64,000 bases of DNA from Pedobacter panaciterrae. GTDB lineage: Bacteria > Bacteroidota > Bacteroidia > Sphingobacteriales > Sphingobacteriaceae. A program made the position numbers and the translations under genes. Below are positions 1 through 64,000 of the stretch, one piece after another. The stretch's first letter is position 1, and every line of letters begins with the position of its first letter. The notes beneath the pieces were generated by a model. That model saw only the letters and a program-made list of their open reading frames with translations, was not told where the DNA came from and did no database searches. The stretch spans positions 248,001 to 312,000 of the forward strand of contig NZ_JABMKW010000016.1 of assembly GCF_013204795.1 (NCBI RefSeq), read 5' to 3'.

Positions 1-258
1 CTTGCCAAAAATCGTACACACCTGTTCGAATGGTATTATTTTGACCGTAACAACGGCAAACTGTTAATGAAGTACGGCGATCAGGACGTAAAGGGTGGTG
101 AGAAATTCAGAAGTATGAATTACGACATTCATACCGGAGCCTATGCGGGCATCCCAACCAAGCTACTTGCTTTCTTTGTTTCATTAATCTGTGCCGGCAT
201 GCCCATCACAGGCTTTTTAATGTGGTATAACAAAGGGAACAAAAAGCGGTCGAGATAA
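1..258 (+). CDS. PepSY-associated TM helix protein, C-terminal part
   Basis: The reading frame is open from base 1, so the gene starts outside the window; only its last 85 residues are present. The tail has the pattern typical of PepSY_TM proteins: a DIHTGAYAGIPTK motif followed by a membrane helix (roughly AFFVSLICAGMPITGFLMW) and a short basic end, NKGNKKRSR. Such proteins are inner-membrane proteins, often found beside siderophore-type TonB receptors and thought to act in iron uptake or reduction; that role is family knowledge only. The internal ATG at 67 is not a credible start because the family signature begins upstream of it. Confidence 0.8.
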   Translation, partial: LAKNRTHLFEWYYFDRNNGKLLMKYGDQDVKGGEKFRSMNYDIHTGAYAGIPTKLLAFFVSLICAGMPITGFLMWYNKGNKKRSR

Positions 259-345
259 GTATCCTCAATTTAGTTGATTGCCACCTGGTAGTGCGTAAAA
301 CATTTTTTAACTTTAATCAAATGTTTAGTGGAAATCGAAGATAAT

Positions 346-837
346 ATGGATTCTAATGTAAAGATTATCAGTAGCGATGAAGGAGAAACATTAGCGATAG
401 CTGGTGGCAATTACAGAATTGTAATCTCCGGAGATCAGACCAATGGCAACTATGCTGTTATTGAAATGACTGTTCCTCCAGGTGGAGGCCCACCACCCCA
501 CTCCCATCCCGAAACTCAGGAAATGTTCCACGTTCTGGAAGGAGAAGTGGAATTTAAAACAGAAGCAGGTAAGCAAACTGTTGGTAAAGATGGCTTTGTA
601 AATATACCCTTTGGTGGGGCGGTACACTGTTTTAAAAACATCTCTGAAAACCATGCACGCTTACTCTGCACGGTGGTACCGGCAGGACTGGAAAATCTAT
701 TTAAGGAAATAGGCGTACCTGTATTGCCGGGTCAGATTCTGCCAGTTCCTGAATTAAACGACAAGCGAAGAGAATTTTTAAAAGAAATAGACCTAAAATA
801 TAATCAGAAAACCTATCCTCCAGACTTTCTAGGCTAG
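346..837 (+). CDS. cupin domain protein
   Basis: A small single-domain cupin of about 163 residues. The first cupin motif is clear: PPPHSHPETQEMFHVLEGE supplies His, His and Glu metal ligands. A second, weaker motif lies around NIPFGGAVHCFKN and supplies the fourth His. The frame is also open to a GTG at 328, but ATG 346 gives the usual short N-terminus (MDSNVKIIS). It has no signal peptide, so it is cytoplasmic. The substrate cannot be read from the sequence; such cupins include small-molecule isomerases, dioxygenases and binding proteins. It stands alone, converging on the TonB-type gene downstream. Confidence 0.8.
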   Translation: MDSNVKIISSDEGETLAIAGGNYRIVISGDQTNGNYAVIEMTVPPGGGPPPHSHPETQEMFHVLEGEVEFKTEAGKQTVGKDGFVNIPFGGAVHCFKNISENHARLLCTVVPAGLENLFKEIGVPVLPGQILPVPELNDKRREFLKEIDLKYNQKTYPPDFLG

Positions 838-889
838 TAGCTAGGGATAGAAGTCTGCAATACCGAAATCATAGAACATTACTGCTACA

Positions 890-3520
890 CTATTGGCCAA
901 TGGCCAATGAAAGATTAAACATTACGTACCTGCCCAACAACGAGGCACTACTAGTAGATTTTACAACATTGCTGACATAATTATTAACTAGTGTTTTTAC
1001 ATCAAAAAGGTTTTTACCTATAATGCTGTATTTTAAGCGTGTGTTTTTAGGCTGATATATGAGCTCCGAATTTAATATATGATAATTCGTTTTGTTAAGC
1101 TGATATAGGTCAAAAGAAACCAATTGTGTTAAACCACCGCCAAATTTAATCCTTGAAGCAGCAGAATATTTACGGACAATGTTATTGTTTATCCTATTAT
1201 CGGCTAAATAAGTGGCATCTTTGATATATTGAAATTGTCCTGAAAAGTTCAATGGAAATTTAAAGCCCGTAGATAGCTTAAAATCAAATGCGTTATTGAA
1301 ATTAGTATAATTATTTATTTGATTGCTAATTGATGCGTAATAATTGGTTTTGGATCGACCAAAATTTAAGGTGAAATCTGTAGAAATAACCGGGATAAAT
1401 TTTTGAAAAACAGCATTTCCTCCTAATTTTTTTATCCCCTTATAAAAATCCAGTTGCGTGTAAAACAAGGTATTATCAAAATAATTAGCGGTAAGAAAAC
1501 CTGATGCGCTATAGCTTGCATTGCCCGATAACTGAAATGAAAAATATTTATCAGAAAAAGATCTGTTGTTATAGTATGCCCGTATGATATGGCTGTTAAA
1601 GTAATATATACGATCTAAACCTGTATTGATATTCCTAACATCTGTTACCAAACTGTTTTTGTAATAATCAAAATCATCCGTGGAGGTATTCTGAATTTTG
1701 TAATTTAAGGACAGCTGCTGATAATCACTTAATTTAGCAGTGATGTTGAGTTCTGGCTGTAAGTAAAAGTAGGTGCTATCCTGCTCATACACACTAATAT
1801 GTTTTATGTTTCCCCTTAATAAACCCTGCACTTTGATAATTTTGTTATCGAAAGTATATTTCGCCGCTAGATAAAGTAACCGACTATCCGTAACAACATC
1901 ATTTTGAAAATCTTCTCCAAGAAGGGTTTGATTAAAATTATCTACCCTATAAAGATTAGTAAAGGTTTGTGTTTGTTTAATGTTACCTCCCCCATTTAAG
2001 TAGAAATAGTTGTATCCCGATTTTTTTAGTAGTTGAGCATCAACCGTAACTGTATTTAGCGTATTCGAAGCATTTTGAAGCAGATTTTTGGCACCGTTAA
2101 ATAAAGGAATTTGACTGTATAGATCAGAAATTGATCCGTAGCTTTGCTCAATTTTCTGGTTAAGGGTAGTCATTGTGGCCACAAATGCAGTAGATGCATT
2201 GGCTTTTTGAACATAACTTATTTCTCCCTTAAAGGATTTAACCTTATCCTCCTGACTTTGATTGACCAGATTTTCAGTTTCAGCATTAAAAAAGGAAGTA
2301 TCCAGAGAGGCGTAAGTTGAGGGTTTAAAAGTATAGGATATGGCAGAGGATAAGCGAGAAGCCCTGCCAATTCTTTGTTGTACACCCAACTCTATTTGAT
2401 AATTCTTGTCGTTAGAAGACCTTGTTTCCCGGTCTTCGGTAGTTATAGGTTCTGGGCCAAGGAAAATTTGCGTGTTAGATCGTTCATCAGAAAGCTTATT
2501 GCGGATTGCATAAGCACCGAATGTAAGTTTAAGGTTTTTATTAGCATGGCTCACAGCAGAAAGACTTCCTGAAAGCGTGTTATTAAGACGAAAGTTATTG
2601 TTGTCGAATGGGTTAGTATCTCCTATAGCATGATTAATTAACTTGCCGTTTGAGTTGTTGTATGCTGTTTTACTATTAAGGCTTAACAAATCTTCCTGGT
2701 ATTTGCCCGTATTGTTATTGCTTATGTAAGAGAAGGCCTTAATTCTTTTGTATAGAGAAACCACATTGGCAGACACATCGTTTCTTTTATTGATGCCAAC
2801 CGCCAGATCTGCACTCCCTAAAATACTTTTATTGTTTTTTAATTTAAGATTTAAGACAACCTCATCAGAGCTTATTATTCCATTCAATAGGTCATCTTCG
2901 ATATAATTCTCTATTGCTTGTACCTGTTCTACAAGCTGGGGTTTCAAATTTTGGGTTATGGTTTTATAATTCTCACCCGTCATATCGTCCCCCTCTAATA
3001 AAACCTTGGTGATTTTTTGTTGGTTATAAGTGATCGTGCCATCTTTACTTACAGACATGCCTGGCATTTTTCTGATCACACTTTCAATGTTCTTATCCTC
3101 CGCGGTTGTTAATTTAGCTACGTTAAAACTGGTCGTATCATTATGAATTGCTACAGTCGGTTTTTCAGCCTTAATGTTTATTTGCTCTAATTGTTTTGGG
3201 TCATCAAGTAATTCGAAGTTATGACTAATTACATTGCCGTTAAAGGTACTCGATTCTAATTTTAGTGTATCGGTTTTTAGACCGATGTAACTGGCTATTA
3301 AGTATATAAATTTCGCACCGCCTAAATTCGCTTCTAAAACGAAGAGCCCATTGGTATTGCTGTTTGTATAAGAAAGGATAGTACTGTCTGCTGTTTTTAA
3401 CTGCAAAGTTGCATATGCAAGCGGCTGCCCGCCAGTAGTAACCTTACCATTTAAAGTTAATTTTTGCCCGAAACCGGCAAAAGATATTAAAATAAATAAG
3501 AGTGAAAATACAAATTTCAA
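890..3520 (-). CDS. outer-membrane beta-barrel (TonB-receptor-like), GLPGLI partner
   Basis: 876 residues. A signal peptide (cleavage near GFGQ) is followed by a carboxypeptidase-regulatory-like beta-sandwich at about residues 20-110, then a plug-like region containing VIRKMPGMSVSKDGTITYN and KVLLEGDDMTGENY. The remaining 600 or so residues are barrel-like, rich in aromatic, Asn and Ser residues. This is the architecture of Bacteroidetes outer-membrane beta-barrel family proteins related to TonB receptors; no N-terminal STN domain is seen. It starts 5 bp after the GLPGLI gene stop, so the two are surely co-transcribed, a pairing common in this phylum. The ligand is unknown. The stop codon overlaps a short palindrome at 892-908. 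Confidence 0.85.
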   Translation of the reverse strand: MKFVFSLLFILISFAGFGQKLTLNGKVTTGGQPLAYATLQLKTADSTILSYTNSNTNGLFVLEANLGGAKFIYLIASYIGLKTDTLKLESSTFNGNVISHNFELLDDPKQLEQINIKAEKPTVAIHNDTTSFNVAKLTTAEDKNIESVIRKMPGMSVSKDGTITYNQQKITKVLLEGDDMTGENYKTITQNLKPQLVEQVQAIENYIEDDLLNGIISSDEVVLNLKLKNNKSILGSADLAVGINKRNDVSANVVSLYKRIKAFSYISNNNTGKYQEDLLSLNSKTAYNNSNGKLINHAIGDTNPFDNNNFRLNNTLSGSLSAVSHANKNLKLTFGAYAIRNKLSDERSNTQIFLGPEPITTEDRETRSSNDKNYQIELGVQQRIGRASRLSSAISYTFKPSTYASLDTSFFNAETENLVNQSQEDKVKSFKGEISYVQKANASTAFVATMTTLNQKIEQSYGSISDLYSQIPLFNGAKNLLQNASNTLNTVTVDAQLLKKSGYNYFYLNGGGNIKQTQTFTNLYRVDNFNQTLLGEDFQNDVVTDSRLLYLAAKYTFDNKIIKVQGLLRGNIKHISVYEQDSTYFYLQPELNITAKLSDYQQLSLNYKIQNTSTDDFDYYKNSLVTDVRNINTGLDRIYYFNSHIIRAYYNNRSFSDKYFSFQLSGNASYSASGFLTANYFDNTLFYTQLDFYKGIKKLGGNAVFQKFIPVISTDFTLNFGRSKTNYYASISNQINNYTNFNNAFDFKLSTGFKFPLNFSGQFQYIKDATYLADNRINNNIVRKYSAASRIKFGGGLTQLVSFDLYQLNKTNYHILNSELIYQPKNTRLKYSIIGKNLFDVKTLVNNYVSNVVKSTSSASLLGRYVMFNLSLAIGQ

Positions 3521-3525
3521 AACAA

Positions 3526-4302
3526 CTAAAGTTTTTCCATTTTGGGCGGTAAAGTTACTGTGAAAGACGAGCTTCCCCCACTGCTATTCTGCTGCTCACT
3601 TGCCCTCGATAGCGCTGCATTTTGGGCAACACGTTTTTTATAAGCTGCAATAAAATAGGCATGGCTTACAGCCTTCTCTTTTGAATAAGAAAAGGGAATA
3701 CTGATTATTTTGGGGTCGAATACTGCTTTTAGATTAATGCCGGTAAGTTCATAATTATATTTCCCTTCTAAATCTTTTGCAACAATGATTAAACCGGGCA
3801 GTCCGCAGAACTTCCATGGTCCATTTGGTACAGAAATGGCGTCGGTAAACCAAACTTCAAATTGACGCCCTCTAAAGTTGGTAGTTGCCCGTGTACAGCT
3901 ATAGTTTAATATTTTTTTCTTTTCCTTAGTTATTGTCCACTTAAAATTAGCCAGTGTATCCTTAATCAAATAAATATTACGCTCTATAAAGTCTGAAAGT
4001 TGAAGTTCATTTTTGCTGAAATCTTTGTAAACAAATATGGGCTTGCTATTTTTCAGAACTTTCGTTTCCACGAAACTATTATCTCCGTCTGCTACTATGG
4101 TGTTAGATAAATTTTTAGGTAGGTTTATCTCAATAGACTTGTTTCCGGAAAAATAAACTATACTGTTTATCTCTGTAGCGCTACTGACACCATCGTTTTT
4201 TGTTAACTTATAATTTATCGTTCCTTTAACTTGTGCGCTTATATTAAACGTTAAAAAGCACAATATAAAAGCAAAGCTTAGAGTCGATTTGTTTTGATAC
4301 AT
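3526..4302 (-). CDS. GLPGLI family protein
   Basis: 258 residues with an N-terminal signal peptide (SFAFILCFLTFNISAQ). The family-defining motif is present as GPWKFCGLPGLIIVAKD about two thirds along, preceded by the characteristic VWFTDAISVPNGP. GLPGLI proteins are exported Bacteroidetes proteins of unknown biochemical role. They are repeatedly found next to TonB-dependent or barrel proteins, as here, where the barrel gene follows after 5 bp. The C-terminus is Ser-rich and ends LPPKMEKL. It is the first gene of a two-gene transcription unit; the terminator of the small gene upstream lies in between. Confidence 0.9.
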   Translation of the reverse strand: MYQNKSTLSFAFILCFLTFNISAQVKGTINYKLTKNDGVSSATEINSIVYFSGNKSIEINLPKNLSNTIVADGDNSFVETKVLKNSKPIFVYKDFSKNELQLSDFIERNIYLIKDTLANFKWTITKEKKKILNYSCTRATTNFRGRQFEVWFTDAISVPNGPWKFCGLPGLIIVAKDLEGKYNYELTGINLKAVFDPKIISIPFSYSKEKAVSHAYFIAAYKKRVAQNAALSRASEQQNSSGGSSSFTVTLPPKMEKL

Positions 4303-4335
4303 AAATTGTAAGGATATGAGAGGTGGGTATAATTT

Positions 4336-4380
4336 AAAAAAGATGAGTTCTCCTTTTACAAAGCAGCACTCATCTTTTTG
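4336..4380 (-). terminator. intrinsic terminator of the small exported protein gene
   Basis: A perfect 12-bp stem (4337-4348 with 4368-4379) with a 19-nt loop. Read on the minus strand it is followed by a T-rich run. It lies just downstream of the small exported protein gene (stop at 4452) and separates it from the GLPGLI gene. Confidence 0.75.
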
Positions 4381-4451
4381 TTTTCAAACAGTAGAATAAA
4401 GCCTAAATACGTTTTATAATAAGGGTAATTAAACCGTTAAGGTTTCTTGGC

Positions 4452-4718
4452 TTAATAAACGTGAATAGGGCTTGATGGGTCGTCATTTACCGCTGCCTCT
4501 ACGGCATTTTGACGTGCTCTTGCAGCATCCATTGCGGCTCCGCAGGTTGCACCACTACCATAGTAAGTATAAGAGCCGTAAACAGAACCATCTGGATACA
4601 CATAAGTTACCGTAAGTGCTGCGTTACACTGCTTAGCAGCAGCAGTAGAAATTAAAGGAGAAGCGAATGTAGCAATGCCGATTAAGCACAACGCTACGAA
4701 AGAAGAGGTTTTTTTCAT
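4452..4718 (-). CDS. small exported protein of unknown function
   Basis: About 88 residues from the ATG at 4718, which begins a textbook signal peptide: MKKTSS, a hydrophobic core, then a cleavage region near STAAAKQ. An in-frame ATG 48 bp upstream would put an unlikely polar stretch before the signal and is rejected. The mature part is about 60 residues with two Cys (AKQCNAAL and GATCGAAM), a Tyr/Gly-rich VYPDGSVYGSYTYYGSG segment and an Ala-rich helix. The two Cys could form a disulphide in the periplasm or outside. I recognise no family. It is monocistronic, with its own terminator. Confidence 0.65.
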   Translation of the reverse strand: MKKTSSFVALCLIGIATFASPLISTAAAKQCNAALTVTYVYPDGSVYGSYTYYGSGATCGAAMDAARARQNAVEAAVNDDPSSPIHVY

Positions 4719-4766
4719 AGAAATAGATTGAGGATTAATTTTTCGATAATAATTTACACTTATCAT

Positions 4767-5217
4767 GCCAAACGAGCAGCTTTAAAAGATAATGGCATTT
4801 TTAACCCTCAAAAAAAGAAATAAAGTTGGCAAGTACTGATTAGATAATACTGATAGCGCTCAGGTATTTGTATGTTAAATTATACATCCCTGTCAAATAA
4901 ATGTATTAAATTTTTAAGTAAACACGCTTACTCGTATCCTTATTAGAAGCTGATGCAACTACGATGTAGCAATGCAGCTCTTCGCCAATATAGACTCGAA
5001 GAATTTAATCCCGGTATCTGGTTAGACACCACATTATGGTTCGGCAGTGCTTGCTTCAGTATCAACTTCGATACTTCTCCGATATATCTTCTTAGCAACT
5101 TTGATGCACGTCCGTTCCGAGATGAAGATACACCGAAGTTGCTAAGACGTTGATACGAATTTGATACTGAAACAGTCCAGAAGCAAGTCAGAAGCATCCC
5201 AGAAGCAAAGCAAGGAT
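4767..5217. other. 450-bp gap with a long imperfect inverted repeat
   Basis: No convincing gene lies here; short frames on both strands are by-products of the inverted repeat. The first 150 bases are AT-rich and look like promoter DNA for the small exported protein gene. The rest, from about 4930, is visibly less AT-rich than its surroundings and consists largely of the inverted repeat listed separately. Confidence 0.5.
5055..5171. repeat. nested imperfect inverted repeat
   Basis: Outer arms 5055-5071 and 5154-5171 match at all but one or two positions (TTCAGTATCAA core). Inner arms 5090-5101 and 5136-5147 match perfectly over 12 bp (TCTTAGCAACTT). The centre spans about 34 nt. The whole could fold into a cruciform or long hairpin of about 115 nt. 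Base composition differs from the AT-rich surroundings. It may be a decayed short mobile element or a folded RNA; neither can be proved here. Confidence 0.6.
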
Positions 5218-6162
5218 TCACTTCAGCCATGAAACTTTATGCTCACTTTTATGTTTTTTACCTATGATGTCCGCATATAGCGCCGGTCTTCTGGCCATAA
5301 TATATCTTGAGCCACCCGCATCGGTAAGTTTTTCAGGATCTAATTCCGCCACTGAAATTTCATTATCTAAAGATCTGCATTCCGCTATGATCTCACCAAA
5401 CGGATCCAAAATCATGGAACAACCATTTTTCAACTGATCGTCGTCCATTCCAATAGGATTTGAAAATACTGCGTAAACAGCATTATCATAGGCTCTTGCA
5501 GGCAACCACTTCATCAACCATTTCCTGCCTTTATCACCATCAAATTCTTTCCTCAGTAACTGGGCGTTCGCATTTTTGTCCCTCCACAGGCTAGCGTCAA
5601 CAAATCCCGCCCCTGGTCTGCTTGATGGTGTACACATCGTTACATGTGGCATAAAAATCACCTGAGCTCCTAAAAGTCTTGTTGCTCTTACATTCTCAAT
5701 AATGTTATTATCGTAGCAAATTAAAATCCCACATTTCCAGCCTTGCAATTCAAATACAGTATAGGCAGACCCCGGCTTGATATAGGGATTAATGAACGGG
5801 TGTAACTTGCGGTGACTAGAGATTAAGCCGTTTCCATCTATACATACATATGCTTTATAGAGTTCATTATTTTCATCTTTCTCAAATAGACCTGCGAGAA
5901 TAACAATTCCATATTTCTTTGCAAATCCAATGAGAGCAGCTACGCTCGGTCCATTTGGTATGCTTTCACTAAGCACTAACATTTGCTCATAGCTAAGGTT
6001 CCTTGCAAACGTATAACCTGTAATCGAACATTCATGAAAACTAATAACATCAGCCCCATCCTTTGCTGCCTGTTCGGAAAGCTGTTCAATCATTTTAAGA
6101 TTATACTCCTTGTCGCCACTTTTGTTTTCAAATTGCGCAGTAGCTATTTTTATTTTTTTCAT
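5218..6162 (-). CDS. carbon-nitrogen hydrolase (nitrilase superfamily)
   Basis: 314 residues covering a whole nitrilase-superfamily domain. The catalytic triad is visible: Glu44 in FHECS, Lys119 in HRKLHP, and Cys149 in ILICYDN. The Cys context CYDN differs from the CYD.RFPE motif of typical amidases. The enzyme should hydrolyse a C-N bond of an amide, nitrile or carbamoyl compound; the substrate cannot be told. There is no signal peptide, so it is cytoplasmic. The gene lies 99 bp downstream of an AraC-family regulator on the same strand, which may control it. Confidence 0.85.
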   Translation of the reverse strand: MKKIKIATAQFENKSGDKEYNLKMIEQLSEQAAKDGADVISFHECSITGYTFARNLSYEQMLVLSESIPNGPSVAALIGFAKKYGIVILAGLFEKDENNELYKAYVCIDGNGLISSHRKLHPFINPYIKPGSAYTVFELQGWKCGILICYDNNIIENVRATRLLGAQVIFMPHVTMCTPSSRPGAGFVDASLWRDKNANAQLLRKEFDGDKGRKWLMKWLPARAYDNAVYAVFSNPIGMDDDQLKNGCSMILDPFGEIIAECRSLDNEISVAELDPEKLTDAGGSRYIMARRPALYADIIGKKHKSEHKVSWLK

Positions 6163-6261
6163 GACACAAAATTATCCCTCGGCCTTCAACAATGATTGGA
6201 AAATTCCGACAACCATATACATATCACTAAAAACTATATTGATGGAAATGAAGATTCAGCC

Positions 6262-7068
6262 CTAAAACCGCATAAAATTAATTGCAAGCTTATTGACATT
6301 TAACCTGTATTCCATCGGTGTAATACCGGTCATTGTCTTGAAATAATTGTTCAGGTGAGATTGATCATAATAACCAGCTTTATAAACCGCAGTAGTCAGT
6401 TTGCTTTCAGCAGAAAGATCTCTGAAGATCTTTAAAAAGTGCTGGAACCGAATTACATTCATGAACTTTTTTGGTGAAACACCAATCTGCCTGCGATAGA
6501 GTCTTTCCAGCTGTCGCTCACTCACTTGTAGTTCCTTCAGCAAGTTTTCCATTCTAATAAGCCCCTCATGTTTATTGATAATTTCAAGGCTAAAAAGCAG
6601 ATCATGATTCAAACCGCTGCTCTTTTGGAAACGCTCAAGGAGAAAGCTTTCTATGGTGTCAATTACCTCATGAAGACTTTTACTTTTCGCCGCCTTTCGT
6701 TCAAACGGAATCGCCTCAGCTCCGATAAGATCAGTGGGAAGAAATATCCCATCATTTAGCTCATCAGCAGACATCCCAAATAATAAATTAAGTGCAAATG
6801 GGCGTAATACAACAACCAACAAAGCCATTTGACCCTGAATTTTAAGATCTCTATAGGCAGACATTTGGCCATAAATAAACATCGATGGCAATTGATCTCC
6901 AAATGGATAATCACTCGTGCTGATCAGCATATTTTTAGTCAGCGGAACGACTATGCCTGGTTGTCCGTCAGAAAACAAACGATATGTCATCTCCTCCAAC
7001 TCATTGGTATGCAATAATAAATAATGCCTGATAAATGGCACTAGCTTTTTACTCGGTTCAAACTGCAT
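6262..7068 (-). CDS. AraC-family transcriptional regulator
   Basis: 268 residues. The N-terminal 150 residues form a ligand or sensor domain of the type seen in many Bacteroidetes AraC proteins (YRLFSDGQPGIVVPL, then LVVVLRPFALNLLFG). The C-terminal 100 residues hold two helix-turn-helix motifs, ending in the family signature YKAGYYDQSHLNNYFKTMTG followed by TPMEYR. It is a cytoplasmic DNA-binding protein. It lies 99 bp upstream of the nitrilase-family gene on the same strand, which makes that gene its likely target; this is inference from position. Confidence 0.88.
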   Translation of the reverse strand: MQFEPSKKLVPFIRHYLLLHTNELEEMTYRLFSDGQPGIVVPLTKNMLISTSDYPFGDQLPSMFIYGQMSAYRDLKIQGQMALLVVVLRPFALNLLFGMSADELNDGIFLPTDLIGAEAIPFERKAAKSKSLHEVIDTIESFLLERFQKSSGLNHDLLFSLEIINKHEGLIRMENLLKELQVSERQLERLYRRQIGVSPKKFMNVIRFQHFLKIFRDLSAESKLTTAVYKAGYYDQSHLNNYFKTMTGITPMEYRLNVNKLAINFMRF

Positions 7069-7556
7069 TTTACTTAATCTATAAAAATAAGTTTATTCCA
7101 TCTCTTTTGTAAAGATAACATGATTGAACCATACTTCACCACCCGAGATCGAACTGTAAAATCTTCTTTTCTGTGCAATGGAGGCACATTACAAAATATA
7201 AAACCAAAAACCCCTCTCTAAGTACTTTAGAGAGGGGTTTGTACCGTGGAGTAGGAATACCTTGAACATATGGAACGCTTTTTATCGCTCATTGAGCCAA
7301 TAATTGATTGATTTAGAAAAAAAGAGATGATTATGATACAGGCTCTTTTCATCAATAACTAGCTTCAACAATTAGACTTATTTATTTGATCCATATGTGA
7401 GCCTTTTACTATGAGATTAGTCTACTGCAACCACCACATTTTCATTCGTTTCCACTTTATCATCAACTTCAGTTTATTAGCTGGCAGTTATCGGGCCACC
7501 CTCTAAATTAGCAATACTAATGCTCAATTCCCCAAAATCAAATGGTTTTACCGTCT
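7069..7556. other. 488-bp gap with terminator-like hairpin and gene relics
   Basis: No intact gene. It contains a strong hairpin (7208-7240), a tRNA-end-like flank and a peptide-like relic (7256-7310), and a minus-strand relic frame (7417-7557). The rest shows nothing I recognise. Confidence 0.5.
7208..7240 (-). terminator. minus-strand terminator-like hairpin, cassette 1
   Basis: A perfect 14-bp stem (7208-7221 with 7227-7240) and 5-nt loop, followed on the minus strand by a T-rich run. Upstream of it on the minus strand is TTCAAGG..ACGGTAC, resembling the 3' end of a tRNA. The same arrangement recurs near 11.97 and 14.79 kb. Confidence 0.6.
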
Positions 7557-7557
7557 T
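7417..7557 (-). pseudogene. possible C-terminal gene relic
   Basis: On the minus strand, just past the AraC stop and in another frame, 26 protein-like codons read KPFDFGELSISIANLEGGP and so on, then two adjacent stops, then 18 acidic codons (TEVDDKVETNENVVVAVD) and a stop. The composition is protein-like, but no start or family is visible. It could be the eroded end of a lost gene; the case is weak. Confidence 0.25.
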
Positions 7558-8471
7558 TAATTAAATGAATGTCTGAACTCCAAAGGCGAAACATTTGTCT
7601 TTGTCTTGAAAAGTTTACTAAACGATTGTGAATGTTCAAAGCCCAATTCATAAGCAATTTCCGAAACGGAAAGATTTGTAGTTGATAATTTTTCTTTAGC
7701 TTTTTCTATGATTGCGTTCTGAATGTATTGTTGTGTGTTAAGCCCTGTCAATGAACTCAACATGTCACTCAAATAGCGTTGCGATAGCTTTAATTCTGTA
7801 CTGATGTATTTCACTGATGGCAAGCCATTTTTCAGACTGTTTTCTTCTCCAAAATAGCTGTTTAAAAGTTCGTCCAAAGAAGTTATGATGTCGTGATTGA
7901 TTGCTTTCCTCGTGATAAATTGCCTGTTGTAAAAACGATTGCTATAATTCAATAACAATTCTATTTGCGACACCAAAACATCCTGGCTGAAACTGTCAAT
8001 ATTGTTGTCTAATTCATTGGCTATTGTAGCAAATAAATTGGCTATAATTTCTTTTTCTTTTGCTGATAGAAATAAGGCTTCTGAAACATCGTAAGAGAAA
8101 AAGCCGTATTGATTTATTGTTTTTCCTAATGGATAATTTCGGATAAAGTCCGGATGAAAATACAAAGCGATACCTTCATAGCTTTCTATGTCTTCCGGTG
8201 AAAAAACAATTTGTTTTGGTTTCAAAAATGCTAATCCGCCTTCTTCAAAGTCGTAATATCCCTGTCCGTATTTTATGTGTCCTGTAAATGTAGGCTTAAA
8301 GGAAATCTTGTAGAAATCAAGACTTACTTTTTGCCCTTTTGGAAACATTTCAATCGAAACATTATTATAGTCAACCAATGCAATCAGCGGGTGCAATGGT
8401 GCAGGAAATCCCAATATCCGCACCAATTGCGATATACTTTTAATGTGATTGATATTAGATTGTTGTTGCAT
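7557..8471 (-). CDS. AraC-family transcriptional regulator of the AKR-SDR operon
   Basis: 304 residues. The N-terminal half is a cupin-like sensor domain (FKPTFTGHIKYGQGYYDFEEGG, then a PKQIVFSPED strand). The C-terminal 100 residues carry the AraC double helix-turn-helix, with the signature IAYELGFEHSQSFSKLFKTK followed by SPLEFRHSF. It is the last gene of a minus-strand unit after an aldo/keto reductase and an SDR, with 19 bp between SDR and this gene. AraC-SDR-AKR groups are common and mobile in Bacteroidetes. It probably controls its own operon in response to a small molecule; this is inference. Confidence 0.88.
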   Translation of the reverse strand: MQQQSNINHIKSISQLVRILGFPAPLHPLIALVDYNNVSIEMFPKGQKVSLDFYKISFKPTFTGHIKYGQGYYDFEEGGLAFLKPKQIVFSPEDIESYEGIALYFHPDFIRNYPLGKTINQYGFFSYDVSEALFLSAKEKEIIANLFATIANELDNNIDSFSQDVLVSQIELLLNYSNRFYNRQFITRKAINHDIITSLDELLNSYFGEENSLKNGLPSVKYISTELKLSQRYLSDMLSSLTGLNTQQYIQNAIIEKAKEKLSTTNLSVSEIAYELGFEHSQSFSKLFKTKTNVSPLEFRHSFN

Positions 8472-8490
8472 TTTTGGTTTACGAATTTAA

Positions 8491-9228
8491 TCAATTTTGT
8501 TTTGACGGACGAATAACAATATCGCCAATTTCAACATCGTTAGGTTGGCTTATTGCATAAATTACAGCATTGGCAATAGCTATGGGATCTATGGCAATCT
8601 GTTCCATTCCCTTTTGGACAGCTGTTTTCATTTCTTCATTTTTTATGTTGTTTGCAAAATCTGTTTTCACAATTCCGGGCGAAATGCCTGTAATGCGTAT
8701 GTTTCCATCTGACTCTTGACGAAACGCCTCTGCAATCGTGCGAATGGCATTTTTAGTTCCTGCATAAACGCCCTGCATTGGGACAATCTTTATTCCTGAA
8801 GTAGAAATGATATTAACGATATGTCCCGATCGTTGTTGTTTGAAAATAGGAATTGCAGCGGCCATCCCATACAAAACGCCTTTCAGGTTAATGTCGATCA
8901 TTTCTTCCCAACCGTCAATATCCAATTCGTCAATACGGCTTAATTGACTGACACCTGCATTATTTACAACGGCATCTAATTTTCCATATTGCTCAACTGC
9001 CGTATTTACCAACCTAACTAGATCGGCTTTATCCTTTACATCAATTTGAGCAAAGGTGGCTTCACCACCTTTATTTTTAACTTCTTCAACAAGTTGTTGT
9101 AATTGTTCTGTTCGTCTTGCACCCAAAACAACCTTGGCACCATTTTTTGCTAATTCTATTGCAATGGCTTTGCCCATTCCGCTGCTTGCACCTGTAATGG
9201 CTACAACTTTCCCTTTAATATTTTCCAT
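8491..9228 (-). CDS. short-chain dehydrogenase/reductase (SDR)
   Basis: 245 residues, the standard length of a classical SDR. The NAD(P)-binding motif TGASSGMGKAIA is at about residues 13-24, NNAGVS at about 88-93, the catalytic Ser in IISTSG, and the YxxxK pair in GVYAGTKNAI. The Arg-Arg pair after the second strand (LGARRTEQL) favours NADP. It should catalyse reversible carbonyl/alcohol conversion of an unknown substrate in the cytoplasm. It is the middle gene of the AKR-SDR-AraC unit, 12 bp after the AKR gene. Confidence 0.9.
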   Translation of the reverse strand: MENIKGKVVAITGASSGMGKAIAIELAKNGAKVVLGARRTEQLQQLVEEVKNKGGEATFAQIDVKDKADLVRLVNTAVEQYGKLDAVVNNAGVSQLSRIDELDIDGWEEMIDINLKGVLYGMAAAIPIFKQQRSGHIVNIISTSGIKIVPMQGVYAGTKNAIRTIAEAFRQESDGNIRITGISPGIVKTDFANNIKNEEMKTAVQKGMEQIAIDPIAIANAVIYAISQPNDVEIGDIVIRPSKQN

Positions 9229-9240
9229 TGCTGTTCGTTT

Positions 9241-10224
<984 letters not shown>

Positions 10225-10336
10225 TTATTTAATTATTTCTAAAACTGACTTAAATTTCAAGTACAAAATTCTTGATTGTCGCGCTGTAAAAAGTAGTTGG
10301 ATTGGTAATTGTTGTAGTCAGATTTTCAAACGTTTT

Positions 10337-10540
10337 TTAAACACTATAAATTAATCCGATGCCTTTATCTAACGATTTGATGGCTGTCAGATCATCGGCA
10401 GACAACTCTAAGTCAAGTACATTGAAATTTTCATTAATCCTTTTCATATTTGCTGATTTCGGAATAACAACGACTTCTTTTTGGATTAAACATCTCAGAA
10501 CCACTTGGGCGATATTCGTGTTATATTTGCTTGAGAGCAT
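10337..10540 (-). pseudogene. truncated aldo/keto reductase, C-terminal fragment
   Basis: 67 codons matching the end of an AKR of the YtbE/DkgA type: NTNIAQVVLRCLIQKEVVVI, then PKSANMKRINENFNVLDLEL, then LSADDLTAIKSLDKG. Full-length proteins have about 270-280 residues, so roughly 200 N-terminal residues are missing. A stop lies four codons before the first Met. The extreme C-terminus (GLIYSV) is also not the usual one. It has diverged from the intact AKR next door and is of another subfamily. It is a gene relic, not a functional enzyme. Confidence 0.8.
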
Positions 10541-10678
10541 AACAACAAGTTAATGGAAATCTGCCAGCACATGCAGTTTACTCCTTAGGTTTTCGTCGCG
10601 GAAAGGAATATCTGGAGGTATATTATTGAATCATCAGGGTGATAAATTCAATTTATTGTATCTTCCTAAAAAAAACAA

Positions 10679-11815
10679 ATGAAGAAAACCAAACTACTAA
10701 TTCTAACTCTGTTTATTGCCAATTTCAGTTACGCACAAACCGCTCTAATGGATAGTTTAATTCAAAAAAACTACTCCACCTTTAAAAAAAACAATAACAA
10801 CACTTTCGAAGGAAAAGGATGGATTACCCTACAGGATGAAATCAGCAAAAACAATTCTGTGTTATTGGGCGAGCTGCATTTCACCGATGAAGTCCCTTAC
10901 TTCACAAATGCGATTATTAATAATATTAAGTTCGACAACTATATTCTAGAAATTGATCCATATACAATCAACACAATATCAACAAAAATTAAATCCTTAT
11001 CCTCAGCTGAACTGGACAAATTCCGTAATGAATCAGGTTCAGCTTTATCTTTTTTACAAGGTGAAGCTGAGTTTGATTTATTCAAAAACATACTTCAGCA
11101 GAATATCAAACTATATGGAGCTGATCAAATTAGTTTATTTTCAGACCGATTACTGCTTTCGGAATTGAGGAAACAAACCAAAAATGCTAAAGCAAAAGAA
11201 ATTTATAAGCAGATGATCGCTAATTCCGCTGCTTATGACACAAAAAATAACACCACATTCTATTTGTTCTCTGACGATTGTTTGGCAAAAATGAATGCAT
11301 TGAGTACCCTGAATTTATCAGCCAACGAGAAAGAGCAGCTTGAAGCACTAAAATTAAGCAGGGAACTATATTTAAGTCGAATTCACCCTTTAAGAGTTCA
11401 ATACATGAAGCACCTGATTCTTGAAAAACTACCTGAATGGAAAGACAAGAAGAATCTTTTCAAATTTGGTGCTAATCACCTGCCTAAAGGAGAGAGTTTA
11501 ATGGAAGTATTCGATATTGGAAACCTGGTTTCCAATATCGAAGAGGCAAATTACCGGAAGTCATTACACATTATGCTCATCGGAAAAGAAGAAGGTGAAA
11601 CATTGGCTGATTTAGATCAATATAAATCTTTCTTAACCGTCGTAAAAGATGACAATTGGTATACCTATGATTTAAGCCCCTTGAAACAAGCAATCTCTAA
11701 AAAGAAGCTTAAAGTAGAGAATTTGGAGCTGGAAAGAATTATAAAAGGTTACGACTATTTGGTTTTCATTCCAAACATAACTAAAACCCCAAAAAGAGGC
11801 AGGAAAGACTATTAA
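10679..11815 (+). CDS. exported protein, EreA/ChaN/TraB-like fold (tentative)
   Basis: 378 residues with a clear signal peptide (LLILTLFIANFSYAQ). I do not recognise a named family, but the motif spacing resembles the erythromycin esterase/ChaN/TraB-Tiki group. VLLGELHFTDEVPYF lies near residue 60, an acidic ILEIDPY about 30 residues on, and FKFGANHLPKGES near residue 265. These would supply the Glu-His and His metal or catalytic residues of that fold. The protein would act in the periplasm or at the surface as a hydrolase or protease. It is monocistronic. Substrate and true family are uncertain. Confidence 0.6.
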   Translation: MKKTKLLILTLFIANFSYAQTALMDSLIQKNYSTFKKNNNNTFEGKGWITLQDEISKNNSVLLGELHFTDEVPYFTNAIINNIKFDNYILEIDPYTINTISTKIKSLSSAELDKFRNESGSALSFLQGEAEFDLFKNILQQNIKLYGADQISLFSDRLLLSELRKQTKNAKAKEIYKQMIANSAAYDTKNNTTFYLFSDDCLAKMNALSTLNLSANEKEQLEALKLSRELYLSRIHPLRVQYMKHLILEKLPEWKDKKNLFKFGANHLPKGESLMEVFDIGNLVSNIEEANYRKSLHIMLIGKEEGETLADLDQYKSFLTVVKDDNWYTYDLSPLKQAISKKKLKVENLELERIIKGYDYLVFIPNITKTPKRGRKDY

Positions 11816-11957
11816 ATCTGATCAAGAGCCGGCTGTTTTATAGCGCAGACGGCTTACTTGGGTGAAGCCCGCTCATAACACCCAAAGAAAATGAGGTTCA
11901 GCAGAAATACTTTGAACACAGTTTGAAGAATATTTAGGCGTTAGAAAGATATAAAAA

Positions 11958-11984
11958 ACCGGAATCGAAGTGTTCGATCCCGGT
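11958..11984 (-). terminator. minus-strand terminator-like hairpin, cassette 2
   Basis: A 12-bp stem with one mismatch (11958-11969 with 11973-11984) and a 3-nt loop, followed on the minus strand by six T. Its plus-strand right flank, GTACCGATCAGCGGGACT, resembles the complement of a tRNA acceptor and T-arm. Confidence 0.55.
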
Positions 11985-12000
11985 ATGTACCGATCAGCGG

Positions 12001-12084
12001 GACTACTTTGAATATTTAAAAGCCTTTTTATTACTTATTGAGCCTATAGTGGAAGATTTGAAAGTTAAAGGTTTTATAAAATAG
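12001..12084 (+). pseudogene. relic peptide related to the one at 7256
   Basis: Reads YFEYLKAFLLLIEPIVEDL and ends at a TAG. The segment right of the hairpin at 7.2 kb reads YLEHMERFLSLIEPIID, then a stop. The shared YxExxxxFLxLIEPI pattern shows that the two loci are related copies. Whether this strand or the other was ever coding is not certain. Confidence 0.35.
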
Positions 12085-12270
12085 CTGCTCTGGATTCTTA
12101 GTTTTTTTTCTAGACATAATCTTGCTTTTATTTTGTCTTCAGCATTTTCGAGTTCCGAGAAAAATGCCCGACCTCAAGGGCGCAAGATTCTTTTGTGTAT
12201 ACAAAAGTACATCTTGCAAAACACCCGCGTGGTTAAAGTATTCCTGTAGGTCGCTCGAATTTGTGGATAT

Positions 12271-12465
12271 TTACTTTTGTTGGTTCTCTGGAAAACCAGG
12301 ATTTTTAATTGCACTTTTGGTATAGGAATAGAGGCAATTATCTACCGCGAGTTCATCCTTAATTCCCGGTAATAAACTGAGGAGCCAGGCTTGATTCTTG
12401 TTCTTGAGGCAAATGCTTTCTTCGGTCTGATCATAATCAAAGTTTTGATAAGCAAAAGTGATGGG
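12271..12465 (-). pseudogene. C-terminal relic of an unidentified gene
   Basis: Sixty-four sense codons without a start, bounded by stops, with protein-like composition: TFAYQNFDYDQTEESICL, then AWLLSLLPGIKDELAVDN, then SAIKNPGFPENQQK and a stop. There is no start codon and no upstream continuation, so it is the tail of a deleted gene. I recognise no family. Confidence 0.4.
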
Positions 12466-12617
12466 TTAAGAAACAGGAAGATGGTACTCCCGAAGTTAAG
12501 AACCTTTAAAGTATCAAATAAAACTTATGAAAATTTATAACTGCTGCCAGCAGTATGTTTAAAATGGGAAATTCAATTTATGCAAAGGCCTAACACAAAC
12601 AAAAATAACAGAAAAAA

Positions 12618-13964
12618 ATGAGATTACTATTTTTTGGACTTTTAACATTACTTACCACAAATTCCTTTGCCCAAGGCAATGGACAGTTTGTAAAAGAACA
12701 TCAATCAAATTGCAAAATATGGTTAGATGAACCGACAACCGCAGACAGCCTAATTTGGGATGGCAATTGCAAAAACAATTTTGCATCCGGAGCTGGCTTT
12801 TTGCAATGGTTTCAAAATAATAAATTGGCAGCTACCTACAAAGGTGAAATGAAGCAAGGAAAATTTGACGGGAAAGGAAAATTTGAAATTATTGGATATG
12901 CCAGTTTTGAAGGAACTTTTATCAACGGTTTCTTAAACGGAAAAGGTGCAGCCTATTTCAACAACGGCGGTAAAACCATTGGCAATTTTGTAAATGGTGA
13001 TTTTTTAAACCTAGATGATCAATATCTACCTCTCCTTAAAAAACAAACTTTAGCCCTTAAAAACACGGCTGAGACTTATGGCAACATCAGCAAAGATGAT
13101 AACCTTTTCTATTACGTACTCGCTCCTAAAAACCCAATACGGGCGGTTTTAGTTCTATTTCCATCAACAGGCGAAACGGCAGAAAATGTAATCAGCTGCA
13201 ATAAATTTTTGATGCAACAAGCATACGATAAAAATATTCTGTCGGTAGTAGTGAGTGCAAACTACAACAACACATTAGATACGGATACAACATCAAAACG
13301 TTTTTTTGATACCGCTTTTGAAGATATTGTAACAAAGTATAAAGCTCCAAAAAATAAATTTATTTTAAGTGGACTTTCGTTAGGCGGGATGAACGCACTG
13401 CAATACACCGAAATGTCTCACAATGCAAAATACATCACTTACTTAACACCATTGGCAGTAATTGGTGTAGATCCACCAGTAGATCTAATAGATTTATACA
13501 ACGGCGCAAAAAATGCAATTGTTAAGTACGAAAAAGAAGGGGATAAATTATCTCAAAGTAAAAAAATAGCATTGCAGGAAGACCATTTTCTGGTAAATGA
13601 ATTTAAAAAACAGTATGGCGGGTCGCCAGACGAGTTTCCTGAAAAATATGTGGAAGGTTCGATGTTTACAAGAAGCAGAGACGATGGCGGCAATGCAAAA
13701 TATTTGATCACTGTTCCTGTTAGATTATACTGTGACCCAGATATAGTTTGGCAACTTAAAAACAAAGGCAGGACCTATTATGATTTGAATGCTGCCAATC
13801 TTTCGGCAATGACAAATTTTTTAATGCAAAGCGGAAATAAAAAAGCAGAATTTATTCCCGCCATTGGGAAAGGTTTTAGGGTCGACGGAACAAGACATCC
13901 ACATTCTTGGTCAATTGTAGAACCTACGGATTGTATCAAATGGATCTTGGATTTGGCTAAGTAA
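12618..13964 (+). CDS. exported MORN-repeat and alpha/beta-hydrolase fusion protein
   Basis: 448 residues. A signal peptide (LLFFGLLTLLTTNSFAQG) is followed at about residues 55-130 by MORN-like repeats (YKGEMKQGKFDGKGKF, FEGTFINGFLNGKGAAYF, IGNFVNGDF). Residues 160-448 form an alpha/beta hydrolase. The nucleophile elbow is GLSLGG with Ser254. The acid is probably in RLYCDPD, and the catalytic His is in RHPHSWS (His427 or His429). The hydrolase part resembles esterases of the Fes/PHB-depolymerase style. It would act outside the inner membrane. MORN segments often bind lipid or protein, so they may tether the enzyme. Substrate unknown; monocistronic. Confidence 0.75.
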   Translation: MRLLFFGLLTLLTTNSFAQGNGQFVKEHQSNCKIWLDEPTTADSLIWDGNCKNNFASGAGFLQWFQNNKLAATYKGEMKQGKFDGKGKFEIIGYASFEGTFINGFLNGKGAAYFNNGGKTIGNFVNGDFLNLDDQYLPLLKKQTLALKNTAETYGNISKDDNLFYYVLAPKNPIRAVLVLFPSTGETAENVISCNKFLMQQAYDKNILSVVVSANYNNTLDTDTTSKRFFDTAFEDIVTKYKAPKNKFILSGLSLGGMNALQYTEMSHNAKYITYLTPLAVIGVDPPVDLIDLYNGAKNAIVKYEKEGDKLSQSKKIALQEDHFLVNEFKKQYGGSPDEFPEKYVEGSMFTRSRDDGGNAKYLITVPVRLYCDPDIVWQLKNKGRTYYDLNAANLSAMTNFLMQSGNKKAEFIPAIGKGFRVDGTRHPHSWSIVEPTDCIKWILDLAK

Positions 13965-14076
13965 AAGTATACAATGTCGGTTTTATACAAGCTAGAAGCT
14001 GGTTTTAAATATATTTTCGAATGAATTTAAAGGTATAACCACGCTCATCAAATATTTTGCATTCGCCATACTCCTA

Positions 14077-14520
14077 TTGGTTGTAGTCGGTATTTCAATA
14101 AAAAGAACCATCAATCAATCAACAGCACTACCAGAACGAGGTTGTTTTGTAAATTACATTCCAATTGATACTGCTCAAAAAGAGATTATTTTTCCACGAT
14201 TAGCTGGCCATCTATTAAGTTATACAGGAGACGGTAAAGCATTGTTTACAACTATAACGAATAACTTTTCAAGGCCCATTTCAATGAAAGAGTGGCTGGC
14301 TTTGAAACAAAAGCCAAACAAACAAATCGCTGTTAAATCGACCTTAATAGAAGCTAGAGGAACGGTTAAAGCAAATGGTAATAAGTTGGTTTTTGAAAGT
14401 GATAAACCAGGCTTTCATAAAGTATTTTTGATAGACCTTTTTAAGGGAAATATCACTAAACTTAATGATGTAAAGACACACGATAAGTATGCTATTAGCA
14501 CCTGTGATCCGAATCTGTAA
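14077..14520 (+). CDS. hypothetical protein, N-terminus probably frameshifted
   Basis: The frame from TTG 14077 gives 147 residues beginning inside a membrane helix. The same frame upstream is open and reads FKGITTLIKYFAFAILLL, completing a normal N-terminal membrane segment. An ATG at 14021 begins MNLK in another frame and meets a stop two codons later; adding one A in the TTTAAAGG run joins it to the long frame. So the gene either lost one base or starts at a non-standard codon. The soluble part (PERGCFVNYIPIDTAQKEII, LAGHLLSYTGDG) is of no family I know. Confidence 0.55.
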   Translation: MVVVGISIKRTINQSTALPERGCFVNYIPIDTAQKEIIFPRLAGHLLSYTGDGKALFTTITNNFSRPISMKEWLALKQKPNKQIAVKSTLIEARGTVKANGNKLVFESDKPGFHKVFLIDLFKGNITKLNDVKTHDKYAISTCDPNL

Positions 14521-14531
14521 ACATATTAATT

Positions 14532-14735
14532 ATGGTTTATAATTTACAAGCTTTTATTTGCCGACAAAGTGATGCCATACCACTTACAACGCATCATAAA
14601 AAAGCCATTTAAGTTAATCTCGAACAAGGATTATGTTTAATACCTATGACCGTTGACTTATCTGACCAAATCAATAAGGATCTGCAATTGGCAAACCTAG
14701 CTGTGTTCTCTTACCTCACTGAAAATCGAAAATAA
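14532..14735 (+). pseudogene. small gene relic with an internal stop
   Basis: From ATG 14532 the frame reads MVYNLQAFICRQSDAIPLT, a TAA at codon 27 (14610-14612), then VNLEQGLCLIPMTVDLSDQI and on to a stop at 14733. Both halves are protein-like and in one frame, so a single nonsense change and a truncated end are the simplest reading. I cannot name the family. Confidence 0.45.
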
Positions 14736-14775
14736 GCCTTTATTCGACGATTTGAAAATCGCCTAAAAACAAAAA

Positions 14776-14801
14776 AGCCCTTTAAGATATCTTAAAGGGC
14801 T
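14776..14801 (-). terminator. minus-strand palindromic terminator, cassette 3
   Basis: A perfect 26-nt palindrome (AGCCCTTTAAGAT and its complement) followed on the minus strand by a T-run. Its plus-strand right flank, CGTGAGCGCACTGATTTCGA, resembles the complement of a tRNA T-arm and acceptor. It is the third copy of the hairpin and tRNA-end arrangement in this region. Confidence 0.6.
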
Positions 14802-15079
14802 CACAGGTCCCGTGAGCGCACTGATTTCGAACTACATTTTAATGGATTGACCGAATTTAAGAGTTTGATTTTCGAAAGAAGAGCAATTGGAATCCACAAT
14901 TAAGATTTAGCCGGAAGAAATCAAAAATTGACAAATATCGGGTAATTGGATTTTAAAGGGGTAAGATGTTGATTAGAAATAATGAAAGTTTGTTGATAAA
15001 TAACAACTCGATGAGTGATGTGAAATCTCACGTTATTACGTTAAGGAGTTACATTATTTAACCCGTATATGTAATAACA

Positions 15080-15480
15080 TTGTTAATGGAATTTCAAAAA
15101 AATGAAGCTAAAAAAATGCCACTTCGCAAGAGGCCTATCTTGATAGTGGATAATTTAAATAGAAGTTTCGGTACAGGACCGTATATAAAGGCAATGCTAG
15201 AATATTCTTTAAGTGGAAATCAACCGTCAAAATTCCGAAACGAGGATGAGCTTATTGACCGGACTTTACCGAATTTAACTAACCTCTATGAGATTTATCA
15301 AAAAGGCAACATTACACAGAAGCATACCCTGATGAGGGGGGTGTTCAAAGATAATCTGGTATGGGGTGATGGTATGTTTAGAACCGCTTTTATTGACCCA
15401 ACGTTTAATGATAACATACTGAAAGTCAAGCAAAAAGGGTTGCTTTTTAATGAGCAACCCTTTAAGGTTTTGGGCTTGAG
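15080..15480 (+). pseudogene. serine recombinase, C-terminal remnant at tRNA-Leu
   Basis: About 130 codons survive. From roughly codon 65 on, the text matches the tail of large Bacteroidetes serine recombinases: LPNLTNLYEIYQKGNITQKH, then LMRGVFKDNLVWGDGMFRTA, then NDNILKVKQKGLLFNEQPF. The resolvase catalytic domain and the recombinase domain (several hundred residues) are missing upstream. The frame stays open across the terminator and the antisense of tRNA-Leu to 15610, but that part is not protein. Full-length recombinases of this kind often end beside their attachment site in a tRNA, as here. It marks a lost integrated element. Confidence 0.75.
15434..15463 (-). terminator. terminator of tRNA-Leu
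   Basis: An 11-bp stem (15434-15444 with 15453-15463), followed on the minus strand by further T residues. It lies 23 bp beyond the tRNA 3' end. It also falls inside the recombinase remnant's last codons on the other strand. Confidence 0.75.
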
Positions 15481-15486
15481 CCCGGT

Positions 15487-15569
15487 TAGTACCCAGCGCC
15501 GGAGTCGAACCGGCACGGTTTCCCACAGGTGTTTGAGACCAGCGCGTCTACCAATTCCGCCAGCTGGGC
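15487..15569 (-). tRNA. tRNA-Leu (anticodon CAA)
   Basis: A class II tRNA with the acceptor pair GCCCAGC (15563-15569) and GCTGGGT, discriminator A, D-arm GGCGGAATTGGTAGACGC, anticodon loop CTCAAAC giving CAA, a long variable arm, and T-arm GCCGGTTCGACTCCGGC. CCA is not encoded; the genome has CTA there. The serine recombinase remnant abuts its 3' end. Confidence 0.95.
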
Positions 15570-15614
15570 ATTTGCTTATTCAGCGGGATGCAAATGTATC
15601 AATTGAATAACTAA

Positions 15615-15914
15615 TTACCAAGACTTATTTAAATTATCTTCTTTAAGTTTTTTATCTACCCAAAAAGGGGCAAATGGCACTAATGATGCAAACCCTATGA
15701 GTACCACCTTTTTAAAGCTCCATTTATACTCTTGCCATGCCATAATTAAAAAAACAATGTACAGCACAAATAAAAGGCCATGAGCCCAACCTGTGTATTT
15801 CACAGCCAAAGGCATATCAGCCCAGTACTTTAGGGGCATAGCAATAAATACCAGCAAGATGTAAGAAATTCCCTCAGCAACGGCAACTTTTCTAAAAATG
15901 GATAATGTGTTCAT
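15615..15914 (-). CDS. DUF3817 membrane protein
   Basis: 99 residues from ATG 15914 (MNTLSIFRKVAVAEGISY); the frame runs 11 codons further upstream, but that extension is polar and less likely. Three membrane helices are visible. The family pattern is AEGISYILLVFIAMPLKY, then GWAHGLLFVLYIVFL, then FASLVPFAPFWVDKKL. DUF3817 proteins are small integral membrane proteins of unknown function. It stands between tRNA-Leu and hscB on the same strand, with an AT-rich promoter-like gap before it. Confidence 0.85.
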   Translation of the reverse strand: MNTLSIFRKVAVAEGISYILLVFIAMPLKYWADMPLAVKYTGWAHGLLFVLYIVFLIMAWQEYKWSFKKVVLIGFASLVPFAPFWVDKKLKEDNLNKSW

Positions 15915-15999
15915 ATATATGGATTTGCGGCAAAGGTATCCAAACAATCATTGTAAAAAAGTAGCATTTTACTTTTTTACAATGATTTAACAGCCAGCC

Positions 16000-16533
16000 T
16001 TATATATTGGCAGCTTTAGCAATACTTTCTCTAAGTCTTAACAAATACTTAGTACGATAATACAAGTCCTTTATTGCAATAAGTGTTTTATCCTGCTCCG
16101 CTGAAGTCTGACCTTCAAAAGAAGTTGTAAGTGATAAAATTTCATCCGACAACCCCTTCTCTACTCCATTAACATCTTCCTTTAGACTTGCCAGCTTCAC
16201 AGGGTCGGGATCAAATTGCAAATCCATTAATGCCTCATTAATATCCATCATCTCCATTAAAAAACTTTGGGGCAGAACATAGTTCTCACCTTCCTTTAAT
16301 AAGCCTTTCAATTCCAGAACATAATGTAATCGCTTCTGCGGATCACTTAGAACCTGATATGCTTTATTATTTACCGTACTCAATTCCAATACCTCAGCCT
16401 GTTTCTCATCGCTTTCATTAATATAAAAATCAGGATGATACTTCTTACTAAACTCATAAAACTTTTGCTTTACGAGGGCCACATCAGGATTAAAGCTTAA
16501 TGGTAAGCCATAAAATGCAAAATAGTCTGTCAT
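16000..16533 (-). CDS. hscB: Fe-S cluster co-chaperone HscB
   Basis: 177 residues, the usual HscB length. An N-terminal J domain carries HPD at residues 33-35 (KKYHPDFYIN) and the HscB-like LSTVNNKAYQVLSDPQKRLHY. A C-terminal three-helix domain binds the scaffold IscU (LPQSFLMEMMDINEALMDL). It delivers IscU to the Hsp70 HscA or DnaK for cluster transfer. It is the last gene of the long minus-strand run, 6 bp after rseP. iscX and a 2Fe-2S ferredoxin lie far away at the window end, so the Isc genes are dispersed. Confidence 0.9.
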   Translation of the reverse strand: MTDYFAFYGLPLSFNPDVALVKQKFYEFSKKYHPDFYINESDEKQAEVLELSTVNNKAYQVLSDPQKRLHYVLELKGLLKEGENYVLPQSFLMEMMDINEALMDLQFDPDPVKLASLKEDVNGVEKGLSDEILSLTTSFEGQTSAEQDKTLIAIKDLYYRTKYLLRLRESIAKAANI

Positions 16534-16539
16534 AAGGGC

Positions 16540-17865
16540 TTAATGCATTACAGCCTTAAATATGTCGTTGCCGAGCACAAAAACCATCAACGATAACAGC
16601 AGGACAAAACCAACTATCTGGGCACGCTCCATAAACTTATCGCCAAGAGGCTTTCCTTTGATCATCTCTACAATCAGGAATACAACATGTCCCCCATCCA
16701 AAGCAGGTATTGGTAACAGGTTCATAAATGCCAAAGCAATAGAAATAAAGCCTGTAGAAGCCCAAAATCTCATCCAGATCCACTCTCCGCCATAAACTTT
16801 ACGCGCGATTTCTACAGGGCCCGAAAATGCTTTGTTTGCCTGGATTTTACCTGTAACTACTTTCCAGATTCCTTTAGCATTATCACTAAAAGTTTTCCAT
16901 GCCTGATTTGCTCCTATTGGAAGAGCAGCAAACAGACTATAATTAATTGTTTGTTGTTTTATCTCATCTATGTTAAATCCGATACCAATAGTTCCGGCAC
17001 TGTCCACAGGAATAGTATAAGTTAACTTTTCAGTACCACGATTAATTATAAAAGACACTGGTTTTTTCTTGTGCTTCTGAAGCTCATCTCTAACATCTGC
17101 ATTAAATCGAACAGGTGTATTATTTACAGCAACAATTCTATCACCTTTTTTTAATCCTGCTTTGAGTGCGTTGCCAAACACGCTATCTACTGTAGAAGTT
17201 AACAAGGGTGCCCTGCTAATAAACGCTTCAATTCCTAAATCAGAAACCTTATTTAAGATATTCTCAGGCACTTTGATATCCAGGGTTCTGTCTCCACGGA
17301 TAACCGTTAAATTTGTGTTTCCGAGCAAAACCTTTGAACTGATCAATTCATCAAAGCGAATCACCTTGTTTCCATTAACAGCAATTACCTTATCTCCCTT
17401 TTGAAGCCCGATTTCTTTACCGATACTTCCGGGATTAATACCATTCTGTGCAGAACTGTTAGGAATAAATGTTTCGCCGTATTTAAATGTAAGCATCCAG
17501 AAAATCAGGATACCAACAACTATGTTGACAATAACACCGCCAAGCATCACTATTAAACGTTGCCAGGCTGGTTTAGACCTAAATTCCCAAGGCTGCGCCG
17601 GCTGATTCATTTGTTCGGTATCCATAGATTCATCTATCATACCTGCTATTTTAACATAGCCGCCTAATGGTAACCAACCGATGCCGTACTCACAATCCCC
17701 TTTCTTAAAACTAAACAACTTAACACCCCAGGCATCAAAAAACAGGTAAAACTTCTCTACCTTAATTCCAAAAGCCCGTGCCGCAAGAAAATGTCCTAAT
17801 TCGTGTAAAATAACTAATATCGATAATCCCAGAAGTAACTGGGCCGCCATAATCAATCCGCTCAT
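16540..17865 (-). CDS. rseP: RIP site-2 metalloprotease RseP
   Basis: 441 residues. The zinc motif HELGH is at residues 21-25 in the first membrane helix; two PDZ domains follow (around LQKGDKVIAVNGNKV and LKKGDRIVAVNNTPV). The second metal-binding motif NLLPIPALDGGH is near the C-terminus, followed by the last helix. It cleaves membrane-bound anti-sigma factors and other helices within the inner membrane. It follows dxr by 39 bp, the dxr-rseP order found in many Bacteroidetes, and precedes hscB by 6 bp. Confidence 0.95.
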   Translation of the reverse strand: MSGLIMAAQLLLGLSILVILHELGHFLAARAFGIKVEKFYLFFDAWGVKLFSFKKGDCEYGIGWLPLGGYVKIAGMIDESMDTEQMNQPAQPWEFRSKPAWQRLIVMLGGVIVNIVVGILIFWMLTFKYGETFIPNSSAQNGINPGSIGKEIGLQKGDKVIAVNGNKVIRFDELISSKVLLGNTNLTVIRGDRTLDIKVPENILNKVSDLGIEAFISRAPLLTSTVDSVFGNALKAGLKKGDRIVAVNNTPVRFNADVRDELQKHKKKPVSFIINRGTEKLTYTIPVDSAGTIGIGFNIDEIKQQTINYSLFAALPIGANQAWKTFSDNAKGIWKVVTGKIQANKAFSGPVEIARKVYGGEWIWMRFWASTGFISIALAFMNLLPIPALDGGHVVFLIVEMIKGKPLGDKFMERAQIVGFVLLLSLMVFVLGNDIFKAVMH

Positions 17866-17904
17866 ATATGATTTTAAATGTTTCTAAATTTGACTGTAAA
17901 AAAC

Positions 17905-19056
17905 TTATTTTGTTACCAGCTCGCCCGCAAATATACGTGTATGCTGGTCGGTTTCTAAATAATTATTAAGAGTTGGTGTCGCTATAAAGCTGATATCAGA
18001 CATACATTGTTCTATTATATCGCTCATTTCCAGGAAACCAATCTGATTTTGTAAAAAGGCATTTACTACCACTTCATTGGCAGCATTGATGATGCAAGGC
18101 ATATTTCCTGCTCTGCGTAAAGCCTCAAATGCGAGGTCAAGATTTCTAAAAGTACCTCTGTCAGCCTTTGAGAACGTCAGCTCCGGATAATCCATAAAGT
18201 TGAAACGTTTAAAATTGCTGCTTATTCTTCCTGGATATGCAAAAGCATAATGAATTGGCAATTTCATATCAGGAAGACCCATCTGAGCCTTCATAGAGCC
18301 GTCATTAAACTGCACCAGCGAATGTACGATAGATTGAGGATGTACAATCACATCAATCTGATCTACATTCAAATCAAACAGCCATCTCGCTTCAATAACT
18401 TCTAGGCCTTTATTCATTAAAGATGCCGAATCAATGGTGATCTTAGCACCCATTACCCAGTTGGGGTGTTTAAGCGCCTCGGCTTTGGTAACATTAGCTA
18501 AAAAAGCACGTTCCTTCCCTCTAAATGGCCCACCCGATGCAGTTAAATAGATTTTTTCAATTGTATCAACTGCCTCACCTACCAGGCACTGGAAAATTGC
18601 AGAATGCTCAGAATCTACGGGTATAATTTTTACCCCATGTTGCTTTGCTAAACTAGTTATCAAATCACCGGCAACTACCAGCGTTTCTTTATTAGCCAGG
18701 CCAATATCTTTTTTAGCTTCAATAGCAGCAATAGTTGGTTTTAAACCAACAGAACCTACTATTGCAGTAAGTACTAAATCTGTCTCTGCTAAACTAGCTG
18801 CTTCACACAACGCTGCTTCACCTGCTAAAACCTTGATACCTGTAGCTGATAAAGCTGCTTTTACGGATTTATATTGACGCTCGTCGCCAATAACAACCAT
18901 TAAAGGTTTAAACTTTAATGCCTGGGCAATCAATAGATCAGCGTTTGATTGTGCTGTAAGCGCTGTAACCTTATACAACTCCGGATTTGCCTCAATAACT
19001 TCTAAGGCCTGTGTTCCTATTGAACCGGTTGCGCCTAAAATGGATATGTTTTTCAA
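17905..19056 (-). CDS. dxr: 1-deoxy-D-xylulose 5-phosphate reductoisomerase
   Basis: 383 residues. It has the N-terminal NADPH motif GATGSIGTQ, ANKETLVVAG, the metal and substrate motif PVDSEHSAIFQC, LTASGGPFRGKER, and the HPNWVMGAKITIDSASLMNK signature. The enzyme converts DXP to MEP, the committed step of the MEP isoprenoid pathway, using NADPH and a divalent metal. Its ATG overlaps the stop of the GH3-family gene by 4 bp (ATGA), so translation is coupled. rseP follows. Confidence 0.97.
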   Translation of the reverse strand: MKNISILGATGSIGTQALEVIEANPELYKVTALTAQSNADLLIAQALKFKPLMVVIGDERQYKSVKAALSATGIKVLAGEAALCEAASLAETDLVLTAIVGSVGLKPTIAAIEAKKDIGLANKETLVVAGDLITSLAKQHGVKIIPVDSEHSAIFQCLVGEAVDTIEKIYLTASGGPFRGKERAFLANVTKAEALKHPNWVMGAKITIDSASLMNKGLEVIEARWLFDLNVDQIDVIVHPQSIVHSLVQFNDGSMKAQMGLPDMKLPIHYAFAYPGRISSNFKRFNFMDYPELTFSKADRGTFRNLDLAFEALRRAGNMPCIINAANEVVVNAFLQNQIGFLEMSDIIEQCMSDISFIATPTLNNYLETDQHTRIFAGELVTK

Positions 19057-20552
19057 TTTATAAAACTACTTAAATTATCAGCAATCTTTCTGTCGTTCGA
19101 TAATCTTGGAACCTTATTCTGTCCGCCAAGCTTACCCTGGCTACGCATAAAGTTCACAAAGGCATCTTTCTGTAAAGAACGAATGATCAGTGGTTGCAGT
19201 ATTTTCCCCTCAATGAGGTCAAAATAGTAAATATTCTTCTTTTGTAGTGCTTCATCTACTTTTTTACTGAAAGCCTCAAGATTCTTAGGAGGATTAAAAA
19301 ACTCCACAAACCACTCGTGGTAAGGCAATTCGCCGTGTTTCGTTTCCACCTGAGGAGCTACAGTAAATTCTGTGATACCCACACCTTCCAGGTTAGCTAC
19401 GGTAAGTAAAGCATGTTCTACCTCTTCGCCAATTACATGTTCTCCAAAAGCTGAAATAAAATGCTTAATACGTCCTGTCACCAATATTTTATACGGGTTT
19501 TTAGATACAAACTTAATTGTATCTCCGATGCTATAACCCCATAACCCGGCATTTGTATTGAGTATCAAAGCATAATTCTTTTCCAGCTCCACATCTTCCA
19601 GACTAACTCTCAAAGGGTTATCATTATAATACTCGTCTGCAGGAATAAATTCATAAAATATACCTGCATTTGCCAGCAGTAACAGACTTTTATCCTGCTG
19701 ACTATCCTGATAAGCAATAAATCCTTCGGAGGCAGGATAAGTTTCAATTGTATCGATTTTCTTGCCTATGCTTTCCTCAATTTTAGCCCTATAAGGTTCG
19801 TAATTAACCCCGCCGTATACAAACAGGCTAAAGTTTTTAAAAATATCTTTAATCTTTTTGCCTCCGGATTTCTGTGCAAGCCTGTCAAAATACATTTGTA
19901 CCCATGGCGGTATGCCCGAAATCAGGGTCATATCTTCATTAATGGTTTCTTCTACTATTGCATCAACCTTTTGCTCCCAATCTTCAATACAATTTGTGGC
20001 ATAAGAAGGCAGACGATTTCTCTGTAAATAACCTGGAACAAGATGGGCTACTATACCTGATAACCTACCTACGTTAATTCCATTTTTTTTACTCAGCACA
20101 GGGCTTCCCTGCAAAAAGATCATCTTACCATTAACAAAAGCGGTGTTACCGGTTTCGTGAATGTAGGTAAGCAAGGCATTCCGGGCAGCTTTAACATGCT
20201 CGGGCACCGATTCTTTAGAAAGTGGAATGTATTTAACGCCCGATGTGGTACCAGAGGTTTTTGCAAAATAAAGGGGTTTTCCTTTCCACATTACATCAGG
20301 TTCACCTGCCACTACCCTTTCAATATAAGGTCGTAACTCTTCGTAATCCCTAACAGGAACCGCCTTTTTAAAATCCTCATATGTTTTTACAGAGGCAAAA
20401 CCATGATCCTTACCAAAAGCCGTACTTTTTGCAGAATCAATGAGTTGGCTTAAAGTTCCCTTCTGTGCTCCCACTGCATTTTTTTTCCATTTATTGATGC
20501 CTTTTACAATAAAGGCCGCAAACGGTTTGCTTAATGCCGCTTTTAATCCCAT
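19053..20552 (-). CDS. GH3 auxin-responsive promoter family protein
   Basis: 499 residues, full length for the bacterial GH3 family of acyl-adenylate-forming enzymes. The ATP-binding loop is FAKTSGTTSGVKYIPLS. TYPASEGFIAYQ matches the second adenylation motif, and YSIGDTIKFVS followed by VTGRIKHFISAFGEHV matches the hinge region. Plant GH3 enzymes conjugate amino acids to jasmonate or auxin; the bacterial substrate is unknown, but an acyl-acid amido synthetase activity is expected. It overlaps dxr by 4 bp and follows a membrane protein by 9 bp. It is cytoplasmic, with no membrane segment. Confidence 0.9.
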   Translation of the reverse strand: MGLKAALSKPFAAFIVKGINKWKKNAVGAQKGTLSQLIDSAKSTAFGKDHGFASVKTYEDFKKAVPVRDYEELRPYIERVVAGEPDVMWKGKPLYFAKTSGTTSGVKYIPLSKESVPEHVKAARNALLTYIHETGNTAFVNGKMIFLQGSPVLSKKNGINVGRLSGIVAHLVPGYLQRNRLPSYATNCIEDWEQKVDAIVEETINEDMTLISGIPPWVQMYFDRLAQKSGGKKIKDIFKNFSLFVYGGVNYEPYRAKIEESIGKKIDTIETYPASEGFIAYQDSQQDKSLLLLANAGIFYEFIPADEYYNDNPLRVSLEDVELEKNYALILNTNAGLWGYSIGDTIKFVSKNPYKILVTGRIKHFISAFGEHVIGEEVEHALLTVANLEGVGITEFTVAPQVETKHGELPYHEWFVEFFNPPKNLEAFSKKVDEALQKKNIYYFDLIEGKILQPLIIRSLQKDAFVNFMRSQGKLGGQNKVPRLSNDRKIADNLSSFIN

Positions 20553-20561
20553 AAGTTCTGT

Positions 20562-21350
20562 TTAAACTATGTTATGTATAATATCAGGCTCAGCATCTCC
20601 CTTGTATTCACTCATCATTTTACGATAAGCAATAGTTAAAGCTACACTTGATAGCGGAACAATAATAAAGGAGCTCAAAATATTTATAAAGAATGAGAAC
20701 ACCGGCCAGTGTATGTAACTAAAAAACAAATAAAGCAGGTGAAAACTTAATAGCACTAACAAAAGCAGAAAAATCTTTGTAAAGTTGCCTTTTGTAGTGG
20801 CTAAGCTAAGCTTTATAGATAGAAATGGAGGTAAATCTTTATCGATTATAAAAAACGGGAAGAAAGAAATACGGATCCATGTAATGAATATTGCAATTAC
20901 CCCAACAGAAATAGCCACATTGGTTATAACTTCCATTTTTATCCCTGTGTATATAAAAGGGAAAGCGATTAACACTACTATCGAATACACACCTACAATA
21001 CAAAGCATAAAGTAAAGCGTTGCCACCAGGAATCTGATAATCTGTTTTCTGGTAGGAATTGTACTTACAATGCTTACATCATGGTCTTCATCATCTAGTA
21101 AATGAAAAATATACTTAAACAGCGATAGATTGATGGTAAAGTAGAACATCACAAAGATGAAAGCCATCAATATACTCAATCCCTTACTTACATCCTTTAA
21201 AAAGAATGCCATTAAGCCCGAAGCATTAGAAGTAATAAACATCAAAAAGCACAGTGTGGCAATAGAAAAGTAATTCCTTTTGGTCACTGTCCAGGCCTTG
21301 CTAATCACCTCATTTACAGCAAATGTACTCTCCTTTAAAAATTCTATCAT
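20562..21350 (-). CDS. multi-pass membrane protein of unknown function
   Basis: 262 residues with about six hydrophobic helices (for example FSIATLCFLMFITSNASGL, GLSILMAFIFVMFYFTI, FLVATLYFMLCIVGVY). A short soluble start precedes them, and the tail is acidic (GDAEPDIIHNIV). No catalytic motif is apparent. It overlaps the glycosyltransferase upstream by 4 bp and precedes the GH3 gene by 9 bp, so it belongs to the same envelope-related run. I cannot assign a family. Confidence 0.7.
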   Translation of the reverse strand: MIEFLKESTFAVNEVISKAWTVTKRNYFSIATLCFLMFITSNASGLMAFFLKDVSKGLSILMAFIFVMFYFTINLSLFKYIFHLLDDEDHDVSIVSTIPTRKQIIRFLVATLYFMLCIVGVYSIVVLIAFPFIYTGIKMEVITNVAISVGVIAIFITWIRISFFPFFIIDKDLPPFLSIKLSLATTKGNFTKIFLLLLVLLSFHLLYLFFSYIHWPVFSFFINILSSFIIVPLSSVALTIAYRKMMSEYKGDAEPDIIHNIV

Positions 21351-22315
21351 TGTTGTTTAAATACTACTCTTTTAATAAAATCCTGCATAAAACCTAAACC
21401 GTAGGCTGTTAGCTGAATGAACGCTGCAATAATGCTCAAAAATGCAACTTTTAATGACTTATTAACCTGCCATGAGTGAAAAAATATCAACATAAAGTAT
21501 ATCAGCATTACAAAGTTACAAATGAATGCTAAAGGCCAATAAAATATATTAATAAGCACAGTAAATATTACGGCACATGTAAATGCTGCCGGAAAGAAAT
21601 GCACCAATTTTAATTCGGAAGGGAAATGTTTATAAATATTTATCCTGGCCCTGCCAAAAAAGTGCAGCTGCTTATAGAACTGGCTAAAACTTGTGCGTCT
21701 TTTATGAAAAACTCTGGCTGCCGGGATTAAACCGATCTTAAAACCGTGCTCGTGAATACGAATACTATATTCAATATCCTCTCCTAATCTTGTTAATATA
21801 AAGCCGCCAACTTTTTCCCATACTTCTCTGGATACCCCCATGTTAAAACTACGGGGATGGAATTGTCCGATATGCTTTTTATTGCCTCTTATCCCTCCGG
21901 TTGTAAATGGGGAAGTCATGGCATAACTGATGGCCTTTTGTACCGGCGTAAAACTTTGGTGTGCAGCATCGGGCCCACCATAAGCATCCAGTTTATGTTC
22001 AAAAAGATAATCCTTTACTATTTCAAGGTAATCCTCAGGGATGAGGCAATCGGAATCAAAAATCACAAAGAAATCGCCTTTGGCCCTTTCAAACCCATAA
22101 TTACGCGAAAACCCTTGTCCCTCGTTAGGTTTAAAGAAATATTTTACATCAAGTGAATTGGCATATTTATCAACAATAGCCTTAGCATCATTTACAGAAC
22201 CATCCTCAATTACCAATACTTCGAATTGGGTATAGGTTTGCCTGGTAAGCGTAGTGAGCAATTCATCAATCTCCTGAGGGCGATTGTAAAGGGGAATTAT
22301 AATCGAAAAAAACAT
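21347..22315 (-). CDS. family 2 glycosyltransferase, membrane-anchored
   Basis: 322 residues. A GT-A domain starts at the N-terminus (SIIIPLYNRPQEIDELL), with EDGS for nucleotide binding, the DxD-type FVIFDSDCLIPEDY, and LGEDIEYSIRIHEHG as the acceptor or base motif. Two or three C-terminal membrane helices follow. It should transfer a sugar from a nucleotide sugar to an envelope lipid or glycan on the cytoplasmic face. It starts 3 bp after the second GT2 gene's stop and overlaps the membrane protein gene by 4 bp. Confidence 0.9.
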   Translation of the reverse strand: MFFSIIIPLYNRPQEIDELLTTLTRQTYTQFEVLVIEDGSVNDAKAIVDKYANSLDVKYFFKPNEGQGFSRNYGFERAKGDFFVIFDSDCLIPEDYLEIVKDYLFEHKLDAYGGPDAAHQSFTPVQKAISYAMTSPFTTGGIRGNKKHIGQFHPRSFNMGVSREVWEKVGGFILTRLGEDIEYSIRIHEHGFKIGLIPAARVFHKRRTSFSQFYKQLHFFGRARINIYKHFPSELKLVHFFPAAFTCAVIFTVLINIFYWPLAFICNFVMLIYFMLIFFHSWQVNKSLKVAFLSIIAAFIQLTAYGLGFMQDFIKRVVFKQQ

Positions 22316-22318
22316 TTG

Positions 22319-23272
22319 TTATAAAATCTCCTTTTCTATTAAATATTGGTTACGCTCTGGTGCATTTCTGGTAACCAGTTCTGCAACAAAACCAGTTAAA
22401 AACAACTGAGAACCAAGTATTATGGCTACCAAAGCAATATAGAACAATGGTTGATCCGTTACATCCCTTTTATACGGAATGGCCATAGATATATGATATA
22501 GCTTAACGCCAATAAGCCATAAGGCCATAAATGTTCCTATCACAAAACTCAGCACTCCTAACGAACCAAAAAAGTGCATTGGACGTTTGCCAAATTTACC
22601 TACAAAAAAGATGGACAAGAGGTCTAGAAATCCATTAACAAAACGGCTCATTCCAAACTTGGTAACTCCATATTTACGCGCCCTATGCTCTACTACCTGT
22701 TCTCCGATATTCTTAAATCCTGCCCATTTTGCGATTACAGGAATATAACGGTGCATCTCGCCGTAAACTTCAATTGTTTTAACCACATCACTACGGTAAG
22801 CTTTTAAACCGCAATTAAAATCATTTAATTGAATGCCCGACATTTTTCGGGTGGCAGCGTTAAAAAGCTTGGTGGGTATGGTTTTGGTAATCGGATCGTA
22901 ACGTTTCTTTTTCCAGCCGGATATAATATCAAACTTTTCCTCTTTTATCCGACGGAAAAGTTCAGGTATCTCATCCGGACTATCCTGTAGATCAGCATCC
23001 ATAGTAATTATTACATCACCTTGTGCAGCCTCAAAAGCAACATTTAATGCGGCAGATTTACCATAGTTTCTTCTGAATTTAATTCCTTTTACTGAACTAT
23101 ATTGTTGCTTTAAATCTTCAATAATGCTCCAGGAGCTATCAGTACTTCCATCGTCAACAAAAAGAACCTCATAACTAAAGTTATGCTCCTGCATTACCTT
23201 AGCAATCCATGAAGTTAATTCAGGTAACGATTCTTCTTCATTATATAGGGGGATTACAACAGAAATATCCAT
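22319..23272 (-). CDS. family 2 glycosyltransferase, DPM1/GtrB-like
   Basis: 317 residues. A GT-A domain (DISVVIPLYNEEESLPEL, FVDDGSTDSS, ITMDADLQDSPDEI) is followed by the HRYIPVIAKWAG motif typical of polyprenyl-phosphate glycosyltransferases. Two C-terminal membrane helices come next (FGSLGVLSFVIGTFMALWL and LFYIALVAIILGSQLF). Family members load a sugar on undecaprenyl phosphate. It is the first gene of the seven-gene minus-strand run ending at hscB. A TAnnTTTG-type element lies 27 bp upstream. Confidence 0.9.
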   Translation of the reverse strand: MDISVVIPLYNEEESLPELTSWIAKVMQEHNFSYEVLFVDDGSTDSSWSIIEDLKQQYSSVKGIKFRRNYGKSAALNVAFEAAQGDVIITMDADLQDSPDEIPELFRRIKEEKFDIISGWKKKRYDPITKTIPTKLFNAATRKMSGIQLNDFNCGLKAYRSDVVKTIEVYGEMHRYIPVIAKWAGFKNIGEQVVEHRARKYGVTKFGMSRFVNGFLDLLSIFFVGKFGKRPMHFFGSLGVLSFVIGTFMALWLIGVKLYHISMAIPYKRDVTDQPLFYIALVAIILGSQLFLTGFVAELVTRNAPERNQYLIEKEIL

Positions 23273-23298
23273 GTGTGATTACAACGCTTAAAACTGTG

Positions 23299-23306
23299 CA
23301 AACTTA
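23299..23306 (-). promoter_or_regulatory. candidate -7 element of the glycosyltransferase run
   Basis: On the minus strand this reads TAAGTTTG, an exact TAnnTTTG match, 27 bp before the start codon. No TTTG at the ideal upstream distance was found, so it is only a candidate. Confidence 0.4.
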
Positions 23307-23474
23307 CTTAAAACTTAACAAATATGCATATTCACAAAATTGTTAGGTTTTGCCACCACCTGAGCCCCATTATATGCATCATATTATTAACGACCTGTTA
23401 GAATGAAACTGTAACAATATTAGCCGTTCCCAATAAATACTTGGAGAATTACTATAATTAATCCCATTTAATTA

Positions 23475-23482
23475 TAAATTTG
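23475..23482 (+). promoter_or_regulatory. candidate -7 element of the DUF1080 gene
   Basis: TAAATTTG, an exact TAnnTTTG match, 26 bp before the start codon at 23508. The -33 TTTG element at the usual distance is missing. Confidence 0.4.
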
Positions 23483-23507
23483 AATAGTTATTAAATTAAA
23501 TCACACA

Positions 23508-24287
23508 ATGATAAACATGCGTAAATCAGTTATCCTTGCTACATTAATGATGGCAGGAATTAACATTGTTCAGGCTCAAGATGCAAAACCTGAAGACACC
23601 GAAGTATATACTCCAGTTCCTAAAGTGGTATCAACACCGGAGCTTACAATAGCCCCCCCTTCTGATGCTATTATACTTTTTGATGGCAAAAACCTTGACC
23701 AATGGGTAATGACTGAAGACAGATCGAAACCTGCTGCGTGGACGGTTGCCAATAAAGTATTTACCGTAAATAAAAAATCGGGAAACATAGAAACCAAAGA
23801 ATCATTTGGTAACTACCAATTACACCTGGAGTGGCGTGTGCCTGCAAATATCACTGGCAAAGGACAAGGCAGAGGCAATAGCGGACTTTTCCTTGCTTCT
23901 ATTGGCAAAGGTGATGCTGGTTACGAATTGCAAATTCTTGACTCTTATAAAAACGACACTTATACAAATGGACAGGCTGCAAGTATTTACAAACAATTTG
24001 TCCCTCTTGCCAACCCAACCCGCAAACCAGGAGAATGGAACAGTTACGATGTGATCTGGACTGCACCTACATTTAACGAAGACAAAACTGTAAAAACACC
24101 TGCCAGAGTTACCGTGTTATTTAACGGAGTATTGGTTCAGGATAATACTACATTATTGGGGCCAACACAATACATCGGAGCACCTGCATACAGACAAGCT
24201 CATGGCCCTGCGCCAATTAAGTTGCAATCTCATGGAGATCCTAGCGAACCATTGAGTTTCCGTAACATTTGGATCAGAAATCTGTAA
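23508..24287 (+). CDS. DUF1080 (3-keto-disaccharide hydrolase-like) exported protein
   Basis: 259 residues with a signal peptide (SVILATLMMAGINIVQAQ); Met4 at 23517 is an equally possible start. The DUF1080 lectin/laminarinase-like fold is plain: IILFDGKNLDQWVM, YQLHLEWRVP, GRGNSGLFLA, YELQILDSYKNDTY, GEWNSYDVIWTAP and IKLQSHGDPSEPLSFRNIWI. Members bind or hydrolyse (3-keto-)glucosides in the periplasm. It is monocistronic with its own terminator and is divergent from the glycosyltransferase run. Confidence 0.9.
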   Translation: MINMRKSVILATLMMAGINIVQAQDAKPEDTEVYTPVPKVVSTPELTIAPPSDAIILFDGKNLDQWVMTEDRSKPAAWTVANKVFTVNKKSGNIETKESFGNYQLHLEWRVPANITGKGQGRGNSGLFLASIGKGDAGYELQILDSYKNDTYTNGQAASIYKQFVPLANPTRKPGEWNSYDVIWTAPTFNEDKTVKTPARVTVLFNGVLVQDNTTLLGPTQYIGAPAYRQAHGPAPIKLQSHGDPSEPLSFRNIWIRNL

Positions 24288-24309
24288 TATCCATTAGGAT
24301 GTTAAAACA

Positions 24310-24348
24310 AAAAGGCCCTGTATCATGCATGATACAGGGCCTTTTTTA
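24310..24348. terminator. bidirectional intrinsic terminator
   Basis: A near-perfect palindrome (AAAAGGCCCTGTATCATGCA and its complement) with A-rich left and T-rich right flanks. It lies between the convergent DUF1080 and DUF4199 genes and can stop transcription from both sides. Confidence 0.9.
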
Positions 24349-24365
24349 TAATACAATCAGATAGG

Positions 24366-24938
24366 TTATTGTTCTGTTGACTGAAACGGCGTCTTTGTCC
24401 TTTTAAATATAGCGGCAAATATTAGCGCACCAATAAAATACATTACCAATTGAATTCCAAGACCTACTATCACTTGGGAAAAATTAGGGTTAAATTGCTT
24501 TTCCATATCCTCCTCTTGCTTAGCCATAGCTTCTGCAAGTTTATCGTCTGTTACACCTAAACTTTTAAGCATAGATTCTGTTTTCGCACCTATCATTTCT
24601 TTCATTCTAACGGGATAAGTAGTGTCAATAAATTTACCGAAAGCAAGAGTAAATAAATAAACAATTACAGCCGAAATAATGAACATAACAAAGATATGAA
24701 GCAAAGCTTCGCCAAAAGTCCAATAACCTCCAGCCTTTTTACGCATATCTAAACAAAGTACAACACTTAATCCAAGGCCAATTGCCAATTGTAGCCCCAG
24801 CATTAAAAATGACCCCATTTGCTCTGGCAATACATAATTCATAAATAAAAAAAGAACAATACTTACTCCCGCCATAATAAGTCCATTCTTAAAAGACTCT
24901 TTCTTTAAGTTTGCCAAAGGCTCAGTTGTCAATTCCAT
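24366..24938 (-). CDS. DUF4199 membrane protein
   Basis: 190 residues with four membrane helices (GLIMAGVSIVLFLFMNYVL; MLGLQLAIGLGLSVVLCL; LLHIFVMFIISAVIVYLFTL; IVGLGIQLVMYFIGALIFAA). The connector GGYWTFGEALLHIF is typical of DUF4199. A soluble, Met/Glu/Lys-rich helical segment lies between helices three and four. The function is unknown. It is the last gene of the minus-strand unit that begins with the L,D-transpeptidase or BatA gene, 29 bp after the acidic protein gene. Confidence 0.85.
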   Translation of the reverse strand: MELTTEPLANLKKESFKNGLIMAGVSIVLFLFMNYVLPEQMGSFLMLGLQLAIGLGLSVVLCLDMRKKAGGYWTFGEALLHIFVMFIISAVIVYLFTLAFGKFIDTTYPVRMKEMIGAKTESMLKSLGVTDDKLAEAMAKQEEDMEKQFNPNFSQVIVGLGIQLVMYFIGALIFAAIFKRTKTPFQSTEQ

Positions 24939-24967
24939 AATAGTTTTTTAAGATGTTAATTTAAAAA

Positions 24968-25642
24968 TTAGTTACTCGCATTAAAATTAGCGATTAAGGT
25001 ATACACCGCAATATCAAACTCCTTGTTTGCACTAAAATCCTCTAGCTCTTTAATTATCTTATCATTGGCTTTAGGCTGATGGAAGAAAACCATAAAAGGA
25101 ACAAAAAGATCTTCCATTTCTTCACCCAGATCAATCATCCCGGCATGACTGCAGATATCCTCAACACTTCCTTCAATCAATTGCTGGTTGCTGATCAGGT
25201 CTTCATAAATATGGAATTCGTCCTGAAACTCGTCTTCCTCAACCAATAAGAATTCTTTAAGGAAATCACCTAATTCAGGTTTTATACGCTCGTCATGGCA
25301 TTCATTGATATACAACAAAAGGTTCAGTAATTCTGTTCCCCTATCTATTGTTTCTTCTTCAATCCTTAGCCACTCTTCGGAGTCAAGGTAATCTTCTTCA
25401 AGTTTTTTAATATCAATAGAAAAGAAATTAATCATTAGCAAATCAAAGAATACTTCTCTAAGCTCCTCAAATGATGGATGCTCATCAAAAACTTCATCAA
25501 ACTCTTCAACCTTCTCTATAAAGCCAAGGTCTTTGTTAAACACTTCTACAAGGCTTTCCTCTAACTTAACCGAGTCATTACCAGATACCGCAGCAAATTT
25601 ATCTAACGATGCAATTAGTGCGTCTTTTACATGATTATCCAT
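24968..25642 (-). CDS. acidic helical protein of unknown function
   Basis: 224 residues, strongly acidic (for example EKVEEFDEVFDEHPSFEEL, KKLEEDYLDSEEWLRIEEET) and predicted all-helical. It has no signal peptide or membrane segment. It overlaps the dihydroorotase homologue by 8 bp, so the two are translationally coupled. I recognise no family. Acidity and coupling make it a possible partner or regulator of its neighbour, which is inference only. Confidence 0.7.
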   Translation of the reverse strand: MDNHVKDALIASLDKFAAVSGNDSVKLEESLVEVFNKDLGFIEKVEEFDEVFDEHPSFEELREVFFDLLMINFFSIDIKKLEEDYLDSEEWLRIEEETIDRGTELLNLLLYINECHDERIKPELGDFLKEFLLVEEDEFQDEFHIYEDLISNQQLIEGSVEDICSHAGMIDLGEEMEDLFVPFMVFFHQPKANDKIIKELEDFSANKEFDIAVYTLIANFNASN

Positions 25643-26897
25643 ATGATTGTAATTGTTTGTTATTAAATACCAGTTGAACTTTACCGGTCAGTTTTTTATT
25701 TAATAGTGGAGAATTGGCAGATTTAGAATAGTTACTGGCAACATTATACTCCCATTGTAAAGTAGGATTATAAACTGTAAAGTTGGCTTCAGCACCTTCT
25801 TCAATCACAGGAACTGCGAGTCTTAGTAATTTACGGGGATTTATAGAAAGCTTCTCCGCTATCTGCGTTGCATCAAGTCCGGCTTTTATAAGCAAAGGCA
25901 AAACAGTTTGCAGGGCAATGATGCCGTATGATGCAATTTCAAATTCAACATCTTTAAATTCTATTTCGTGCGGGCGATGCTGTGATCCTATTGCATCAAT
26001 GGTTCCGTCTTTTAAACCTGTAAGCAATGCCTTCACATCAGATTTACCACGCAAAGGTGGCTTAACCTTGTAATTACTGTCGAAATCATTCAGCAACTCT
26101 TCTGTAAACACCAAATGATGTGCAGCTACATCACAAGTGATTTTCACACCATCTTTTTTAGCTTTCTTTATAAGCGCTACAGAACCTGCTGTTGAAATAT
26201 TACTAATATGTACAGGAGCATTATGGTAAGTGGCTAAAAAGATATCGCGGCTAATGTGCATTTCCTCTGCTAACGATGGCAATCCTTTCATTCCCAATAA
26301 CACGCTGGTTTTGCTTTCGTTAATCTGCGATTTTCCTGCAATGGATTTATTCTCAGGATATACCATTAAAAGTCCGTTAAAACCCTGGGTGTATTGTATT
26401 GCGCGACTCATAAAGCCATCGTCAACAATTGCCTTTCCTCCATCAGAAAATGCTACTGCACCCGCCTGCTTCATGTCGTACAATTCTGCAAGCTCTTTAC
26501 CTTCCAGTCCCTGACTAACCGCTCCTATTGGCAGCACATCTACCAGATTGTTTTTTGCCCTGTTAATAATGTATTCCACTTCGGCCTTAGATTGCACCAC
26601 TGGCTTAGTATTTGGCAAAACCGCGATCCCTGTAAACCCGCCTGCTTTTGCAGCTTCAGTTGCCGTATTAATATCTTCTTTGGTTTCGAAACCTGGATCT
26701 CCGATTGAACAGTTTAAATCAAAGAAACCTGGAGAGAGAACAGCACCCTGGCCATCAAAAACCTGTTCGTTTTTAGATGCGGTCAGGTTGTTACCTATAG
26801 CCGTTATCTTTCCTTGTTCTACACGAACATCACATTTCTTTTGATTGAACTGGCTGTTTGGATCGGCAATAACTATACCCGTGATAAGAAGGTTCAT
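25635..26897 (-). CDS. dihydroorotase homologue, probably non-catalytic
   Basis: 420 residues, the full amidohydrolase fold of class I dihydroorotases. Conserved framework motifs include VLPNTKPV, FSDGGKAI, KVKPPLR and DGTIDAIGS. The metal site is degraded. The HxH after PGF.D is Asn62-Cys-Ser64. The His of the HCED motif is lost (VYPEN). The catalytic Asp of TDHAPH is Gln306 (SQHRPH). Only the Asp of SDGG and His230 remain of six expected ligands. Such pseudo-dihydroorotases in other bacteria serve as structural partners of aspartate transcarbamoylase. It overlaps BatA by 4 bp and the acidic gene by 8 bp. Databases would likely label it pyrC. Confidence 0.85.
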   Translation of the reverse strand: MNLLITGIVIADPNSQFNQKKCDVRVEQGKITAIGNNLTASKNEQVFDGQGAVLSPGFFDLNCSIGDPGFETKEDINTATEAAKAGGFTGIAVLPNTKPVVQSKAEVEYIINRAKNNLVDVLPIGAVSQGLEGKELAELYDMKQAGAVAFSDGGKAIVDDGFMSRAIQYTQGFNGLLMVYPENKSIAGKSQINESKTSVLLGMKGLPSLAEEMHISRDIFLATYHNAPVHISNISTAGSVALIKKAKKDGVKITCDVAAHHLVFTEELLNDFDSNYKVKPPLRGKSDVKALLTGLKDGTIDAIGSQHRPHEIEFKDVEFEIASYGIIALQTVLPLLIKAGLDATQIAEKLSINPRKLLRLAVPVIEEGAEANFTVYNPTLQWEYNVASNYSKSANSPLLNKKLTGKVQLVFNNKQLQSYG

Positions 26898-28939
26898 GAT
26901 ATTTTTATGTTTTTTATGTTATTAAAGAATCTAATAAGTAGTATTTCACCGGCTAAAAAAACAATAGTTAAAATTAGGCAAAGTTTCCATAATTCACTGC
27001 TGCTATTTTTCCCTTCGATATTTAATGATTGTGCATCCTTTTTAGAATTAAATACTGCTACCTTTTGTTTGCCAAACAAGTTATTAAGCTGTGTTTCTGT
27101 AGCATAATGCATGTCGGATTCTGTACGGTTATCATTAAACGCTATAATGGCCAAAACAGAATCTGCTTTTTTTAATTCATAAAAGCCCGATTTCTTTACC
27201 TGATCTGCAACATATAGTAAAGTTTTTCCGGCAGTTTGTCGCACTTCAGGAATAACTTCAAAGTCATTCGACACCAATTTTAACGACTGATTAGCTAGAA
27301 GACTAATTTTTTCACTTTCTAATAAATTATTGAGGCCTATTGTATAATATAATGGTTGCTCTTTTGCACTTGCAAAAGCAATCTTATACATTAATGGTAC
27401 AAAAACCGGGTGCTTAGGCAGGTTGCTATCCTTAATATCCAATGAACTTGATGAAAGATAAATTTTACCGGCCCCTACCGTATACTTTGCAAACAGGAAT
27501 CTATTTAAAGGCAATTGCAAAATGCTTTCTTTAGCACTTGTATTCTGCTCAGTATAACTAAAATACCTGTTTACCAAGGGCAGATCTATATTTTTAGGAA
27601 TCTGATCGAACACATCTTTAAAAACAGAGTTCTTTAAATCCATACTGCTTGCCAAAGGTGGCCCAGAATTTAATTGCTGAACCGCAGGCAGCGACAAGCC
27701 GGTTAAGAACGGAGTGTAAACACTGCTATTGGCATCAAGATCAGGAAAGATAACTACAGATCCCCCATTTTGTACATATCCTTTTAATTGCTGAGCGAGG
27801 CCTGAAGATGGTTCTTTTAGCCCGTTAAGTACTATTAAACTGTAATCGGAAAAGCTGGAGTATTTAATGTTCGACTCAGGCATTTCGGTAAGTTTAAAAT
27901 AATTGTCGGATGCAAAGAGCGCCTTTATAAATTTATCAGAAGAATTGCCCGTGATGTTTAGCACCTTTAGCTCATTACTTACCTTAAAGCTAAAATTCAG
28001 ATCATCATCAAATGTTAAAGGAAAGTCCTTAATACTAATTACACCTTTTTGCCACCCGCTTTTTAATCCACTAAAAGATAAAGTGTCTTTAACTGACTTA
28101 CCAGCCTCAACATTTATATTACTGATAGCTTTTTGCTGTTTGTTTATTGTTAGCTTTAAGGCTATGCCCGAAGCAAGCTCTTCACCATAATTCCTCAATT
28201 GGACCACAACCCTCTCTGCCTGCCCTGATTGGTGTACCGGTGAAAGGCTCCAAACACTATCAACCGAAATATTCGGAAGGCTGTTGGCATTTAGCTTAAT
28301 AAAAGTATAACTGATCTCTTTATTGGCCGCTAAAGGTTTATCACCTGCAAAACTATTCTGAAAGTCGGAAAGCAGATAGCAGATCTCGTTTCTATTTGCA
28401 GAAAAACTTGCCTGTTGTCTGTTTAGAATCTGTTGCAAAGTCTTATTTGCTGGTGATATCTTAATTTCATCCAGTAATTGAATAAACTCTTCTTTATTAA
28501 CAAGCCTTTGGTGCTTGCCCTCAAAATCGTTTGTAATTAATTGAAACTGATCATTAATATCATATGACCTTACAATTTCCTTTGCCTTTCTTTTAGCTTC
28601 ATCAAGTAAACTGCCCTCTTTGTTTACTGTCTCCATACTATAAGAGTTATCAATATAGATACTGATAACATTTCTCTGTCCCGGATTATGTTTGTTGCCC
28701 GAGGGGATAAAAGGCCTGGCAAATGCCAGCACAAGAAATACGATGGCCAATACCCTGCACAAAAGTACAAGCAAATTTTTAAGCTTTTCTCTTGAAGAAT
28801 TTTGCTCCTTTGCCTCCTTTAAGAATTGTACGTTGCTAAAATATACTTTCTTAAATTTCCTGAAATTGAATAAGTGAATTACAATAGGTATGGCTATTGC
28901 CAGCAGCGCGAAAAGAAAACCTGGGTATAGGAAATTCAT
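26894..28939 (-). CDS. BatA-domain membrane protein with VWA-like domain
   Basis: 681 residues. The N-terminus is the BatA signature: FLYPGFLFALLAIAIPIVIH, LFNFRKFKKVYFSN, then LLVLLCRVLAIVFLVLAFARP as the second helix. A von Willebrand-type domain follows from about residue 90 (ISIYIDNSYSMET, a degenerate MIDAS DxSxS). A Bacteroidetes-type extracytoplasmic region comes next, then one last helix (LWKLCLILTIVFLAGEILLI). These proteins are usually linked to aerotolerance (Bat) operons, but their mechanism is unclear. Its stop overlaps the dihydroorotase homologue start by 4 bp. Confidence 0.88.
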   Translation of the reverse strand: MNFLYPGFLFALLAIAIPIVIHLFNFRKFKKVYFSNVQFLKEAKEQNSSREKLKNLLVLLCRVLAIVFLVLAFARPFIPSGNKHNPGQRNVISIYIDNSYSMETVNKEGSLLDEAKRKAKEIVRSYDINDQFQLITNDFEGKHQRLVNKEEFIQLLDEIKISPANKTLQQILNRQQASFSANRNEICYLLSDFQNSFAGDKPLAANKEISYTFIKLNANSLPNISVDSVWSLSPVHQSGQAERVVVQLRNYGEELASGIALKLTINKQQKAISNINVEAGKSVKDTLSFSGLKSGWQKGVISIKDFPLTFDDDLNFSFKVSNELKVLNITGNSSDKFIKALFASDNYFKLTEMPESNIKYSSFSDYSLIVLNGLKEPSSGLAQQLKGYVQNGGSVVIFPDLDANSSVYTPFLTGLSLPAVQQLNSGPPLASSMDLKNSVFKDVFDQIPKNIDLPLVNRYFSYTEQNTSAKESILQLPLNRFLFAKYTVGAGKIYLSSSSLDIKDSNLPKHPVFVPLMYKIAFASAKEQPLYYTIGLNNLLESEKISLLANQSLKLVSNDFEVIPEVRQTAGKTLLYVADQVKKSGFYELKKADSVLAIIAFNDNRTESDMHYATETQLNNLFGKQKVAVFNSKKDAQSLNIEGKNSSSELWKLCLILTIVFLAGEILLIRFFNNIKNIKIS

Positions 28940-28960
28940 TAAAAACCAAAGGTAGAACTT

Positions 28961-30538
28961 TTACATGAATTTTTTCATAGCATCCCATAAAGTTTCATCT
29001 AAACCATAAACATCTGGTCGGAACTGCAGACTACCGTTTTGCGACCATGCGGTTATGTAATTGATGATCAAGGGAACAGGTTTTTTAACGCCAAACCACT
29101 TAGGCTTTAATCTATAAACATTTACTGTATCAGCTTTTTTAGCCATTTTTTTTCGGTAAACCGCCATTCTGTTGGTATCTATTGGCGGCAGGTTTACTTC
29201 CATTCTTAGCTGATCGTATTCGTACTTATCTTTTACCAGCGTTTCAGCAAATTGTAACGGTTTTTCTACACGAACACAACCATGGCTTATTGCGCGGTTA
29301 GCTCTGGAAAATGCACTTTTATTGTTCGTATCGTGCAGGTAGATGCTCGATCCATTGTCGAATATAAATTTAAACTTACCTAAAGCATTCCCCTCTCCTG
29401 AGCCTTGCTTGAATTGAAAAGGCAACTTCTCTCTGGAATACTTACTCCATTGAATAGTATCGGGCTCTCCTATTTGTTTACCCTTATAATATACCTTAAT
29501 GTTACTATTCGAAAGATAATATGGATCTCTAACTGCCTGCCAGTAAATTTCACTTTGTGCAATGCTGACCGGAATATTCCATATCGGATTTACCTGTATA
29601 GAGTTCAGTTTACTGTATAGTAAGGGTGTTTCATGATTTTTCGGCTTATCATCCAGATTTCCCGATTTCAGGTACTGCTTAATTTTATCGGCATAACCTT
29701 CCTCGCGTTTCCCTCCAACACAAACTTTCATCTGGGTAAGTGTGTCCTGGTTTTTAAACCAGGTAAGTGAAAAATCAGGGATATTTACCTGCACATACTC
29801 ATCGCCAAGCTCTGGCAATTTCCAGCGCAACCGCTCCATATTTACCATAATGGTTTTTACCATATAGCTTTTACTGCCAGAGTCGGCCTTGTATTTTGAA
29901 AGTTTATGCTGGAATACCTGATAATCGGGAGAAGAAGGTTGGATGCTTGTTAATAGTTTTTGAATGTCCTTTGTCTCCAGAACAGCAGTTACACTTAGGC
30001 TATCAGGTCTTTTTACCGGCACATAGTACCGGCTAAATAATTTCCTTGGATTGATGCTACCGTAATAAACAAAATTATTGTATTTGATAAGCCCCTCTGC
30101 AGCATTAAGCTCCAGATCAGCAATTACAGGATAAACTTCATCTATTGATTTGAATTTATTGGCGTGTAATGTAGCCAACAGCGATTCTATTTGCTTATAT
30201 CTAAAGAGATTTGGGTTAAAGCCATGTTCCTCACTCCTGCCTATGTAGTTTTCTAAACTATCTAACCCACCATTTACAAAGAATTTGGTAACCAATTCAG
30301 GTTTATATTCATTTGCATAGTAATAGTTTGTTAACGTATTGGGATTCGAAAATTTAGGTTTTAAAGAATCAAGGTGTTTTTTAAAAACAACATTATATAC
30401 AGCAGTATCAAATTTTTTGTACAGTTTATTTTTGAAATGATCTGACAGTACTACCCCTACTTCAGGCACATCTTTAAACCAATTACACGATGATAGCATC
30501 GTTATTAACACAACAACAGGCAGTACAGTTTTTTTCAA
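28961..30538 (-). CDS. L,D-transpeptidase, YcbB-like lipoprotein
   Basis: 525 residues. A lipoprotein signal ends in LSSC (Cys18). A large N-terminal helical region precedes the YkuD catalytic domain. The active-site motif is ISHGCVRVEKP, with conserved YLHDT upstream. Family members cross-link peptidoglycan through 3-3 bonds or attach proteins to it in the periplasm. A helical region of about 250 residues before the catalytic domain is typical of the YcbB type. It is probably the first gene of the unit BatA-DHOase homologue-acidic protein-DUF4199; the gap to BatA is 21 bp. Confidence 0.9.
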   Translation of the reverse strand: MKKTVLPVVVLITMLSSCNWFKDVPEVGVVLSDHFKNKLYKKFDTAVYNVVFKKHLDSLKPKFSNPNTLTNYYYANEYKPELVTKFFVNGGLDSLENYIGRSEEHGFNPNLFRYKQIESLLATLHANKFKSIDEVYPVIADLELNAAEGLIKYNNFVYYGSINPRKLFSRYYVPVKRPDSLSVTAVLETKDIQKLLTSIQPSSPDYQVFQHKLSKYKADSGSKSYMVKTIMVNMERLRWKLPELGDEYVQVNIPDFSLTWFKNQDTLTQMKVCVGGKREEGYADKIKQYLKSGNLDDKPKNHETPLLYSKLNSIQVNPIWNIPVSIAQSEIYWQAVRDPYYLSNSNIKVYYKGKQIGEPDTIQWSKYSREKLPFQFKQGSGEGNALGKFKFIFDNGSSIYLHDTNNKSAFSRANRAISHGCVRVEKPLQFAETLVKDKYEYDQLRMEVNLPPIDTNRMAVYRKKMAKKADTVNVYRLKPKWFGVKKPVPLIINYITAWSQNGSLQFRPDVYGLDETLWDAMKKFM

Positions 30539-30620
30539 AGCAAGTGAGTTAGCGACAAATTTAGCCGTTTTTTTATACTTAATGCTTTACCCAAACAAAT
30601 TAAGTGCCACTTACTATTTC

Positions 30621-33245
30621 TTAAGCTCCAAACTTCCTTACTTTAAATATAAACGAAAGCATGAAATATCGACCTAATCTGTTTACTTGTCTATCTACAA
30701 TTACGTTATCGAACACATCTCTTGAGATGCCTGAATTTTCATTAAATAAATCAAACCCATCCAGACGTAAGGTGCCCATGTCTTTTTTAAGAAACTTGTA
30801 CTCCATAAACAACCGTAATATAGTAGGGTTATTCACAAAAGAATTATCATACCCTGAATTGATCTGTTTAGTAAAGTCGTAACCAAGAGTTAGATCTTTA
30901 AAAAAGTAATTACGCCCCTCTATTCCGTATTCAAAACGATTGGTCTGCCGGTCTTCGAAATTCTCTTGCGAATAGGTAGTCCTATTTTGCATGTAAGATG
31001 TCTCTATTTCGAAATTAACAATATTTTCCAGGTCTACCCTAAATTCCAATTCCTGTCTCCATACTGCATTTTTTGCAACGTTCTTATTTTGATCAACAAA
31101 AGCAACATTGTTATTTAAGGAACCCCATCCGGAAAACTCTATTGTAAACTTACGCTCAAAGAACGGCTTGGAATAGTTATAGTCTCCACTTAAATTATAA
31201 AAACCATCAGTATTGGTATAACTGGTTATTTGATTTACTGTATTTGGGATCAGTACTTTAGTAGTTACGATCTTATTTTGTGTTTGGTTATATGAAATAT
31301 TGGCCGATAACATATGCCCACGGTTCCAGTCTGATTGTTTGTAGCGGGCATTTACACTGTGAATAAATTCAGGCTTTAAGTCTGGATTACCAATCACTAC
31401 GTTTTGAAGGTTAGAATTGTCAGCAATGGGCTGTAGTTGTAAAAACCCGGGTTGGTTGTTGCGCCCCCAATAATTGAACTCAAACGATTCCTGATTTGAA
31501 AATCTATACACCATTCTGGCCGAAGGGATCAGATTAAATGTCCTTTGTTCTGTACTGATGTCTTTACTGATATTTTGCCCTTTAAGTACTGCTGGCTGAC
31601 CATTTACACCTAAAGTATAATTAAACTTTTCACTAATAAAACGATAGTTTACCCCTACTTTATTGGTAATAAACTGATAATCGTAATTATTACTTAAATC
31701 CGGGTTAAACACTTCTCCACCGTTAAGTACGTCCCGGGTATCTCTGGTACTGGAAGTGGCAGATCGGCTATAATTGTAATTGAATTCGATAAATGTTTTA
31801 CGCCACAAAGGTTCCATGTAAGAAAATCCCGAGTAGGTACCCAGGGTGTGGCTATTCTGATCGGTAAGTTGATTTTGGAATCTTGTAGAATCAACCCCGC
31901 CCTCAGTAATCAGGTAATCATTAGACACGTCCTTAAAGTTATCACCATTAGAATAGTTAAAACCACCCCAATAACTAAAGTTCCTGCCTTTCTTAGAAAA
32001 TTTATGATTGTAAAACAAGTTAGTTTTCATGAATAAGGAACTGGCATTATTCAGGTTTTTACTATTGCGGTTCGTGATCAGATCCTCTTGAGTGATAGTA
32101 GAAAGGCCACCACTACTACCGCTATTTGTATTATATGTAAACTGTGGAGACACTTTAAGATAATTCATGGTATCTCTCTTATATTCTACATTACCATTAA
32201 ACTCATGATTATACCTGTTGTTTAAATTATCGTTCCTCGAATCCTCTAAACGGGTATAACTATCAAGAAAGTTCTGGGTATGCGAAGTACTAATGGTATT
32301 GTTTTTAGTGTTATCGAAATTATAGCTTGCATCAGCAGAAAGTTTGGGGCTCCACTCATTTCGATAATTCAAGCCACCTGCATTTCTGGTAGTTATTCCA
32401 TCACCTCCGCCCCCTCTCATGTTCGCATTATTTACTGTACCATCAAAAGAAACCTGGCGCTCTCCTTTCATGCTATTGCCCCTAAAGCTGGTATTGTACC
32501 TGTCAGAATTACCTACCCCTCCCTGTGCCCGGGCAAAGTATCCCTTTTTCTTATCCTCCTGAATGGTTAGGTTCAGTATTTTTTCAGGCTCACCTGTTTT
32601 TATGCCTGTTAATTTAGCCTGATCGCCATAGTCGTCTATAAACTGAAGGTTTTTAATGATGTCGGCAGGCAAATTCTTAATGGCAGTAGCCACATCCGTA
32701 CCAAAGAAATCCTTTCCATTTACTTTTATCTTGGTTACCGGTGTACCTTGGTTGGTTACATTTCCATCTTTATCAACCTTTATACCGGGTAACTTTTTCA
32801 ATATTTCATCTACAGCATCCCCTTCCCTAACAGGAAAAGAAGCCGCATTAAAGCTTACAGTATCTTCAGTAACTTTTACAGGAGGAACTCCCGAAATAAT
32901 TACTGCATCAAGAGTATTGGAAGTTGGTTTGAGTTTAACATTGGGAATTACCAGGGTATTGCCTTGTGTAATGGTGTACTGTTTGGTAAAAGTATCAAAT
33001 CCAATAAATGCTGCTGTTAAGGTAAATTGTTTAGACTTAACCTTGGTAAAACTGAAGCTTCCGTCTGTATTGGCCGAAATACCCAGGCTATCTTTAACCC
33101 AGTTAATTCTAACGATGGCACCGGGCAGTGGCAGCCCAGCCGTATCTAATATGTTTCCTTTAACCGTGTAACTTTGTGCTTTACTGGTTAAAAAAGCACC
33201 AGTAAGCGCTACAAGTAAAAGAATTGATTTAATAAAATGGTTCAT
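30621..33245 (-). CDS. outer-membrane beta-barrel TonB-receptor-like protein
   Basis: 874 residues. A signal peptide ends at TSKAQ. A carboxypeptidase-regulatory domain (YTVKGNILDTAGLPLPGAIV) occupies about residues 25-110. A plug-like region carries ILKKLPGIKVDKDGNVTNQG and KIKVNGKDFFGTDVATAIKN. About 600 residues of barrel end in FRLSFIFK-like aromatic strands. It belongs to the outer-membrane beta-barrel family and lacks STN. It lies 106 bp after the STN-domain protein of the ECF/FecR cluster and may be its regulated target. Ligand unknown. Confidence 0.87.
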   Translation of the reverse strand: MNHFIKSILLLVALTGAFLTSKAQSYTVKGNILDTAGLPLPGAIVRINWVKDSLGISANTDGSFSFTKVKSKQFTLTAAFIGFDTFTKQYTITQGNTLVIPNVKLKPTSNTLDAVIISGVPPVKVTEDTVSFNAASFPVREGDAVDEILKKLPGIKVDKDGNVTNQGTPVTKIKVNGKDFFGTDVATAIKNLPADIIKNLQFIDDYGDQAKLTGIKTGEPEKILNLTIQEDKKKGYFARAQGGVGNSDRYNTSFRGNSMKGERQVSFDGTVNNANMRGGGGDGITTRNAGGLNYRNEWSPKLSADASYNFDNTKNNTISTSHTQNFLDSYTRLEDSRNDNLNNRYNHEFNGNVEYKRDTMNYLKVSPQFTYNTNSGSSGGLSTITQEDLITNRNSKNLNNASSLFMKTNLFYNHKFSKKGRNFSYWGGFNYSNGDNFKDVSNDYLITEGGVDSTRFQNQLTDQNSHTLGTYSGFSYMEPLWRKTFIEFNYNYSRSATSSTRDTRDVLNGGEVFNPDLSNNYDYQFITNKVGVNYRFISEKFNYTLGVNGQPAVLKGQNISKDISTEQRTFNLIPSARMVYRFSNQESFEFNYWGRNNQPGFLQLQPIADNSNLQNVVIGNPDLKPEFIHSVNARYKQSDWNRGHMLSANISYNQTQNKIVTTKVLIPNTVNQITSYTNTDGFYNLSGDYNYSKPFFERKFTIEFSGWGSLNNNVAFVDQNKNVAKNAVWRQELEFRVDLENIVNFEIETSYMQNRTTYSQENFEDRQTNRFEYGIEGRNYFFKDLTLGYDFTKQINSGYDNSFVNNPTILRLFMEYKFLKKDMGTLRLDGFDLFNENSGISRDVFDNVIVDRQVNRLGRYFMLSFIFKVRKFGA

Positions 33246-33351
33246 TTGGTTGTGTGTGTGCCATAAAGGTACAATAAGCTTTGCTAAAGCGTTTTAAGCG
33301 TAATTAACATGTTACAACAACACTACCATAAAATTCAGAATACCAAGTTAA

Positions 33352-34839
33352 TCAGTCTTTTGTTTTTGGTAAGATATAATCCATCGGCACCATATCTGCA
33401 ACCTTTTCATAACCCCAGAAACCTTCATAGAGCAAAGATCCGGGATCATAAATGCCCCCGTTCTCATAAAAATTGATGGACGATTTTAATTGATAAACCA
33501 ATGAGATCTGAAACCTCGAATATTCTGGTGGTCTTTCAATCTTGTAACCAGAATGATCCGCATAGTTTCTTGTTTCCCTCTCCTTTTTAAAAACGATGTA
33601 CAGTGCATCTTTGTAATTGAGGGTTTTCAGGCTGCTTAATTTTTGTTTAACCAAAGTATCTGTTAACACCTTCCCCCTGGTTAGCACTTCTAAAGTATCC
33701 GGCTTATTCTTCATCATGGTCCAGTAACTCAAAGAATCTTTTCTGGTCTTTAAGCTAATTTGTTTCCCTCTGATATCAGAAAAGAAGTTAATCTTCGCTT
33801 CAGTTAGTGTATCCGGGCGTTTACTCTTATTTGGGGCCTTTACCAGTTTATTAATAATAAAGCCATCTTCCTCAATTGAGTTACTGTATAACGATCTGAA
33901 AAAATGTTGAGGAGAACCTAAGTAGGCCACTTTTCTTTTTTCCTGATAAGCTCTTATTTTTGATCTTGTGCCCTTGATTTCTTCAAAATAAGGATAGCCA
34001 TAAAATAAGACAATCTTTGTTTCTTCATCTTCTTCAAAGTATTTAAGCAGGTATTTAATTCGGTACCCCAATGCTTTATTTTCTACAACAATAAATTCAT
34101 CGGCTATTGCTTTCAATATGTGCTTTTCATCATCATAATCAAATTGTATTACCTCCGGATTAGTAATTTCGCACTTTTTAGAATTTGGGGATGTGCCAAT
34201 GAAACTTTCCTTAAAGGCCTTAAGGCGCTCTTCACGATGCGGATCTAATGTAATTACGACCTCTTTTAACTGCTTAATATTTTCCTGAAGCTTAATTTCT
34301 ATATCGGCAGATTTACTAATAATGGTTACGTTTTGGTTTGCTGGAAGATACCCGATCATTTGAACAAGCACATTGTAATTTCCTTCCTTTAAATTTCGAA
34401 TCACAAACCTTCCTTCATTATCTGCCACAGTTCCTGTCTGGTATCCGCTAAGTAAAATGCCGGCACCCGGCAATGTCTCTCCATTCTTATCTTTAACTAC
34501 CCCGGAAATAGCATATAAACTCTGTGGTGGCAAAACTTCATTCTTATTCTTAGCAATAATCATTACAATTTTATTTTCGATAATGTAGGTTACAGGTAGA
34601 TCTTCAAAAACGGTACTCAAAACCAAATCAATACCTGCATTTTTAACAGTTATACTAACTGTTTTTAAGCCCTGTAGTAAAGAGTTATCGTACAGAAAAT
34701 CATAGTTGCATTGTTTTCTGATCTCCTTAAAAACTGTCGACAATTCGGTATCCTTTAGCGACAGAGTGATACCTTGCGCGTTCGCGTTAACTGTGGTATG
34801 CAGAAATACGATCAAAAAAAACGCGAATATCAATCTCAT
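33352..34839 (-). CDS. STN and carboxypeptidase-regulatory domain protein without barrel
   Basis: 495 residues. After the signal peptide (ending NANAQ), a secretin/TonB short N-terminal (STN) domain spans about residues 22-95 (LSLKDTELSTVFKEIRKQC, FLYDNSLLQG). A CarboxypepD_reg domain follows at 108-195 (ISGVVKDKNGETLPGAGILL). The last 290 residues are soluble, highly charged and contain no barrel. STN domains normally sit on TonB receptors and touch FecR to signal. Here the domain is on a separate protein directly after fecR (no gap). It is probably the signalling partner of that FecR; the function of the C-terminal part is unknown. Confidence 0.85.
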   Translation of the reverse strand: MRLIFAFFLIVFLHTTVNANAQGITLSLKDTELSTVFKEIRKQCNYDFLYDNSLLQGLKTVSITVKNAGIDLVLSTVFEDLPVTYIIENKIVMIIAKNKNEVLPPQSLYAISGVVKDKNGETLPGAGILLSGYQTGTVADNEGRFVIRNLKEGNYNVLVQMIGYLPANQNVTIISKSADIEIKLQENIKQLKEVVITLDPHREERLKAFKESFIGTSPNSKKCEITNPEVIQFDYDDEKHILKAIADEFIVVENKALGYRIKYLLKYFEEDEETKIVLFYGYPYFEEIKGTRSKIRAYQEKRKVAYLGSPQHFFRSLYSNSIEEDGFIINKLVKAPNKSKRPDTLTEAKINFFSDIRGKQISLKTRKDSLSYWTMMKNKPDTLEVLTRGKVLTDTLVKQKLSSLKTLNYKDALYIVFKKERETRNYADHSGYKIERPPEYSRFQISLVYQLKSSINFYENGGIYDPGSLLYEGFWGYEKVADMVPMDYILPKTKD

Positions 34840-35988
34840 CTACTCTGTAACTATAACTCTGTTTCCGTCTATTTTAAATTTAACCTTACCCGTTACTTCT
34901 AATGCTTTTAAAACAACCGAAATATTTTTTGAACGAGATACTGTACCGCTTAAATGGAGGTTTTTATGATTTCCATTGTCAACAATTTCAACATTATACC
35001 ATCGGGCAACCTGACGCAGAATGCTACCAAAATCTTCGTTATTAAATATAAAATCTCCATTTTTCCAGGCTACAGCCCCCTCTGTGTCTGCCTTACGAAC
35101 ACTTAGGTTATTTTTGGCTAACAACGATTCCTGACCAGGCTGTAAAATCTTATGTTCATTATGGTTCGACACTTTAACAGATCCTTCTAATAATGTAGTT
35201 CTGGTTGCATCCTCATCGCTATAAGAATTTACGTTGAAATGGGTACCCAACACCTCAACCTCTTGTTTATCTGTTTTCACAATAAAAGGATGCATTTTAT
35301 CTTTCGCAACTTCAAAATAAGCCTCACCCACAAGTTCGACTTTACGCTGTTTAAGTGAGGTAAAAGTTGCAGGAAATGTAAATGTAGAAGCGGCATTTAA
35401 CCAGATCTTTGAACCGTCGGGTAAAGCCACCTGATATTGTTGCCCTCTTGCGGTAGTTATACTATTTAATTCAGAATTCTCTATGGCTGTTTTCTGTTCA
35501 TCCTCCTTTAAAGGTTTGGCTTTATAGGCCAATTTCCCGTCTGCAGTTTTGAAAATAGAGACATTTGTTTGTTCAGCGATCAGACCTGTTGGCGCATCAG
35601 ATAAAATTATCTTTTTCCCGTTTGCAAGGGTTAAAGTAGCCGTATTTTGAGCGGGTGCCACATCATTAACGGTGTTTGCTACTATAGAGGCCTTAGGCTC
35701 TGGACTGATTTGCTGATTGTAATAAAACAAACCACCACCAATTACAACTAGCAAGCATGCAGCGGCAACAGCCGCATACCATAAGCGTTTTACTTTTGCA
35801 GGTGCCTTCTGTTCCATCAGCGATTTGTAAATCGCTTCAGTCTCCTGATTCAGCTCATCCTCAGAAAGTACTGGAATATTATCTTTAGAAAAATAATGCA
35901 GCCAGTATTTAGCAGTTTGTTCTTCCGCAGGAGTAGCTGTACCAGCACTCACTTTATCCAAAACTTTTTTAATATCTTTCTTTTCCAT
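34840..35988 (-). CDS. FecR-family anti-sigma factor
   Basis: 382 residues. A cytoplasmic helical N-terminus (about 75 residues with ATPAEEQTAKYWL) precedes one membrane helix (LWYAAVAAACLLVVIGGGLF). The periplasmic FecR domain contains TTARGQQYQVALPDGSKIWL, NAASTFTFPATF and KVELVGEAYFEVAKD. A C-terminal DUF4974/STN-like domain follows (FGSILRQVARWYNVEIVDNG). It senses the state of an outer-membrane partner and controls the ECF sigma factor encoded just upstream. It is flanked by the sigma gene (107 bp) and the STN protein (0 bp). Confidence 0.93.
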   Translation of the reverse strand: MEKKDIKKVLDKVSAGTATPAEEQTAKYWLHYFSKDNIPVLSEDELNQETEAIYKSLMEQKAPAKVKRLWYAAVAAACLLVVIGGGLFYYNQQISPEPKASIVANTVNDVAPAQNTATLTLANGKKIILSDAPTGLIAEQTNVSIFKTADGKLAYKAKPLKEDEQKTAIENSELNSITTARGQQYQVALPDGSKIWLNAASTFTFPATFTSLKQRKVELVGEAYFEVAKDKMHPFIVKTDKQEVEVLGTHFNVNSYSDEDATRTTLLEGSVKVSNHNEHKILQPGQESLLAKNNLSVRKADTEGAVAWKNGDFIFNNEDFGSILRQVARWYNVEIVDNGNHKNLHLSGTVSRSKNISVVLKALEVTGKVKFKIDGNRVIVTE

Positions 35989-36095
35989 TGGCTCTTTAGA
36001 ATTTCCGCTGATTTGAATTTGGGATTCTGCTCATTGTTGACATAGACAACTCAGGAACACCAAATGGGGACAGCGTCTGAAATTATTTTTACAAA

Positions 36096-36674
36096 TCAGG
36101 AGTTAATGATAAAAATCAAGTAAATACCAAGTCCTAATTTTAGCTTCAAGTGCTTCATTGCCCTTTTCAGCTGGGTATTTACTGTTGATTCCGCAACACC
36201 TAAATGTTCAGATATATCTTTTGCAGACATATATTGTTTGCTTCGTAATTCATAAACCTTTCGCATTCCTGGTGGCATTGCCGCTATTTCTTTTTCTATC
36301 ATTGCAGTGATATCCTTTTCTCTTATCAGAAAATCGGTTTCTTCACTATCAACATCTATATAATGGTTTCCTTCGTCTGCATATCGGCGTAAAACATCTT
36401 TATGTCTAAAAACATTGAAAATCTTATTAAGAACAGATTTATAGAGATAACCAGAAAGGGTGGTTTTTAAATCGAGCGTTTCACGATTGTTTAACATCCA
36501 TGCAAAAACATCCTGCACTATATCTCTGGATTCTTCTTTATTACCAAGTTTGTGATAGGCATAGAGATAAAGGGGCTTATCGTACCTCATGTAGATTTCC
36601 CTAAACGCCGCATCATCTCCAGACTTAAATAGCCGGATCAATTCACGTTCGTTATATTTGGTATAGTCTAACAT
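36096..36674 (-). CDS. ECF RNA polymerase sigma factor (FecI-like)
   Basis: About 192 residues from ATG 36674 (MLDYTKYNERELIRLFKSGD); an in-frame ATG at 36716 would add 14 atypical residues. Sigma region 2 is seen in AFREIYMRYDKPLYLYAY and SRDIVQDVFAWMLNN. Region 4 is seen in MPPGMRKVYELRSKQYMSA and DISEHLGVAESTVNTQLKRA. It directs RNA polymerase to a small regulon, probably the STN protein and the barrel gene downstream, under the control of FecR. A hydrophobic tail (LGIYLIFIINS) is typical of Bacteroidetes FecI proteins. Confidence 0.93.
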   Translation of the reverse strand: MLDYTKYNERELIRLFKSGDDAAFREIYMRYDKPLYLYAYHKLGNKEESRDIVQDVFAWMLNNRETLDLKTTLSGYLYKSVLNKIFNVFRHKDVLRRYADEGNHYIDVDSEETDFLIREKDITAMIEKEIAAMPPGMRKVYELRSKQYMSAKDISEHLGVAESTVNTQLKRAMKHLKLKLGLGIYLIFIINS

Positions 36675-36908
36675 ATAAACAACTTCTCTAAAGTTAACTA
36701 TTATCTGAATACTCAAATCAGATAATATCCCCGTATTGAGAAAATTACAATCGGTTAATAAGAAAGGGCTCTAGCTGCTGATGGTTTTAGGGGTTTAATA
36801 GGCCCTGTCAAAGCTTCGCCACACTTAACTCACTATCAAGTCTGAGGCAGTTTCGGCTCCATTTTTATTTTGTACAGCAGTTACATATTAATTTTAAACC
36901 AAATTTTA

Positions 36909-36939
36909 TTTGGAATTGCGATTTCAATCTATATATTTG
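36909..36939 (+). promoter_or_regulatory. his operon promoter
   Basis: TTTG at 36909-36912, a 19-bp spacer and TATATTTG at 36932-36939 give a full match to the Bacteroidetes housekeeping promoter (TTTG, TAnnTTTG). Transcription would start near 36945 and leave a leader of about 175 nt before hisG. Confidence 0.75.
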
Positions 36940-36988
36940 CATCTCCTCAGGATGCTAGCCATTGTTGATAAGGAACTTAAATAATATT

Positions 36989-37051
36989 ATGAACACAATT
37001 TTGAATCATCATTTACATTTGCACCATCGCCAATTGGCGATGTATATGTAA
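36989..37051 (+). CDS. histidine-rich leader peptide of the his operon
   Basis: A 20-codon frame reading MNTILNHHLHLHHRQLAMYM. Five of seven consecutive codons (7-13) are His. It lies 70 bp before hisG and about 45 bp after the predicted transcription start. This is the classical design of an amino-acid-sensing leader: ribosomes stall at the His run when charged tRNA-His is scarce, which changes folding of the downstream RNA. It is too short for ordinary gene finding. A perfect 18-bp palindrome (37025-37042) overlaps the end of the His run. A U-rich stretch follows, but no textbook terminator is seen. Confidence 0.8.
   Translation: MNTILNHHLHLHHRQLAMYM
37025..37042 (+). promoter_or_regulatory. 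palindrome in the his leader
   Basis: CATCGCCAATTGGCGATG is a perfect 18-bp palindrome starting at the last His codon. A ribosome stalled on the His codons would cover its left half and stop it folding, so it is well placed to act as the switch element. Confidence 0.6.
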
Positions 37052-37120
37052 TGTTTTGTACTTCAAAACTTGTTTCCGACCTTATTTTCTTGTTCAATTC
37101 AATAATAATCAAAAGCACAT

Positions 37121-37972
37121 TTGAAAACACTTAAAATCGCTATCCAGAAATCGGGTAGATTAAACGAAAAATCAGTAGAAATCCTTAAAAATTGTGGTCT
37201 ATCTTTCGAAAACTACAAAAGCTCATTAATTTCAACTGTTACAAATTTCCCATTGGAAATCCTCTTCTTAAGAGATGACGATATTCCGGAATATGTACAG
37301 GACGGAATTGCCGATCTGGGCATAGTTGGCGAAAACGTAATTGTAGAGTCTGGCTCTGAAGTTACTTATCTTCAAAAATTAGGCTTCGGTAAATGCACAC
37401 TTAAAATCGCAATCCCTAACGAAAGTCACATTACAGAAATTGCACAATTAGAAGGAAAAGCCATTGCAACTTCTTACCCTGTAATCCTTGAAAAATACCT
37501 TAAAGATAATCATGTAAATGCTGAGGTTCGTACCATATCCGGATCTGTAGAAATTGGTCCGGGTTTAGGATTAAGCGACGCGATTTGCGATATCGTTTCA
37601 ACTGGTGGAACATTAAAAAGTAATGGCTTGAAGCCATTCTCAGAAGTGATGAAATCTGAGGCTATATTGATTGGAAAAGAAGGCTCAGAATTATTACCGG
37701 AAGTTCAGGAATTGTTGCAAAGGATCCGTTCGGTACTGCGTGCAAAAGAGACCAAATATGTTGTGCTGAATGTGGCTAAGTCTAACCTTAAAAAAGTTGT
37801 AGATCTTTTGCCTGGTGTAAAAAGCCCGACTGTAGTTCCATTGTTTGATGAGGACTGGGTTGCTGTACATTCGGTAATTGCAGAGCATGATTTCTGGGAA
37901 AAGATCAATAGTCTTAAAGCAGCCGGCGCACAAGGAATTGTTGTTATGCCTATTGAAAAAATCATTGCTTAA
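37121..37972 (+). CDS. hisG: ATP phosphoribosyltransferase, long form
   Basis: 283 residues from a TTG start (TTG AAA ACA). It catalyses the first step of histidine synthesis, joining ATP and PRPP. The catalytic domain has IAIQKSGRLNEKS at the start and the PRPP-binding loop region DAICDIVSTGGTLKSNGL. The C-terminal ACT-like domain of about 75 residues (YVVLNVAKSNLKKVVDLLPG) marks the long form that is inhibited by histidine directly and needs no HisZ. It is the first structural gene of the his operon, after the His-rich leader. Confidence 0.96.
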   Translation: MKTLKIAIQKSGRLNEKSVEILKNCGLSFENYKSSLISTVTNFPLEILFLRDDDIPEYVQDGIADLGIVGENVIVESGSEVTYLQKLGFGKCTLKIAIPNESHITEIAQLEGKAIATSYPVILEKYLKDNHVNAEVRTISGSVEIGPGLGLSDAICDIVSTGGTLKSNGLKPFSEVMKSEAILIGKEGSELLPEVQELLQRIRSVLRAKETKYVVLNVAKSNLKKVVDLLPGVKSPTVVPLFDEDWVAVHSVIAEHDFWEKINSLKAAGAQGIVVMPIEKIIA

Positions 37973-38040
37973 TCATAAGATCACAATAGAAAAACGCTTA
38001 TTTTATCATTAACTAATAGTTAAACTTAAAATATAACAAC

Positions 38041-39333
38041 TTGAAAATCTACAGTTATAAGGATTTATCTAAACAAGAGATTGAATCGATCTGTTTAAGG
38101 CAGCTGGAGGACGACGCTACAATACAAGACCGTGTAAAAGGCATAGTGGATGCTGTTAAAACCGACGGAGACAAGGCTTTGTTTAGCTTTGCAAAACAGT
38201 TTGACCAGGTTGAATTAGCACAGCTGTTCATCGGAAAAAAAGAGATTGAAGAGATAGCCGCATCTATTCCTGCAGCTGCAAAAGCAGCTATTGATACAGC
38301 CTACCAAAACATCCGAACCTTTCATGCGGCTCAGGCCAATAAAGAAGAAAAGATAGAGACAATGCCAGGTGTAACCTGCTGGCGCGAAGCGAGGGCTATC
38401 GACCGTGTAGGCCTTTATATCCCTGGTGGATCTGCTGTTTTACCAAGTACTTTTTTGATGCTTGGAATACCGGCTATACTTGCGGGATGCAAAGAGATTG
38501 TGGTATGTTCCCCTCCTCAAAAAGACGGAAAAACAAATTGTTATCTGGCCTATTGCGCTTTGAAATTGGGAATTGAAAAGATCTATCTGGTGGGAGGTGC
38601 ACAGGCGGTTGCCGCAATGGCTTACGGAACAGAAAGCGTACCTAAGGTATACAAGATTTTTGGCCCAGGTAACCGTTATGTAACACAGGCAAAACAGCTG
38701 ATACAGTCGACAACCATGACTGCAATTGATATGCCTGCTGGTCCTTCGGAGGTCCTGGTGCTTACAGATGAGACTGCCAATCCGTCATACGTTGCTTCCG
38801 ACTTACTTGCACAAGCAGAGCATGGAGCTGATAGTCAGACCATACTGGTCTCCACCTCAAACGAAATCATAACTAAAACACTTGAACAAGTTGAAATTCA
38901 ACTAAAAGAACTTCCAAGAAAAGACGTAACTGCCCTTGCAATAGCAAATTCGTATGCTGTACTGGTAAAAGATCTGGAACAAGGTATGGAATTTAGCAAC
39001 ACCTATGCCCCAGAGCATCTGATCCTTTCCACAGACCATTTCGAACCACTTATACCGCTGATAGCTAACGCAGGATCTGTATTTTTGGGTAATTTAACTC
39101 CGGAAAGCGCAGGAGATTATGCTTCGGGCACTAACCACACTTTGCCTACAAGCGGCTTTGCAAAAGCTTATTCAGGTGTTTCACTTGATTCGTTTGTAAA
39201 GAAGATTACCTTCCAGCACATCAGCCCTAAGGGTTTAGAAAATATTGGTAACACTGTTGAGGTACTCGCAGAAGCGGAAGGCTTAAGGGCGCACAGAAAT
39301 GCGGTAAGTATTAGATTGAAAGACATAGTTTAA
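38041..39333 (+). CDS. hisD: histidinol dehydrogenase
   Basis: 430 residues, full length. The start is again TTG, 68 bp after hisG. Motifs include GLYIPGGSAVLPSTFLMLG, KIFGPGNRYVTQAKQL, DMPAGPSEVLVL, LLAQAEHGADSQ (zinc and catalytic His/Glu region), NTYAPEHLIL and GDYASGTNHTLPTSG. It oxidises histidinol to histidine in two NAD-dependent steps with a zinc ion, the last reactions of the pathway. hisC follows after 26 bp. Confidence 0.97.
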   Translation: MKIYSYKDLSKQEIESICLRQLEDDATIQDRVKGIVDAVKTDGDKALFSFAKQFDQVELAQLFIGKKEIEEIAASIPAAAKAAIDTAYQNIRTFHAAQANKEEKIETMPGVTCWREARAIDRVGLYIPGGSAVLPSTFLMLGIPAILAGCKEIVVCSPPQKDGKTNCYLAYCALKLGIEKIYLVGGAQAVAAMAYGTESVPKVYKIFGPGNRYVTQAKQLIQSTTMTAIDMPAGPSEVLVLTDETANPSYVASDLLAQAEHGADSQTILVSTSNEIITKTLEQVEIQLKELPRKDVTALAIANSYAVLVKDLEQGMEFSNTYAPEHLILSTDHFEPLIPLIANAGSVFLGNLTPESAGDYASGTNHTLPTSGFAKAYSGVSLDSFVKKITFQHISPKGLENIGNTVEVLAEAEGLRAHRNAVSIRLKDIV

Positions 39334-39359
39334 CAAGCCCAAAAATTAATCCCGTTAAC

Positions 39360-40400
39360 ATGGATATTAATAAATTACAAAGAGAAAACATTAAAAACCT
39401 TCGCCCCTATTCTACGGCGAGGGATGAATATAAAGGGCAGGCCAGCATATTTTTGGATGCCAATGAGAACAGCTATGGCTCTCCATTAGATCAGAATTAC
39501 AACCGCTACCCTGATCCTTTACAGCTTGATCTTAAAGATGCAATCAGCAAAATCAAAGGAGTTCCAATTGAAAACACCTTTCTTGGAAATGGAAGCGACG
39601 AGGCAATAGATCTTCTTTTCAGAGCTTTTTGTGAGCCGGGGATAGATAACATCATCATCCTTCCTCCTACTTATGGCATGTATGAAGTTTCAGCAAACAT
39701 CAACAATGTTGAAATACGTAAAGTCGATTTACTACCTAGCTTTCAGCTGGATCTTGAGGGCATCGCAGAGGCTATTGATGAGCACACTAAACTGATCTTT
39801 ATCTGCTCTCCAAATAACCCTACCGGAAACTCAATTATCCGCACAGATATTGAAACCGTACTGGCTAATTTCAATGGTTTGGTTGTGATAGATGAGGCAT
39901 ACATTAACTACGCAAAACAGCGCACATTTATTAAAGAATTAACGGAGTATCCGAACCTTGTGGTATTGCAAACTTTCTCTAAAGCCTGGGGTTTGGCAGC
40001 CCTGCGTTTGGGTATGGCTTTTGCCGCCCGTCCGGTTATAGATGTACTGAATAAAGTTAAACCTCCGTATAATATAAACCAGGCCACACAGGATATTGCT
40101 TTGAAAGCTTTGGAGAATATAGAACAGGTAAATGACTGGATTAAAATTACTGTCGAAGAAAGAGATAAATTAAGTACAGATCTGGCTGAATTGGCCATGG
40201 TAAGAAAGGTATATCCATCTGATGCTAATTTTATACTAATACAGGTTGATGATGCGTTAAATACATACAACGCCCTGGTAGACCAAGGTATCATCATCAG
40301 AGACCGATCTAAAGTATCATTGTGCGAAGGATGCCTGCGCATCACTATTGGAACCACCCAAGAAAACGAAATCCTCTTAAAAGCCCTAAAAACACTATAA
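39360..40400 (+). CDS. hisC: histidinol-phosphate aminotransferase
   Basis: 346 residues, a fold-type I PLP enzyme. It has FLDANENSYG near the N-terminus, LGNGSDEAIDLL for the phosphate cup, FICSPNNPTGNS, VVIDEAYINYA, and the PLP lysine Lys208 in LQTFSKAWGLAALRLG. It converts imidazole-acetol phosphate and glutamate to histidinol phosphate. Its stop overlaps the hisB start by one base (TAATG), so translation is coupled. Confidence 0.97.
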   Translation: MDINKLQRENIKNLRPYSTARDEYKGQASIFLDANENSYGSPLDQNYNRYPDPLQLDLKDAISKIKGVPIENTFLGNGSDEAIDLLFRAFCEPGIDNIIILPPTYGMYEVSANINNVEIRKVDLLPSFQLDLEGIAEAIDEHTKLIFICSPNNPTGNSIIRTDIETVLANFNGLVVIDEAYINYAKQRTFIKELTEYPNLVVLQTFSKAWGLAALRLGMAFAARPVIDVLNKVKPPYNINQATQDIALKALENIEQVNDWIKITVEERDKLSTDLAELAMVRKVYPSDANFILIQVDDALNTYNALVDQGIIIRDRSKVSLCEGCLRITIGTTQENEILLKALKTL

Positions 40401-41533
40401 TGAAGAAAGTATTATTTATAGACCGTGATGGTACACTCATTAAAGAACCCGCGGATGAGCAGATTGATTCATTTGCCAAATTAGAATTTTACCCTAAAGC
40501 ACTATACTATCTTTCAAAAATTGCAGCAGAGCTGGATTATGAGCTGGTAATGGTTACTAATCAGGATGGTTTAGGCACAGATTCTCATCCTGAGGAGCAC
40601 TTCTGGCCGGTACATAATTTCATTATGGATACTTTTGCCGGTGAAGGCGTAGAATTTAGTGAGGTAATTATCGACAAAACCTTTGCCCACCAGAATGCAA
40701 TAACACGCAAACCCAATACAGGACTATTGCAACATTATTTTACCGAGGCCTATGATCTGGACAATTCATTTGTAGTTGGCGACCGTATAAACGACGTTAT
40801 CCTGGCTAAAAACCTTGGTGCAAAAGCCATATGGATCTGTAATAATGACCAGCTTGGCGCTAATGAAAAGCTTGAAAAGGCGGAGCATTTAACCGAGTAT
40901 ATTGCTTTAAGAACCCAAAATTGGGTGGATATCTATACCATGCTTAAGGCTGGAACAAGAACAATTACTCATGAACGCAATACCAATGAAACAAAGATTA
41001 GCATTGGCATTGATCTGGATGGAACTGGCAAAGCTGATATCGATACAGGCTTAAATTTCTTTAACCATATGCTTGACCAGATTGCGCGTCACGGAAGTAT
41101 TGATTTACGAATCAAAACCAATGGCGATTTGCATATAGATGAGCACCATACTATTGAGGATACTGGTATTGCACTTGGAGAAGCTTTTGCCAAGGCTATA
41201 GGTAACAAACTTGGTCTTGAGCGCTATGGTTTCTGCTTGCCTATGGACGATTGTTTAGCTCAGGCAGCAATAGACTTTGGCGGGCGTAACTGGATTGTTT
41301 GGGAAGCAGATTTTAAACGTGAAATGGTTGGCGATATGCCTACGGAAATGTTTTATCACTTCTTTAAATCATTTAGTGATGCGGCAAAATGCAACCTGAA
41401 CATTAAAGCTGAAGGCGAAAACGAGCATCATAAAATTGAAGCTATATTTAAAGCCTTTGCCAAGGCAATTAAAATGGCCATTAAACGTGATGCTGAAAAG
41501 CTGGTTTTACCCAGCACTAAGGGAGTATTGTAA
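40400..41533 (+). CDS. hisB: bifunctional histidinol-phosphatase/imidazoleglycerol-phosphate dehydratase
   Basis: 377 residues from ATG 40400, which overlaps the hisC stop; the frame is open upstream but only as an antisense-like overlap of hisC. The N-terminal half is a HAD phosphatase (LFIDRDGTLIKEP; FVVGDRINDVILAKN). The C-terminal half, from about residue 185, is the IGP dehydratase with metal-binding DEHHTIEDTG and ENEHHKIEAIFKAFAKA. It carries out steps 6 and 8 of histidine synthesis, as in enterobacteria. A small palindrome follows it before hisH. Confidence 0.97.
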   Translation: MKKVLFIDRDGTLIKEPADEQIDSFAKLEFYPKALYYLSKIAAELDYELVMVTNQDGLGTDSHPEEHFWPVHNFIMDTFAGEGVEFSEVIIDKTFAHQNAITRKPNTGLLQHYFTEAYDLDNSFVVGDRINDVILAKNLGAKAIWICNNDQLGANEKLEKAEHLTEYIALRTQNWVDIYTMLKAGTRTITHERNTNETKISIGIDLDGTGKADIDTGLNFFNHMLDQIARHGSIDLRIKTNGDLHIDEHHTIEDTGIALGEAFAKAIGNKLGLERYGFCLPMDDCLAQAAIDFGGRNWIVWEADFKREMVGDMPTEMFYHFFKSFSDAAKCNLNIKAEGENEHHKIEAIFKAFAKAIKMAIKRDAEKLVLPSTKGVL

Positions 41534-41541
41534 TTAGATAG

Positions 41542-41571
41542 CCGTCATCTCGACTTTAGGAGAGATGATGG
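41542..41571. repeat. small palindrome in the hisB-hisH gap
   Basis: Arms CCGTCATCTC (41542-41551) and GAGATGATGG (41562-41571) pair with one mismatch around a 10-nt loop. The GTCATC start is shared with the larger palindrome between hisF and hisI, suggesting related dispersed repeats. It could form an RNA hairpin within the operon transcript. Confidence 0.6.
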
Positions 41572-41595
41572 GAACGAGAAATAAAGAATTGAATA

Positions 41596-42189
41596 ATGAT
41601 TGGAATAGTAAACTACGGCGCCGGCAACATCTTTTCCCTTACTTCTGCATTGGAAAGGTTAGCTATACCCTTCGGAATGGTAAACACAGAAACTGACCTG
41701 GACAAATACACCCACATCATTATTCCAGGTGTGGGACATGCCGGAGCAGCAATGAACAAACTGGAGCAAACAGGGCTTGTTGAGCCAATAAAGGCATTAA
41801 AAAAACCGGTACTTGGCATCTGCGTGGGCATGCAATTACTTACCGAACATTCGGAAGAAGGAAATGCCGACATGATGAATATAGTACCTGTTAAAACAAA
41901 ACTATTCGATAAGAATCAAGGGATTAAAATCCCGCACATGGGTTGGAATAATATAGATCATAAAAACAATTCCTTGTTTGAAGGTGTTGAAAATCTGACA
42001 CAATTTTACTTTGTGCATTCGTACTTTATTGAATATAACCCTACTTTTGATATCGCGACTGCAAATTATGGAAAACCATTTTCTGCAGCAGTGCAAAAGG
42101 ATAATTTCTATGGCGTACAATTTCATCCAGAGAAATCTGGTATCGCCGGAGAGCGTTTATTAAAGAATTTTTCAAACTTAAAACAGTAA
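41596..42189 (+). CDS. hisH: imidazole glycerol phosphate synthase, glutaminase subunit
   Basis: 197 residues, a class I glutamine amidotransferase. The triad is visible: Cys76 in LGICVGMQLL, His177 and Glu179 in QFHPEKSG. The oxyanion strand is IIPGVGHAGAAM. It releases ammonia from glutamine and channels it to HisF. It starts 62 bp after hisB, and hisA follows after 1 bp. Confidence 0.97.
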   Translation: MIGIVNYGAGNIFSLTSALERLAIPFGMVNTETDLDKYTHIIIPGVGHAGAAMNKLEQTGLVEPIKALKKPVLGICVGMQLLTEHSEEGNADMMNIVPVKTKLFDKNQGIKIPHMGWNNIDHKNNSLFEGVENLTQFYFVHSYFIEYNPTFDIATANYGKPFSAAVQKDNFYGVQFHPEKSGIAGERLLKNFSNLKQ

Positions 42190-42190
42190 A

Positions 42191-42940
42191 ATGTACATAA
42201 TTCCCGCAATTGATATTCTAGATGGTAAGGTAGTTCGCCTTAGAGAAGGTGATTATAACCAAAAAACAGTATATGATGTTTCCATCGCTGAAATGATAGA
42301 CACTTACCGGTCTAATGGTACAGAATTCATACATATTATTGATCTAAATGGAGCAAAAGGAGATTTCAGTAACCAGGCAGCGCTTTTTGACATCATTAGG
42401 AAAACCGACATGCGTGTTCAGTATGGAGGTGGTATCCGCACAATTAAGCAAGTTACAGATTTGCTTGACGCAGGTATTCATCGTGTTATTGTTGGCACAC
42501 AGGCCATTACCAACCCTGATTTCTTAAAAGATCTTAGTGCTGAAGTAGGCAAAAAATATGACTATGCCAACCGTATTGTTATTGCTATTGACGTATTAGA
42601 CGAAGTAATTAAATACTCAGGTTGGATGGAAAGTTCACCAATTAAGCTAATGGATTATGTTGACAAGTGCTTACAACTTGGCTTTTTCAGGTTCCTATGT
42701 ACAGATATCAACAAAGATGGCAAACTAGGTGGCGCAGCCGTAGATTTGTATAAAAAACTATTGGAGCACTCTCCGTTTATAAAACTGATTGCATCGGGTG
42801 GTATCAGTTCAATGGCCGACATTGAAGAACTGGCAAACCTGGATATCCGTTCAGTAGTTGTTGGCAAGGCAATATATGAAAACAGGATTTCTATTGATGA
42901 AATTAAGCAATGGAATCTGAAGCAAATGACCTCTCTTTAA
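42191..42940 (+). CDS. hisA: ProFAR isomerase (phosphoribosylformimino-AICAR-P isomerase)
   Basis: 249 residues, a (beta/alpha)8 barrel. The catalytic Asp8 lies in [11 protein letters not shown], with a conserved [10 protein letters not shown]. Phosphate-binding loops are VQYGGGIRT and [14 protein letters not shown]. The catalytic Asp of the second half is in [14 protein letters not shown]. It performs the Amadori isomerisation that yields PRFAR. It sits between hisH (1 bp) and hisF (3 bp). Confidence 0.97.
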
Positions 42941-42943
42941 CCG

Positions 42944-43699
42944 ATGTTAAGCAAACGTATTATTCCATGCCTTGATGTTAAAGATGGGCGCACGGTTAAA
43001 GGTGTAAATTTTGTTGACCTTAAAGATGCCGGGGATCCGGTTGAACTTGCCTGGCAGTATGCGCAGCAAGGAGCTGATGAACTGGTGTTTTTAGACATTA
43101 CCGCAACTCATGAAAGACGTGGTACCACGATAGAAATGGTGAAGTCGGTAGCCCGTCAGCTAAATATCCCGTTTACCATAGGTGGGGGTATAACTACCAT
43201 TGCTGACGCTGAAGCACTATTGAATTCCGGTGCTGACAAGATCAGCATTAACTCTGCGGCAGTCAGAAACCCCTCGTTAATTGAGGATTTAGCTAAAGCA
43301 TTTGGTGTTCAGTTTGTAGTGGTGGCTGTTGACACTAAACTGGTAGATGGCAAAAATATGGTTCACCTTAATGGCGGACGGTTGATTACTGAACTGGAAA
43401 CAGAAGACTGGATTCTTAAGGCTGAAAGTTTGGGAGCAGGTGAAATTCTATTGACTTCAATGGATCACGACGGCACTAAAAATGGCTTTGATTGCTTATT
43501 ACTTGATAAAATAGCACGATCTATCAACATCCCTGTAATTGCCTCGGGTGGCGCAGGGAAGGTTGAACACTTTACGGAGGTATTTTTAGAGACAGGTGTT
43601 GATGCTGCTTTGGCAGCCTCGGTTTTTCACTTTGGTGAGATTCCTATCCCCTATTTAAAAAGCGAATTAAAAAAACACAATATACCGGTAAGGTTGTAG
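42944..43699 (+). CDS. hisF: imidazole glycerol phosphate synthase, cyclase subunit
   Basis: 251 residues, a (beta/alpha)8 barrel related to HisA. Asp11 in [17 protein letters not shown] and the second Asp in [12 protein letters not shown] are the catalytic pair. Phosphate loops are [12 protein letters not shown] and [13 protein letters not shown]. It closes the imidazole ring with ammonia from HisH, giving IGP and AICAR. A 131-bp gap containing a large palindromic repeat separates it from hisIE. Confidence 0.97.
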
Positions 43700-43722
43700 C
43701 AAAATCTTGTAACTAAAGCGGC

Positions 43723-43804
43723 CGTCATCCTGAATTTATTTTAGGATCCCGCAAGAGAAAGATAAATAACATGGCCGGGATGCTGAGATAAATTCAGCAT
43801 GACG
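43723..43804. repeat. large palindromic repeat in the hisF-hisI gap
   Basis: Two 29-nt arms (43723-43751 and 43776-43804) are complementary with about five mismatches and are separated by 24 nt. They begin with CGTCATCCTGAATTTATT and its counterpart. It resembles dispersed REP/MITE-like palindromes. In the his mRNA it would form a long hairpin that could protect or process the transcript. Confidence 0.75.
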
Positions 43805-43830
43805 AGATCGTGTAAAGAGTTAAAAAAGAT

Positions 43831-44421
43831 ATGAACATAGATTTTGAAAAAACACAGGGTTTGGTACCTGTAATTATACAGGATGTACAAACCCTGGAAG
43901 TTTTAATGCTGGGTTATATGAACCAGGAAGCATGGGATAAAACACTTGCAGAGGGAAAAGTTACTTTCTTTTCGCGCAGTAAAAACAGACTATGGACTAA
44001 AGGTGAGGAAAGCGGAAACTTTCTTTTTGTAAAGGAAACGCATATAGATTGCGATAATGATACAATTTTAATAAAAGCTACGCCGGTAGGTCCTACTTGC
44101 CATACAGGTTCTCGTAGCTGCTTTAAAACTGACTACAACCAGAACTTTATATTTGAGCTGGAACAGATCATTGCCGATCGCTATGAAAACCCTTCTGAAG
44201 AATCTTATGTAAATAAGCTTCGTTCAAAAGGGCTCAATAAAATTGCACAAAAAGTTGGTGAAGAAGGTGTTGAAACTGTTATAGCTGCACTGGCCGAAAC
44301 TGATGTGGATTTCGTTAACGAAAGCTCCGACCTGATCTTTCATTTATTGGTTTTACTTAGAGAAAAGGGCAAAACCCTGGCAGATATCGGCTTAAATCTA
44401 AAAGGTCGACATAGCAAATAA
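43831..44421 (+). CDS. hisI: bifunctional PR-AMP cyclohydrolase/PR-ATP pyrophosphatase
   Basis: 196 residues with two fused domains. The N-terminal cyclohydrolase has [34 protein letters not shown], the metal motif [10 protein letters not shown] and the Cys motif [12 protein letters not shown]. The C-terminal pyrophosphatase (from about residue 108) is an all-helical MazG-like domain ([20 protein letters not shown]). It performs steps 2 and 3 of the pathway, as HisIE of many bacteria. It follows the palindromic repeat; a WD40 gene comes 4 bp after it. Confidence 0.97.
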
Positions 44422-44425
44422 TTAT

Positions 44426-45328
44426 ATGTTAAAGCACTTACATACACTTAGCGGTCATCAAAACCCAATTTATGCACTTGCAAGTCCTGCTGCAAAAGAA
44501 GGCTTCTTCTTTAGCGCAGGCAATGATAAAGGCGTAGTAGAATGGTCATTAAAAACAATGACCTTTGTTAAGGTTCTGGTGCCCGTACAAAGCTCCGTAT
44601 ATGCTTTACATAGTTATAAAGATTTACTCTTTATAGCACAAAGAAGTGGGTTAATTCTTGTATTTGACATAAAGCTTGAGAAAACCATTGCTACTTTAAG
44701 TCATCACCAAAAGGGAGTATTCGATCTAAAAACCATTGCTTATAAAAACGAACTTTTAAGTACCGGAGAAGATGGAACAGTGGCTGTATGGTCGCTCAGT
44801 GATTTCTCATTGCTATATAATTTCCCTGTTTTACACAATACAGTTCGTACCATTGCGATAAGCAATTCAGAAGAAGAAGTTGCTTTTGGTTGTAAAGATG
44901 GAATTATCAGAGTTTACAATTCTTTGGATTATGGCTTAAAGATTGAGTTGAGCAGTCATAAACTCCCAATCACTTCATTGCAATATGCTCCGAATGGAGC
45001 ATCTTTAATTTCGGGTGGCCGTGATGCACAATTAAAGGTATGGAACTTACCAAACTATGAATTGGCAAATAACATAGCAGCACATATGTTCAGTGTATAC
45101 ACTATCGCCTTCCACCCTACTCAGCCTTATTTTGCTACCTGCAGTCAGGACAAGAGCATTAAGCTATGGGGAGCCAATGATTTCAAACTATATAAGATCC
45201 TTAGTTTAGAAAAAAATACGGAGGGCCATTTCCATTCTATTAACAAACTCATCTGGAGTTCAGATGGTAAATACCTGATCTCTACAGGCGATGACCGACA
45301 GGTAATGGTTTGGGAGTTTAATTCTTAA
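44426..45328 (+). CDS. WD40-repeat protein
   Basis: 300 residues forming about seven WD-type repeats and so one whole propeller. Examples are LHTLSGHQNPIYALASPAA, GEDGTVAVWSLSDF, SGGRDAQLKVWNL, TCSQDKSIKLWGANDFKLY and STGDDRQVMVWEF. It has no signal peptide, so it is a cytoplasmic protein-interaction platform. It begins 4 bp after hisIE and therefore shares the his transcript. Why a propeller protein would be made with histidine enzymes is unknown. Confidence 0.88.
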   Translation: MLKHLHTLSGHQNPIYALASPAAKEGFFFSAGNDKGVVEWSLKTMTFVKVLVPVQSSVYALHSYKDLLFIAQRSGLILVFDIKLEKTIATLSHHQKGVFDLKTIAYKNELLSTGEDGTVAVWSLSDFSLLYNFPVLHNTVRTIAISNSEEEVAFGCKDGIIRVYNSLDYGLKIELSSHKLPITSLQYAPNGASLISGGRDAQLKVWNLPNYELANNIAAHMFSVYTIAFHPTQPYFATCSQDKSIKLWGANDFKLYKILSLEKNTEGHFHSINKLIWSSDGKYLISTGDDRQVMVWEFNS

Positions 45329-45385
45329 AGTATACTATTTTTTTAAGGAAAGTTTGTTTAAATTGGAGGCTACTAAGTATAAGTT

Positions 45386-45862
45386 ATGGCCAAAGAACAT
45401 CTATATCAAACGAGTTTAACATGGACAGGTAATAAAGGTTCAGGAACAATGGACTACCGGTCTTACGAAAGAAGTTATATCATATCAATAGACCATAAAG
45501 CGGATATCCAGGGATCATCAGATTCGGCATTTTTAGGGGATAAAACCAAACACAATCCAGAAGATTTGTTGGTTTCATCATTATCATCATGCCACATGCT
45601 TTGGTTTTTACATCTATGCTCTCAAAATGAGATCATAGTATTGGATTATACCGACAATGCCGTAGGAAAAATGGCCGAAGAACCTAGTGGAAGCGGTCAT
45701 TTTACCGAAGTTATTTTAAACCCTGTGGTGGTAATTAACAATGAGGACCACGTAGAAAAAGCGAATTCATTACACGAACAGGCAAACAAGATGTGCTTTA
45801 TTGCTAATTCTTGCAATTTCCCCGTATCCCACAACCCTAAATGTATAGTAGAAAAGGGTTAA
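45386..45862 (+). CDS. OsmC family protein
   Basis: 158 residues of the OsmC/Ohr fold. The first Cys is in SSLSSCHMLWFLHLC after NPEDLLVSS; the second conserved Cys is in KMCFIANSCNFPVSH. The N-terminal strand TSLTWTGNKGSGTMDYRSY is typical of the YhfA-like OsmC subgroup. Such proteins reduce organic hydroperoxides using the cysteine pair. It is cytoplasmic. It begins 57 bp after the WD40 gene on the same strand and may be read from the same transcript. Confidence 0.88.
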   Translation: MAKEHLYQTSLTWTGNKGSGTMDYRSYERSYIISIDHKADIQGSSDSAFLGDKTKHNPEDLLVSSLSSCHMLWFLHLCSQNEIIVLDYTDNAVGKMAEEPSGSGHFTEVILNPVVVINNEDHVEKANSLHEQANKMCFIANSCNFPVSHNPKCIVEKG

Positions 45863-45887
45863 ATTGATCGAGCTTAACTTAGAATCG

Positions 45888-46667
45888 TTAAGTTAATCGC
45901 TTAATGATTCTAAGCTTATGAGAATATCTTCCTAATTCAGCATTGTAAATACCCTGATTATCCATTGGATCTATCCTGACTTTACCTGAAGCGTGAATTA
46001 TATCAGTTGCATTTAACATAATACCAACATGAATAATGCGACCATCTTCATTATCGAAGAAAGCTACATCCCCTGGTTTAACTTCAGGCAAAAAATCAAC
46101 TGTGGTACCTTGTTCTGCCTGCTGCCATGCATCTCTGTTTAACTGTATCCCGTTTAGTTTAAAAACGATCTGCACAAATCCGGAACAATCCATTCCAAAC
46201 AAATTTTTGCCCCCCCATAAATAAGGAACGTTTTGAAAGAAAAGTGCCGTATTTATAACATCGATTTGGTCCGAAGGAGGAACTACTCTTGGACTAAACA
46301 AAACCTTGTACTTTTCAGTGCCTATACTGCAATAACCATTATTAAACGAAGGAAGATTACTACCTGGAGAGATATAATATTTACTGCCCTGCTCATCTGT
46401 TATTACATTCCCTATTTCGGCCGGGGCCAGGTATTTGCAACTATGATTACTTACGAACTCTTCTAACGATACTTCTGTTAACTGCTTAAAGTCTAACCAA
46501 CCCTCATATCCATCAAAAGCATTGCGTACTTGCCACCACTTTTCATTTCGTTGCAGTATCTCCACATGATCTCCAAAAAGCAATTGAGATGCAATTTCAG
46601 CTCTGTCTGATGGTTCAGATCTTAAGGGTGCAACTGCCACCCTACATATTCCATAGTATTGTTCCAT
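45888..46667 (-). CDS. NlpC/P60 cysteine peptidase with SH3 domains
   Basis: 259 residues. One or two bacterial SH3 domains form the N-terminal half (GICRVAVAPLRSEPSDRAEI; WWQVRNAFDGYEGWLDFKQL). The C-terminal NlpC/P60 domain has the catalytic Cys in LFGMDCSGFVQIVF, the His in IIHVGIMLNATDIIHASG, and WGG before it. These enzymes (YkfC-like) cut gamma-D-Glu-diaminopimelate bonds in cell-wall peptides. No obvious signal peptide is present, which favours cytoplasmic recycling of muropeptides. It converges with the OsmC gene and diverges from the usp gene. Confidence 0.9.
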   Translation of the reverse strand: MEQYYGICRVAVAPLRSEPSDRAEIASQLLFGDHVEILQRNEKWWQVRNAFDGYEGWLDFKQLTEVSLEEFVSNHSCKYLAPAEIGNVITDEQGSKYYISPGSNLPSFNNGYCSIGTEKYKVLFSPRVVPPSDQIDVINTALFFQNVPYLWGGKNLFGMDCSGFVQIVFKLNGIQLNRDAWQQAEQGTTVDFLPEVKPGDVAFFDNEDGRIIHVGIMLNATDIIHASGKVRIDPMDNQGIYNAELGRYSHKLRIIKRLT

Positions 46668-46749
46668 AGCATAAAATCAATGGTATAAATGTAAACTTTT
46701 GCACAGTTATTTTGTTATTTTTATAGTATAAACCTTAATCTATAAGACG

Positions 46750-47205
46750 ATGAACCTCAAAAAAATTTTAATTGCTGTTGATAATAGTACTTGTTCAGAA
46801 AAAGCAGCAAAAGTTGGTTATGAAGTAGCGAAGACGTTTGGCGCAGAGGTTGCACTTGTCAACATTATAGAACCCGTGCCTGCGAACATCAGCCCTGACT
46901 TAACACTGGCCCCTGTTTTTCTGGAAACTTACGACAACAGTGAAGAAAACAGTCATTTATTATTAAAAGAAATTGAAACTAAATTTAGTCATGGCATAGC
47001 TACCACCTATTTAAGCGTGGTTGATAGTGCTGCACACGGGATTATACAGCAATCTGATGAGTACGGTTCTGATCTTATTGTAATTGGTACTTACGGCCGA
47101 ACAGGTTTATATCATTTTTTAATGGGAAGTGTTGCTGAGCACGTAGCTAGAAAATCTGCATGTCCCGTTTTAATTGTTCCAAACAAGTATGAAGAAAAAG
47201 CTTAA
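46750..47205 (+). CDS. universal stress protein family
   Basis: 151 residues, one UspA domain. It has the N-terminal KKILIAVDNSTCSEKAA and the ATP-binding motif of the type G-2x-G-9x-G-S/T (IGTYGRTGLYHFLMGSVAEH), followed by CPVLIVPNK. It therefore probably binds ATP. Usp proteins build up under growth arrest and stress. It is monocistronic, divergent from the NlpC/P60 gene, and has a strong terminator. Confidence 0.93.
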   Translation: MNLKKILIAVDNSTCSEKAAKVGYEVAKTFGAEVALVNIIEPVPANISPDLTLAPVFLETYDNSEENSHLLLKEIETKFSHGIATTYLSVVDSAAHGIIQQSDEYGSDLIVIGTYGRTGLYHFLMGSVAEHVARKSACPVLIVPNKYEEKA

Positions 47206-47210
47206 ATAAA

Positions 47211-47236
47211 AAAGGACACCCTTTGGGTGTCCTGTA
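47211..47236. terminator. bidirectional terminator between usp and ferredoxin
   Basis: A 9-bp perfect stem (AGGACACCC at 47213-47221 with 47225-47233) and a TTT loop, A-rich on the left. It lies between the convergent usp and ferredoxin genes. Confidence 0.8.
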
Positions 47237-47260
47237 TAAATTTGATTATAAAAGCTAAAA

Positions 47261-47611
47261 CTAGTTCTCTTGGTGTAACCAAGCTTTTTTAGCCAATAAT
47301 TCTTCTTCTGTTTCGCGAACATCCTCGTCATCAACGCAGCAATCTACCGGACAAACCGCAGCACATTGAGGTTCATCATGAAAGCCTTTACATTCTGTAC
47401 ACTTATCTGAAACAATATAATAGACCTCATCAGAGGCTGCATCCTGTGCAGCTTCAGCATCTATTTGTTTGTCGCCAAAGTCGATAATACCATTTAAGTT
47501 AGTACCATCAGAAAATCTCCAGGCAGTGCCTGCATCGTAAATTGCATTATTTGGGCATTCAGGCTCACATGCTCCGCAGTTAATACATTCGTCTGTTATT
47601 TTAATAGCCAT
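47261..47611 (-). CDS. 4Fe-4S dicluster ferredoxin
   Basis: 116 residues. The first cluster motif is [12 protein letters not shown] near the N-terminus. The second is [13 protein letters not shown] followed by AAVCPVDCC, with the insertion between Cys residues typical of 2[4Fe-4S] Alvin-type ferredoxins. The strongly acidic C-terminal tail ([16 protein letters not shown]) is also typical. It carries electrons in the cytoplasm; its partner is unknown. It is divergent from the acyl-CoA reductase gene with only a 77-bp gap, so the two may share control. Confidence 0.92.
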
Positions 47612-47688
47612 GTCTTCGTGTAAATCTATTGCTAAGGGTTACCTTTGCATTGCAAATATAACACTTAAACTTTAAAATTGTTGGAAAT

Positions 47689-48708
47689 ATGCCAATCCTT
47701 ACTACGGAAAAACTAATTATTGCTTTAAAAAAACTTAGTGACTATATAGCCAATCCCGATCAGGGATTCAAAAACCTGATTTTAGCGGCTCAAAACAGCA
47801 ATGCCTGGTTTACTATAGATGAGGTTGAAAGATCATTAAATGCTTTGCATAAAATGCTTAACCAACAAGATCTGGAAACCTGGTTCAGAAATATTACGAT
47901 TAATAAAAACCCTAAAAAAGTTGGACTAATATTGGCAGGAAACATCCCTCTTGTAGGTTTTCATGATGTATTATCTGTTTTGGCGACCGGAAACATAGCG
48001 CTTATTAAGCTCTCATCATCTGACGATAAATTGCTGCCTGCCCTACTCGCTCAGCTAATTATTATTGAGCCTCAACTGGCAGATCATATTGTTTATGTTG
48101 AACGTTTAAAAGATTTTGATGCTGTGATTGCTACCGGCAGTAATAACACTTCAAGATATTTTGATTTTTATTTTGGTAAGGTCCCAAATATCATTCGAAA
48201 AAACAGGAATAGTGTTGCAGTCTTAAACGGACAAGAAAAGCCTTCTGAAATCGCATCACTTGGTCATGATGTATTTGATTATTTTGGGTTAGGTTGCAGA
48301 AATGTTTCTAAACTATTTATCCCGGAGGATTATAGTATCAAAGAGTTCTTTGAACCAATAGAACATTTCAAAGAAATTATTAATCATTTCAAATACAACA
48401 ACAATTACGATTATAACAAATCTATTTACCTGGTAAATATGGCTGAGCACTACGATAACGGTTTCCTATTGTTAAAAGAAGATTCAGGAATGTCATCGCC
48501 ATTAGCTGTATTGTATTATGAGCGTTATAAAAACATCGATGATGTTGCAACTAAGCTAAGGGCAGAAGAAGAAAATATTCAATGTGTAGTAAGTAACATC
48601 CCTTTTGAACTAAAAACCGCTGTATTATCATTCGGAGAAAGTCAGGTTCCAAAACTATGGGATTATGCAGATAATGTTGATACCATAGCATTCCTTAAAA
48701 CGATATAA
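47689..48708 (+). CDS. LuxC-like acyl-CoA reductase
   Basis: 339 residues, matching the acyl-CoA reductase (LuxC) family of Bacteroidetes. Landmarks are KVGLILAGNIPLVGFHDVLS (nucleotide-binding region), ALIKLSSSDDKLLP, VIATGSNNTSRYFDFYF, RKNRNSVAVLNG and the catalytic Cys in DYFGLGCRNVSKLF. It reduces fatty acyl-CoA to an aldehyde with NADPH. No luxD or luxE neighbour is present, so bioluminescence is not implied. A terminator follows at once. Confidence 0.88.
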   Translation: MPILTTEKLIIALKKLSDYIANPDQGFKNLILAAQNSNAWFTIDEVERSLNALHKMLNQQDLETWFRNITINKNPKKVGLILAGNIPLVGFHDVLSVLATGNIALIKLSSSDDKLLPALLAQLIIIEPQLADHIVYVERLKDFDAVIATGSNNTSRYFDFYFGKVPNIIRKNRNSVAVLNGQEKPSEIASLGHDVFDYFGLGCRNVSKLFIPEDYSIKEFFEPIEHFKEIINHFKYNNNYDYNKSIYLVNMAEHYDNGFLLLKEDSGMSSPLAVLYYERYKNIDDVATKLRAEEENIQCVVSNIPFELKTAVLSFGESQVPKLWDYADNVDTIAFLKTI

Positions 48709-48709
48709 A

Positions 48710-48757
48710 AAACCCGGCATACTTAACATATAAACGATATATTAAGTATGCCGGGTT
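48710..48757. terminator. terminator after the acyl-CoA reductase
   Basis: A stem of about 17 bp (AAACCCGGCATACTTAA at 48710-48726 with 48741-48757) around a 14-nt loop, followed by T-rich sequence. It lies between convergent genes and probably serves both. Confidence 0.88.
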
Positions 48758-48776
48758 TTGCTTTTGATACAACCTA

Positions 48777-49772
48777 TTATTTGTGTATTACGCCATTTAA
48801 TTTAATGGTTATTAAATAGGTACCCAGTTGCTTAATCTGGAATCCAAATCTTGGATTGATACTAAATGTGGTTCCAGGAGGATGATTTGCCGGGAATGTA
48901 GTTAACGACGCAAACTTACTTGGTATTCTGTAGTACATTAGAAAATCTCCATATCCGCTAATTCTCTTTATCGGGAAAGGCGTAATCTCAAAATTACAAA
49001 CCATCGAAGTATCTGTATACGTTACAGGGTTAAATTTCGCATAAGATTCAAACGTCGGCCTATCTCCTCTTTTGATGATCTCTCCTGTCTTAGGGTTAAA
49101 TGGAACTCCATTTTGATCCACAATCTTTACAATTGCATTTGTACCCTGGTCACTGATTTTTTCAATGATCATTTCTGGATTAGCAGACAATGCGCCATTG
49201 TCAGTCGCAACTCCATTATCATTAAACCAGCTTGCTGCTATTGCATAAGGCTTAAACAATTCCGGATCTCTAAAATGAATTTCGCCAATGTTTTTAAACA
49301 CCTTTGTCCCGCTCTCATTACTTACCTCTACGTCAAATTCATATTCAGATCTTGCTGGCAAAAATGCGGTTCCTGCATTAAACAGAAATTGTCCGCTAGG
49401 CAAAAACTCAAAAGGAGGCAGCATTTTCTTCTCTCTTTTCGCATTTACCTGCGCAATGGTAGTATCTACGTCCGGATCAATTGGCTGTTTGTAAACATAA
49501 ACCTCATGTTCTGCATAAAATTCCTCAGCTTTTTGGCTTGTTCCTTTTTTTCTTACTTCCAGTAACTTAACTAAAACAGGAAGCGTTGACCCATCTAAAT
49601 TTAGTGAGCTTGTTACTACTTTTACATTACCCTGTTCAATTGAAAAGGGGCTGTCTTTATAATACATTGTTTCTCCAATAAAACCTACAGGGATCTTTTT
49701 ACAACCCACCCAGGCTAAACTTGCGCATACAATTAGTATTAGTGCATATCTTATAATTTTCATTTCGTTCAA
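48777..49772 (-). CDS. DUF5007-like lipoprotein of the SusCD locus
   Basis: 331 residues. A lipoprotein signal ends at VGC (LILIVCASLAWVGCKKIP). The mature part starts FIGETMYYKDSPFSIEQG and is beta-rich, with a TFSINPRFGFQIKQLGTYLI segment near the end. I believe it is a DUF5007 protein, a Bacteroidetes lipoprotein family found with SusC/SusD and fasciclin genes; the assignment is from memory of the pattern. It would be surface-exposed. It is the last gene of the four-gene locus, 18 bp after the fasciclin gene. Confidence 0.7.
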   Translation of the reverse strand: MNEMKIIRYALILIVCASLAWVGCKKIPVGFIGETMYYKDSPFSIEQGNVKVVTSSLNLDGSTLPVLVKLLEVRKKGTSQKAEEFYAEHEVYVYKQPIDPDVDTTIAQVNAKREKKMLPPFEFLPSGQFLFNAGTAFLPARSEYEFDVEVSNESGTKVFKNIGEIHFRDPELFKPYAIAASWFNDNGVATDNGALSANPEMIIEKISDQGTNAIVKIVDQNGVPFNPKTGEIIKRGDRPTFESYAKFNPVTYTDTSMVCNFEITPFPIKRISGYGDFLMYYRIPSKFASLTTFPANHPPGTTFSINPRFGFQIKQLGTYLITIKLNGVIHK

Positions 49773-49790
49773 TTTAATTGAGTAAAAGAT

Positions 49791-50450
49791 TTACCAGTAA
49801 AATTTGTGGGTATTATTTAATACGTGGAGTACCCCGTTGGTAGTCAAAATCCCTGAGGTCTGAACCAGCTCTATTATATCCCTGTCCTCATCCAGATAAT
49901 CATCAGGAATTGGATTCGGGTCCAGACCATTCCTGATCTTGGTTAGATAAAGATACTGTGGTCTAGTGGTTACAAGCCCGGTATAGCTATCAACTTGTTT
50001 TAGTAAAATAGAAAAATCCTCGCCAGACAGACTCTTGAAAACTTTATTTTCTAAAGAAAGCTGCTCACGATTAATCTTACCGGTAAAAAGATGAGATCTT
50101 AGTGAATCTCTTAGCTCCGGAACAGGCAAACTATCCAACGTATACTTGATATTCTCATCCTGATACTTCTGTTGAATAATTAGTGTTCTTCTTGCCAGAA
50201 GTGCTTTAATTGAATAATCTGTAGGAGCAAAAAAGGTATTATTCCCGTTGATTTCATCTTTCAATCCAGCCTTATCAATAAGAACTACCAGGGTATCAAA
50301 TAGAGGTTTGGTTTTAAGAAAATCATAAGTCGTCATATTTACATGTGGATCATGTAAATCGCCTCCGATGATATAGTCGTTCTTTTTACAGGCGGTAAAT
50401 GCAACACAAAAAGCGACTAGAGTTAAAATGTATGATAATTTAATTTTCAT
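49791..50450 (-). CDS. fasciclin-domain lipoprotein
   Basis: 219 residues. A lipoprotein signal ends at TAC (AFCVAFTACKKNDY). One fasciclin (FAS1) domain covers most of the rest: YDFLKTKPLFDTLVVLIDKA, then the H1 motif NTFFAPTDYSIKALL, then the H2-like TTNGVLHVLN at the end. FAS1 domains mediate adhesion and carbohydrate or matrix binding. It lies between SusD (23 bp) and the DUF5007-like gene. It is probably an accessory surface protein of the SusCD importer. Confidence 0.87.
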   Translation of the reverse strand: MKIKLSYILTLVAFCVAFTACKKNDYIIGGDLHDPHVNMTTYDFLKTKPLFDTLVVLIDKAGLKDEINGNNTFFAPTDYSIKALLARRTLIIQQKYQDENIKYTLDSLPVPELRDSLRSHLFTGKINREQLSLENKVFKSLSGEDFSILLKQVDSYTGLVTTRPQYLYLTKIRNGLDPNPIPDDYLDEDRDIIELVQTSGILTTNGVLHVLNNTHKFYW

Positions 50451-50473
50451 GATATTTAATTTAAGTGACCAGG

Positions 50474-52003
50474 TTATCTTAATTTTCCGATCCAGTATTT
50501 ATTTTGTGTCAATTGTTTATTATCAACAAATAATCCTCTGTTAATAGGCCATTTCCAACCTTCCTCATCGTATCTTGATTGAGGGAAGCGACTAGCATCA
50601 AGATAGTCAACGACCATCTTGTTTCGCACCATATCGTACCAGGTATGGCCTTCACAAAACAATTCGCGGAAAGTCTCATCAAATATTTCATATCTAAGAT
50701 CTTCTCCACTTCCGGCATAATTCTCAAGATTAGACCTTCTTTTAACTTCATTTAAATCTGTGAGTGCCTGACCATCTTTATTTAGTAATGCATTACACTC
50801 TGCCCTTAACAACAACATTTCTGCTAATCGGAAAATGCTGATATTACAATCTATTACCGCACCTGTCTGGGCATTAGGATCTTTAAAAGTTAAATTCTGT
50901 TTGTTTTTACCAATGTATTTTGTGAGAATCATATCTTCAGGTTTAGACCTGTCGAAATAATAGTTATATCTCGCATCCGAATCATCAGCAAAAATTGCAT
51001 TAACCATCTCCCTATCAAAAATGGTTGATTTAGACTGTCCTGGTATGTAAGGAATGCCTAGGGTATAATTATAAAAACCGCTTTCCTGATACTCGCCCTG
51101 ACCGAAACTTGTATTGATCTCAAAGATGCCTTCTGATGATTTACCTTTAAATAATCTGGCAAAATTTGAAGCTGGCTCCAGCATGTACTTCCCAGAAGCG
51201 GTTATAGAATCTATTGCTGCAACCGCATTATTTAATAATCCTTGGTCAGCATCTTTAGTTACAAAATACTTCCATCTATTTAAATGAGCCATTAGCGCAA
51301 AAGCAGCACCTTTATCAGCCCTTACTATCTCCTCGTTACTGGTTTTCCAATTTAAAAGTTTAACTGCTTTATTCATGTCCACAACACAAGAATCTAAAAC
51401 TGTAACCTCTGAGGTACGCGCAATATTCTTAGACGATACAGGATCCGGGTCAAACTGAAGTACCAACGGCAAATCTCCCCATATACGAACCATATAAAAA
51501 TAGGTGTAGGCACGAATAAAATAAGCCTCTCCAATAATCTTCCTTTTATCAGCAGGTGTCTTAAATACATTATCAGGCATTTTACCTACTTTTTCGATTA
51601 CGGTATTTGCTTGTGTTATTGTTTTATAAAAGGGAGTCCAGGTTTGGAAATCATCCAGATAATCACCTCTAAAATCATTAACATTTAATCCTGTTCCATA
51701 ATACTGGTCTCCTTTAACAAGGAAATTTAATGCATAATCACCTCCCTCGGTAAAAACTCCCGCGGTAAAATCGCCAAACACAAAATTTGACATACCTTGT
51801 CCGCCAAGAGTAAGCGACTTACGCAATAAGGAATAGGCCCCCATTAAGCCAGAAGTTGCATCATCCTGAGTTTTCCAATACACTCCTTCATATACCGAAC
51901 CTTCAGGTTTTAAGTCTAATAATTTTTTGCAGGAAAATAGTCCTGTGCAAAGCATTCCTCCTAAAAGAAAAATACTTAATGCTCTATATTTTGATAAAAT
52001 CAT
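50474..52003 (-). CDS. SusD/RagB-family nutrient-binding lipoprotein
   Basis: 509 residues. A lipoprotein signal ends at FSC (GLFSCKKLLDLKPEGSVYEG). The SusD architecture follows: EGVYWKTQDDATSGLMGAYS, IGEAYFIRAYTYFYMVRIWG with a TPR-like arrangement, LAEMLLLRAECNALLNKDG, and the C-terminal FDETFRELFCEGHTWYDMVR. It forms the lid of the SusC barrel and binds the imported ligand at the cell surface. It follows SusC by 39 bp. Confidence 0.94.
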   Translation of the reverse strand: MILSKYRALSIFLLGGMLCTGLFSCKKLLDLKPEGSVYEGVYWKTQDDATSGLMGAYSLLRKSLTLGGQGMSNFVFGDFTAGVFTEGGDYALNFLVKGDQYYGTGLNVNDFRGDYLDDFQTWTPFYKTITQANTVIEKVGKMPDNVFKTPADKRKIIGEAYFIRAYTYFYMVRIWGDLPLVLQFDPDPVSSKNIARTSEVTVLDSCVVDMNKAVKLLNWKTSNEEIVRADKGAAFALMAHLNRWKYFVTKDADQGLLNNAVAAIDSITASGKYMLEPASNFARLFKGKSSEGIFEINTSFGQGEYQESGFYNYTLGIPYIPGQSKSTIFDREMVNAIFADDSDARYNYYFDRSKPEDMILTKYIGKNKQNLTFKDPNAQTGAVIDCNISIFRLAEMLLLRAECNALLNKDGQALTDLNEVKRRSNLENYAGSGEDLRYEIFDETFRELFCEGHTWYDMVRNKMVVDYLDASRFPQSRYDEEGWKWPINRGLFVDNKQLTQNKYWIGKLR

Positions 52004-52042
52004 GATCTATGTTCTAATTATTAATTATTTATTTAAAGCCGC

Positions 52043-55000
52043 TTAAAAAGATGCCTGAATACCAAAGGTGAATTTTCTAGGTACCGGATAACTATCTCCT
52101 GTATATATTCCCAGCTCATTCACTGCTTCAACATCCGGTAATGTTGATTTCTGGAAAGAGTAAACATTATCTATGATGGTATAAACCTGCAAGCGTTTCA
52201 TTTTTAATTTTTCCAGCAACTTGGTCGGAACATTATAAGCTAAATTGATGTATTTAATTTTCGCATAAGATCCATCTTCCATATAGGCTGAAGAGAAATT
52301 ATTAAACTGATAATAATAATCACCGTAAGGATTTAAGTCGGCGTAGGTAGCCTTATCGCCCGGTTTACGCCATATAGGCAATTTATCCAGATTGATAAGC
52401 CCAGTGTTTGGGAAGCTTCCAAGTTGTTTATATTGATCAAGTAAACTTGAGATATAAGTGTTATACACCTCTCTGCCTAATAAGAAGGTTGTAAAAACTT
52501 CAAGAGAGAAATTTTTATAAGTAAAGGTATTGCTTAAACCACCTGTAATTCTTGGATTCGGATTACCAACCCTTACTTTATCAAAATGATCCCATACATC
52601 ATAGTCAAAGTTTTGATCTATCCATCTGTATGAGCCAGGTTTTGCAGTCTGCGATCCGTTCCAATAAGTAATCAGATCTCCAGTGCGCGGATCAAAAGGG
52701 ATTTCATTTTTATCTGTATATACCCCTGCCGATTTAACCAGGAAATATTCATAAATAGGACGCCCTTTTGTAAGTATAAAAGTAGTACCTGTATTACCAT
52801 CTGTAACCATAATGTCTCTATTACCATTAGGCAACGACATGATTTGATTTTTGTTGAATGACATTACCAATCTTGGATTCCATTGAAATTTGCTCTCAGG
52901 ACTGAATACTCTTCCTGTAACATTTAAATCAACCCCTAAATTCCTAACATCAACAGCATTAGTTCTAACTTTATCATACCCGCTGGTAACCGGCATAATC
53001 AAATCGAAAATAAGGTCTGATGTACCACGGTTATAAGCATCAACAGATATGTTTAATCTGCTTTTAAATAATTCTGCATCAATACCAATATTCGATTGGA
53101 TTGATCTTTCCCATGTTAAATTATCTTGTGTAATAGATCCGGGATTATAAGTTACCGAGTTTACACCATTGTAGGTATTTGTAGCGGCAGAGCCTTGATA
53201 CCCTGCACCACCATTTCCGGTAATGTATGAGTTAAATGGCGCATAGTAATCGGCCGGTAAGTTACCTGAAACACCATAACTACCTCTTATTTTCAGTAAT
53301 GACACCCAATTCTCTGCTGATTTCATAAACGGCTCGTCAGATATTACCCAACCTGCCGAAACAGAAGGAAAGTGGGCCCACCTGTAATTCTTACCAAAAC
53401 GAGATGAGGCATCGGCACGGAAACTAACAGAGAAGAGATACTTATCTTTATAATCATAACTTGCTCTTCCGAAAAACGACAGCATTCCTGAAGCTTCGCG
53501 TTTAGACCCCGTTATCATATTACCGTATGGATCACTATACGCATATTCATTAATACCCTGAACAGTAGAAATTACATTATTCCCTTTTCCAATCCCCCCA
53601 ATCCCTGTATATTCTCTTGTCAGGTAGTTTATCGTATTTCCACCCAGTACGGTAATGTGGTGGTCATTATTCACCGAAGTAGTATACGAAAGAAGGTTGT
53701 CTATATTAAAGTTATCAAAGTTCGATCTAGACGATTGAGCATAAAAATTACCCTCCGCATCCAAAATACTTGGCCTAAAGATGTCTCTGCCGCCTTTGCT
53801 TGATTGCAACGATCCTTGTGTTTGAAAATGAAACTTTTTACTGATATCGTAATTTAGTGTTATACTAGACGTAATATCATCATTGATATTCTTATCCTTA
53901 ACCTGATCCAGCACACCTGTAAAGTTTTGCATATCCACATCACTTATATATAACAGTGAAGTTGGAAACGTCCCTGCATTTATTGGAAGAGGGTTTTCCC
54001 AAGGTGCTTGTCCACGTCCTCTGGCGCGGTCTCCCCTCGACAATCTAAATAATGCATCAAGTTTAAGACGCTCTGAAAGCTTAACTCCCATTGATCCCGA
54101 CATGGTATAACGTTTAAAACCTGTTCCTTTAATAATACCACCCTCGTTGTAGTAGTTACCACTAAAGCGATAATTCATAGTCTCTGAGCCACCAGATGCA
54201 GAAGCATCATAATTTTGAATGATACCTGTGCGATAAAATATTCCCTGCCAATCGTTCGCATTATTAAATGCAGGATTTAAACTATCGGTTAGTATCATAG
54301 GATATAGCCCCTGTTGCTCATGGCTGGCGTACTTGTTCAAATAATCCATTTTATACCTGCGCTCCTGAGCACCTGTGATGTACTCTTGCATCTCACCTTG
54401 TTTAGAAACACCGGTATACGCACTTACATTAATCTCAGGTTTACCAGACTTACCACGCTTAGTTTTAACAACTACTACTCCGTTTGCACCTCTTGATCCA
54501 TAGATTGATGCGGCTGCAGCATCTTTTAAAACATCAATGGATTCTATATCATTAGGATTTATTCCTGCAATGAAGTTGGTTCCTGTTAAATCTCCAAATG
54601 AGGTTACATCCTCACTTGAAATAGGAATTCCATCTATCACAAATAATGGGCTGCTTAAGGCACGTGCTGCATTTACTGCTCTTCCGATTGATGAATTACC
54701 ACGTACAACAAATGTTGGTGTACCACCGGGCTCACCTGAGAATGCCTGAACATTTAGTCCCGCCACCCTACCTTGCAAGAGTTTATCAAATGTTGGAGAT
54801 GGTAAATTTTCAATGTCTTTAGCTTTTACTGTAGATACTGCTGCAGTAGTTTTTTTCCTTGATACTTCCTGGTATCCAATTACGACTACATCTTTAAGCG
54901 CATTTGCAGAAGGAGCCAATTGAACATTGACCTCAGTTTGCCCGGCAATGTTTACATCCTTGGCATTATATCCTATATATGAAAAATGAAGAACACCATC

Positions 55001-55210
55001 TGCAGGTGCATCAATTGTAAATTTTCCATTTCCATCTGTACTAACCCCCTTAGAGGTTCCTTTTAATGTAACGGATACTCCTGGAAGAGGACCACCGTCG
55101 TCTGATCCTTTAACTGTTCCGCTAATCTTTTTTTGTGCGAATGCAATTACAGAAAACAGTAGCAACAGGCAGGTCAAGAGTTGCTTCTTGTAAAAATTAT
55201 TCATAAACAT
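52043..55210 (-). CDS. SusC/RagA-family TonB-linked outer-membrane protein
   Basis: 1055 residues (Met3 at 55204 is an equally good start). Signal peptide (CLLLLFSVIAFAQ), then a CarboxypepD_reg domain (KISGTVKGSDDGGPLPGVSV), then the TonB plug with TFDKLLQGRVAGLNVQAFSG and SIDVLKDAAAASIYGSRGAN, the SusC signature. The barrel of about 800 residues ends in VPRKFTFGIQASF. With SusD it imports oligosaccharides, peptides or similar large ligands. No sensor, ECF pair or glycoside hydrolase lies next to it. Two LacI-operator-like sites lie upstream. Confidence 0.95.
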   Translation of the reverse strand: MFMNNFYKKQLLTCLLLLFSVIAFAQKKISGTVKGSDDGGPLPGVSVTLKGTSKGVSTDGNGKFTIDAPADGVLHFSYIGYNAKDVNIAGQTEVNVQLAPSANALKDVVVIGYQEVSRKKTTAAVSTVKAKDIENLPSPTFDKLLQGRVAGLNVQAFSGEPGGTPTFVVRGNSSIGRAVNAARALSSPLFVIDGIPISSEDVTSFGDLTGTNFIAGINPNDIESIDVLKDAAAASIYGSRGANGVVVVKTKRGKSGKPEINVSAYTGVSKQGEMQEYITGAQERRYKMDYLNKYASHEQQGLYPMILTDSLNPAFNNANDWQGIFYRTGIIQNYDASASGGSETMNYRFSGNYYNEGGIIKGTGFKRYTMSGSMGVKLSERLKLDALFRLSRGDRARGRGQAPWENPLPINAGTFPTSLLYISDVDMQNFTGVLDQVKDKNINDDITSSITLNYDISKKFHFQTQGSLQSSKGGRDIFRPSILDAEGNFYAQSSRSNFDNFNIDNLLSYTTSVNNDHHITVLGGNTINYLTREYTGIGGIGKGNNVISTVQGINEYAYSDPYGNMITGSKREASGMLSFFGRASYDYKDKYLFSVSFRADASSRFGKNYRWAHFPSVSAGWVISDEPFMKSAENWVSLLKIRGSYGVSGNLPADYYAPFNSYITGNGGAGYQGSAATNTYNGVNSVTYNPGSITQDNLTWERSIQSNIGIDAELFKSRLNISVDAYNRGTSDLIFDLIMPVTSGYDKVRTNAVDVRNLGVDLNVTGRVFSPESKFQWNPRLVMSFNKNQIMSLPNGNRDIMVTDGNTGTTFILTKGRPIYEYFLVKSAGVYTDKNEIPFDPRTGDLITYWNGSQTAKPGSYRWIDQNFDYDVWDHFDKVRVGNPNPRITGGLSNTFTYKNFSLEVFTTFLLGREVYNTYISSLLDQYKQLGSFPNTGLINLDKLPIWRKPGDKATYADLNPYGDYYYQFNNFSSAYMEDGSYAKIKYINLAYNVPTKLLEKLKMKRLQVYTIIDNVYSFQKSTLPDVEAVNELGIYTGDSYPVPRKFTFGIQASF

Positions 55211-55615
55211 TTTTTTAGTTTAAAATCAAATAGTTGAATTCAATGAAGAGCGATTTTCTTTCAATCTGTTAAGTGGCTGGACTATTCCTGGATAGCCATA
55301 TTCACCAATTGCAGTTAGGTGACTTGATTTTTCATGGGTTGGTTAGTTGTTAGTTTAAGTTAGTTTGTTAATACAATTAAGGCATAGGAATTCCCCGGCT
55401 ATATTTATTGTAAATAGCTAATTGAGGTTTACCTAATTCCCTCGTTTAAAATTATATATGGTTATTTGTTGTTCTGGTTTGATGCCCTAAATCAAATCCT
55501 GGTTAATGGTTAATAATTAATTCTCAAGCTTTTATGTGCTAAAAATATTATTGCTGTTTTAGTTGATAGCCCTAATCTAGTGTTATTGAAATGTCATTTA
55601 ACAATCTTTAACAAC

Positions 55616-55627
55616 GCAACCGTTTGC
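55616..55627. promoter_or_regulatory. LacI-family operator-like palindrome 1
   Basis: GCAACCGTTTGC, a 12-bp palindrome with one mismatch and the central CG and GCAA/TTGC ends typical of LacI/PurR-type operators. It lies about 410 bp upstream of susC. Confidence 0.4.
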
Positions 55628-55782
55628 ATTAACCAAATAAGATTATACATAGTCCTCATATCAAGATATAAGTCTTAAACAATATTGGAAATAATTTAAC
55701 TATAAAGACATATTCATTCACAATTCATTACATATGCAAATGATAGGAAAACCAAATAAGTTAGATATATCAATAATTCAAC

Positions 55783-55794
55783 ACAAACGGTTGC
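55783..55794. promoter_or_regulatory. LacI-family operator-like palindrome 2
   Basis: ACAAACGGTTGC; 11 of its bases are the exact reverse complement of site 1 (GCAACCGTTTG). The two sites are about 155 bp apart, a spacing compatible with looping by a tetrameric regulator. Confidence 0.4.
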
Positions 55795-56056
55795 TTTAGA
55801 TAAAAAATGTTACTTTACGGTATTTAAGACGGTTTTTAGCAATACGTCCATTCTTGTGCTCTTTCGTTAAAAAAACACCTCAAACAACTAACAATAAGGC
55901 ACTTAACTAAAATAATAATTTTAGCCCATTATAATTTGTCTTCTATGTTATTATGGTAGACGGCATAAGTAAGATTCAGACGGGTACATTAGGTATAGCA
56001 AGGCTGTTTAAAATACAGAGAATAAGCAGTATATTGTATTAGCTTAAATAACTGTA

Positions 56057-57976
56057 TTGACCTGGGGATATACAAAACTTACCGCATTGTTTTTACTGCT
56101 CACCTTTAGTGCTGCAAAGGTGAAGGCACAGGTATGTACCGGCTCTTTAGGAGATCCGGTAGTGAACATAGATTTTGGAAGAGGAAGTGCGGATGCTGGC
56201 CCCGATCCTGGCTTTAGCAGTTATACCTATGTAAGCGACAGAAATGTACGGGACGGCACCTATACTATTGCAAAAACAACTATTGGCATGAACAGGAATT
56301 GGTATGCAGTAACCAATCATACCCCTGATGATGTAGACGGCTATATGATGGTTGTAAATGCAGACCGCAATCCTGGTATTTTTTATGAATCAGATGTACA
56401 GATTAATCTCTGTCCAAATACCAAATACGAATTTGCTGCATGGCTACTGAACATGCTTGACTATTCCGGCTTAAAGCCAAATATCACATTTGTAGTATTA
56501 GATATGAATGATATAGAATTAGGTAGTTATAACACTGGTGACATTCCGGATCAAGACCGTAATTGGAGGCAATATGGGTTCATTTTTCAAACCACAACTT
56601 CAACACGCGTGAAAATCAGAATGATCAATAATGTTTTTAATGTAAATGATGCTGGTGGAAATGATATCGTGATAGATGACATCACATTCAGAGCCTGCGG
56701 ACCAGATATTAAAGCTGGAATAGGCACTAGTTTTAATCGAGTTCAAGATATTTGTGAAGGGACCACCACAACCTTAAATCTGTCGGCTCAAACAGTGGGT
56801 TCGGGAACCCTCCGGTACCAGTGGCAAAAAGACAATGGTGGCAGCTGGGCTGATATTCCCGGGGCTACAAATCCTTCAAGTTATAATGAGTCATTTACTA
56901 ATGCGATTCCTGGATTGTACAATTACAGATTAACTGCAGCTGAACCAGGAAATTTTAATTCTCCTAATTGCCGAACAGTATCCCCTATCTTAACCGTTAA
57001 AGTAAACTCGCCCCCAATGGTAAACGCAATAAGCAATGGGCCTGTATGTATAGGAGATGCCATAATGTTTGATGTAAGTACAGACGGTACCTACGAATGG
57101 CGAAGGCCCAATGGAACTTTATTTTCGACAGAAAAATCGCCTGTAATTCTAGATGCTACAGCAAGTATGTCTGGCTCCTATACCCTTACCGTAAAAAGTC
57201 TGGGATGTGAGGTTACTTCCGCAATAAATGTGAACGTTATTCCTCCACCAATTCCGGTTGTAGACAATCCGGCACCCCAGATTTGTGAGGGAACTAGTGT
57301 ACAACTGAATGCTTCAGGGGGTACAAGCTACTCCTGGTCGCCGACAATTGGGCTTTCAGATCCAAATGTTGCGAATCCCATCGCTTCGCCAACTGTAACT
57401 ACATTATATACAGTTCAAGTAAAAAGTGGTACGTGTTACAGGGAGGCCCAGGTAGATGTAATTGTTAACAAAGTACCAGCTGCTGATGCGGGTCCTGATA
57501 AAAAAATATTAAGTGGATATGATGTCAAACTAAACGGAAGTGTGTCAGGAGATGGAGTAAGGTATTTCTGGACACCGAATACTGATATTGATGATAAAAA
57601 TTCCCTTACTCCCAGGGTATCGCCTAAAGAGGATACAGACTATATCCTGCACGCAGAATCGACTATGGGCTGTGTAACCGCTCTGGACACGGTATTTGTT
57701 AAGGTCTATAACGGACTTACAGTTCCAAATGCTTTTAGTCCAAATGGCGACAATATTAATGATGCGTGGAATATCACCGCTATAGATGCTCTGGATGCCC
57801 CTGTGGTAAAAGTCATGAATCGTTATGGAACCCTCATCTTTGAAAGTACCGGCTATGAAAAGCCCTGGGATGGGAAGTACAGAAATGAGGATGTTCCTGT
57901 TGGTGTTTATTACTACATCATCGATCTGAAAAATGGCATGAAACCAGTTACCGGATCGCTTACCTTGATTAGATAA
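56057..57976 (+). CDS. surface protein with gliding-motility-type (CHU_C) C-terminal domain
   Basis: 639 residues from a TTG start; an in-frame stop lies 12 bp upstream, and no ATG is available. A signal peptide ends near AKVKAQ. An N-terminal carbohydrate-binding-like beta-sandwich (IDFGRGSADAGPDPGFSSY to IVIDDITFRACGPD) covers about residues 35-215. Ig/PKD-like repeats follow (EGTTTTLNLSAQ, ICEGTSVQLNASGGTSYSW, ADAGPDKKILSGYDVKLNGS). The end is the CHU_C domain (TVPNAFSPNGDNINDAWNI; KPWDGKYRNEDVPVGVYYYI), a type 9 secretion sorting signal. It is probably an adhesin or glycan-binding surface protein. Confidence 0.88.
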   Translation: MTWGYTKLTALFLLLTFSAAKVKAQVCTGSLGDPVVNIDFGRGSADAGPDPGFSSYTYVSDRNVRDGTYTIAKTTIGMNRNWYAVTNHTPDDVDGYMMVVNADRNPGIFYESDVQINLCPNTKYEFAAWLLNMLDYSGLKPNITFVVLDMNDIELGSYNTGDIPDQDRNWRQYGFIFQTTTSTRVKIRMINNVFNVNDAGGNDIVIDDITFRACGPDIKAGIGTSFNRVQDICEGTTTTLNLSAQTVGSGTLRYQWQKDNGGSWADIPGATNPSSYNESFTNAIPGLYNYRLTAAEPGNFNSPNCRTVSPILTVKVNSPPMVNAISNGPVCIGDAIMFDVSTDGTYEWRRPNGTLFSTEKSPVILDATASMSGSYTLTVKSLGCEVTSAINVNVIPPPIPVVDNPAPQICEGTSVQLNASGGTSYSWSPTIGLSDPNVANPIASPTVTTLYTVQVKSGTCYREAQVDVIVNKVPAADAGPDKKILSGYDVKLNGSVSGDGVRYFWTPNTDIDDKNSLTPRVSPKEDTDYILHAESTMGCVTALDTVFVKVYNGLTVPNAFSPNGDNINDAWNITAIDALDAPVVKVMNRYGTLIFESTGYEKPWDGKYRNEDVPVGVYYYIIDLKNGMKPVTGSLTLIR

Positions 57977-58024
57977 ATACATCACATGCCTTAATTCTCA
58001 ATTTGAAATACTATTTTTGACCTA

Positions 58025-58228
58025 ATGTATGTTATTAAAGTAAAAGGCATTGCCAAGATCCCTGATTACGTACAATTAAGGGATGATAAATTTACCTTAT
58101 TGGCCTACTTTAGGGTAGACAGGCCTGATAAATCGCTTGAAAAATTGGGCTTAGGTGATAAATTGCCCTACATTATGAATTTTGTAAATGATTTGCCCTT
58201 TGGACAAATTGCTAAAATAGATATTTAA
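58025..58228 (+). CDS. small conserved-looking protein before ftsE
   Basis: 67 residues (MYVIKVKGIAKIPDYVQLRD and so on, ending FGQIAKIDI) with no signal or membrane segment. The frame ends 2 bp before ftsE, so the two are translated together. I recognise no family with confidence. Tight coupling and a protein-like, balanced composition support a real gene. Confidence 0.7.
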   Translation: MYVIKVKGIAKIPDYVQLRDDKFTLLAYFRVDRPDKSLEKLGLGDKLPYIMNFVNDLPFGQIAKIDI

Positions 58229-58230
58229 AA

Positions 58231-58914
58231 ATGACAGGAAACGCAGTTATAAATCTAAAGAATGTAGATGTATTTCAACAAAAACATCTGGTCTTATCAG
58301 ATGTAAATTTAAATGTTGATAAAGGAGAGTTCGTTTTTTTAATTGGCCAAACCGGTTCCGGGAAAAGCAGTTTACTTAAAATCATTTACGGAGATCTTCA
58401 TATCGGTAATGGCGACGGACAAATTGCTGGCTTCGATTTAAAAAACCTGGCCATTAAAGATGTACCCTATTTACGCAGAAAATTAGGAATTGTATTCCAG
58501 GATTTTCAACTGCTTACCGACAGAACAATTGAAAAAAATCTTGAGTTCGTATTAAAAGCTACAGGTTGGAAAGATCAAGCCTTAATTGAAGAACGTATAA
58601 AAGATGTTCTTGAAAAGGTAGGCTTACGATCAAAGATCAGAAAAATGCCGCATGAGCTTTCGGGCGGCGAGCAGCAACGCGTTGTAATTGCACGTGCATT
58701 ATTAAATAACCCAGAAATAATACTTGCTGATGAACCTACAGGGAACTTAGACCCTGATACATCAGAAGAAATAGTAATGTTGCTTAAACAGATTAGTCAG
58801 AGTGGAACTGCCGTACTTATGGCTACCCACGATTATCATATTATAAGAACTTTCCCTTCAAGAATTATCAAATGTGAAGGTGGAATTGTGCATGAAGATG
58901 CACAAATTGTTTAA
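58231..58914 (+). CDS. ftsE: cell-division ABC transporter ATPase FtsE
   Basis: 227 residues, a compact ABC ATPase. Walker A is GQTGSGKS (residues 39-46), the Q-loop is [19 protein letters not shown] (an FtsE-type sequence), the signature is [16 protein letters not shown], and Walker B is [15 protein letters not shown], followed by the His of MATHDYHII. FtsE with FtsX couples ATP hydrolysis to peptidoglycan hydrolase activation at the division site. No ftsX lies beside it. It follows the small protein by 2 bp. Confidence 0.9.
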
Positions 58915-59043
58915 CCGCCAAAATCTGACAAAACATTCCTTTTCAGTCATTCGCGTCAGTTTATTTTAAATAAAACTGACACCATGACTGATATATTTCA
59001 TTGGCAAAACTTTTGAGTTTACAATCAAAAATTCTACTATACC

Positions 59044-59643
59044 ATGTTTAGCAAGAAGAAAAAGAACGATAACACAGATCCAATTGTGAAAAATAACGCT
59101 GAAGAGCAGATGAATAATACCGAAGATCAAATAAATACTGAAGAAGTAACTGCAGAAAATCCAGTTACGGAAACCGAAGTTGTGCCAGAGCTTTCTGCCG
59201 AAGAAAAATTACAACAAGAGAATGCAGCTTTAAACGATAAATATCTACGCTTGTTTGCCGAGTTTGACAATTTCAAACGTCGTACCCAAAAAGAGCGTAG
59301 TGAGCTTTTACAAACTGCGGGAAAAGATGTAATAGTTTCACTGTTACCTGTTTTAGACGATTTTGATCGTGCCACCAAGGCCATAGAAACTGCTACTGAT
59401 ATAAATCCAATCCGTGAAGGCGTTGCGTTAGTACATAGCAAGCTAAAAAGCATTTTAGCTCAAAAAGGTTTAAAAGAAATGGAAAGCATCAACAATGTTT
59501 TTGATACTGATAACCATGAGGCTATTACTAAAATACCTGCCCCAAATGAAGAGTTAAAAGGAAAAGTAATTGATGAATTAGAGAAAGGCTACACTTTAAA
59601 TGATAAAGTGATTCGCTTTGCTAAAGTTGTAGTGGGTAGTTAA
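59044..59643 (+). CDS. grpE: nucleotide exchange factor GrpE
   Basis: 199 residues. A charged, disordered N-terminus (about 60 residues) is followed by the coiled coil ([37 protein letters not shown]) and the C-terminal beta domain ending in [20 protein letters not shown]. It speeds ADP release from DnaK. dnaJ follows after 4 bp, so the two chaperone partners are co-transcribed. Confidence 0.96.
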
Positions 59644-59647
59644 TATT

Positions 59648-60811
59648 ATGAGTAAGAGAGATTTTTATGATGTACTTGGTGTAACCAAAAGCGCATCTGC
59701 CGAAGAAATTAAAAAGGCTTATCGCAAACTAGCCATCAAATTTCACCCTGATAAAAACCCTGGGGATAAGGCTGCCGAAGACAACTTTAAAGAGGCTGCC
59801 GAGGCCTATGAAGTTTTAAGCAATCCGGAAAAGAAACAACGTTATGACCATTATGGGCATGCTGGCGTTGGCGGAGCTTCTAGCGGTGGATATGGCGGTG
59901 GCGGCATGAACATGGAAGATATCTTCAGTCAATTCGGGGATATTTTTGGTGGTGGTGGCAGTCCTTTCGAAAGTTTCTTTGGAGGCGGCGGTCAGCAGTC
60001 GCGCGGCGGCCGACGTGTAGCTAAAGGAACTAACCTGCGCATCAAAGTAAAACTCACTCTTGAGGAAATTGCCAACGGTACAGAGAAAAAAATCAAAGTA
60101 AATAAGCAGATTAGCTGTAAAACATGTGACGGAACAGGAGCTAAAGATCGCTCATCGGTAAGTACATGTAAAACCTGTGGTGGAAGCGGTGCAGTTCGCA
60201 GAGTGACCAACACAATTCTTGGTCAGATGCAAACTACCTCTACCTGCCCTACTTGTAATGGTAGCGGACAACAGATCACGGCTAAATGTACATCATGCCA
60301 TGGTGAGGGTATAGTTCGTGGCGAGGAAACAATTACAATCAATATCCCAGCTGGTGTAAGTGACGGTATGCAATTAAGCATGAGCGGAAAAGGTAATGCA
60401 GCACCTAGCGGCGGTATCCCCGGAGATCTGATCATCCTGATTGAAGAAATACCTCATGAAACTTTAAAACGCGAAGGCAATAATGTAGTTTATGATTTAC
60501 ACGTTTCTATCATTGATGCTGCATTAGGCTATAGTGCCGAGGTTCCAACCATTGATGGTAAAGCAAAAATCAAAATTGAACCAGGTACCCAAAGCGGAAA
60601 ATTATTACGCTTAAAGGGTAAAGGTATTCCTGAAATCAATTCATATCACAGAGGCGATGAGATTATCCATGTAAATATATGGACTCCAAAAGCGCTAAGT
60701 TCTGAAGAAAGAAGCATGCTTGAGAAATTAAGAGACTCTCCTAATTTTAAGCCACAACCTGGTAAGCACGATAAGAGTTTCTTCGAAAAAATGAAAGAAT
60801 ATTTCGAATAA
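59648..60811 (+). CDS. dnaJ: chaperone DnaJ
   Basis: 387 residues, type I DnaJ. The J domain has [21 protein letters not shown] long Gly/Phe linker follows ([20 protein letters not shown]). Four zinc motifs are complete: [24 protein letters not shown] and CTSCHGEG. The C-terminal substrate-binding domains end with [12 protein letters not shown]. It delivers unfolded proteins to DnaK and stimulates its ATPase. It follows grpE by 4 bp and has its own terminator. Confidence 0.97.
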
Positions 60812-60828
60812 TAATTAAATAGTTTTTA

Positions 60829-60859
60829 GAAAGCCGTCCAGTAGGATGGCTTTTTTTTT
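60829..60859 (+). terminator. intrinsic terminator of grpE-dnaJ
   Basis: The hairpin AAAGCCGTCC, loop AGTA, GGATGGCTTT has one G-T type pair and is followed by nine T. Confidence 0.9.
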
Positions 60860-60886
60860 GCACTTTTACCATCAAATAAACCTTTA

Positions 60887-61801
60887 ATGAAAGCCGCAGT
60901 TATTGATCTTGGTACAAATACCTTCCACCTGATAATAGCAGAAATATCTGCTACAAACGTCCAGATAATCTATAAAACAAACGTACCCGTTAGGCTTGGT
61001 CAGGGACGCATTAACGAAAACATCATTATACCCGAAGCATTTGAACGAGGAATTGAAACCTTAAAAAACTTTAAACAGAAAATTGACAAGTACCAGGTTC
61101 AGCAAACACTGGCAATTGCTACCTCCGCAGTAAGGAGCGCAGCCAATGGAATTGATTTTGTTGAATCTGCAAAGAAAAACGCAGACATCATTATAGATGT
61201 TATTGATGGTGATAAAGAAGCTGAATACATCTATAAAGGAGTAAAAGCCACAGGTACAATCAATGGAACATCATTGATTATGGATATCGGCGGAGGAAGC
61301 ACCGAATTCATTATCTGTAATGATAAAGAACTGCTGTGGAAGAAAAGCTATAACATAGGTGCAGCCAGATTAATGCAGGCTTATTTCCATTCAGATCCAA
61401 TTAGTGAGCTGGATAAATCAGCTATTATTAACCATCTGAACAATGAGCTCACAGATTTAAAAGAAGCTTGTACACTGTATAAACCTGATCATTTGATTGG
61501 TTCTGCCGGCGCTTTTGAAACCTTTGCCAGTATGATTTTAAAAGAAACACATATAGAAAACATAAAATCTGCGCCTATAGAATTTACTGCTTACAATAGC
61601 CTTTCAGAAAAACTAATTACGTCTACCCATGCAGCACGCCAAAACATGCCTGATCTAATAAAATTAAGGGTTGATATGATTGTGATTGCCGCAATTCTTA
61701 CCAATCACATTTTATCACTGTCTGAGATTAAACAGATCAGTTTGTCCACTTACGATTTAAAAATGGGCGTTCTATATTCGCTATCAGAATTAAAATCCTG
61801 A
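60887..61801 (+). CDS. Ppx/GppA phosphatase family protein
   Basis: 304 residues, the two-domain actin-like core of exopolyphosphatase/guanosine pentaphosphatase without C-terminal extension. Phosphate-binding motifs are VIDLGTNTFHLIIAE at the N-terminus, ATSAVRSAANG, and MDIGGGSTEFII near residue 130. It hydrolyses polyphosphate or pppGpp in the cytoplasm, linking it to stringent and phosphate responses. Its 3' end overlaps the convergent maf gene by 12 bp. Confidence 0.9.
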   Translation: MKAAVIDLGTNTFHLIIAEISATNVQIIYKTNVPVRLGQGRINENIIIPEAFERGIETLKNFKQKIDKYQVQQTLAIATSAVRSAANGIDFVESAKKNADIIIDVIDGDKEAEYIYKGVKATGTINGTSLIMDIGGGSTEFIICNDKELLWKKSYNIGAARLMQAYFHSDPISELDKSAIINHLNNELTDLKEACTLYKPDHLIGSAGAFETFASMILKETHIENIKSAPIEFTAYNSLSEKLITSTHAARQNMPDLIKLRVDMIVIAAILTNHILSLSEIKQISLSTYDLKMGVLYSLSELKS

Positions 61802-62359
61802 CAAAGCTTTGTATAACTTTTCAGTTGGCAAACCCATTACATTTGTATAAGAACCAATAATCTTATCGACAGCTACAAGGCCTATCCAATCCTGAATACC
61901 ATAAGCACCGGCTTTATCAAAAGGATTAAAATTGGCAATATAAAAATCAATCTGTTCTGCTGTAAGTGGATTAAAAAACACTTCAGTAACATCGTAAAAA
62001 GAATGCATTTTATCCCCATAAGCAATGCTCACACCAGTGTATACCTGATGGTTTGTACCAGACAGTTTGGTTAGCATTTCAGTAGCATGAGTTACATCCT
62101 CAGGTTTACCCAATATTTCATTATTATAGGCAACAATAGTATCTGCAGTAATCACTATGTTTTCATGGCTATCATCTGCAAAAGCTGCTGCCTTCTTTTC
62201 GGCAATATAAACCGCAATTTCGGCCGGGAGCAAATCTTTCGGATAGCTTTCATCAACTTCCTTCAAAACTACTTTAAAATCAAGGTTCATCGATTTCATC
62301 AATTCTTGTCTGCGTGGAGATTTTGAGGCGAGTATTATTGGAAGTGTCTGCTTATACAT
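61790..62359 (-). CDS. Maf-family nucleotide pyrophosphatase
   Basis: 189 residues from ATG 62359 (MYKQTLPIILASKSPRRQEL); a longer frame would run back into the neighbouring terminator and is rejected. Motifs: ASKSPRRQELM, ESYP, ITADTIVAYNNEILGKP, HQVYTGVSIAY and FDKAGAYGIQDW. Maf enzymes hydrolyse dTTP, UTP or modified nucleotides. The Arg-Arg after SKSP suits the dTTP/UTP (YhdE) type. It is convergent with the ppx/gppA gene with a 12-bp overlap. Confidence 0.92.
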   Translation of the reverse strand: MYKQTLPIILASKSPRRQELMKSMNLDFKVVLKEVDESYPKDLLPAEIAVYIAEKKAAAFADDSHENIVITADTIVAYNNEILGKPEDVTHATEMLTKLSGTNHQVYTGVSIAYGDKMHSFYDVTEVFFNPLTAEQIDFYIANFNPFDKAGAYGIQDWIGLVAVDKIIGSYTNVMGLPTEKLYKALSGF

Positions 62360-62373
62360 AATTAAAATTTGCT

Positions 62374-62404
62374 CAAAAATAACAAAAGCGGCCATATGCC
62401 GCTT
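62374..62404 (-). terminator. terminator of the Spy-like gene
   Basis: A 7-bp stem (AAGCGGC at 62386-62392 with 62398-62404) and 5-nt loop, followed on the minus strand by TTTTGTTATTTTT. It separates the Spy-like gene from maf and helps fix the maf start at 62359. Confidence 0.7.
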
Positions 62405-62428
62405 CTATTATTTTAAATGTTTTAATGA

Positions 62429-62830
62429 TTATTGACCTCCGCCATTACCATCTTGTCTTTTTTTCATTGCTTCTTTTCTCTCTTCTTTCCAGGTAGTGTA
62501 AGCTTTTTTCTGGTCGTCGTTTAACAAAGCATTAATTTTAGTATCGCTTTCCTCGTTAGATTTCACCATTGCAGCCCGCATTGCGTCTCTATCTCCTGCC
62601 GCATCTTCACGCAATTTTTTCATCCCCTCGGCTTGTTTCAGGTAAATGGCGGAAACTTTGGTTTGCTGATCCGCCGTAAGATTAAGCTTTTTAGTCAACA
62701 TTTCGGTATTTCTTTTTGCTCTCTCTTCAGGTGTTCCTCCTCTACGACCACCTTGACCCTGACCCTGTTGTGCTTGTGCAAATGTTATTACACTAAATAA
62801 CAATCCGCAGATAATCAATAATTTTTTCAT
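62429..62830 (-). CDS. Spy/LTXXQ-like periplasmic protein
   Basis: 133 residues. A signal peptide (LLIICGLLFSVITFAQAQ) precedes a Gly/Gln/Arg-rich linker (GQGQGGRRGGTPEERAKR). A helical region of about 85 residues follows with KKLNLTADQQTKVSAIYLKQ and LLNDDQKKAYTTWKEERKEA, two LTxxQ-type motifs as in Spy/CpxP. It is probably a periplasmic chaperone or stress-responsive protein. It is monocistronic with its own terminator. Confidence 0.8.
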   Translation of the reverse strand: MKKLLIICGLLFSVITFAQAQQGQGQGGRRGGTPEERAKRNTEMLTKKLNLTADQQTKVSAIYLKQAEGMKKLREDAAGDRDAMRAAMVKSNEESDTKINALLNDDQKKAYTTWKEERKEAMKKRQDGNGGGQ

Positions 62831-62946
62831 ACTCTTTTACAATTTTTAATAGTTATAAAGCTTTTAGCTTCGGTTTTGTAAGAGATTGGAGTATGAACAG
62901 TGGAATAGGTTTAATCTAACAGAAGTAACATAATTGTTGCAGGCTG

Positions 62947-63474
62947 CTACTTTCCCGAATCGGCTGCAGAAGGGTTCTCATCGAACCATTTTTGCTGTAC
63001 TTTAAGCACCTTTTCAATAATATCCCGAACTGCAGTTTTACCTCCTGAATATGGAGAAATATATTCAGAAATTGCTTTTATTTCGGGTACAGCATCTGAA
63101 GGGCACGTTGGCAGCCCTACCAGTTGCATCACTTTAAGATCGGGAATATCATCCCCCATATACAATACTTCGTCGGCCGTAATGTTATGCTTAGCCAAAA
63201 GAGAATTAAATACATCTACTTTATCTGAAACACCAAGGAATACTTCCGCAATACCTAAACCTTCAAAACGTCTTTGCATTGCCAAACCCCGCCCTCCGGA
63301 GATGATACAAATAAGGTAACCCCTTTTCACGGCCAGCTGTAAAGCATAACCGTCTTTAATGTTAAATGTGCGCAGAAACTCCCCACTGTCTGATGCAATA
63401 ATATCACCATTTGTGAGCACACCATCCACATCAAAAATAAGGGTGGTAATGTTTTTAAGTTTCTGCAGGAACAT
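62947..63474 (-). CDS. kdsC: KDO-8-phosphate phosphatase family (KdsC-like HAD)
   Basis: 175 residues, a cap-less HAD phosphatase of the KdsC type. It has FDVDGVLTNGDI (nucleophile Asp and acid Asp), CIISGGRGLAMQRR, GVSDKVDVF (Lys) and LYMGDDIPDLKVM. It frees KDO from KDO-8-phosphate for lipopolysaccharide synthesis; a close relative with another sugar phosphate cannot be excluded. It begins 6 bp after the iscX stop and is probably co-transcribed with it. Confidence 0.9.
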   Translation of the reverse strand: MFLQKLKNITTLIFDVDGVLTNGDIIASDSGEFLRTFNIKDGYALQLAVKRGYLICIISGGRGLAMQRRFEGLGIAEVFLGVSDKVDVFNSLLAKHNITADEVLYMGDDIPDLKVMQLVGLPTCPSDAVPEIKAISEYISPYSGGKTAVRDIIEKVLKVQQKWFDENPSAADSGK

Positions 63475-63480
63475 ATCTTA

Positions 63481-63723
63481 CTAATCCTGGTTATCTCTCC
63501 ATTCGTAAACCCAGGCCGACTGGATTTGCTCCAAATGACCTTCACTGCTTTCTTCTCTGGTCCCTTTAAAATTAGGTAATTCCAATACCCATTCTATTAA
63601 CTCAGTGAATCTGATACGGTATATTTTGGCTTCATTAAAATCATCACCAAATTTCTCATATAACTCCTGGGCTATATCCTCATGGTCATTCCAGTATATT
63701 GGTAAAGCAAATTTATCTTGCAT
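63481..63723 (-). CDS. iscX: Fe-S assembly protein IscX
   Basis: 80 residues of the IscX/YfhJ family: LPIYWNDHEDIAQELYEKFG, then IYRIRFTELIEWVLELPNF, then SEGHLEQIQSAWVYEWRDN. The small acidic protein binds IscS and iron and modulates Fe-S cluster synthesis. It follows the 2Fe-2S ferredoxin by 26 bp on the same strand, the usual Isc pairing. Confidence 0.93.
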   Translation of the reverse strand: MQDKFALPIYWNDHEDIAQELYEKFGDDFNEAKIYRIRFTELIEWVLELPNFKGTREESSEGHLEQIQSAWVYEWRDNQD

Positions 63724-63749
63724 GTCTTTGTATAATTTATTGATTTATA

Positions 63750-64000
63750 TTAGTGACCTAAAAATTCTGATTGATCAGGGATTGTTACTTCTATGTCTCC
63801 ATCTATAACAACACACTGGCAACCTAATCTTGAAGTAATTCTAGGACGAACAGCTCTGTCAATAAAATCTTCTTCTTTATCAGAAATTTCCTGGATATTA
63901 TCCATTCCCTTTAGTACGTAAACATGACATGTACTGCAGCCGCATACTCCGCCACAGTTATGCTGTAATTCTATTCCGTGATCTAAACAAGCATCAAGAA
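63750..64000 (-). CDS. fdx: 2Fe-2S ferredoxin (Isc type), N-terminus outside the window
   Basis: About 83 C-terminal residues are present on the minus strand; the gene runs off the window at 64000. It reads ACLDHGIELQHNCGGVCGCS and then TCHVYV, holding three of the cluster cysteines, and RLGCQCVVIDGD with the fourth further on. RPRITSRLGCQ is typical of adrenodoxin-type Isc ferredoxins. It supplies electrons for Fe-S cluster assembly. iscX follows. Confidence 0.92.
   Translation of the reverse strand, partial: LDACLDHGIELQHNCGGVCGCSTCHVYVLKGMDNIQEISDKEEDFIDRAVRPRITSRLGCQCVVIDGDIEVTIPDQSEFLGH

Follow-up and report, generated by a model that had tools for sequence, protein, structure and literature searches.

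The histidine biosynthesis cluster in the window (the whole 64-kb stretch of DNA that was analysed) is preceded by a short histidine-rich leader frame and a set of predicted RNA pairings, read here as a ribosome-sensing histidine attenuator whose output would lie at hisG translation rather than at an intrinsic terminator. A probability of roughly 0.5 is assigned to this reading. On comparative evidence, it is almost certain that histidine is sensed through the leader peptide. Comparison across relatives shows a His leader behind a promoter match, two predicted hairpins (H1 and H2) and complementarity for two long-range pairings (A:C' and P0). The translational output step is one that we infer, because masking of a stalled ribosome in predicted folds rarely opens hisG by itself and 41 of the 107 distinct loci with H2 keep at least five U after it.

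The his leader locus

The features of the locus are listed below in order of position.

36909-36939, plus strand: promoter by sequence match (TTTG at 36909-36912, 19-nt spacer, TATATTTG at 36932-36939)
36961-36984, plus strand: 5' arm of P0 in the window fold, in the 5'UTR before the leader ATG, partner 37082-37106
36989-37051, plus strand: leader peptide frame MNTILNHHLHLHHRQLAMYM, ATG to TAA, 20 codons, stop 1 nt 5' of H2
36999-37005, plus strand: segment A, UUUUGAA, leader codons 4-6, pairing with C' by fold and duplex test
37025-37042, plus strand: H1, palindrome hairpin from the last His codon, outer stem extending to about 37013-37054
37053-37069, plus strand: H2, GUUUUG-UACUU-CAAAAC, with motif matches in relatives
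37062-37068, plus strand: C', UUCAAAA, loop end and 3' arm of H2, alternative partner of A
37082-37106, plus strand: 3' arm of P0 by fold, -39 to -15 from the hisG start
37121-37972, plus strand: hisG, TTG start, TIGR00070 and TIGR03455 over cut-off
38041-44421, plus strand: hisD, hisC, hisB, hisH, hisA, hisF and hisIE, each with its best NCBIfam match over that model's own cut-off

The leader and promoter head hisGDCBHAFIE, in which hisB is bifunctional and begins at 40397. TTTG-N19-TATATTTG is taken to be a promoter from its match to the Bacteroidetes consensus, and the start site is putative. The genome is 6.2 Mb in size; of its named relatives, Pedobacter panaciterrae and P. foliorum come closest by HisG (99% identity) among the best 80 of 517 loci.

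Histidine occupies leader codons 7, 8, 10, 12 and 13. The leader was the sole site in the window with at least five CAY per seven codons when both strands were checked; the expectation from 20 mononucleotide shuffles of the window is a mean of 0.1 per strand. The first base of the perfect 18-bp palindrome CATCGCCAATTGGCGATG (37025-37042) falls at the last His codon. By itself such a palindrome is unremarkable: the 64 kb contain three of that size, against a mean of 0.55 in 20 mononucleotide shuffles. The in-frame stop preceding the hisG TTG lies at 37106-37108, and no ATG occurs between them. A preliminary description of this DNA had reported the 20-codon frame with five His in seven codons between a promoter match and hisG, the palindrome and the TTG start, and each was recovered at the coordinates given above. 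That description of the locus was accurate but missed H2 and both long-range pairings.

At the gathering threshold, an Rfam search of the whole window matched tRNA alone and no leader family. A permissive search (E ≤ 10) of 36850-37200 gave nine matches, none of them a his leader, and neither search returned a T-box covariance-model match.

Divergent from the his cluster, the minus strand at 33352-36716 carries an ECF sigma factor gene (TIGR02985, just over cut-off). Behind it on that strand come a FecR-like gene (34840-35988) and then one for a carboxypeptidase-regulatory-like protein (33352-34839), both assigned from a look at the sequence only.

Conservation of the leader and its hairpins

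For the family (Sphingobacteriaceae, soil bacteria), confirmed named hisG loci numbered 517, of which the best 80 were used; ten other genus groups contributed 40 more loci, and one further group gave no hisG match. Removal of three duplicates left 117 distinct loci. The outgroup sample comprised 40 loci from other Bacteroidota families, of which 27 were judged to have a His-rich leader and 13 to lack one or to be unclear. A leader was present at the standard place in 112 of the 117 distinct family loci, in nine genus groups including that of the window, which bears out the proposal of a His leader peptide. A TAnnTTTG box precedes the leader by at most 75 nt in every one of the 115 leader loci (three duplicates counted), and it is likewise present upstream in all 79 named loci that have a leader. 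The His-rich frame sits further upstream than standard in L120 and L126, and no His leader was recognised in L073, L113 and L127.

The His run, H1 and H2 are kept, while the peptide ends and the position of the stop codon vary among relatives. The stop lies 1 to 18 nt 5' of H2 (excluding two loci in which the automatic assignment of H2 was wrong), and in one Pedobacter group it falls inside the H1 loop. His codons are also kept in other families, amid different flanking sequence.

H1 is recoded as CACCACC/GGUGGUG in L077, and the loop and perfection of the palindrome differ among relatives. The palindrome, first put forward as a switch, is the tip of a larger fold and not the switch itself; the elements predicted to change partners are leader codons 4-6, H2 and the pairing between the 5'UTR and the region upstream of hisG. 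Variants of H2 in relatives include GUUCUG/CAGAAU, GUUUC/GAAAC, GUUUC/GAAGC, GCUUC/GGAGC and GUUCU/AGAAU, among others. H2 is present in 110 of 115 leader loci, a count that is not independent because the motif list was drawn from variants already seen. In the same genome as the window, the exact H2 pattern GTTTTGTACNNCAAAAC gave no match besides the his leader.

Long-range pairings A:C' and P0

P0, A:C' and H1 together give an imperfect but nearly unbroken duplex in predicted folds of the free RNA. The outer segment of P0 at 36947-36956 pairs, in the fold of the window, with 37114-37124, the hisG TTG included; in several genera the 3' arm of P0 stops 15-30 nt before the start codon.

Pairing was assessed by comparing duplex energies of partners from the same locus (cognate) with those of partners from different loci, with p values from permutation. 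Cognate P0 duplexes were stronger among 10 lineages less than 70% identical (-9.88 vs -7.10 kcal/mol, p 0.001), 16 lineages (-10.34 vs -6.90 kcal/mol, p ≤ 0.00005) and 29 lineages (-10.31 vs -6.94 kcal/mol, p ≤ 0.00005). The corresponding values for A:C' were -7.06 vs -4.30 kcal/mol (p 0.0001; 10 lineages less than 70% identical), -7.03 vs -4.31 kcal/mol (16 lineages) and -7.14 vs -4.32 kcal/mol (29 lineages), with p ≤ 0.00005 for the last two. Control duplexes, 5'UTR with hisG coding sequence and pre-promoter DNA with spacer, gave no cognate excess (p 0.36-0.78). Below 60% identity the permutation test was uninformative because two lineages remained. Segment A also pairs weakly with its cognate more distal spacer (p 0.035, 10 lineages). 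A comparison of relatives' leaders for His codons and paired partners had been suggested at the outset; the His run is kept, and for both pairings the cognate partners pair more strongly.

An earlier long-range duplex comparison, in which lineages were unselected, gave -12.0 for cognate, -9.5 for non-cognate and -8.3 for shuffled partners, and in several Pedobacter groups the cognate partners did no better than non-cognate ones. Predicted P0 is weak in L080, L117 and L131. In the terminator-bearing outgroups no P0 was detected (p 0.46, 22 lineages), compared with p 0.0001 in the family under the same definition (16 lineages). On sequence alone, P0 is indistinguishable from a stability or insulation element.

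The start of the hisG coding sequence, considered by eye as a partner for the 3' arm of H1, was dropped because its match is explained by protein conservation. An odd leader, MNTILKHHHLHHPHHCA, is found in L065 (1879-2000) without H1 and H2 of the usual type. Compared by eye, its opening codons, AAUACAAUUUUAAAACAC, and a downstream GUGUUUUAAAAAAAAAUUGUAUU match along nearly their whole length, which is the A:C' idea again.

Predicted switch and folding states

With ample His-tRNA, the first ribosome would complete the leader and depart. P0, A:C' and H1 would then zip into a single long hairpin, hiding both the start of the leader and the sequence 5' of the weak TTG, and hisG would be poorly translated. 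With scarce His-tRNA, a ribosome would stall at the first His codons and cover A, so that H2 could capture C' and the long hairpin would be unable to zip. P0 would be weakened or kept open by the stalled ribosome, and hisG would be translated.

Stalling was modelled in 29 lineages by masking a 30-nt ribosome footprint. At least three expected H2 pairs were predicted in 7 of 29 lineages for free RNA, in 25 with the ribosome at the first His codon, in 18 at the last and in 2 at the stop codon. H2 is thus predicted to form in the starved state, an argument against its being a terminator. In the free state, mean pairing was 76% at the leader start, 62% at hisG -35 to -16 and 36% at -15 to -1. With footprint masking alone, the hisG region from -35 to -16 became less paired in 11 of 29 lineages for a ribosome at the first His codon and in 1 of 29 for one at the last. 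When closure around the stalled ribosome was forbidden, this happened in 25 and 24 of 29, respectively. The claim that a stall opens hisG rests, in light of these results, on a steric assumption. Mean pairing at hisG -15 to +12 was 0.37-0.41 in every state, and an earlier fold comparison of 28 loci showed little change in most of them.

In Flavobacterium johnsoniae, mRNA structure around the start tunes initiation, and Bacteroidetes are described as naturally without SD sequences (both from the part of PMC6847099 used here). A translational effect is thereby made reasonable, though not demonstrated.

Start codon of hisG

A non-ATG start was called for hisG in 111 of the 117 distinct family loci (TTG in 82, GTG in 29), and 109 of these 111 have no in-frame ATG upstream or within the first 20 codons. 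In the outgroups hisG starts with ATG in 26 of 26 loci, under a calling rule that took an in-frame ATG wherever one existed and so favours ATG there. The conserved non-ATG start points to translation, in keeping with the suggestion in the preliminary description that control may act at the hisG translation start.

ATG starts in the family are confined to six loci: two from Olivibacter, in which P0 is weak or missing, and L073, L120, L126 and L127, which lack the standard leader. Speaking against a strict link are L113, where hisG starts with TTG although no leader was recognised, and L080, L117 and L131, whose starts are non-ATG despite weak predicted P0. Since hisG in L113 still starts with TTG, the loss of its leader may be recent.

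Terminators in the his leader, in relatives and in other operons of the genome

Terminators were scanned from the leader ATG to hisG as hairpins of ≤ -8 kcal/mol adjoining a U run, at cut-offs of at least five or at least four U; for the outgroup locus L184 the scan was offset 9 nt inside the leader. With at least five U, a terminator was found in 26 of 27 outgroups vs 8 of 115 family loci, and the outgroup terminators ranged from -8.3 to -21.1 kcal/mol in a scan begun 30 nt inside the leader. The window has no hairpin adjoining at least five U between leader ATG and hisG, in agreement with the initial report that no U-run terminator follows the leader. With at least four U, the counts are 26 of 27 outgroups vs 70 of 115 family loci, the latter because extended H1 runs into UUUU in many Pedobacter loci; in the window this hairpin has -13.7 kcal/mol. 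The hallmarks of a classic attenuator were found in part: the leader has codons for the product, ribosome-set mutually exclusive pairings (A:C' vs H2) are predicted, and a strong U-run terminator is absent from the window.

Three other amino-acid leaders of the same genome (L202, L203 and L204), whose first genes start with ATG, are followed by strong terminators. The trp leader MINNIHTWQWRGNSEKSFVATLCTL (WQW) precedes trpE and has a terminator of -12.4 kcal/mol. The Val/Leu/Ile-rich ilv leader MNLSVNVLFTVIVNLILLLIIQKDKAL, before an ilvE-like gene upstream of ilvD, has one of -15.0 kcal/mol. The thr leader MNSTITTTTTTTGITRRKVS, which has an uninterrupted run of seven Thr and precedes a large aspartokinase gene, has one of -21.7 kcal/mol. 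The absence of a strong terminator is therefore his-specific among the operons of this genome that were examined. Another aspartokinase locus of the genome, L199, has no leader. The region upstream of leuA was dropped as a leader candidate; the gene appears to lie closely behind another, and leuA scored below its family cut-off.

Transcription attenuation by a weak or atypical terminator that would act under ample histidine, either H2 with a U-rich tail or extended H1 running into UUUU, is the foremost competing explanation and is considered unlikely. At least five U in a row occur within 8 nt downstream of H2 in the 41 loci mentioned above, which include most of one large Pedobacter group (CAAAACUUUUUUUCC) and do not include the window, where H2 is followed by UUGUUUCC; termination may take place in those 41 loci. 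The hairpins found with four U likewise favour such a terminator; in the window this is extended H1, and since its 5' arm includes His codons, stalling would act with the right sign. On the other side, H2 alone has only -2.9 kcal/mol, and the tail is not kept, the ten g3 loci with H2 having at most three U in the next 8 nt. Among 29 distinct loci from other genera, the U run behind H1 is UUU and then C in 23, and the strong trp, ilv and thr terminators of the same genome also weigh against a weak one here. Formation of H2 is predicted to be high on stalling and low with the ribosome at the stop codon, the wrong sign if H2 were the terminator of a biosynthetic operon. Because of its stability, variable tail and sign, H2 as a terminator is retained as a competing explanation and not as the main reading.

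Other routes from leader to output

The output could also be RNA decay or Rho-dependent termination: once the leader ribosome leaves, the long hairpin would be cut or the untranslated operon terminated. The near-continuous duplex of the free state is a plausible nuclease target, and no terminator would be needed. Between leader stop and hisG, however, no conserved C-rich unstructured stretch was seen by eye, and stalled RNA is predicted to be less paired than free RNA, the wrong sign for Rho; we regard this route as quite unlikely. Very improbable is reinitiation or coupling, in which ribosomes finishing the leader would be handed to hisG by a fold that juxtaposes both sites. P0 does bring the leader start beside the region upstream of hisG, and a general role of reinitiation at leaders has been proposed in the portion of PMC4833913 cited here. 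The gap from leader stop to hisG is 59-108 nt, far from the peak of 10-11 bp (15-16 in Firmicutes) given in that portion (PMC4833913), and such handover would cut expression under histidine shortage. That the leader frame is a relic and histidine regulation absent is scarcely credible, given that nine genus groups of the family, as well as other families in which the flanks differ, have kept the His codons.

Relation to known leader systems

Attenuation by a leader peptide is a textbook mechanism whose usual output is a terminator. The his operon leader peptide attenuator of Enterobacteria, which has an Rfam family, resembles the present element in having a short His-run frame before hisG and a ribosome position that selects between exclusive pairings. 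Unlike it, the window lacks a GC-rich hairpin with a U run and an Rfam leader match, and has two long-range pairings, one of them to the region upstream of hisG, and a non-ATG hisG start. In ermC-type translational attenuators, a stalled leader ribosome frees the start of the next gene in response to an antibiotic. The his element resembles a translational attenuator by inference and lacks the terminator of a classic attenuator; it differs from ermC in that the signal there is an antibiotic and not an amino acid, and leader and fold are unrelated.

Among sources of which only a part was used, PMC1262725 describes the LEU element of actinobacterial leuA, a predicted leader in which Leu codons pair with the SD box. 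Like it, the his element has a leader with cognate codons; it differs from the LEU element described there (PMC1262725) in that its 5'UTR has its partner upstream of hisG, while the codons preceding the His run pair with H2. The same part notes actinobacterial cys leaders without obvious terminators (PMC1262725). The Bacteroid-trp motif RF01692 is likewise a predicted cis-regulatory RNA of Bacteroidetes, and its name suggests an amino-acid operon (PMC2864571, in part); the Rfam search found no match to it in the window.

In F. psychrophilum, the part of PMC9723704 used here reports a structured 5' element before hisG that is conserved in Flavobacteriaceae and has no Rfam hit, and leader peptide attenuation before amino-acid operons. 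Leader-like short frames are reported in B. thetaiotaomicron, his being unnamed in the part used (PMC7366714). As of 2010, the section of PMC2965389 used here states that leader peptide systems had been shown only in Proteobacteria and Actinobacteria, ermC set aside, and it adds a new hisS/hisZ leader peptide case in bacilli. Among the literature matches listed, whose coverage leaves subscription journals largely outside, the his element of Sphingobacteriaceae is undescribed. It has no Rfam match, and a covariance model built from it could serve to annotate the his operons of the family. Bacteroidota initiate without Shine-Dalgarno sequences, and an upstream standby region hidden before a weak start would, if true, provide a direct test case for the tuning of their initiation by RNA structure.

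The His leaders of other Bacteroidota (L151-L187) are similar in having a His leader, often a TAnnTTTG box, and a hairpin at the His codons; they differ in the terminator (26 of 27), the ATG start of hisG (26 of 26) and the undetected P0. The core of the L153 terminator, GUUUGAGUACAUCAAAC, resembles H2 of the window, GUUUUGUACUUCAAAAC, and H2 is possibly a remnant of the terminator core of Flavobacteriaceae-like relatives. The architecture of the his element probably derives from a terminator-type attenuator like those of other Bacteroidota. A fuller account, which we hold tentatively and at slightly less than even odds, is that the family turned this ancestral attenuator translational: the terminator shrank to H2, the site where ribosomes land on the leader came to complement that of hisG, and the start became TTG or GTG, while the Trp, branched-chain and Thr operons keep their terminators. 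Related lineages carry the same sensor with or without a strong terminator, so that the change of output can be traced stepwise.

Two further complementarities were seen by eye in Flavobacteriaceae-like loci. In L152-L155, L160, L162, L165 and L166, a hisG start of the AUGAGUAC type complements a segment of the GUACUCAAAC type some tens of nt upstream of hisG; that segment is in addition a match to the his terminator's 5' arm (GUUUGAGUAC type). The hisG start pairing in these loci could possibly form a second, translational layer on a transcription attenuator. In L153, L155 and similar loci, the 5' arm of the terminator, CGUUUGAG, is matched by leader codons CUCAGGCG or CUCAAGCG, which encode Ser/Thr-Gln-Ala close to the end of the leader. 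This match is likely an antiterminator, which would explain the conserved SQA/TQA ending of the peptide.
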